From IMG/VR virus record IMGVR_UViG_3300030061_001162, positions 1-25,859 of that record: 25,859 nucleotides of DNA. One strand, given 5' to 3'. The notes beneath the pieces are model-generated. The model was not told where the DNA came from. It saw only the letters and a list, made by a program, of their open reading frames with translations, and did no database searches. This document shows positions 1 through 25,859 of this stretch, piece by piece. The position numbers were made by a program, and so were the translations under genes. The stretch is from a virus. Within the stretch, counting starts at the first letter, position 1; the number at the start of each line of letters is the position of its first letter.

Positions 1-2133
1 AATTACGCAGATGCACCTGGCAGAGGAGCTTTAGGTCAAATACTTCAAGACAATCTAGGTAGAGCTAGACGAGAAGTGATGATTGATCTTGGTCAAAAAT
101 ACAGAGGCGTTGATGGTATGTTCAAACAACTTACTTCAACTGAAGGAAAATCAGGGGTAGAGTTAGCAAAAGCTCAAACATTTGATAGGATTGTAAGAAA
201 CACAATAACCAAAAATGTAAATGACTCTTTAAAAAAAATAGAACAATATAAAGAAGCTGATTACTTTTGGGGTGTTAATAACAAAGATGAATTAGATGGT
301 GGTATTGTTAGTAAAATACAACAAGCTTTAGGAAAACTTTTAGATGATGTTGCAGATGAATCTATTCCTGTAAATCTTTCGCATATTAGAAATGCCTATT
401 CTAAATTAAATACTATTTCCAGAGACACGCTTGAAGCAAGTCCAGAAAGAAAAGTAATTATAGAAATCATGCGTAAGCTTGATGACTCTAGAGTAAATCA
501 AAATGGTGAGATATTTATACCTGGTCAACCAGACAGTATTCTTACTCAACTAGAAATAGAAGGTGTAGAGCAGTTCAACGTACAACTAGCGCATAATATT
601 AGAATGGCTGGCTTGGGTGATGATGTTATAGAGCTAGAGGGTCAAGCAGTAAGAGAAGTAAATAACGCAATAAAACAACTTAGAGAGGCCAATAAAATTG
701 CAGCAGAAAGGATGGCACCTTTTGATAGGTTAGAAATTAAAAAAATAATATCCAACTCTCAGAAGGGTGCGCATAACGCAGACGAAGTTTATAAAAAAGT
801 AATTCTTAATGGTGAAAGAGGTGATCTAGAAGACATATTTAAAGCTCTTAGAGATTATGATGACTATATGGTGAAAGCAGGTAAGCCTGCAACCGCAGAA
901 AGAACTTTAAAGTCGCAATTAAAGAAAAGATTGTTTGCTGATGCGTTTAGAGCCTCTACAGATGTTGTAGACGAATCAATTAACTTTACTCAGTTTGCAA
1001 AAGAAATTAAAAGATTTGAAAGAGATTATCCAGGCAAGTTAGATGTTTTGTTTACAGATACAGCTACAGGAAAAAATACAGCTAAACTTGTTAGAGACAC
1101 AATAGAACAAGTAAACAAAATTGGTCCAAGAATAAAGCCACAAGATATTAAGAACCTTGTTAATGACTTTACAACAAGGAGAAAAGGTCTAAGCGCAAGC
1201 GATCAAGGTTTAGCTTTTGTTCAAGGCCTAAAAGAATTAGCTAAAGCATCTGACGAAAGATTAAAACTTGAAGCTAACAGAGCTATATCAGATCTACCTC
1301 TTAAAGGTATAGATGAAACAGTTAATATAATATTTAGGCCAAATGCAAATGCCAATATAGAAATATTAAAAAATACCGTTAGTCCTGAAGTATTTACCAG
1401 CATACAACAAGCTAGTATGCAGAAGCTTTTATCTAAATCTATAGACATAAATGGAAAAGGTAGAATTACAGATCTATTTAAGGCAGGCAATCTTAAAACA
1501 GCATTAGATTCTTATGGTGATGAAACTTTAGAAGCTATGTTTGGTAAAGAGCTTTCACAAGGTTTAAGAAACTTCCAAAGACAATTGGACACATTAACCA
1601 AACAAGAAGCTGGTAGAGGCGGAGCCGCTGGTGGTCTAGTAGCTGCCGGTATTGGTGCTAGTTTGGCCTTAAATCCTATAGCGGTATTACCTTCAGTATT
1701 GGGATTAGCAGTAGCCAGAAGATTGTTTGCATCACCAAGTTTTGTTTCTATAGTATCCAAGACAGATAAAGGATCTATCATGACGGCCTTAGACATGACA
1801 GAACAAGCATTAAGACAAACTTTAGTAAGGCAATTAGGTATGGAAGCTGAAGAGGCAGGAGAAGTCGCTGGTGGTATTATGGATGGTGCTTATGATGCGG
1901 CAGGTATAGAGGAGCTACTTAATCCTGTAAAAGATCTAATAAAAGATACGGTATCAGGTGTAGAAGATTTACAACAAGAAGCAAAACAATCTCTAAGAAC
2001 TACACAGGCACCAGCTCCTAGTATTCCTTTGCCAGATGTATCAGGAACTCAAATGCCAACTACAAGTCCTTTATCACAAGACAGGTTGGCACTAGACGAA
2101 CAGTTGTTTGGTAGGCCTTCTAGGTTAGGTTAA
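1..2133 (+). CDS. Large virion / ejection-type structural protein, 5' truncated
   Basis: The frame is open from the first base, so this is the C-terminal 710 residues of a longer protein; the ATG at 76 is internal and has no ribosome binding site. The chain is mostly helical, rich in Lys, Glu and Asp, and low in Cys. A Gly/Ala-rich hydrophobic stretch (about nt 1615-1730) could be a membrane-interacting segment. The tail (about nt 2000-2130) is Pro/Ser/Thr-rich and disordered-looking. Large helical proteins with one Ala/Gly-rich hydrophobic segment at the end of a late operon are typical of internal virion or DNA-ejection proteins of podoviruses. I see no lysozyme or protease motif in the visible part. 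Its stop overlaps the stop of the converging minus-strand gene, with no terminator between them. Function is inferred from composition and position only. Confidence 0.6.
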   Translation, partial: NYADAPGRGALGQILQDNLGRARREVMIDLGQKYRGVDGMFKQLTSTEGKSGVELAKAQTFDRIVRNTITKNVNDSLKKIEQYKEADYFWGVNNKDELDGGIVSKIQQALGKLLDDVADESIPVNLSHIRNAYSKLNTISRDTLEASPERKVIIEIMRKLDDSRVNQNGEIFIPGQPDSILTQLEIEGVEQFNVQLAHNIRMAGLGDDVIELEGQAVREVNNAIKQLREANKIAAERMAPFDRLEIKKIISNSQKGAHNADEVYKKVILNGERGDLEDIFKALRDYDDYMVKAGKPATAERTLKSQLKKRLFADAFRASTDVVDESINFTQFAKEIKRFERDYPGKLDVLFTDTATGKNTAKLVRDTIEQVNKIGPRIKPQDIKNLVNDFTTRRKGLSASDQGLAFVQGLKELAKASDERLKLEANRAISDLPLKGIDETVNIIFRPNANANIEILKNTVSPEVFTSIQQASMQKLLSKSIDINGKGRITDLFKAGNLKTALDSYGDETLEAMFGKELSQGLRNFQRQLDTLTKQEAGRGGAAGGLVAAGIGASLALNPIAVLPSVLGLAVARRLFASPSFVSIVSKTDKGSIMTALDMTEQALRQTLVRQLGMEAEEAGEVAGGIMDGAYDAAGIEELLNPVKDLIKDTVSGVEDLQQEAKQSLRTTQAPAPSIPLPDVSGTQMPTTSPLSQDRLALDEQLFGRPSRLG

Positions 2134-2591
2134 AAACCTATTTCGTTACGGTCCATTCCTAAAGGCTTGTCTGACAAGCACACCCAATCTTCTTGCGGTA
2201 TGTGTATGTAAGGTTCGCTATCTTCATCATATGTAGGGTTGTCACTTACATTCATCCTTACATCATAAACAGAGTCTTTATTCCATTCATGCATGTATAA
2301 ACCGTCTGTCATAGCATAAACAATAATGAACGGTACTCCGGTTGCTAGTGCAAACGAAGATCCTTTTCTAAATTTTTTTGTGGATATAATTAAGGTGTCG
2401 TACTTATCAAAAGTAAAGGTGCGACATTTAACTTCACACCAATAACTTTTTTCTACTGACTCTATCCAATAATCTAGTGAATAACTGACTGGTAACTTAT
2501 GACAACTAACTCCCCAAAGACCCTCTAAATATCCAGCTACCCTCTCCTCTCTCTTTTGATCGTCTATTGATTCAAATGATGGTGTTTTCAT
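2130..2591 (-). CDS. PD-(D/E)XK nuclease-like protein (putative)
   Basis: A 153-residue protein, last gene of the HTH / prim-pol operon. A GTG at 2597 overlaps the primase TGA, but I place the start at ATG 2591 because AGGAG lies 5 nt before it. The layout suggests a small PD-(D/E)XK nuclease. An Asp in a SLDYW segment is followed, about 15 residues later, by a strand carrying E-V-K-C-R, the ExK half of the motif. Next come a Lys-rich stretch and a hydrophobic strand (GVPFIIVYAM). In phage replication operons such proteins act as Holliday-junction or branched-DNA nucleases or VRR-NUC-like enzymes; which applies here is unknown. The last stop codon overlaps that of the converging plus-strand gene. 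The fold call rests on motif reading only. Confidence 0.5.
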   Translation of the reverse strand: MKTPSFESIDDQKREERVAGYLEGLWGVSCHKLPVSYSLDYWIESVEKSYWCEVKCRTFTFDKYDTLIISTKKFRKGSSFALATGVPFIIVYAMTDGLYMHEWNKDSVYDVRMNVSDNPTYDEDSEPYIHIPQEDWVCLSDKPLGMDRNEIGF

Positions 2592-2593
2592 GT

Positions 2594-4714
2594 TCACTCC
2601 TCAAAGAAGTTAGAGTCAACGGCAACCAATCTTTTAGTTGGTCTACCCTTACCTCCAACTTTAATTTCTATCTCCTGGATCTCCCCAGCGTTCTTTAACC
2701 GTTCTATAATCTCTTTAACTTCATATGACTTCATACTTCTAAATAGCTCATGTCTATCTACTTCTCTTTTAGATATACCCTCTCCATTTCTAGATCTAAT
2801 AAAGGATAAGACTTGTTTGATCTTTGATTCTGTTGCAGAACTTGCTACCTTGTCTCTACAAGCTTCTATAAACATAAGGTCATAGTATCTTATGTAATCT
2901 ATAGCCCATTTAGTTACGTCTGCGGTTATCTTCTTAGAATCAGCACTTGAAGCCAAAGTACAAAGCAAGGCTAACCTCATAGCCTTTTCTTTAGATCTAC
3001 TCAGTAATGGCTCTAAATTGTCTTTTTCAAGTATGTCTTGTCGTTTAATTATCTCTCTTGCAAAGTCTTGTAATAACTCTTCTGATTGTCTATCAAACTC
3101 TAATACGGTCTGATTTATATCTAGCTCTGCGTTATCTCTTGCAGCATCAGATAAATTTCCTTTTAGTCTGCGTATGTAATTAACCCAGTTGACCACGTTT
3201 GTTGGCGGCTCTGTGTATCTTTTTAGATCTCCAACACGTCTTGGTTCGTTAGATTCAACCACAACGAAGCGGTTTAAGAAGCCATCTGCTATCCTTCCGC
3301 TATTTAAAGCGCCATAGAAGTTCTTAGGTACAGACAATCCAACTAATGTAATAGCTGGCTTATATGTGACTCTATTCATCATTTTCTCTTTGTATTCTTC
3401 CTGTACGGCCATCAAAGAGTAGTTATCGGGTCGTAGAGTCCCATGGCACCTTCCCCAAGCTTCCATAAGCGTTTGTATGCCATCTTCTTTGTTTGTGTTG
3501 CCTGCGTTACTTATAGCCTCTAATCGTTTCCCAAACTCGTCCATAATCGTTATTTGGGTGGGTCTGATCTTTAGAACAGAATGTACTGCTCCGCTGGATG
3601 TATATCCATCACCTACCACTAACTTTTCTTGGTCAGATGCATTCAGTACAGATTCAATAAATGTCTTTATATTTTCTTTACCTTGTCCTGATTTAGCGAC
3701 ACCCATAAAGTACATACTAGAGAAGTTGTTCATGTTTGTTCTGTATAAACGTCCACAGGTCACACTAGCTAATGCCAAAGCACCTACCAAAGATAATTCT
3801 GGTTGTGGTACTTGTGCAATATCCTCACAGAAATCAAACATGTTCTTTAACAAACCAGGTGGTGAGAATAGATCATCTGGTCGTTTGATGTTCTCAGTTG
3901 ATTGTGTAAACAAGGGAGCTATCTGATTCTTACGATCATGTGTCCTTTTGACGTTATCTACTACAGAATCAATCTCCTTCTGCGGTAATGGTGGGTTGTT
4001 ATTTTTATTCCAATTTTGTAGGAATACCCTAACAAACTCTAGGTTTACGCTTTTAGATATAAGATACCCAGCTATCCTAGCGGCCCCGTCATTTCTAGAT
4101 CCTTCTAATACGCCGTCTAATGAGAAGGGTGCCGTTTGTTGGCTACTTTCAACTTTGGGTACACCTGTTATTTGTAAGTATTCTTTTTCGGTAAAGTCTG
4201 GTAGATCTGTATAGTCATAGATCTTCCAATCTGGAATCATTACAGGTTTATATACCTGACCATTAGCGTGACGGTTATATGGTGCAATAATAAGACCACC
4301 TACACCCCTTATATCTATTAATCTTTCAATAGGAGTTGTGTTAGTTCGCCTAGTAGCAAACGTAGTGTAGTTTTCTGGGTTGTTATAGTAGTAATGCATA
4401 CCCTTACCGGTAATTACTTTATACGGGCAAGCTGGTAAGTTCTTTTCTACCCAATCCATAGCTTCAGGAGAATCTGCGTCAACTACAACAAATTTGCCAC
4501 AGACTAAAGCTACTACTAGATTATCCCTATCTTTGAACCAAGACTCTACAAGTTCCCTCTCAGGTCTTGTTTCCTTATATTGTTCCCAGCCTTTTAAAAA
4601 TGGTGGTGGTTTCTTATTAGATCTTTGTAAAGGTACTACATTATATCCATCATCATAATAAGCCAGAGCAATATCCAAGGACGAGTCGTCCTCGGTAATA
4701 TTGAGCTGGAACAT
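2594..4714 (-). CDS. Primase-polymerase / helicase fusion (prim-pol + DUF3987-like ATPase)
   Basis: A 706-residue two-domain replication protein. Residues 10-165 look like a bifunctional primase-polymerase domain: the metal-binding pair D79-x-D81 in VVDAD, a GMH motif at 105-107, and D134-I-R136-G before a glycine-rich strand. Residues 200-260 fit the linker helices usual in these fusions. Residues 285-620 look like the DUF3987-type P-loop helicase domain, with a Walker A-like GVAKSGQGK (338-346) and a Walker B ITIMDE ending at D392-E393. The C-terminal 70 residues are basic and may be a winged helix. It would synthesise primers and unwind DNA at the replication fork. The Walker A lysine is followed by Glu rather than Ser or Thr. 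Start ATG 4714 has a weak AGGAA site and sits one base from the upstream gene's stop. Confidence 0.8.
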   Translation of the reverse strand: MFQLNITEDDSSLDIALAYYDDGYNVVPLQRSNKKPPPFLKGWEQYKETRPERELVESWFKDRDNLVVALVCGKFVVVDADSPEAMDWVEKNLPACPYKVITGKGMHYYYNNPENYTTFATRRTNTTPIERLIDIRGVGGLIIAPYNRHANGQVYKPVMIPDWKIYDYTDLPDFTEKEYLQITGVPKVESSQQTAPFSLDGVLEGSRNDGAARIAGYLISKSVNLEFVRVFLQNWNKNNNPPLPQKEIDSVVDNVKRTHDRKNQIAPLFTQSTENIKRPDDLFSPPGLLKNMFDFCEDIAQVPQPELSLVGALALASVTCGRLYRTNMNNFSSMYFMGVAKSGQGKENIKTFIESVLNASDQEKLVVGDGYTSSGAVHSVLKIRPTQITIMDEFGKRLEAISNAGNTNKEDGIQTLMEAWGRCHGTLRPDNYSLMAVQEEYKEKMMNRVTYKPAITLVGLSVPKNFYGALNSGRIADGFLNRFVVVESNEPRRVGDLKRYTEPPTNVVNWVNYIRRLKGNLSDAARDNAELDINQTVLEFDRQSEELLQDFAREIIKRQDILEKDNLEPLLSRSKEKAMRLALLCTLASSADSKKITADVTKWAIDYIRYYDLMFIEACRDKVASSATESKIKQVLSFIRSRNGEGISKREVDRHELFRSMKSYEVKEIIERLKNAGEIQEIEIKVGGKGRPTKRLVAVDSNFFEE

Positions 4715-4715
4715 G

Positions 4716-5057
4716 TTATTCCTGTTCTTCTATAATATCGGATATAAGACCATATATTGATTCAAAGTCTAATCTTCCTTCTGTCGCTTTAATTATTTGT
4801 TTAGCTTGTGCTATAGACGGTTGCCTGTATCCATATCTCCAAGATTTACAAGTAGCTTCTGAACACCCAAAGTCTTCTGCCGCTTTTTTATATCCTAGAA
4901 ATTTTATATATACAGGTAATGTGTAGTGATCTATTTTCCTTTCTTTATGATTAGGTTGAACGCCCATTGTGTTTAGCTCCTTTAGTTTGTTTGTTGCAAT
5001 AGCCTTGGTTCTGAAATAGTAATTCGCCAGCCAAGTTGTGTCGATTTGTTTTTTCAT
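4716..5057 (-). CDS. HTH transcriptional regulator (Cro/YdaS-like)
   Basis: A 113-residue protein and first gene of the minus-strand replication operon. ATG 5063 sits directly against the AGGAG site, while ATG 5057 has the usual 6-nt spacing, so I chose 5057. The middle shows a helix-turn-helix of the phage Cro/YdaS kind: YKKAAEDFGCSEATCKSW, followed by a GYRQPS loop and a recognition-flanking helix ending in TEGRL. It lies at the divergent promoter that also drives the Sak4-like/SSB pair. A 17-bp palindrome (5073-5089) covers the -35 of the plus promoter and the -10 of the minus promoter. The simplest reading is an autoregulator setting the balance of the two early operons. A near copy of that site lies at 8611. 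Binding is inferred, not shown. Confidence 0.65.
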   Translation of the reverse strand: MKKQIDTTWLANYYFRTKAIATNKLKELNTMGVQPNHKERKIDHYTLPVYIKFLGYKKAAEDFGCSEATCKSWRYGYRQPSIAQAKQIIKATEGRLDFESIYGLISDIIEEQE

Positions 5058-5072
5058 ATACATCTCCTAAAT

Positions 5073-5089
5073 AATATGATTTACATATT
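5073..5089. promoter_or_regulatory. Candidate operator palindrome
   Basis: AATATG-ATTTA-CATATT is a perfect 6+5+6 inverted repeat. It overlaps the -35 box of the plus-strand promoter and the -10 box of the minus-strand promoter, where a repressor would block both. Its reverse complement matches 8611-8627 at 15 of 17 positions. The neighbouring HTH gene (4716-5057) is the obvious candidate ligand. Confidence 0.55.
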
Positions 5090-5109
5090 GTAGTTTCTCA
5101 GGTTATAAT
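5080..5109 (+). promoter_or_regulatory. Sigma70-type promoter for the Sak4-like/SSB operon
   Basis: TTTACA (5080-5085), an 18-nt spacer and a perfect TATAAT (5104-5109). They lie 40 nt before the ATG at 5150, which has a strong AAGGAGG site at 5136-5142. Confidence 0.65.
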
Positions 5110-5115
5110 TTACAA
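5087..5115 (-). promoter_or_regulatory. Divergent promoter for the HTH / prim-pol operon
   Basis: On the minus strand, TTGTAA (5115-5110), a 17-nt spacer and TACAAT (5092-5087). It is interleaved with the plus-strand promoter and its -10 overlaps the operator palindrome, so the two promoters probably compete and share control. Confidence 0.5.
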
Positions 5116-5149
5116 GTTCATTTTTACACATATATAAGGAGGGTAGATT

Positions 5150-5866
5150 ATGAGCTTAAAAGATAAGATAAAGACACCAGATAAACTGGTGGATCAACAA
5201 GGAGCAAAACTGCTCATTTATGGTCAAGCGGGAGCTGGAAAAACATACGCTACACAAAGTATGCCTGGTAACGTATTGGTCATAAGTGCGGAAGCTGGAT
5301 TGCTTTCTATTAAAGATGCACCTAATGTGTCAGCTATTGAGGTTAAGAACTATGATGATCTAAGAGAGGTGTATGCCGCTCTAGCATCTGGTGAACTATC
5401 CTATGATAGCGTATGTTTAGACTCAGTTTCAGAGATTTCAGAGATCTTACTGGTACATGAGAAAAGCAGAAATAAAGATGGAAGAATGGCTTACCAGAAC
5501 GTAAGTGAAGCCGTTACAAGTCTTATGAGATCATTTAGGGATTTAGATATGCACGTATTATTTCTTTGCAAAGAAGGTAAAGATAATAATGATGGCGTGT
5601 TTTTCTTTGGTCCCAAGATGGCAAGTAAACCTCTAGGAGATGCAATTACGTATTTCTTTGATGAGGTTTTGGCCCTACGTATTATTGACGGTCAAGATGA
5701 TGACGGTAATGCTGTAGCGGAAAGGTGGTTACAAACAAGGATAGGTCAAGGCTACACAGCCAAAGATCGTAGCGGTAAGCTAGAAGCCTTTGAGGAACCA
5801 AATCTAACTGCCCTAATCGAGAAGTTAGGGTTTTCTAATAAAATTGAAAATAAGGAGAGTGCGTAA
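5150..5866 (+). CDS. Sak4-like P-loop ATPase (phage nucleotide-binding / AAA_24 type)
   Basis: A 238-residue RecA-fold ATPase. Walker A is GQAGAGKT at residues 25-32. A strand with VLVISAEAGLLS follows, and the Walker B strand VCLDS has its Asp at residue 91, followed by SEISE. This compact core without DNA-binding extensions is typical of phage P-loop proteins grouped with Sak4, which assist single-strand annealing or strand exchange with a phage SSB. The next gene, overlapping by one base, encodes an SSB-like protein, as is common for this family. Expression is from a strong promoter at 5080-5109 under probable operator control. It is the only plus-strand early pair between two minus-strand operons. 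The family call is good; the exact recombination role is inferred. Confidence 0.75.
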   Translation: MSLKDKIKTPDKLVDQQGAKLLIYGQAGAGKTYATQSMPGNVLVISAEAGLLSIKDAPNVSAIEVKNYDDLREVYAALASGELSYDSVCLDSVSEISEILLVHEKSRNKDGRMAYQNVSEAVTSLMRSFRDLDMHVLFLCKEGKDNNDGVFFFGPKMASKPLGDAITYFFDEVLALRIIDGQDDDGNAVAERWLQTRIGQGYTAKDRSGKLEAFEEPNLTALIEKLGFSNKIENKESA

Positions 5867-6324
5867 TGTCAGACTTTAATGATGTTGATTTTTTCGAGAA
5901 TGCGGAGCAAATGGAATCGAGAGGTCCCGAAGTTGCTCCAACTGGTGAGTATGAGGCAAGGATAATTGCTGCTGAGAAGTATAAATCTAATAGCGGTAAT
6001 TGGACCCAAAAAGTTACCTTTCAAATTGATGGCGGTACATACCGAGATCATAACGAATGGTATAACTTATGGTCTGCTAATGAGGAGTCCAAAAGAATAG
6101 CGAGCGAGATATTTAGTCGTCTTGCTATTACTGTCGGATTCAAGAAGCTTCCGGATCTTGCAAATGATTTCATAGGCAAACAACTTAGACTTGGTATCAG
6201 ACAGTTTGAAGATAACTGGAAGAATGACCAAGGTGAGGATGTTACTTCTTTGAAGACTAAGATCATTAAGATGGAGCCTTCAGAGATGGCACCAACACCA
6301 GTAGGTGATAAACCTCCCTTCTAA
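5866..6324 (+). CDS. SSB-like protein (DUF669 type)
   Basis: A 152-residue protein overlapping the upstream ATPase gene by one base (TAATG). Residues 25-130 have the alternating strands of an OB fold. The segment with GEYEARIIAAEKYKSNSG followed by a YRDHNEWYNLWS segment resembles DUF669-type phage single-stranded-DNA-binding proteins. The C-terminus is acidic then Pro-rich and ends in PPF, close to the terminal Pro-Phe tip with which bacterial SSBs recruit partners. It would coat single-stranded DNA made during replication or resection and work with the Sak4-like ATPase. The RecE-like nuclease at 6965-7846 could supply its substrate. The gene ends 16 nt before a strong terminator. The family is assigned from pattern memory, so moderate confidence. 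Confidence 0.65.
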   Translation: MSDFNDVDFFENAEQMESRGPEVAPTGEYEARIIAAEKYKSNSGNWTQKVTFQIDGGTYRDHNEWYNLWSANEESKRIASEIFSRLAITVGFKKLPDLANDFIGKQLRLGIRQFEDNWKNDQGEDVTSLKTKIIKMEPSEMAPTPVGDKPPF

Positions 6325-6335
6325 GTGTAGAAAAG

Positions 6336-6363
6336 AAAAAGGGGCTTTATGCCCCTTTTTTTT
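6336..6363. terminator. Bidirectional rho-independent terminator
   Basis: AAAAA-GGGGC-TTTAT-GCCCC-TTTTT: a GC stem of 5 bp flanked by complementary A and T runs, so it works for transcripts from both sides. It separates the convergent SSB gene and the minus-strand small-gene operon. The stop codon of the minus-strand gene (6347-6349) lies in the loop. Confidence 0.85.
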
Positions 6364-6532
6364 GTTTGTAGTATTCTTTTGCTTTTATTAGATCTTGTTC
6401 GTTATCAAATGTAATAACACATGTTGTGCAATAAGAACTTTTAAAAACAGCAGTTGTTGTAGTATGTTGTGTAAGTAAGTGCATTTGAGAACCACGCACA
6501 GTTAAAGAATATTTATCTGTCTTATCATTCAT
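6347..6532 (-). CDS. Small hypothetical protein
   Basis: A 61-residue protein, last of a seven-gene minus-strand operon. Translation could begin at GTG 6535, but ATG 6532 has AAGGA 6 nt upstream and shares its A with the TGA of the preceding gene, so I use it. The protein is rich in Thr, Lys and Tyr, with a CTTC segment (one CxxC) in the middle and a basic end. I recognise no domain; the only other clue is that its stop codon is inside the terminator loop. Being last in a recombination/metabolism operon suggests an early accessory role, but nothing in the sequence shows it. Confidence 0.6.
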   Translation of the reverse strand: MNDKTDKYSLTVRGSQMHLLTQHTTTTAVFKSSYCTTCVITFDNEQDLIKAKEYYKQKKGA

Positions 6533-6756
6533 CACATATCCTTTAGGCGGTCTATAGCCCAGTTAAGATAGACAACGGCCTTCTCTAGATCCTGGATGTT
6601 AGATCCCTTGTGATCTTCCCTCCATATATATTTAACTGCGTTGCCCTTACAGAAACCTTTGAACTCATCTGCCGTAAGCATAGATCTCATAGCCTCTATA
6701 TACTCTATCTCGCCCCTAGTGTAGTGAGGTGGTTGGTTTACTAGATCTTCACTCAT
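6532..6756 (-). CDS. DUF3310 family protein
   Basis: A 74-residue protein matching the DUF3310 pattern well. It starts with a VNQPPHYTRGEIEYIE segment, continues with FCKGNAVKYIWR, and ends with DLEKAVVYLNWAIDRL. The family is common in phages and is sometimes labelled nucleotide kinase-like, although its biochemical role is not established. The start overlaps the preceding gene as ATGA and has a GGAGGG site 9 nt upstream, so it is translationally coupled. Length is normal for the family. The surrounding operon contains a RecE-like nuclease, which fits an early DNA-metabolism setting. Confidence 0.8.
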   Translation of the reverse strand: MSEDLVNQPPHYTRGEIEYIEAMRSMLTADEFKGFCKGNAVKYIWREDHKGSNIQDLEKAVVYLNWAIDRLKDM

Positions 6757-6968
6757 TTTTCATAACCCTCCGCTTTTAAAAACAAATCAATCTTTTCGTT
6801 AATATCTTCCACTAAAGGTTTGCAAAAATAAGTACGAGCATGACTAGAAGCTAATTTATCTTCTATACGATTATACAAAAAATTTTGTAAAGCTTTATAA
6901 GCCACCTCTTGCAATTCTTGTTTAGATTCTTTTAATATTTCATCTACATACTTTTCAGTTCTTTTCAT
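6753..6968 (-). CDS. Small helical hypothetical protein
   Basis: A 71-residue, charged, mostly helical protein (many Lys and Glu; one Cys) that overlaps both neighbours by ATGA junctions, which argues that it is truly translated. It lies between the RecE-like nuclease gene and the DUF3310 gene. I see no catalytic or metal-binding motif. Its position, coupled directly downstream of the nuclease, could suggest an accessory factor for it, but that is a guess from context. Confidence 0.6.
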   Translation of the reverse strand: MKRTEKYVDEILKESKQELQEVAYKALQNFLYNRIEDKLASSHARTYFCKPLVEDINEKIDLFLKAEGYEK

Positions 6969-7846
6969 CTATCTTCTCCCCATCCTTTTAGATCTACGTT
7001 AACTATATTAGGTGAGTTGTATATGGTGGCTTCTTTACCGTTTAATACTGCGTTGTATTCACCCAGCAGATGCTCCAGCTTTAACCAGCCAGATGTCATG
7101 TCTTCATGTTTCATCTTGAAGATCTTACTTGCAAACGGTTTCTTCTTTTCTTGTGCAACAAAGATAAAGTCAACCACGTTGAACCCAGCTTTCTCATATC
7201 CGCGTTTATACCAAGCGGCTTGTAGATCGTACTGATACTTTCTAATAGATGATGTAAAGCCTCTGACAGAACAATCAACGGTAGTCTTATAATCAACCAG
7301 GATTATAGATTTTGGATCGCTAGAATGATCAAAAGGGTATCTAAGTACATCTGATTTAACCTTTAGTAATAGATCTTTCTCCCACCAAAAGATCGCTCTT
7401 TCAAATGGAGAGTTAAATACTTCTGGGTATTCACCTTGTACTGCTGATAGATGTTTGACTCCTTCCGGTATCAAAGCCTCTCTCATGCCATACACAGTCT
7501 CTTTATCTTTAGAAGTAATAACGGTTAAACCTCTGTCTTCATATTCCTTTTTAAGTTCTTTATTGGCATTTGTATATGGAGATCCACTTAAACAAACCAC
7601 ATCATTAACAAAGGCCTCTTCTCCCTCAACAATCAAAGAATGTGCGGCGGTCCCAAACTTCATAGCTGGTGTAGTTTCGTTCTCTTCTTCAAAAGCATGA
7701 AGCTGGCTCTGTCCAAACCTTCTTATGTTTGATGATGATACTCCTGGTACTTGGTGATAGAAGTTATGTTCCATATCTGGAAAGTAAACTGCGTCTCCCA
7801 ATACTACATGCTCTTCTTTTTCTAATATTTCTGGTAGTTCGTTCAT
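6965..7846 (-). CDS. RecE-like PD-(D/E)XK exonuclease
   Basis: A 293-residue protein with the motif order of the phage RecE / exodeoxyribonuclease VIII family. An N-terminal helix ends in FGTAAHSLI (64-72). A strand carries D166 in LKVKSDVLRY, then the catalytic IILVDYKTT has D185 and K187. A helix YQYDLQAAWYKRGY (205-217) supplies the family's Gln. It would resect double-stranded DNA 5' to 3' to expose 3' single strands for annealing, with the SSB-like and Sak4-like proteins at 5150-6324 as natural partners. The operon also contains the DUF3310 gene. The start at 7846 has AAGGAG 5 nt upstream. About 290 residues is normal for stand-alone phage versions. Confidence 0.8.
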   Translation of the reverse strand: MNELPEILEKEEHVVLGDAVYFPDMEHNFYHQVPGVSSSNIRRFGQSQLHAFEEENETTPAMKFGTAAHSLIVEGEEAFVNDVVCLSGSPYTNANKELKKEYEDRGLTVITSKDKETVYGMREALIPEGVKHLSAVQGEYPEVFNSPFERAIFWWEKDLLLKVKSDVLRYPFDHSSDPKSIILVDYKTTVDCSVRGFTSSIRKYQYDLQAAWYKRGYEKAGFNVVDFIFVAQEKKKPFASKIFKMKHEDMTSGWLKLEHLLGEYNAVLNGKEATIYNSPNIVNVDLKGWGEDR

Positions 7847-7855
7847 AGTGTCTCC

Positions 7856-8119
7856 TTAATAAATACCTGTAATTTTTCTGATTATTGACCAAGCCTCATC
7901 ATTAGGCATTAAGAAAGATACATTTTCTTTCAAGCCTTTGTTATGAATTCTGCGTCTTTGCGATACTGTCGCATCTCTAAGGTAATGTTTGTATTCTTGA
8001 CCCCAAAAATAAGCAAGCCCCATATAATTAGGGGTACCTATATATTTACGGTCTAGCTTATAAAGGCTTTGTGTAGCCTCGTCTGTAATGACTTCTAGAT
8101 TAATTGCATAGTTTGTCAT
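7856..8119 (-). CDS. Hypothetical protein
   Basis: An 87-residue protein that overlaps the preceding gene with an ATGA junction and has an ideal AGGAGG site 5 nt before its ATG. It is aromatic and basic in the middle (GLAYFWGQEYKHYLRDAT, then SQRRR), so nucleic-acid contact is possible, but no known fold is evident. It ends 10 nt before the RecE-like gene. Function unknown. Confidence 0.6.
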   Translation of the reverse strand: MTNYAINLEVITDEATQSLYKLDRKYIGTPNYMGLAYFWGQEYKHYLRDATVSQRRRIHNKGLKENVSFLMPNDEAWSIIRKITGIY

Positions 8120-8394
8120 GATGCCTCCTCTTCTATTAAGCTCATTAATTTATCAAAAGTAGTAGGGTTTAAGGTGTCTCCTTCATGCCAACGCCTCAAA
8201 GTTCTGAAATCAACAATTTTTCCACATAACATTTTGTATGATTGGTCTTTTCCATAACCTGCATCCATTAACATTTTTAACTTTTTATTAATTTGTTCAC
8301 GTAAAATATTTCCTTTTTCAGATTTTTCTTTTGTAAGTTTTTCTATCTCTTTAAACTTAAGAGCGATTTGTCTTTCTATTTCTTTAAACTTCAT
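8116..8394 (-). CDS. Small protein with N-terminal coiled coil and HTH-like C-terminus
   Basis: A 92-residue protein. Residues 1-40 are highly charged with an internal repeat of the unit KFKEIE (residues 2-7 and 13-18), a likely coiled coil. The C-terminal half, SYKMLCGKIVDFRTLRRWHEGDTLNPTTFDKLMSLI, looks like a helix-turn-helix of the Cro/excisionase size. It may be a second DNA-binding regulator, and the operator-like site upstream of this operon at 8611 is a possible target. Both ends use the same junction: AGGAGG, then ATG overlapping TGA. The C-terminal residues EEAS are dictated by that junction. Regulator role is moderately likely. Confidence 0.55.
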   Translation of the reverse strand: MKFKEIERQIALKFKEIEKLTKEKSEKGNILREQINKKLKMLMDAGYGKDQSYKMLCGKIVDFRTLRRWHEGDTLNPTTFDKLMSLIEEEAS

Positions 8395-8582
8395 GATGCC
8401 TCCTCTAGTTTTTCAAGTGCATCAGTAATTTCTTTGACACATTGCGTAAGCTCAGATATGTTTGTCTGAAGGTGAAACAAAGTATAATTTAACTTATCCT
8501 TTGTAAGCTCTTGCTCTACATGATTATGTAGATTATTGGTGGATGTCTCTATAATAGCATCCAGGTCTGTTGTTATATCCAT
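8391..8582 (-). CDS. Small coiled-coil hypothetical protein
   Basis: A 63-residue acidic helical protein, first gene of the seven-gene minus operon. The ATG at 8582 is preceded by GGAG with a 6-nt spacer. Leu and Ile spacing over residues 28-60 suggests a short coiled coil, perhaps for dimerisation. It has no recognisable domain and could partner the HTH-like protein encoded next. Its start faces the divergent promoter region at 8583-8678. Confidence 0.55.
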   Translation of the reverse strand: MDITTDLDAIIETSTNNLHNHVEQELTKDKLNYTLFHLQTNISELTQCVKEITDALEKLEEAS

Positions 8583-8608
8583 AGTACTCTCCTAAAGTAT
8601 TAATTGAT

Positions 8609-8637
8609 AAAATATGTAAATTGTATTTTATTGTATA
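8609..8637 (-). promoter_or_regulatory. Minus-strand promoter of the seven-gene operon
   Basis: On the minus strand, TATACA (8637-8632), a 17-nt spacer and TATTTT (8614-8609), about 25 nt before the first ATG. An alternative -10, TACAAT, lies at 8625-8620 with a poor -35. Either choice overlaps the operator-like site. Confidence 0.4.
8611..8627. promoter_or_regulatory. Second copy of the candidate operator
   Basis: AATATGTAAATTGTATT matches the reverse complement of the 5073-5089 palindrome at 15 of 17 positions. Like that site it covers the -35 box of a plus-strand promoter in a divergent early promoter region. Confidence 0.5.
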
Positions 8638-8648
8638 AAGTATATAAT
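8621..8648 (+). promoter_or_regulatory. Plus-strand promoter for 8679 onward
   Basis: TTGTAT (8621-8626), a 16-nt spacer and a perfect TATAAT (8643-8648). The start codon at 8679 has an AGGAGG site. Confidence 0.6.
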
Positions 8649-8678
8649 GTCTACACTTAGTAATTTAGGAGGTTACAA

Positions 8679-8996
8679 ATGGAAAGAGAAGATAATTATG
8701 TAGTAATGGATGAAGACATTACAATCGGGTGTCCCAATCATGGTGATTTTTTATCTACACCCTTTGAGCATTTAAAAGGTTTTGGGTGTCCTATATGCAG
8801 GCATGATGAAGTCATTAAGCTAATAAAGGAACTGAATGACCGTTTAGACTATTGTATTGAGCATGAATCTAATGCGGCAGACAATCATACTCCAATACAA
8901 GCTGGTAGTTACTCTATGATCCTTCATGAGATGTACGGCAAAACAAAGAAGATCTTAGATGAATATCAAGAGATTCGGGGCCAAATTAAGGTATAG
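8679..8996 (+). CDS. Zinc-binding DUF723-like protein
   Basis: A 105-residue protein. Residues 15-40 carry the pattern C18-P-x-H21-G-x-F, then H31-L-K-G-x-G-C37-P-x-C40. This treble-clef-like zinc site is seen in DUF723 and next to GIY-YIG and HNH endonucleases. Here the nuclease domain is absent; the rest is a charged helix (LIKELNDRLDYC) and a helical tail. It may be a freestanding DNA- or RNA-binding module, or a remnant of a homing nuclease. It is the first gene of a plus-strand unit with a good promoter and RBS, opposite the recombination operon. The zinc pattern is clear; the role is not. Confidence 0.65.
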   Translation: MEREDNYVVMDEDITIGCPNHGDFLSTPFEHLKGFGCPICRHDEVIKLIKELNDRLDYCIEHESNAADNHTPIQAGSYSMILHEMYGKTKKILDEYQEIRGQIKV

Positions 8997-9036
8997 TTCA
9001 TATATGACATTAAAAGTAGTGCCTATAAAGGATAAG

Positions 9037-9312
9037 ATGGTCAAGCCTACCCTCCAGGAGACGGTAGAACGGTTAAATAGTATGTTCAAAGGATATGAAC
9101 AAAGGGGTGAGGAGAAGCTCACCGTAGTTCTATCAACATTAAGCTATTGCATCTGGAATCTACAGAAGATTACAGAGGATGATCAAAGCACACTTAGTAT
9201 GATAGATGAGATCTTAAATCAATACATGGAAGTAAATAGGCATGAAAGTTTGTTTAATAACTACGTTTTATTTGAGGCTTTAACACCAAAATCGGGTAAA
9301 GATGATGACTAA
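9037..9312 (+). CDS. Small hypothetical protein
   Basis: The frame is open from an ATG at 8959, which would overlap the upstream gene by 38 nt, with another ATG at 9004. The best ribosome binding site, AAAGGA, sits 4 nt before ATG 9037, so I use that, giving 91 residues; an earlier start cannot be excluded. The product is helical and acidic and ends in DDD. It starts with a PTLQETVERLNSMF helix and has no visible catalytic motif. Function unknown. Confidence 0.5.
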   Translation: MVKPTLQETVERLNSMFKGYEQRGEEKLTVVLSTLSYCIWNLQKITEDDQSTLSMIDEILNQYMEVNRHESLFNNYVLFEALTPKSGKDDD

Positions 9313-9315
9313 ATC

Positions 9316-9335
9316 ATTATTGTCCTATTATTGTC
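9316..9335. repeat. Two copies of a 9-bp direct repeat
   Basis: ATTATTGTC occurs at 9316-9324 and 9327-9335 just after the stop of the upstream gene, 11 bp apart. The same 237-nt gap (9313-9549) also holds a hairpin AAACCC/GGGTTT (9355-9360 and 9372-9377). That hairpin is followed by a T-run only on the minus strand. Confidence 0.35.
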
Positions 9336-9449
9336 ATGAATGTATGACGTTAAAAAACCCTATAAGTAAGCGGGTTTCAGGATTATTTTATTTTTTTCAT
9401 TTTTGTCACAGGAATATAGAGAATACAGAGTAAAAATAATATAAATATC

Positions 9450-9479
9450 TTGACTGCATAAATCGTAGTAAGGTATCCT
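9450..9479 (+). promoter_or_regulatory. Candidate promoter for the terminase small subunit gene
   Basis: TTGACT (9450-9455), an 18-nt spacer and TATCCT (9474-9479). The -10 matches only 4 of 6 positions. The predicted leader is about 64 nt, with no Shine-Dalgarno site before ATG 9550. Confidence 0.4.
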
Positions 9480-9549
9480 CTCCATACACTTTAGGGTAAT
9501 GTGGGGGTAGGTATATATAACTACTTTGTCTCTAAACTGCTAAAAACAT

Positions 9550-10176
9550 ATGGGATATAGAAAAAACAAACTAGAGTATGAACCCATCCTTGCTTCACAA
9601 GATGAAGCTCCCATTGAATACGCTAATCTAGACAACTCCCTTAATCGCAGACAACGAAACTTTATATGGCAAGCCGTTAATAATCCTCGGCTTACTCTTG
9701 TAGAGTGCGCTCATAAGGCTGGCTACAAAGATGCCAGACAGTCTGCTAATAAACTCATGAATCATCCTACTATTCGTAAGGAATATAACTATCTGATGAA
9801 TGAGGCTAAGAAGAAGTATGAGCTGAATTATGATCGGGCAGTTCAAGATCTATATGATATTCGGGACAAGGCTTTAGAGGCCGGATCCTTTAACGCGGCA
9901 ATATCGGCCCAGAACAGTTTACTTAAGGTCGGGGGCCTGGTTGTTGATAGGAAAGAAGTTATGTTCGGGAAGATAGATCAAATGAGTCGGGAGGAGGTTG
10001 AGAAACGCCTGGAACAGTTGATGGGTAGTATTACGGCTATAGATCCATTAGATCTTCCAGATCCAGGAGATCCAGGTGAGATGGTAGAAGAAGCGGATAG
10101 TTTAGAGGAAAAGGAAGAAGAGGACTTACAGACGGCAAATCCTCAAGAGGTTGAAGGGGAAGTTATTTCTGATTAG
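9550..10176 (+). CDS. Terminase small subunit (putative)
   Basis: A 208-residue protein. Residues 30-85 have the layout of terminase small-subunit DNA-binding domains: LNRRQRNFIWQAV, a loop, LTLVECAHKAGYKDARQSANKLM, then HPTIRKEY. Residues 85-150 are helical, as in oligomerisation domains, and the C-terminal 50 residues are acidic and low in complexity (Asp/Pro repeats, then Glu-rich). It would form a ring on the packaging site and load the large subunit. The start has no SD and follows a candidate promoter by some 70 nt. Unusually, the large-subunit gene lies 7.5 kb downstream, past an opposite-strand operon and the cassette region. Confident on the DNA-binding layout, less on the exact family. 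Confidence 0.7.
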   Translation: MGYRKNKLEYEPILASQDEAPIEYANLDNSLNRRQRNFIWQAVNNPRLTLVECAHKAGYKDARQSANKLMNHPTIRKEYNYLMNEAKKKYELNYDRAVQDLYDIRDKALEAGSFNAAISAQNSLLKVGGLVVDRKEVMFGKIDQMSREEVEKRLEQLMGSITAIDPLDLPDPGDPGEMVEEADSLEEKEEEDLQTANPQEVEGEVISD

Positions 10177-10179
10177 GTC

Positions 10180-10260
10180 TGTCTAGTACAAAGATAAGTA
10201 CGTATAAGAACAACGCTATAAAGAATAAGGTACTCATGGGGTTGTGGTACTAGCTAGACA
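10180..10260. repeat. Imperfect inverted repeat downstream of terS
   Basis: TGTCTAGTAC (10180-10189) is the inverse of GTACTAGCTAGACA (10247-10260), with four extra bases in the second arm. The arms flank 57 nt without a gene. The region 10177-10348 otherwise shows only short A-rich direct repeats. A site beside the small terminase gene could be part of a packaging signal, but this is unsupported beyond its position. Confidence 0.35.
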
Positions 10261-10348
10261 CATACTTTTAGGAGAGTAGAGAAGATTTTGAATCAAATCT
10301 AACAAGTACCACTCCGACATGATAGCGACAATACGGTTATTAAGCAAC

Positions 10349-10522
10349 TTAGCTTTTCTCCGCTAAACAGTTTTCTATAACTGTTATCATGTTCTGTATA
10401 TGTTCTATATTCTTTTGTAGTTCATATAGTTCTATATCGGCACTCTGCTCTACTGAAACATCATCTAACAGACAAGCTACAGATATGCTTGCTTCTTTAA
10501 CTGCTTCTAATAATTTATCCAT
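10349..10522 (-). CDS. Small helical protein
   Basis: A 57-residue protein, last gene of the minus-strand operon that starts at 11570. It has AAGGAG 8 nt before the ATG, and its start overlaps the previous stop as TAATG, so translation is well supported. The sequence is acidic and helical with regularly spaced Leu and Ile, a likely short coiled coil, and two Cys. No family is recognised. Confidence 0.6.
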   Translation of the reverse strand: MDKLLEAVKEASISVACLLDDVSVEQSADIELYELQKNIEHIQNMITVIENCLAEKS

Positions 10523-10668
10523 TAGCTTTTCTCCTTGAGTTTATTTCTGGCTTTAGCGGATTCAGCTATTCTTTTCCACCTGTTGCCCTTCTTACGTTCT
10601 TTTACTAACCCATCAACTTCATCTGGGCAAGTCTCTCGCCATACTTTTTCTAAGTGTTTAAGATTCAT
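10522..10668 (-). CDS. Very small basic protein
   Basis: A 48-residue protein with an AAGGAGA site and overlaps at both ends. The C-terminal half is strongly basic (VKERKKGNRWKRIAESAKAR), suggesting RNA, DNA or membrane contact. It may act on host machinery, as tiny basic phage proteins often do, but nothing specific is visible. Confidence 0.55.
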   Translation of the reverse strand: MNLKHLEKVWRETCPDEVDGLVKERKKGNRWKRIAESAKARNKLKEKS

Positions 10669-10831
10669 AATCTATCTCCTTAACAGTTAATACAAAATCA
10701 CCTATATAAATTTCGTTTTTATCGCAATCAAACCAACATTCTTCTTTTATCTTTGAAAAGTCTGTTGGCTTGTATTGGGTATTCTTCATAAGATTGTCGT
10801 AAACATCTGTTATAAAATCTTTTTTATTCAT
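10658..10831 (-). CDS. Small hypothetical protein
   Basis: A 57-residue acidic protein with an AGGAG site before ATG 10831, overlapping the next gene by 11 nt. An N-terminal helix is followed by a short beta-like half (ECWFDCDKNEIYIGDFVLTV) with a C-x-x-x-C pair. No family is recognised; the overlaps support real translation. Confidence 0.55.
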   Translation of the reverse strand: MNKKDFITDVYDNLMKNTQYKPTDFSKIKEECWFDCDKNEIYIGDFVLTVKEIDYES

Positions 10832-10841
10832 AATCTATCTC

Positions 10842-11000
10842 CTATTTATTCATGTACCAAACTTCCCAACGATACCAAACCTCTCGCCCTACATAGTAGG
10901 GCAAGAAGAAGATAGCTATTGATAGTAATAGTACGGTAAAAAATATTCCTATCGTTGTGTAAAATACAACGTCTTGGACGATCTTTAGTTTAGCTTCCAT
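10842..11000 (-). CDS. Small single-pass membrane protein
   Basis: A 52-residue protein. The frame reaches ATG 11033, but AAGGAG precedes ATG 11000, giving a start of MEAKLKI. Residues 10-35 form one strongly hydrophobic segment (FYTTIGIFFTVLLLSIAIFFL), followed by a tail rich in Trp, Tyr and Arg. It should sit in the inner membrane with a short aromatic and basic tail. Candidate roles are holin-like, superinfection exclusion or membrane remodelling; with only one membrane span I do not choose. It lies in an operon of tiny genes away from any lysis gene. Confidence 0.6.
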   Translation of the reverse strand: MEAKLKIVQDVVFYTTIGIFFTVLLLSIAIFFLPYYVGREVWYRWEVWYMNK

Positions 11001-11136
11001 TATCGGACTCCTTACATTTGGGACATTCAACATCAGAACCAGCTACAAATAAGTTATCAAAAATAAACTTCTTTGTCTCTGTTATGTCTTGTGGTCTTTC
11101 CATTTCAGTTCCACACTCTGCGCACATATACTTCAT
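10990..11136 (-). CDS. Small zinc-ribbon protein
   Basis: A 48-residue protein with two CxxC knuckles, CAEC near residues 5-8 and CPKC near 38-41, separated by a Lys- and Phe-containing middle. This is the plan of a minimal zinc ribbon. Its start overlaps the stop of the upstream gene as TAATG, and it overlaps the membrane-protein gene by 11 nt. Such proteins often bind RNA polymerase or nucleic acid, but the target is unknown. Confidence 0.65.
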   Translation of the reverse strand: MKYMCAECGTEMERPQDITETKKFIFDNLFVAGSDVECPKCKESDNGS

Positions 11137-11570
11137 TATTGATCTCCTTCAACATAATTTTTCTCATGAAGTACAAACCTTAATGCAGATTCTAGGGGTG
11201 TAAAATCCTCAACTTCAATATCATAACTACCGCTAGGCAACTTGATATATGAAGTCTCAGCAACGTGCCAGCAATCATCTTTGAATAGGTATACCCATTC
11301 GATATCAAAGTTTATGTTCATAATAAACGCTCGAAATGAATGATATGTTGTGGGTGGTTCTTCATGAACTCTGTTGTAGTTACTATCTTCTACGGTTTCT
11401 CTTAAGAATGATTGATAGCCGTTATCTACGAGGCCTCTAGCTTTCTCTTTGGTGTTGTAATGTTCGTTAAGCATTACTCCGTTATATTGTGGGTAGCCGT
11501 CATAATGACAATACATACTAACGATTTTCCCGTCTGATTTTTTGTAAGCGATATTGCTTCTTGTTCCCAT
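11136..11570 (-). CDS. Conserved phage protein with an N-terminal MGTRSNI motif
   Basis: A 144-residue protein. I start at ATG 11570, which has AGGAG 8 nt before it, rather than the upstream ATG at 11645. The opening MGTRSNIAYKKSDG, then SMYCHYDGYPQYNGVMLNEHY, is a pattern I associate with a phage protein family of unknown function (YCHxDGY...NG..L..HY). A Trp- and His-containing region near the end (CWHVAETSY) could be part of an active site. It is the first gene of the six-gene minus operon. No enzymatic role can be assigned from sequence alone. Confidence 0.65.
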   Translation of the reverse strand: MGTRSNIAYKKSDGKIVSMYCHYDGYPQYNGVMLNEHYNTKEKARGLVDNGYQSFLRETVEDSNYNRVHEEPPTTYHSFRAFIMNINFDIEWVYLFKDDCWHVAETSYIKLPSGSYDIEVEDFTPLESALRFVLHEKNYVEGDQ

Positions 11571-11694
11571 AATTACTCTCCTATAAGTTTGTGGGTTAAT
11601 AAAAATATACTTGTTTAGATTACCAAATGTACCCACTACATGCAAGAACTTTAGGGTACAAAGTGTAATATATTTTTATAGTTATATTTACGCA

Positions 11695-11754
11695 TATATG
11701 GGAAATTGGAAAGTTAATCGCATTTCCCCTCTCTCTCGGCCTCTCTCCCATATA
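11695..11754. repeat. Nested, mutually exclusive inverted repeats
   Basis: TATATGGGA (11695-11703) pairs with TCCCATATA (11746-11754). GGGAAAT (11700-11706) pairs with ATTTCCC (11722-11728). The arms share GGGA, so only one stem can form at a time. Confidence 0.5.
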
Positions 11755-11770
11755 AAAGCAACGCATAAAT

Positions 11771-11865
11771 CGGGTCGGGGTCGGGATTAGCTAATAGGAC
11801 TAACGGTTATCGGGTTCGGGTTGTAATAACACACAACACAAGTAGCTCTGGATCTCCGCCCAGAG
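11771..11865 (+). repeat. Cassette repeat unit A1
   Basis: G-runs, ACACAACACA, then a hairpin CTCTGG-(8 nt)-CCAGAG. This is a degenerate copy of the unit also seen at 11885, 12553, 12687, 13237 and 13741. Confidence 0.5.
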
Positions 11866-11884
11866 GGAAACTGATGGTAGTATT

Positions 11885-12013
11885 CGGGTCGGGTCGGGGC
11901 TTTCTTTTCGGGGTCGGGGGAAGATTAGTAATGCTTGGTGCATAACACATGATAACACACCAGAGCTGGGACGGAGACGGCAGGAAGCGAGCTGGCAGGT
12001 CAAATTCTCTGGT
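11885..12013 (+). repeat. Cassette repeat unit A2 with G-quadruplex-like block
   Basis: Five G-runs spaced by TC or short linkers (11885-11920), an AACACA stretch, then a 55-nt inverted-repeat element (11959-12013) closed by ACCAGAG/CTCTGGT and holding GGAGACGGCAGG. Confidence 0.55.
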
Positions 12014-12032
12014 AAATTAATTACAATAAGAG

Positions 12033-12061
12033 TATACAAACTGTAACCAATTAGTTATAAT
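12033..12061 (+). promoter_or_regulatory. Promoter of the 12099 gene
   Basis: TATACA (12033-12038), a 17-nt spacer and a perfect TATAAT (12056-12061). The leader contains AAAGCTCATTAAC, nearly repeated in the leader of the 12872 gene. Confidence 0.6.
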
Positions 12062-12098
12062 GAAAGCTCATTAACAAATACCTATTAGGAGGGTAATT

Positions 12099-12503
12099 AT
12101 GAAAACTAATAAAGCAGAAAGAGAAGCAATCGCTTCTAAGTTCATCAAGAGAATGGAAGAAAAGATGATCTTTAGAAACAAAGACTTTAAAAAGTCTGAC
12201 GACTATAAAGAGATATCCAAAAATTATGAGGAACTTAAAAAGCTTGAAAATAAAGTTAGCACTTTAGGGGATGTGGTTCGTGAGCAGATTGCTAAATACA
12301 ATAAAGACAACCCGTCTGAGTATTGGAAGCTGACTGATGCAAGTGGATATAGATATAGGCATTATGAAAAAGGCTTACGTCTAGCATTAGAGGAAGGTTA
12401 CTCATTAAGACCTTTATTAGAACAGTCTATCCTGATTGCTCAAGTTGGTGTGGAGACAGTTGATGAAATGTTTGAACACCTAGAAAAGGAGGTCGCCATA
12501 TGA
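12099..12503 (+). CDS. Hypothetical protein, first cassette gene
   Basis: A 134-residue, Lys/Glu-rich, mainly helical protein with its own promoter, a strong AGGAGGG site and its own terminator, so it is a complete transcription unit. Residues 40-80 look like a coiled coil (ELKKLENKVSTLGDVVREQI). No family is recognised. Its last codons contain a perfect AAGGAGG followed by ATG-AAC-TGA overlapping the gene's own stop, as if a coupled downstream gene once followed. It lies between the two terminase genes, among other orphan cassettes. Confidence 0.65.
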   Translation: MKTNKAEREAIASKFIKRMEEKMIFRNKDFKKSDDYKEISKNYEELKKLENKVSTLGDVVREQIAKYNKDNPSEYWKLTDASGYRYRHYEKGLRLALEEGYSLRPLLEQSILIAQVGVETVDEMFEHLEKEVAI

Positions 12504-12508
12504 ACTGA
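12486..12508 (+). promoter_or_regulatory. Vestigial ribosome binding site and two-codon reading frame
   Basis: AAGGAGG (12486-12492), a 7-nt spacer, then ATG AAC TGA (12500-12508). The ATG overlaps the stop of the preceding gene as ATGA, the usual coupling junction, but the frame closes after Met-Asn. A terminator follows within 20 nt. Confidence 0.5.
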
Positions 12509-12525
12509 TTGATTCTCTATAAATT

Positions 12526-12550
12526 AGCCCGACTTAGTTCGGGCTTTTTT
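12526..12550 (+). terminator. Rho-independent terminator after 12099 gene
   Basis: AGCCCGA (12526-12532), loop CTTAGT, TCGGGCT (12539-12545), then a T-run to 12550. Confidence 0.85.
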
Positions 12551-12552
12551 AT

Positions 12553-12677
12553 GTCGGGAGTTCGGGATCGGGATTTGATTGTGAGGGTGGGAGTAAACAA
12601 CACAAGTAAATAACACAATTACACAACCAGGAGATCTCTTGTTCCAGGGAACGGCAGGTAGATCTATTTCACCTGGT
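12553..12677 (+). repeat. Cassette repeat unit B1 with 52-nt nested inverted repeat
   Basis: TCGGG three times (12554-12572) plus two more G-runs to 12591, then ACACAA stretches. The nested element at 12626-12677 has ACCAGG pairing with CCTGGT, AGATCT with AGATCT, and GTTC-CAGG-GAAC at the tip, and includes GGGAACGGCAGG. No gene lies in 12504-12871. Confidence 0.6.
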
Positions 12678-12686
12678 AAATCCAGT

Positions 12687-12789
12687 CGGGGATCTAAATC
12701 GGGGGCTGGGATGGGGGTTTTAAGCTCGGAAAGACAGGAAGAATACACAACGGTAACACAAGTCTGGGCCGTCCAGGAGCTGACGGTCC
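12687..12789 (+). repeat. Cassette repeat unit B2 with G-quadruplex-like block and hairpin
   Basis: Four G-runs of 3 to 5 Gs (12688-12717) with loops of 9, 2 and 2 nt, an ACACAA / AACACAAG stretch, then GGGCCGTC (12766-12773) pairing with GACGGTCC (12782-12789) with one G-U pair. Confidence 0.55.
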
Positions 12790-12811
12790 CGGAATAAATA
12801 CAAATAAAGAG

Positions 12812-12840
12812 TTGACAAGATGTATCCAGATGGTTATTAT
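12812..12840 (+). promoter_or_regulatory. Consensus sigma70 promoter of the 12872 gene
   Basis: Perfect TTGACA (12812-12817), a 17-nt spacer and TATTAT (12835-12840). The spacer motif ATGTATCCA recurs in the promoter at 13405. The leader has AAAGTTCATTAAC, then AGGAGA. Confidence 0.75.
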
Positions 12841-12871
12841 TAAAGTTCATTAACTTTATAGGAGAGATCTA

Positions 12872-13207
12872 ATGAGTACAGATCTAGATAGTACTGAACA
12901 GGAACTGCGCGACATGTGCAGGAGACATGCGCTGGCCGTTTGTAATGGTGAGATGCTGTTCTACCCGGAGGATGATGGTGATCCGCCTTATGAGGCCTAC
13001 GATATAAAGTATACGGTTAACGGAGACGGGACCTATCTTGGTGTCCGGATCATGTTAGCCGGGGGCGGTCCTAATGTTTACTTGGACACATATCATGAAG
13101 AGATCCAGGGCTACTGGGGTGGAGACTCTTGCAAGCTCATCATCTCGGACTTTGATTATATTGATGATTACTGGGAAGAAATGTACAGATGTTTGAAGTC
13201 GCAATAG
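12872..13207 (+). CDS. Hypothetical protein, second cassette gene
   Basis: A 111-residue acidic protein with many Tyr, Asp and Gly residues. It starts with a short helix containing a C-R-R-H-A segment. A beta-rich middle follows (DIKYTVNGDGTYLGVRIMLAGGGPNVYLDTY), then an aspartate- and Tyr-rich end. The composition is visibly more GC-rich than neighbouring genes, suggesting separate acquisition. It has a consensus promoter and RBS. No terminator is evident after the stop; the next G-rich unit follows directly. I recognise no family. A small host-takeover or anti-defence protein is a possibility from context only. Confidence 0.6.
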   Translation: MSTDLDSTEQELRDMCRRHALAVCNGEMLFYPEDDGDPPYEAYDIKYTVNGDGTYLGVRIMLAGGGPNVYLDTYHEEIQGYWGGDSCKLIISDFDYIDDYWEEMYRCLKSQ

Positions 13208-13236
13208 TTTTGTACCTGCTGGTATTCCTAATAGCT

Positions 13237-13338
13237 GGTCGGGATCGGGGATGAGTAACCATCTCTGGTTCGGGCCTGCTAGCCAGCAGAGTACTCTTAC
13301 ACAAGGACAGATCTACCAGCCAGGGACGGCAGGTTGGT
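13237..13338 (+). repeat. Cassette repeat unit C
   Basis: GGTCGGGATCGGGG (13237-13250), TTCGGG (13269-13274), a hairpin CTGCT-AGCC-AGCAG (13276-13289), ACACAAGG, then ACCAGCC (13315-13321) pairing with GGTTGGT (13332-13338) around GGGACGGCAGG. A further G/C-rich stretch follows to about 13360. Confidence 0.55.
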
Positions 13339-13404
13339 CGCCAGCTTGCCAGGGCAGGTGTAACACACCAAAGATGTGGAGTGAAAAAAAGATGAAATAA
13401 ATAG

Positions 13405-13434
13405 TTGACAGAATGTATCCACCTATGGTTTAAT
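13405..13434 (+). promoter_or_regulatory. Promoter of the 13472 gene
   Basis: Perfect TTGACA (13405-13410), an 18-nt spacer containing ATGTATCCA, then TTTAAT (13429-13434). A strong AGGAGG precedes ATG 13472. Confidence 0.65.
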
Positions 13435-13471
13435 AACACTATCTTTAATAAACGACTTTTAGGAGGTCAAC

Positions 13472-13672
13472 ATGAAAATAGAGATAATGTTATATGATGA
13501 AACTGGAACCGTAGTTGTAGGCAAAGCGATTGAAACCAGTTGCCAAAGCCTAATCATTAATGGAGTACACGTAATCGCACAAGGCGGAATCAACGCTGAG
13601 ATGAACGACTTACTCGGACAGGCAACGCCTGAGAACCTCGGCATGAGTTTGGTACCGCCGTTGGACTCGTAA
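13472..13672 (+). CDS. Small hypothetical protein, third cassette gene
   Basis: A 66-residue protein with a beta-rich start (MKIEIMLYDETGTVVVG) and a hydrophobic middle (SLIINGVHVIAQGG). The end resembles a disordered tail. It has its own promoter, an ideal RBS and a terminator 19 nt after its stop, so it is an independent transcription unit. No family is recognised. Confidence 0.6.
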   Translation: MKIEIMLYDETGTVVVGKAIETSCQSLIINGVHVIAQGGINAEMNDLLGQATPENLGMSLVPPLDS

Positions 13673-13690
13673 GATTAACCAAAGAAAGAA

Positions 13691-13714
13691 GGGAGCAATA
13701 CGCTCCCTTTTTTT
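13691..13714 (+). terminator. Rho-independent terminator after 13472 gene
   Basis: GGGAGC (13691-13696), loop AATAC, GCTCCC (13702-13707), then seven Ts. Confidence 0.85.
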
Positions 13715-13740
13715 ATGGGACTCTATTTGGTCAGCATTTT

Positions 13741-13830
13741 CGGATCGGGTATCGGGCTAGATGACACGGGGGGGGACAAAATTGGGTAAGGCAGTAGAGA
13801 CACACACAAGGACAAGATCTCACACAAACA
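13741..13830 (+). repeat. Cassette repeat unit D (reduced)
   Basis: CGGATCGGGTATCGGG (13741-13756), a run of eight Gs (13768-13775), GGCAGTAGAG, then ACACACACAAGG and CACACAAAC. The order matches the other units, but the inverted-repeat part is missing or degenerate. Confidence 0.45.
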
Positions 13831-13842
13831 AAAACCATTTTT

Positions 13843-13872
13843 TTTACATTTCACTTTATCTGGTGTTACAAT
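13843..13872 (+). promoter_or_regulatory. Promoter of the 13898 gene and possibly the late module
   Basis: TTTACA (13843-13848), an 18-nt spacer and TACAAT (13867-13872), followed by AAAGGA 9 nt before ATG 13898. No terminator is visible between here and the one at 25733, so this may be a main late promoter. Confidence 0.6.
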
Positions 13873-13897
13873 CCAAACAAACATAAAGGATCTAGTT

Positions 13898-14218
13898 ATG
13901 GAAGAAGATATGATGGATATGGAAGTGGCACCAGTCATGATGCCTCAAGGCCAACAAATGATGCAAGGGACTCCGGCGGCCCCTGTTTTACCAGATCAAT
14001 TGCAATCAGAAATAAATAACCTTAGTGAAGAAGAGAAAAACGAAGCTAAACAAGCCCTCGTACAAATTATGAAAATCGTACAACAAATGGAGGCTGAAGG
14101 TGCTTCACCTGAACAGATAGAACAGTTCCTTAATGAGATCGGTATGACTATCGAAGAACTAGAGATGGCTGAAGAGATGTTTGGTATGGGTGACGGCGCA
14201 CTTGGTTTTACCATCTAA
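13898..14218 (+). CDS. Small Met/Gln/Glu-rich virion-associated-type protein
   Basis: A 106-residue acidic protein with an extremely Met-rich start (MEEDMMDMEVAPVMM) and a Gln/Pro stretch. A helical domain follows (about 35-95; LSEEEKNEAKQALVQIMKIVQQMEAEG, then SPEQIEQFLNEIG). The helical part looks like a short EF-hand-sized helix bundle without metal ligands. It opens the plus-strand late module and directly precedes the Met/Pro/Arg-rich protein. Similar small proteins are common next to portal and terminase genes of marine phages, from memory; role unknown. Confidence 0.6.
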   Translation: MEEDMMDMEVAPVMMPQGQQMMQGTPAAPVLPDQLQSEINNLSEEEKNEAKQALVQIMKIVQQMEAEGASPEQIEQFLNEIGMTIEELEMAEEMFGMGDGALGFTI

Positions 14219-14236
14219 TTAATATATTATTTTCTA

Positions 14237-15091
14237 ATGGGATTCTTTAGAGATCTAAAAAGCAGAGTAAGAGGTATGCAAAACCAAATGCAAGGCCCTA
14301 TGTCTCCACAAATGCCTCCTCAGTTTATAAAAAGAAATCAAGCACCAGGTACGGTTATTGACTTAGAAACAGGACTACCCCCTGTCAAACTTCCTGAAAT
14401 TACTGACAGTATCGGAGGAGGGGGAAGAGGTGGTTTTAGTAATATAAGACAATTACCTCGCTCTGGTATGGGTGCTTTGCCAGTAGATGAGTTTATGCCT
14501 GGATCTGGACTTGGACGTTTTCCGCAAAACATGCCAGTAGGAAGACCTAGAGGACCTAGACGTTTACCACAAAGAATGCCTGAGAGGAGGATGCCTCAAC
14601 AAAGACCGTCTAATAGGTTCTTTGGCGGCGGACTCAGAAGCATCTTTTCAAGGCTACCAAATCAACGCGTGAGGCGAGGAATGTCACCCCCTTTGCCTCG
14701 CGCACCCTTACCTATGCCTCCTAGATTCCCTAGAACTCCTATGCCTATGCCAGAAAGAATGCCTAGAGGACGGTTTCCTATAATGCGACCAGGATTTGCA
14801 GAGGGTAAAGTAGTTGATACAAACATGTTGATTGCAGAACAAGGAGCTAGAGAAGGTATGTCTCCTCCTGAAATGGCAGCACAAAGAATAAAAGAGTTTT
14901 TAGGAGAAACAGGCAGAACCGTATCAAACAGAGATGCAGAGTTATTTGGTATGGGTATGCTTACTCTTGAAGACATAATGCAAAGGGCTGAACCTGTTAC
15001 CAATAGAAATTTAGAACAACAAGAACAACTGTTTTTCCCTGAATCTGAGTCTCTTGACGACATACTTGCTGATTTAGAAAAAAAAAACTAG
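14237..15091 (+). CDS. Met/Pro/Arg-rich protein, 0-frame product
   Basis: A 284-residue protein with no SD before ATG 14237; its leader is AT-rich. Residues 95-185 are low-complexity and basic, built from Met-Pro-Arg units (PQRMPERRMP, PRTPMPMPERMPRG), likely disordered and able to bind nucleic acid. Residues 185-198 (GFAEGKVVDTNML) resemble the C-terminus of the 765-residue neighbour. The end is acidic and helical. The frame stops at TAG 15089-15091 directly after the slippery heptamer A AAA AAC (15082-15088), and the -1 frame remains open for 122 more codons. The full product would then be 406 residues. Function unknown; virion association is inferred from position. Confidence 0.7.
   Translation: MGFFRDLKSRVRGMQNQMQGPMSPQMPPQFIKRNQAPGTVIDLETGLPPVKLPEITDSIGGGGRGGFSNIRQLPRSGMGALPVDEFMPGSGLGRFPQNMPVGRPRGPRRLPQRMPERRMPQQRPSNRFFGGGLRSIFSRLPNQRVRRGMSPPLPRAPLPMPPRFPRTPMPMPERMPRGRFPIMRPGFAEGKVVDTNMLIAEQGAREGMSPPEMAAQRIKEFLGETGRTVSNRDAELFGMGMLTLEDIMQRAEPVTNRNLEQQEQLFFPESESLDDILADLEKKN
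15082..15091 (+). promoter_or_regulatory. Putative programmed -1 frameshift site
   Basis: A AAA AAC in the 0 frame (15082-15088), at the end of a run of ten As, with the stop TAG as the next codon. Slippage places the ribosome on AAA AAA CTA. A hairpin CTACAG-AAT-CTGTAG (15116-15130) lies 27 nt downstream, farther than the usual stimulator spacing, and no upstream SD-like stimulator is obvious. Confidence 0.6.
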
Positions 15092-15456
15092 ATAAACCTG
15101 AACCTATTGGTGTAGCTACAGAATCTGTAGATTTTACTGAACCTAGAGAACCTTTAAAGGTAAAAGACTTTACCGACATTATCTTTGATCCTTTCAATCC
15201 CGTAGACTACGCCTCTCTTGGTGCCGGACCAGGAGGTAAAATTTTTATATCTGCAAATAAATTAAGAAAGCTAACTGAAAGGCTAAGTGCCATTAAAAAA
15301 CAAAAGAATCAAGCCGCTACAGATTATCGCAGAGGCCAAGACCAGTTAGATGCTAACGAACCGCAGGGTGGAGACTTAATAAATAGGGCTGAAAAGAAAT
15401 TTAAAAAATTATCTATAGAAGAAGAAAAAATACGTAAACAAATAGATGGCGACTAG
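15088..15456 (+). CDS. -1 frame C-terminal extension of the 14237 gene
   Basis: This is 122 codons in the -1 frame relative to 14237, ending at TAG 15454-15456. It has the codon pattern of a real gene (GAA, CCT, GAT, AAA; no internal stops) but contains no ATG, GTG or TTG, so it needs frameshifting, or a sequence correction, to be translated. The protein starts acidic and Pro-rich. It then has a DPFNPVDYASLGAGPGGKIF segment and ends in a basic coiled-coil-like helix. It overlaps the next gene's start by 11 nt. Without it, 15092-15445 would be a 354-nt gap in a densely packed operon. Confidence 0.7.
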   Translation, partial: LDKPEPIGVATESVDFTEPREPLKVKDFTDIIFDPFNPVDYASLGAGPGGKIFISANKLRKLTERLSAIKKQKNQAATDYRRGQDQLDANEPQGGDLINRAEKKFKKLSIEEEKIRKQIDGD

Positions 15457-17743
15457 AGCAGAGGTACTTGAAAAACTAAAGACGGCAGCTGCCGAAGGCA
15501 ACATTCGTGAAGCTTATAGTGAGTTTGAAGAACTGCCGATAGTAGATCAGTTAGCAATCAGTATTTCTCCTGGCGTAGGAGATGCACTTGCAGTCTACGA
15601 AGTTGGAGAGTTTGCAAAGAGAGGATCCGAAAGCCTAGAAGAAGATAGTTTTCTTGGAGCCTTAGGTAATTACGGTTTATCGGCACTAGCCGCAGCTAGT
15701 TTGATTCCTATCTTTAGATTATTTAGAGGTGCTAGAGCCGTAAAGAGCGCTCCTAAAGCAGAGCCTAAGTTGTTAGAGAACCTAGAACCTACCAAGGTGG
15801 CAGAAGAAACTACAAAGGATGTACCCATACCTAAGGTTGAAGAGTTTAAACCGTTATCATTAGATGAGCAGATGTACCCAGGTACTATGTTTGATAACAA
15901 AGCTATTGAAAATGCATCACCTGATTTAATAAACAAAGGATTAACTTCAAAGGCCGCTAAGTTTGTAAATACAAGCAAGAAACTAAACGATAGCGGTAAA
16001 GCACAAGCGTTTATTAACGCAATTAAAAAGAGTGGGGTACCAGAAGGTGAAATGAGATTGCTTAACTTAATTGATGAAACGGGTGAAATACATCCTAAGT
16101 TGATGAGTGAGCTTGAGATAAGAAACCCTCAAGGCAAGATTACCCGACAAAGGCTAGCTAACTATATTAAATCCAATCAGCAAGGTGCTTTAAGTAGAAG
16201 ACGTGTAAATGATAATCAATTTTCAGGGCAAATAGACACACCTGGTTCTTCTGCAATAAAAGAAAACACTTACCACGTCAGAGGTACAGATAGAAAAGGC
16301 AGGTTTGACCATTACAGTAGTCTTGACGAGCATAAGGATAATTTTGTTTTTGATAGTATTGCTGATTTAGATTTGAGAGCTGCCGCTGGCGATATTGATT
16401 TAGATTCTATAGATAAAGTAAGAGGGTTTGTAGGTGGCAATAGTTTATTGAACATATCAAGAATCCAATCTGATTACGCAGAGGAGCTTGGTGAGCTAGC
16501 TTCAAAAAATAAAAACAACCAAGTTGATCAGATTCGCATGTCTGATGAATACAAAAATATTTCTAACGACATAGATTTTTCAAACTTAACTGACCTTAAT
16601 TTTACTTTATCGGCAATAGAAGCAACCGTTAGACAGGCTCCAGATTTATCTCCGGTTAAGCTTAAAGACAAGTTATTTAAAGACATGTTAAATGACAAAA
16701 CTCCTGTGGGTAAATTATATAAAGAAGCAGTAGATGAAAATGATGATTTTGCAGATGTTGATATTGGAAGTCTTATTAAGCCTGAATACTTTGAAAGACT
16801 AATACCTGTAGTTAAGAAAGCTCAAGCAGACTTTCCAATAACACCTTACGTAGATTCTAAAAAAGTAGCTGCTTTGAAGAAAGGGTTGAATGAATACAAC
16901 CAGAACGTACCTAAAGTTAATAAGTTAGCTCAAGATAAATTTAAAATACAAAACGAATTGAAAGCATCTGGATTAACACCTGGATCACCTTCTTACTTAA
17001 GAACTACTGACGAATTAGCAGAGATAGATAAGCAAATAGCTGATCTTGTTCCTGCTAATAGTTTTGGTAATTTTAGTGGATTTACACTAACAAAGACAGA
17101 TTTAGAACAAGCTACAGGCAAACCGTTTACTGAATCGCTTGGTAAAAGCGTAGATGAAATATTCTACGACTTAGAACGTCTAAGAGGTGGAGATACAGGA
17201 CCCATAAGACAAAAGTATGGACCAGGAACTCCCGAAGAAAGAGCTTTAAAATACTTTAATGAAATGGTGAACAACAGCGACCAAACTTTTGATCTTGCTA
17301 ACGGTCTTGGCATACTCAAAAAAGCAACTAAAATTAATCCTGACTTACTCAAAGGGTATCCAATAGATGCTTATGCTGAAGCCTCAAGAAGTAATGTCAC
17401 TAAATTTCCTATAAGATCTAACTTCTTAAGGGCAGTTACCGAAGGTAAAGATGGTATGTATTTTGATTCAGCTACTAAAAGACTTGGAAAAGAAGGAGGT
17501 AGTCAATATGAAATACTACAAACAACTTATAAACAAGCTGAAGGAGAAATATCTAAAATTATTAAAGAGTTGGGTGAAGATCCCAAAAAATACGTTAGAA
17601 AATTTGATGATGTAGATGGAGATCTTGATGGTACTTACGTTAAGATTGATAAGCAAATAAGAGATCTAGTGAAGGACAAAGGCGTAGATGCATTTAAGGA
17701 TGGTGGTCCTGTCAGTATAGATAATATGTTAGCTAACTTATGA
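15446..17743 (+). CDS. Large virion / polyvalent-type protein
   Basis: A 765-residue protein. Residues 69-94 are a hydrophobic segment next to a basic patch, possibly membrane-inserting during DNA ejection. Residues 270-350 include YHVRGTDRKGRFDHYSS and RIQSDY near 337-346. These recall the EIQSDW-type motif of large polyvalent proteins of phages and mobile elements; that is from memory and uncertain. The C-terminus (FKDGGPVSIDNMLANL) resembles a Gly-Gly-x-Val...Met-Leu ending common in marine phage virion proteins. The ATG has no SD and overlaps the end of the upstream -1 extension, so its translation may depend on ribosomes that finish that extension. Its stop overlaps the terminase start as ATGA. 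Confidence 0.6.
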   Translation: MATRAEVLEKLKTAAAEGNIREAYSEFEELPIVDQLAISISPGVGDALAVYEVGEFAKRGSESLEEDSFLGALGNYGLSALAAASLIPIFRLFRGARAVKSAPKAEPKLLENLEPTKVAEETTKDVPIPKVEEFKPLSLDEQMYPGTMFDNKAIENASPDLINKGLTSKAAKFVNTSKKLNDSGKAQAFINAIKKSGVPEGEMRLLNLIDETGEIHPKLMSELEIRNPQGKITRQRLANYIKSNQQGALSRRRVNDNQFSGQIDTPGSSAIKENTYHVRGTDRKGRFDHYSSLDEHKDNFVFDSIADLDLRAAAGDIDLDSIDKVRGFVGGNSLLNISRIQSDYAEELGELASKNKNNQVDQIRMSDEYKNISNDIDFSNLTDLNFTLSAIEATVRQAPDLSPVKLKDKLFKDMLNDKTPVGKLYKEAVDENDDFADVDIGSLIKPEYFERLIPVVKKAQADFPITPYVDSKKVAALKKGLNEYNQNVPKVNKLAQDKFKIQNELKASGLTPGSPSYLRTTDELAEIDKQIADLVPANSFGNFSGFTLTKTDLEQATGKPFTESLGKSVDEIFYDLERLRGGDTGPIRQKYGPGTPEERALKYFNEMVNNSDQTFDLANGLGILKKATKINPDLLKGYPIDAYAEASRSNVTKFPIRSNFLRAVTEGKDGMYFDSATKRLGKEGGSQYEILQTTYKQAEGEISKIIKELGEDPKKYVRKFDDVDGDLDGTYVKIDKQIRDLVKDKGVDAFKDGGPVSIDNMLANL

Positions 17744-19200
17744 ACCTAGCCCACCTCTCTGACCAAGAGATTAAAGAAACCTTAGTTCTAAAAGAACGCT
17801 TGGAGTTGTTAAAGAAACAAAATGGTTGCCAAGAAACATTCTTAGACTTTATTGATCACATGTGGCCAGAGTTTATTTGTGGCCGTCATCATAAGATATT
17901 TGCACAAAAGCTAGAAGATGTTGCTAATGGCAAATGCAACAGGCTTATCATCAATATGCCGCCAAGACATACGAAGTCTGAGTTCTGTTCTACTTACTTC
18001 CCTGCTTGGATTATGGGTAAGCAGCCAAAACGTAAGATTATGCAGACAACGCATACTGGAGAGCTAGCTGTACGATTTGGTCGTAAAGTTCGTAACATGA
18101 TGGATACTGAGGAATACAAACAGATATTCCCAAAAGCACAATTACAAGCAGACTCTAAGTCAGCAGGACGTTGGGAAACTGACAAAGGTGGTGAGTACTT
18201 TGCCGCAGGTGTAGGAGGAGCGATTACGGGTCGTGGTGCGGATCTATTAATTATTGATGATCCTCATTCAGAGCAAGACGCTCTTAGCCCTACTGCTATG
18301 GAGGCGTGTTGGGAATGGTACACTTCTGGACCTAGACAGCGTTTGCAACCAGGTGGAGCTATCATACTGGTAATGACTCGTTGGAGTTCTATAGATCTAA
18401 CCGCAAAGTTATTAGACTCTCAGAAAGAGTCATCTGCTGACCAATGGGAGGTTGTGGAGTTTCCAGCTATATTCCCTGAAACCAATAACGCTTTGTGGCC
18501 TGAGTTCTGGTCTATGGATGAACTAGAAAAGGTCAAAGCATCTTTGCCGGTACAGAAATGGAATGCACAATGGATGCAGACTCCTACATCTGAAGAAGGA
18601 TCTATTGTTAAAAGAGAATGGTGGAATGCTTGGGAAAGCGAAGTTTTACCGCCAGTTAGTTATATCATTCAAAGTTATGATACTGCGTTTAGTAAAAAAG
18701 AGAACGCAGACTATTCTGCTATATCAACATGGGGTGTATTTAAACCAACACCTGACTCTCCTGAAAGTATTATATTATTGGATGCACAAAAAGACCGTTG
18801 GGATTTCCCAGAGCTAAAACGTATAGCATATGAAGAGTATCAATACTGGGAGCCTGATATGGTATTGATAGAAGCCAAAGCATCTGGAACACCTTTAACA
18901 CATGAACTTAGAAGGTTGGGTATACCTGTGGTTAATTATTCTCCTACCAGAGGACATGATAAATCAACTAGGATGCATTCTGTTGCACCTATCTTTGAGT
19001 CTGGTTTGGTGTATGCACCTGAAAAGAAATTTGCAGAAGAAATGATAGAGGAGTGTGCTTCTTTTCCTTTTGGAAAAAATGATGACCTATGTGATACTAT
19101 GACGCAAGCTCTGATGAGATTTAGGGAGGGTGGTTTAGTTTCCCTTGATGATGATTACTCAGACAAAGAGAAAGCACCAGTAAGGAGAGTATACTACTAG
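17740..19200 (+). CDS. terL: Terminase large subunit
   Basis: A 486-residue protein, the DNA-packaging motor with headful or site-specific nuclease. The ATPase half has a Walker A-like MPPRHTKSE (73-81), a Walker B LLIIDDPHS with D173-D174, and a coupling motif VMTRWSS (211-217). The C-terminal RNase H-like nuclease has D314 in SYDTAF, E378 in VLIEAK, and D449/D452 in KNDDLCDTMTQAL. Length and motif order are normal for the family. It starts by an ATGA overlap with the upstream virion-protein gene. The small subunit lies far upstream (9550). The portal gene follows after 4 nt. Confidence 0.93.
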   Translation: MNLAHLSDQEIKETLVLKERLELLKKQNGCQETFLDFIDHMWPEFICGRHHKIFAQKLEDVANGKCNRLIINMPPRHTKSEFCSTYFPAWIMGKQPKRKIMQTTHTGELAVRFGRKVRNMMDTEEYKQIFPKAQLQADSKSAGRWETDKGGEYFAAGVGGAITGRGADLLIIDDPHSEQDALSPTAMEACWEWYTSGPRQRLQPGGAIILVMTRWSSIDLTAKLLDSQKESSADQWEVVEFPAIFPETNNALWPEFWSMDELEKVKASLPVQKWNAQWMQTPTSEEGSIVKREWWNAWESEVLPPVSYIIQSYDTAFSKKENADYSAISTWGVFKPTPDSPESIILLDAQKDRWDFPELKRIAYEEYQYWEPDMVLIEAKASGTPLTHELRRLGIPVVNYSPTRGHDKSTRMHSVAPIFESGLVYAPEKKFAEEMIEECASFPFGKNDDLCDTMTQALMRFREGGLVSLDDDYSDKEKAPVRRVYY

Positions 19201-19204
19201 GATT

Positions 19205-21682
19205 ATGGCAATAGAAAAAGATATAAACCCAACAGTACTTAACGAACAGAATCAAGTACCGCTTGGTCAAGAAGACATGAGTGTTGCTATAGAGGCAATA
19301 AAAGATAGAGGTACAGAAGGATTTGAAATACAAGAAGATGGTAGTGCTATTCTTGGTACATCTACTACAGAAGAAATAGATACAGATTTTGACAGTAACT
19401 TAGCAGAAGTTTTAGATCCTCAAGAACTACGAAATATTGCTAATGAATTAATTGCAGGTATAGAGAAAGACAAAGCCTCAAGAGATGATTGGGAAAAAAC
19501 ATATAAAGACGGTTTAGAGTATCTTGGTATGCGTTTTGACGCAGAAAGATCTGAACCATTTGTAGGGGCAAGTGGTGTTATTCACCCTTTACTAGGTGAA
19601 GCTGTAACAACTTTTCAAGCACAAGCCTATAAAGAATTATTACCAGCAGGCGGTCCTGTAAAAACTCAAGTTATAGGTTCATATGATTCACTAGCAGAAG
19701 AACAGGCTCAAAGAGTTAAAGAATTCATGAACTATCAAATTACTCATGTAATGGAAGAGTTTGATGAAGAGTTAGATCAAATGCTTTTTTATCTACCTTT
19801 GGCAGGATCCTCTTTTAAAAAGGTTTATTATGATGAAAGTCTAGGTAGGGCCGTATCTAAATTTATTGCACCTGAAGATTTGATAGTTCCTTATTACACA
19901 ACTGATTTAGAAACATGTCCAAGAATAACAAATGTAATCAAGATAGCTGAGAATGAAGTAAGAAAACTACAATCTATTGGATTTTACAAAAAGATAGATA
20001 TAAGTTCTAGTGATAGTACTGATGAATATAGTGGTGTTAAAGAAGAAATAGATAAACTTTCTGGCATGGAGCCTTCATATGATGACGGTGAAGTATCTCT
20101 TTTATATGAAGTACATTGCAATCTAGAACTAGAAGGATTTGAAGATACAGATGAAGAAGGTCAATCTACAGGTATTAAACTACCTTATATCGTTACTATA
20201 GATGCTGGCTCAAGTGACATCCTTTCTGTCAGAAGAAACTACAGAGAAGATGATGCACTAAAAAACAAAATAGAATACTTTGTTCATTTTAAGTTTTTGC
20301 CTGGTCTAGGATTTTACGGTTTTGGATTAACGCATATGATTGGCGGTTTATCTAAAGCATCAACTTCAATAATGCGTCAGCTAATTGATGCTGGAACTTT
20401 AGCTAATTTACCTGCTGGCTTTAAGACTAGAGGTATTAGGATTAGAGATGAAGATACTCCTATACAGCCAGGTGAGTTTAGAGACGTAGATGCTCCTGGT
20501 GGATCTCTAAGAGATTCAATACAACCGTTACCTTTTAAAGAGCCAAGTGGAACTTTACTTCAGTTACTAAACATATTGGTTAACTCAGGACAAAAGTTTG
20601 CATCTATTGCTGAAATAAATACAGGGCAAGGTAATCCAAATGCACCTGTAGGTACAACGCTTGCGTTACTAGAAAGATCTACAAAGGTATTGTCTGCTAT
20701 TCACAAGCGTTTACATAATTCACAAAAGAAAGAATTTAAAATACTATCAAAAGTGTTTCAAGAATACTTACCGCAAGAATATCCATATGCTGTGGCTAAT
20801 AATGAAACGACCATTAAACTATCTGATTTTGATGAAAAGGTAGACATATTCCCAATATCTAATCCTGATATATTTAGTCAATCTCAAAGGATTGCTATGG
20901 CGCAAGAGATGATGCAGTTGGTACAATCCAATCCACAAGTTCATGGACCTAACGGTACTTATGAAGCTTATAAAAGAATGTATGCGGCTATAGGTGTTGA
21001 TAACGTAGAACAAATACTTACACCCCCACCCCCTACAGATCCTTTGCCAACAGAAGCTGGGTTTGAAAACAATCAATTGTTACTAGGTCAACAAGCTCAA
21101 GCATTTCCACAACAAAATCATGATGCACATATTGCAATCCATATGTCTTTGTTGAACACACCTCCGGTGCAAATGAATGCCCAAGTGCAAGCTTTGATTC
21201 ATTCACATATCATGCAACATTTACAAATGAAAGCTGACATACTTGGTGAACAACAAATGCCACCAGAAGCTAAACAACAGTTTCAACAATTGCAACAACA
21301 AGCACAACAAGCATCTCCACAAGAAGCACAAAACTTATCTTTGCAAGCAGGAGACATATTGGCACAATTCTCAGCACCAATACTCGCTGAACTGTTAGTT
21401 GAATACAATCAAAAAGTTTCAGCACCACAAGATGAAGATCCATTAGTAGCAATTAGAAAACAAGAGCTTGCTTTAAAAGGCCAAGAGCTTTCTATAGAAC
21501 AACAACAGTTCTTAGCTGCCGAACAAAGAAAAGCTCAAGAAGCTCAACAAAGAATTAATGTTGATAGAGAAAGAATTGATGCTCAAGAAGATATTGCAGA
21601 TCTAAGAGATGAAACGGCTAGAGCTAGGTTAGAACAACAAGCAAGGTTCAAACTTATGGAACAAGCAAACAAACAACAGTAG
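19205..21682 (+). CDS. Portal protein (P22-like)
   Basis: An 825-residue protein that forms the ring at the capsid vertex for packaging and tail attachment. It matches the P22-like/N4-like portal family seen in podophages. An N-terminal acidic arm is followed by DWEKTYKDGLEYLG and FVGASGVIHPLLGEAVTTF. Later come a core with a FYLPLAGSSFKKVYYD segment and a long C-terminal part rich in Gln and Glu, a predicted coiled coil (about 700-825) like the barrel of P22 portal. It directly follows terL. Its stop TAG shares a G with the GTG start of the next small gene. Confidence 0.85.
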   Translation: MAIEKDINPTVLNEQNQVPLGQEDMSVAIEAIKDRGTEGFEIQEDGSAILGTSTTEEIDTDFDSNLAEVLDPQELRNIANELIAGIEKDKASRDDWEKTYKDGLEYLGMRFDAERSEPFVGASGVIHPLLGEAVTTFQAQAYKELLPAGGPVKTQVIGSYDSLAEEQAQRVKEFMNYQITHVMEEFDEELDQMLFYLPLAGSSFKKVYYDESLGRAVSKFIAPEDLIVPYYTTDLETCPRITNVIKIAENEVRKLQSIGFYKKIDISSSDSTDEYSGVKEEIDKLSGMEPSYDDGEVSLLYEVHCNLELEGFEDTDEEGQSTGIKLPYIVTIDAGSSDILSVRRNYREDDALKNKIEYFVHFKFLPGLGFYGFGLTHMIGGLSKASTSIMRQLIDAGTLANLPAGFKTRGIRIRDEDTPIQPGEFRDVDAPGGSLRDSIQPLPFKEPSGTLLQLLNILVNSGQKFASIAEINTGQGNPNAPVGTTLALLERSTKVLSAIHKRLHNSQKKEFKILSKVFQEYLPQEYPYAVANNETTIKLSDFDEKVDIFPISNPDIFSQSQRIAMAQEMMQLVQSNPQVHGPNGTYEAYKRMYAAIGVDNVEQILTPPPPTDPLPTEAGFENNQLLLGQQAQAFPQQNHDAHIAIHMSLLNTPPVQMNAQVQALIHSHIMQHLQMKADILGEQQMPPEAKQQFQQLQQQAQQASPQEAQNLSLQAGDILAQFSAPILAELLVEYNQKVSAPQDEDPLVAIRKQELALKGQELSIEQQQFLAAEQRKAQEAQQRINVDRERIDAQEDIADLRDETARARLEQQARFKLMEQANKQQ

Positions 21683-21816
21683 TGCCTAAAACTTTTGACA
21701 TACATAAATTTCAAGGTGTAAAGAAAAAAACTTCTATAGGCAACAGTCCTTTAAGTAGAGGAGCAGGTACAAATAAAAGAAAAACTAAAAAAAAGTACCG
21801 AGGGCAGGGTAAATAA
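21682..21816 (+). CDS. Very small basic protein
   Basis: A 44-residue protein beginning with GTG that overlaps the portal stop (TAGTG). It is very basic: a KKKTSIGNSPLSRG segment, then a Lys/Arg-rich end NKRKTKKKYRGQGK. Short proteins with this KTSIGNS...YRGQG pattern are common after the portal gene in marine phages, from memory. A role in condensing or contacting nucleic acid is possible. Its size makes the call moderate, but overlap, composition and position all support it. Confidence 0.6.
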   Translation: MPKTFDIHKFQGVKKKTSIGNSPLSRGAGTNKRKTKKKYRGQGK

Positions 21817-21820
21817 AAAC

Positions 21821-21849
21821 TTGCAAATAATTTAGTTGTACTGAATAAT
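21821..21849 (+). promoter_or_regulatory. Candidate internal promoter, possibly leaderless
   Basis: TTGCAA (21821-21826), a 17-nt spacer and AATAAT (21844-21849). Transcription would start at about 21856, at the ATG at 21857, which has no SD. Confidence 0.35.
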
Positions 21850-21856
21850 TGAAAAC

Positions 21857-22063
21857 ATGATTAAAAGAACTGATATAAACCAACAAAAAACTCCTACTGT
21901 AATGAAGAATAAAAATCCTTACAGTAACAAAGGTTCTGTACCTCTTAAAACAGATGCAGGTACCTTTGATGCCAATACTTCACCTAAACCTGGAATGGGT
22001 AAAGGTAAAGCTAGAGGTATGGGAGCTGCTGAATTTGGCGGCAAGTTTTCTGGCGTTTATTAG
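21857..22063 (+). CDS. Small Gly/Lys-rich hypothetical protein
   Basis: A 68-residue protein, basic and Gly-rich, ending in KARGMGAAEFGGKFSGVY. This ending is a pattern I recognise from small proteins in marine phage head modules. It has no SD and may be made from a leaderless transcript or by readthrough from upstream. The next gene starts immediately after its stop. It is probably a structural accessory, but no fold is visible. Confidence 0.6.
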   Translation: MIKRTDINQQKTPTVMKNKNPYSNKGSVPLKTDAGTFDANTSPKPGMGKGKARGMGAAEFGGKFSGVY

Positions 22064-22270
22064 GTGTCAGTAGTTTGGATAAGCCAAAAGTTTTTAAAAG
22101 AAATTGAGGCCCAAAAAGAAAGCGTAAAAGATGTAATCTTAGCTGGCACTAAAGATTTTGCCCAATATCAGTATCTGTGTGGACGTTACAGTTCTCTAGT
22201 TGACACAGAAAATTCATTTAGAGAACTGCTAGGAAAAATACAAGAAGATGTCGAAGATACAGATACCTGA
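22064..22270 (+). CDS. Small hypothetical protein
   Basis: A 68-residue protein starting with GTG directly after the previous TAG (TAGGTG). A helical chain with regularly spaced hydrophobics and a C-terminal acidic tail overlaps the next gene by 23 nt. It has one Cys and no motif of known function. Similar short helical proteins occur in podovirus head modules between portal and scaffold. Confidence 0.55.
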   Translation: MSVVWISQKFLKEIEAQKESVKDVILAGTKDFAQYQYLCGRYSSLVDTENSFRELLGKIQEDVEDTDT

Positions 22271-22745
22271 ACATGTTGCACAAGCAATAGAACAAGAAAA
22301 GATCCAAGAAACAGAAACTCCAGAAACAGAAGAAACTCAACCAGAAGAGATATTGCCTTACGTAGAACAGGCGGCCAGAGTTTTAGATCCAACTCTCCTG
22401 GACAAATCAATTTTAGAAAGAATGCCTCAACCTACTGGTTGGAGGATACTTATACTTCCATACAAAGGAAAAGCAGTAACAGAAGGTGGAATACACCTAG
22501 TACAGTCACAGGTTGATAGAGAATCTTTAGCAACCGTTGTGGGTTATGTCGTTAAAATGGGTCCTGATTGCTATAAAGACTCCAGTAAGTTTACTGAAGC
22601 CTGGTGTCAGGAAAAACAATGGGTATTGATCGGCAGATATGCTGGCGCTCGTTTTAAACTCGGAGATGAATCTGAATGCAGAATCATTAATGATGATGAA
22701 GTGATAGCAACCATATTAGATCCTGATGATATCCTTGCAGTATAA
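22248..22745 (+). CDS. GroES-like co-chaperonin
   Basis: A 165-residue protein. Residues 1-58 are an acidic, Glu/Pro-rich extension. Residues 60-165 match the GroES / phage gp31 barrel: PTGWRILILPYKGKAVTEGGIHLV at 62-85 includes the mobile-loop-like EGGIHL (79-84). VVGYVVKMGPDCY (97-109), WVLIGRYAGARFKLGDE (125-141) and IINDDEVIATI (146-156) follow. It would cap host GroEL, possibly adapting it for large substrates such as the capsid protein, as T4 gp31 does. Placed among scaffold and capsid genes, it is well positioned for that. The N-terminal extension is unusual. Confidence 0.8.
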   Translation: MSKIQIPEHVAQAIEQEKIQETETPETEETQPEEILPYVEQAARVLDPTLLDKSILERMPQPTGWRILILPYKGKAVTEGGIHLVQSQVDRESLATVVGYVVKMGPDCYKDSSKFTEAWCQEKQWVLIGRYAGARFKLGDESECRIINDDEVIATILDPDDILAV

Positions 22746-22754
22746 GGAGTAAAA

Positions 22755-23705
22755 ATGAATGAAGAAGCAAAACAAGAAGAGCTAGTAGATGAAGGGGAGG
22801 TTGTAGAAGTAGATCTTCCTGAAGAAAAACCTAGCGGTAAGATAGCTGATTTGGCTACACCAGAAGAATCTGATGAAGAAGCTGAAAAAGTTATTGAAGA
22901 TGTTTCACAAGAACCAGAAGAAAAATCTGCTGAAGAGTTAGAAGATTATTCTGAAAAAGTTAAAAAAAGAATTGGGAATCTTACACGTAAGTTAAGAGAG
23001 GCTGAAAGAGGTCAAGAATCTGCTTATGAATATGCAAAAAGAGTTGCAGAAGAAAACCAACAGTTAAAAACTAGATCTTCAAGTTTAGATAAATCTTATC
23101 TTAATGAAGCAGAAAGCAGACTTAAATCACAAAAGACTCAAGCACTAGCCGCTTTGAAAAATGCACATGAGGTTGCAGATTATGACAGGGTTGCTAAAGC
23201 TCAAGATGTTCTTGCAAAAATAGCGGTAGAAGAGAATAAAGTCTCTGAATCTAAAATTGTTATAGAGCAACAAGAAGAACAACAAGAAAATTACCAAAAT
23301 TACTATCCTAACCAAGTTTATCAAAATCAAACACAACAACCTGTTGTTCCAGAGTTAGTTGGAAGAGACAAAGAGTGGGTTGATAATAATGAATGGTTTG
23401 GTCAAGACGAAGTAATGACTATGGGAGCTATGGCAATCAACAAACAATTAGTAGAAGAAGGGTTTGACGAAGGTTCAGTAGAATACTATAGTGAGGTAGA
23501 TAAGAGAATTCGTAATGAATTCCCACAGAAGTTTGATGAATCTTCTGTTAGATCTAAGCCTCAACAAAAGGTGGCTTCAGCAGGTAGAGTAGCTGGTAAT
23601 ACTGGCTCAAATAAAAGACAAGTAAAATTGTCACCATCTGAAGTTCAAATGGCTAAAAGATTAAACGTACCCTTAGGTGAGTACGCTAAATACGTTAAAA
23701 GGTAA
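22755..23705 (+). CDS. Capsid assembly (scaffold-like) protein
   Basis: A 316-residue protein with an AAGGAG site 5 nt before its ATG. Residues 1-75 are Glu-rich and disordered-looking. Residues 75-170 are charged helical coiled coil (KKRIGNLTRKLREAERG, then LKSQKTQALAALKNAHEVADYD). A Gln/Asn/Tyr-rich linker follows. The C-terminal part (about 205-260) has the pattern KEWVDNNEWFGQDEVMTMGAMAIN, then EGFDEGSVEYYSEVDKRI, which recurs in phage scaffold proteins. The end is basic. Scaffolds interact with capsid protein and leave the head before packaging. The gene's position just upstream of the capsid genes fits. Confidence 0.7.
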   Translation: MNEEAKQEELVDEGEVVEVDLPEEKPSGKIADLATPEESDEEAEKVIEDVSQEPEEKSAEELEDYSEKVKKRIGNLTRKLREAERGQESAYEYAKRVAEENQQLKTRSSSLDKSYLNEAESRLKSQKTQALAALKNAHEVADYDRVAKAQDVLAKIAVEENKVSESKIVIEQQEEQQENYQNYYPNQVYQNQTQQPVVPELVGRDKEWVDNNEWFGQDEVMTMGAMAINKQLVEEGFDEGSVEYYSEVDKRIRNEFPQKFDESSVRSKPQQKVASAGRVAGNTGSNKRQVKLSPSEVQMAKRLNVPLGEYAKYVKR

Positions 23706-23709
23706 AACT

Positions 23710-24183
23710 ATGACAGAAGAAAATAAAGATTTAAACAGAACCTCGCGTTCTGCCGACACACGAGCCAAAAAAGTTGCTCGCAAACCATGGAGTCCACCAT
23801 CAATGTTGGATACTCCTCCTGCACCTGAAGGTTATACCTACAGGTGGATCAGAGCTGAACTCGCAGGTAGCGAAGACAGAAAAAATGTAACTTCTAGGAT
23901 GAGAGAAGGTTTCGACCTTGTCAGGGCCGAAGAGTTAGATGGATTTGAACTTCCTACTTTAGATGACGGTAAACATGCAGGAGTAGTTTCAGTTGGCGGT
24001 TTGCTGCTGGCGAAGATTCCTAATGAAACGCGCGAAGAAAGAAACTCCTACTTTGAAGGTCGTGCGCTTACTCAGCAAGATGCTGTAGACAATGATCTTT
24101 TAAGGGAATCAGATCCAAACTCTCCAATCTTGAACCCGGAGAGGTCAAGCAAAGTAACTTTTGGAGGTGGTCAACGTAGTTGA
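23710..24183 (+). CDS. Hypothetical head-module protein
   Basis: A 157-residue protein. The frame extends to an ATG at 23677, but AAAAGG lies 7 nt before ATG 23710, so I choose that start; the open frame overlaps the scaffold gene only if the earlier ATG is used. The protein has a basic N-terminus (RSADTRAKKVARKPW), a Pro-rich stretch, then a beta-rich core with Gly-containing turns and an acidic end. It is widespread between scaffold and capsid genes of marine phages, from memory, with unknown role; it may be an assembly factor or minor capsid protein. Confidence 0.6.
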   Translation: MTEENKDLNRTSRSADTRAKKVARKPWSPPSMLDTPPAPEGYTYRWIRAELAGSEDRKNVTSRMREGFDLVRAEELDGFELPTLDDGKHAGVVSVGGLLLAKIPNETREERNSYFEGRALTQQDAVDNDLLRESDPNSPILNPERSSKVTFGGGQRS

Positions 24184-24224
24184 TCATCAATTTTATTAAT
24201 TTTAAATAATATAGGTAACTTATT

Positions 24225-24785
24225 ATGGCTAACAAAAATGCCCCATTTGGAGCAAGACTTGTAGGCAAATTAGGTTCTGGTATCGCCAACGGTGGAATGA
24301 CAGAATATAAAATTGCTTCAGGTGCTTCAGGGAATATTTTTTCAGGCGATTTGGTAAAAATGACTAACGCAGGTACTATTTTAGTTTCTGCTGCTGGTGA
24401 TGAATCTATTGGAATTTTTAGAGGTTGTTCTTTTACAAACTCTTCAGGTGATACTATTTTTAGTTCACATTTTCCTGATGGAACCGTATCGGCTGATATT
24501 GTAGCATTCGTAGAAGATGACCCTAATGCTGTATTTGAAATTCAGAGTGCCGGTTCTCCAGCGCAAACTGATGTAGGCTTAAATGCAGATATTTCTTACA
24601 CCGCAGGATCTACCAAAACTGGTATGTCAGCAGTAGAACTATCTGGAACAACAGCCGCAACAACTGCGACTTTTAGAATCATGGGCTTTTCCTCTGATCC
24701 AGATAACAGCACTACAGGTTCAGCTAACGTGAATGTTATAGTGAAGTTTAATGAGCATTTCTATGTTGATCCTACAGGAGTTTAA
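24225..24785 (+). CDS. Putative head decoration / structural protein
   Basis: A 186-residue, Gly/Ser/Thr/Ala-rich, beta-rich protein with no Cys except one in FRGCSF. This composition is typical of surface-exposed phage capsid decoration or fibre-like proteins. It lies directly before the major capsid gene (ATG 24788, 3 nt away). The RBS is weak (AGGT). No enzyme motif is visible. The role is inferred from composition and position. Confidence 0.6.
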   Translation: MANKNAPFGARLVGKLGSGIANGGMTEYKIASGASGNIFSGDLVKMTNAGTILVSAAGDESIGIFRGCSFTNSSGDTIFSSHFPDGTVSADIVAFVEDDPNAVFEIQSAGSPAQTDVGLNADISYTAGSTKTGMSAVELSGTTAATTATFRIMGFSSDPDNSTTGSANVNVIVKFNEHFYVDPTGV

Positions 24786-24787
24786 TC

Positions 24788-25690
24788 ATGGCAATAAATA
24801 GGTCGCAATTAGCGAAGGAACTAGAGCCAGGCTTAAACGCCTTGTTCGGCATGGAATATGCTAGATATGAAGCAGAGCATGCAGAAATCTTTGATACAGA
24901 GAGTTCTGATAGAGCGTTTGAAGAAGAAACTTTAATCGTTGGGTTCGGTAATGCTGAAGTAAAATCAGAAGGTAGTGGAGTCAGATTTGACAACGCTAAC
25001 GAAGGTTATACTTCTCGTTATACCCACGAGACGGTTGCTTTAGCATTCGCACTAACAGAAGAAGCTGTTGAAGATAATCTGTATGATCGTCTAGGTGCTA
25101 GATACACTAAAGCACTAGCTAGATCTATGGCTAATACAAAGCAAATCAAAGCTGCGTCTGTATTGAACAATGCGTTCTCTACAACAGGCGGTGATGGCAA
25201 AGTATTAATCGCTACAGATCACCCGCTAGGCGGAGGTGGTTCTTTAGCAAATAGAGCTACAACTATGGCGGATCTTAATGAAACTTCTCTTGAAGATGCA
25301 TTAATTAATATCTCTACATTTACTGATGATAGAGGTCTTAATATTGCACTAAGAGGAATGAAATTAATTGTTCCACCTCAGTTGCAGTTTGTTGCTGACA
25401 GACTCTTACAAACCCCAGGGAGAGTAGGAACATCTGACAATGACATTAACTCTATTAGAAATCAGGGAATGATTCCTGATGGCTATGTTGTAAATCATTA
25501 TCTAACAGATACAGATGCTTTCTTCTTGAAAACAGACTGTCCTGATGGATTTAAGTATTTTGAAAGATCTCCAATGCAAACTGCATTAGAAGGTGATTTC
25601 GATACTGGAAACATGAGATACAAAGCTAGAGAAAGATATTCATTTGGATATTCTAACTTCAGAGCTGTGTTCGGTTCTCAAGGAGCTTAA
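24788..25690 (+). CDS. Major capsid protein (gpT-like, HK97 fold)
   Basis: A 300-residue protein with AGGAG 8 nt upstream. Its features match gpT-like major heads: an N-terminal helix with LNALFGMEYARY, then SRYTHETVALAFALTEEAVEDNLYDRLGARYTKALARSM. Further on it has LIATDHPLGGGGSLANR and MKLIVPPQLQFVADRLLQTPGRVGTSDNDINS, ending in a hydrophobic C-terminus. Such proteins build the icosahedral shell. The terminator after its stop suggests this is the end of a strongly expressed unit. Confidence 0.88.
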   Translation: MAINRSQLAKELEPGLNALFGMEYARYEAEHAEIFDTESSDRAFEEETLIVGFGNAEVKSEGSGVRFDNANEGYTSRYTHETVALAFALTEEAVEDNLYDRLGARYTKALARSMANTKQIKAASVLNNAFSTTGGDGKVLIATDHPLGGGGSLANRATTMADLNETSLEDALINISTFTDDRGLNIALRGMKLIVPPQLQFVADRLLQTPGRVGTSDNDINSIRNQGMIPDGYVVNHYLTDTDAFFLKTDCPDGFKYFERSPMQTALEGDFDTGNMRYKARERYSFGYSNFRAVFGSQGA

Positions 25691-25732
25691 TGAACGATTG
25701 ATTGTAGCGTTTATTACTCAACTACAATTAAG

Positions 25733-25756
25733 AAAGGGAGCTACGGCTCCCTTTTT
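25733..25756 (+). terminator. Rho-independent terminator after the capsid gene
   Basis: AAAGGGAGC (25733-25741), loop TACG, GCTCCCTTT (25746-25754), followed by two more Ts. The loop closed by C-G is a UNCG-type tetraloop, which makes a very stable stem. Confidence 0.85.
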
Positions 25757-25859
25757 CTTGCGACATTTATATTTCAGGTGTAAACTAAAATTGGTTTAAA
25801 ATTAATTAGCTTGATGAGGGCCGTTTACGGTTTCCATTAATACAAATATAAGGAGTTCA
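25757..25859 (+). promoter_or_regulatory. Leader and ribosome binding site of the next gene
   Basis: After the terminator, an AT-rich stretch with no convincing promoter pair leads to AAGGAG at 25850-25855. The gene it serves begins just beyond the window end. Confidence 0.5.

Follow-up and report, generated by a model that had tools for sequence, protein, structure and literature searches.

A conserved run of nine or ten A's as a recoding site in uncultured phages, with RNA polymerase slippage as its probable mechanism

Introduction

The stretch of viral DNA analyzed here (the window; 25,859 nucleotides of IMG/VR record IMGVR_UViG_3300030061_001162) contains, upstream of its terminase gene, an open reading frame of 284 codons which closes directly behind a run of ten A's, while the −1 frame continues. 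This raises the question of whether the two frames are joined by programmed recoding into one longer protein and, if so, whether it is the ribosome or the RNA polymerase that slips.

Results

Frame break and gene context

The last codons of the 284-codon ORF read GAT TTA GAA AAA AAA AAC TAG, with position 15088, a C, lying between the run and the stop codon. The open stretch of the −1 frame spans 15073 to 15456; its 122 codons are counted from the CTA at 15088, and it contains no ATG, GTG or TTG. It reaches 11 nt into the next gene, whose ATG is at 15446. An earlier reading of the DNA made without database searches (the sequence-only reading) had described this layout, namely the 284-codon ORF ending on A AAA AAC and TAG, the 122-codon −1 frame and the 11-nt overlap, and it was confirmed in the sequence. 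The run at the junction is the only one of at least nine A's in the window. Stop codon readthrough was considered and rejected, as the 0 frame closes soon after the TAG.

The gene order of this region is the 106-aa gene, the slippage gene, the 765-aa gene, the terminase gene and the SU10-like portal gene, with the capsid gene farther on (Table 1). The terminase of these uncultured phages is nearest to that of cultured pelagiphages, and the group is distantly related to known ocean phages.

Table 1. Features of the window around the recoding junction.
Feature	Coordinates	Strand	Remarks
Upstream gene, 106 aa	13898..14218	+	Conserved; immediately before the slippage gene where loci reach that far
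0-frame ORF, short product of 284 aa	14237..15091	+	Met/Pro/Arg-rich; C-terminus SLDDILADLEKKN; homologues at all examined loci
A10 run (codons GAA AAA AAA AAC), putative slippage site	15078..15087	+	Conserved recoding element; A9/A10 in 31/31 distinct relatives
0-frame stop, TAG	15089..15091	+	Directly 3' of the run; TAG 23, TAA 2 among 25 aligned loci
−1 extension, 122 aa	15088..15456	+	Conserved VKDFTDIIFDPxxPVDYA segment, then a predicted helical hairpin
Downstream gene, 765 aa	15446..17743	+	First 11 nt shared with the end of the extension
Terminase large subunit	17740..19200	+	Context; basis of the tree
Portal protein, SU10-like	19205..21682	+	Context
Capsid protein gene	24788-25690		Distinct from the slippage gene

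Conservation of the junction

Relatives were searched for with three seeds that are independent of the length of the A run (the 765-aa neighbor, the extension and the 106-aa gene). Junctions were counted as distinct extension sequences lying behind a run, of which there are 31, the window's own included; L059, L087 and L093, in which the gene is an ordinary one in a single frame and the A7 is unrelated, were left out of this count. The run was found to be A10 in 23/31 and A9 in 8/31, with the extension lying in the −1 frame in every case, and neither A8, A11 (the fused form) nor an interrupted run was seen among these 31 distinct relatives. The sequence-only reading had looked to related phages for conservation of both frames and of the run, and had held that 11 A's in relatives or decay of the −1 frame would speak against it. 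Both frames and the run proved to be conserved throughout the 31, no fused gene turned up among them, and the extension evolves under purifying selection (pairwise dN/dS of 0.10–0.46). The two product lengths that it had proposed, 284 and 406 residues, are thus supported by the conserved junction.

A AAA AAC, the heptamer on which it had placed the shift, proved not to be the conserved element, since relatives with GAAAAAAAAACT, GAAAAAAAAAGT or TTAAAAAAAAAGCT lack this heptamer and have nevertheless kept the −1 extension. It is missing from L040, L071, L142–L145 and L106–L108. In L040, the A9 is followed by a differing sequence and the 0 frame is 13 codons longer, with the extension still in −1; in L071, L142, L143, L144 and L145, the sequence GAA AAA AAA A continues with GT, GC or CT. 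In L106–L108 the run lies in another phase, as AAA AAA AAA G, and in L146–L148 it is A10. The phase of the run therefore varies (GAA AAA AAA A.. or AAA AAA AAA G) and its length is always at least nine. The codon following EKK was found to encode N (AAC), T (ACT) or S (AGT or AGC), its first base always being A. Judging from these alignments, the feature common to all lineages is an A9–A10 homopolymer with no conserved flanking structure.

The terminase tree placed all A9/A10 loci within a single clade (28 rows, support 88/63). L070 also lies inside this clade, the upstream part being missing from its contig. As two pairs of sisters in this tree differ in their runs, L040 (A9) from L043 (A10) and L144 (A9) from L146 (A10), two changes of run length with retention of the −1 relation are indicated, and wherever the run length had changed, the frame behind it had been brought back to −1. 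In the sister lineage L068/L137, the short frame is followed neither by a run nor by the extension, and it closes where the 765-aa homologue begins. It should also be noted that the middle of the short protein (window 14237–15060 and homologues) differs strongly among close relatives in both content and length (approximately 215 to 370 residues, and as many as 626 in L147), and has Met/Pro/Arg-rich modules that are shuffled in appearance.

Selection on the run, the stop and the extension

Among 25 aligned extensions, synonymous variation was found at 20 of the 22 fully conserved residues, with the two columns lacking it being one Asp and the first Leu. The codon at the latter is CTA in 25/25 loci, and the remaining conserved Leu columns use many codons. 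This CTA creates the 0-frame stop, which is TAG in 23 loci and TAA in 2, so that it is the stop as such which has been retained. No variation was seen in the codons of the run, GAA AAA AAA AAC, among the 24 loci that could be read here; both Lys and Glu use both of their codons elsewhere in these phages.

Outside the junctions, long A runs are avoided in the genes of these phages. Across 124 kb of genes from 21 loci, a single run of at least nine A's was observed against an expected 6.0, and eight runs of at least eight against an expected 19.5. These expectations were obtained by synonymous resampling in 200 rounds, none of which (0/200) gave a value as low as that observed. The sole non-junction A9 in this set is a second, in-frame run located mid-gene at position 939 of the L147 ORF that begins at 1976.

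Programmed recoding against accidental or switched frame breaks

The −1 extension behind the A run is, on the evidence of these comparisons, a conserved programmed recoding site. It is taken to be neither a pseudogene nor an assembly error because the run, the −1 relation and the purifying selection are conserved, and 31 of 32 junctions have no start of their own. Translation of the extension as a separate product, by re-initiation or from a non-standard start, would find a precedent in the more distant phages L059–L066, in which the domain forms a gene by itself that starts with an ATG. However, the stretch from the upstream stop to the domain contains no ATG, GTG or TTG at 31 of the 32 junctions that were checked, and possible non-standard starts (ATT or ATC) are conserved neither in position nor in presence. 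An error of assembly or a pseudogene tail would have to account for the same frame break in many independent metagenome contigs, with a domain under purifying selection behind it, and these explanations together are considered very improbable. Even less credence is given to phase variation at the DNA level, whereby the run would be a contingency locus at which replication slippage toggles individual phages between a fused and a split state. Mutation of poly-A tracts this long does occur, and the run length does differ between sister loci, but a fused gene, with 11 or 8 A's, was seen in none of the 31 distinct relatives, so that the on and off states of a phase-variable gene do not occur together here. 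Moreover, each of the two changes of length came together with changes downstream of the run that restored −1, the opposite of switching on.

RNA polymerase or ribosome

Slippage by the RNA polymerase at the A9/A10 run is favored over ribosomal frameshifting, with a probability put at roughly 65%. What the junctions have in common is at least nine A's in any phase, with no conserved RNA structure, which argues for the polymerase, as does the retention of run positions 1 and 9, neither of which is needed for a ribosomal heptamer. Position 9 remains A while the encoded residue switches among Asn, Thr and Ser. The avoidance of runs of nine or more A's elsewhere in the genes of these phages also speaks for the polymerase. 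In addition, it is usually from nine A's upward that bacterial RNA polymerase slips, and it does so efficiently at this length (PMC5009743, PMC1088944); in many bacterial genomes, selection against A/T runs also appears at this length (PMC1088944, PMC5009743), and the E. coli enzyme shows no slippage below eight A's (PMC6260861). The lower slippage of E. coli RNA polymerase on poly(A) than on poly(T) counts against this reading (PMC6260861). An A/T homopolymer of about nine or longer, as looked for in transcriptional slippage, is present at all 31 frame junctions, and both frames and their relation are conserved with the trans-frame product under purifying selection.

During transcription of the late operon, the polymerase would thus slip on the A10 (A9 in some relatives) and yield a mixture of mRNAs. 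Templated mRNA with ten A's would give the 284-aa protein, ending at the TAG right after the run. An mRNA with one added A, or with two fewer, would be read into the −1 frame and give a protein of 406 aa, or 405 aa, respectively, carrying the C-terminal extension.

Ribosomal frameshifting would lead to the same two product lengths from a faithful mRNA, with the tRNA-Lys pairs slipping back by one base, before AAC TAG, at A AAA AAA or, where it is present, at A AAA AAC, both of which are proven bacterial shift sites (PMC3711429, PMC4066793). As A AAA AAA occurs in the 0 frame and in the correct phase within every A9/A10 run, slippage by the ribosome and by the polymerase are inseparable by sequence alone. 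The in-phase X XXY YYZ motif of ribosomal frameshifting is accordingly found in all members as A AAA AAA, although not as A AAA AAC, which is absent from L040, L071, L142–L145 and L106–L108. In the window clade, where A AAA AAC is present, the immediate stop (TAG or TAA) could raise ribosomal slippage, and in IS1 this heptamer can work without an established stimulator (PMC4066793). On the other hand, the immediate stop is not conserved beyond the window clade, and the first and ninth A's, dispensable for the heptamer, are retained even as the residue encoded at the latter changes. Neither of the usual, though not obligatory, stimulators was found: the downstream RNA of the relatives revealed no conserved structure, and no SD-like element upstream of the run was seen by eye in the alignment. 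Ribosomal frameshifting as the main explanation is therefore regarded as possible but doubtful, and both kinds of slippage may contribute.

With regard to RNA structure, the RNAalifold consensus downstream of the run contained 0 pairs, a 42-nt indel begins about 12–15 nt downstream of it and the z-scores for single sequences in this region were mostly weak. A downstream hairpin or pseudoknot as stimulator was rejected, as the center and distance of small hairpins vary by clade and the consensus has no pairs. Short perfect hairpins over the VKDFTD codons (window 15150–15172 and equivalents) were observed in several clades and are probably a by-product of the codons.

The extension domain and its product

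Structure prediction for the extension gave a low-confidence N-terminal part, which holds the VKDFTDIIFDPxxPVDYA segment, and a confident helical hairpin for residues 56–120. The position of the gene suggests a late protein, probably one that serves in structure or assembly. No homologue of the extension was found among 50,697 phage records from cultured phages, nor was there a match around terL of HTVC023P, HTVC027P, 023Pt_psg01 or DSL-LC04. The bacterial genomes searched provided no confirmed match, and comparison with family profiles gave chance-level matches only. The slippage gene, its extension and the 765-aa gene all fall outside the PHROG and Pfam families.

The domain was found in three arrangements, namely fused through the putative slippage site in the window clade, within the C-terminal part of the homologue of the 765-aa protein in L067, L068 and L070, and as an ATG-initiated gene of its own before the terminase in L059–L066. 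A short C-terminal motif common to neighboring late proteins is possible: the 765-aa protein ends in KDGGPVSIDNMLANL, the short slippage product in SLDDILADLEKKN (GGPLDLSQVLAELEKKN in L132), and the terminase carries REGGLVSLDDDYSDK near its C-terminus.

Coupling to the downstream gene

The stop codon of the extension lies between −17 and +9 nt from the next start in 30/31 junctions, with no next start having been found for L039, whereas the stop used in the 0 frame sits 354 nt upstream of that start in the window. Because the extension stop adjoins the next start, ribosomes reading the extension would be delivered to the following gene, and the 765-aa gene is probably translationally coupled to the extension, as the geometry suggests. 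Since ribosomes in the extended frame end a few nt from this start, slippage probably determines how strongly the 765-aa gene is expressed as well. The sequence-only reading had suggested such a dependence, pointing to the missing Shine-Dalgarno motif at 15446. The proposal fits the conserved geometry, but the missing motif is not distinctive, as one is likewise absent at the starts at 14237, 17740 and 24225.

The predicted structure of the 765-aa protein is of low confidence (mean pLDDT 57) and gave no usable fold match. Its homologues in L121, L120, L140 and L127 are longer (999–1245 aa) and carry a swapped C-terminal module, ending in GLGLNSQRGPEFNLKFGKNF and not in GGPVSIDNML.

Discussion

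The junction described here is a recoding site that is well conserved in uncultured phages and belongs to a protein family without annotation. Gene finders report the short form and would miss, split or truncate the extension, a conserved domain with other architectures elsewhere. It is suspected, with slightly better than even odds, that this lineage of tailed phages uses slippage of the polymerase at poly-A, and not of the ribosome, to set both the ratio of the two forms of a late protein and the level of its neighbor. No case of productive transcriptional slippage in a phage was found in the literature searched, where the phage recoding papers found concern ribosomal frameshifting. If the proposal holds, this would be, within that literature, the first example from a DNA phage of a transcriptional slippage site that is both conserved and put to productive use, with the phage turning the noise of its host's polymerase into a switch of fixed ratio.

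Comparison with known systems

Among phages, the gpG/gpGT pair of lambda offers a likeness in that a late gene yields a short form and a form with a −1 C-terminal extension, conserved despite weak sequence similarity (PMC5009743). The slippage gene differs in preceding the terminase and portal genes instead of lying between the major tail protein and the tape measure, and in having a homopolymer as its conserved element where lambda has a classic heptamer. Identity with the tail assembly chaperone G/GT was rejected owing to this position and the lack of any PHROG or Pfam match. The frameshifts in major capsid and tail proteins, as in gene 10 of T3/T7 and in Listeria phages A118 and PSA, likewise provide a late protein with a recoded C-terminal extension (PMC5009743); in the present case the extension is a predicted helical hairpin and not Ig-like, and the capsid is encoded by another gene.

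Poly-A dnaX genes also carry the run inside a gene with two products, being A9 in Thermus thermophilus and 7–10 A's in the split dnaX genes (PMC3711429, PMC1088944). The split genes resemble the phage gene in requiring recoding for the long form. In Thermus dnaX, in contrast, in-frame reading gives the long product and slippage the short one, whereas slippage in the phage gene would give the long product.

The closest functional parallel appears to be Shigella spa13-spa32, a plasmid-borne type III secretion gene and not a phage gene, in which slippage is shown by experiment, where in the phage it is inferred from sequence. In the Shigella system, slippage in the run adds 112 aa at the C-terminus, and the end of this addition overlaps the beginning of the following gene, whose expression is strongly affected by the slippage (PMC5009743).
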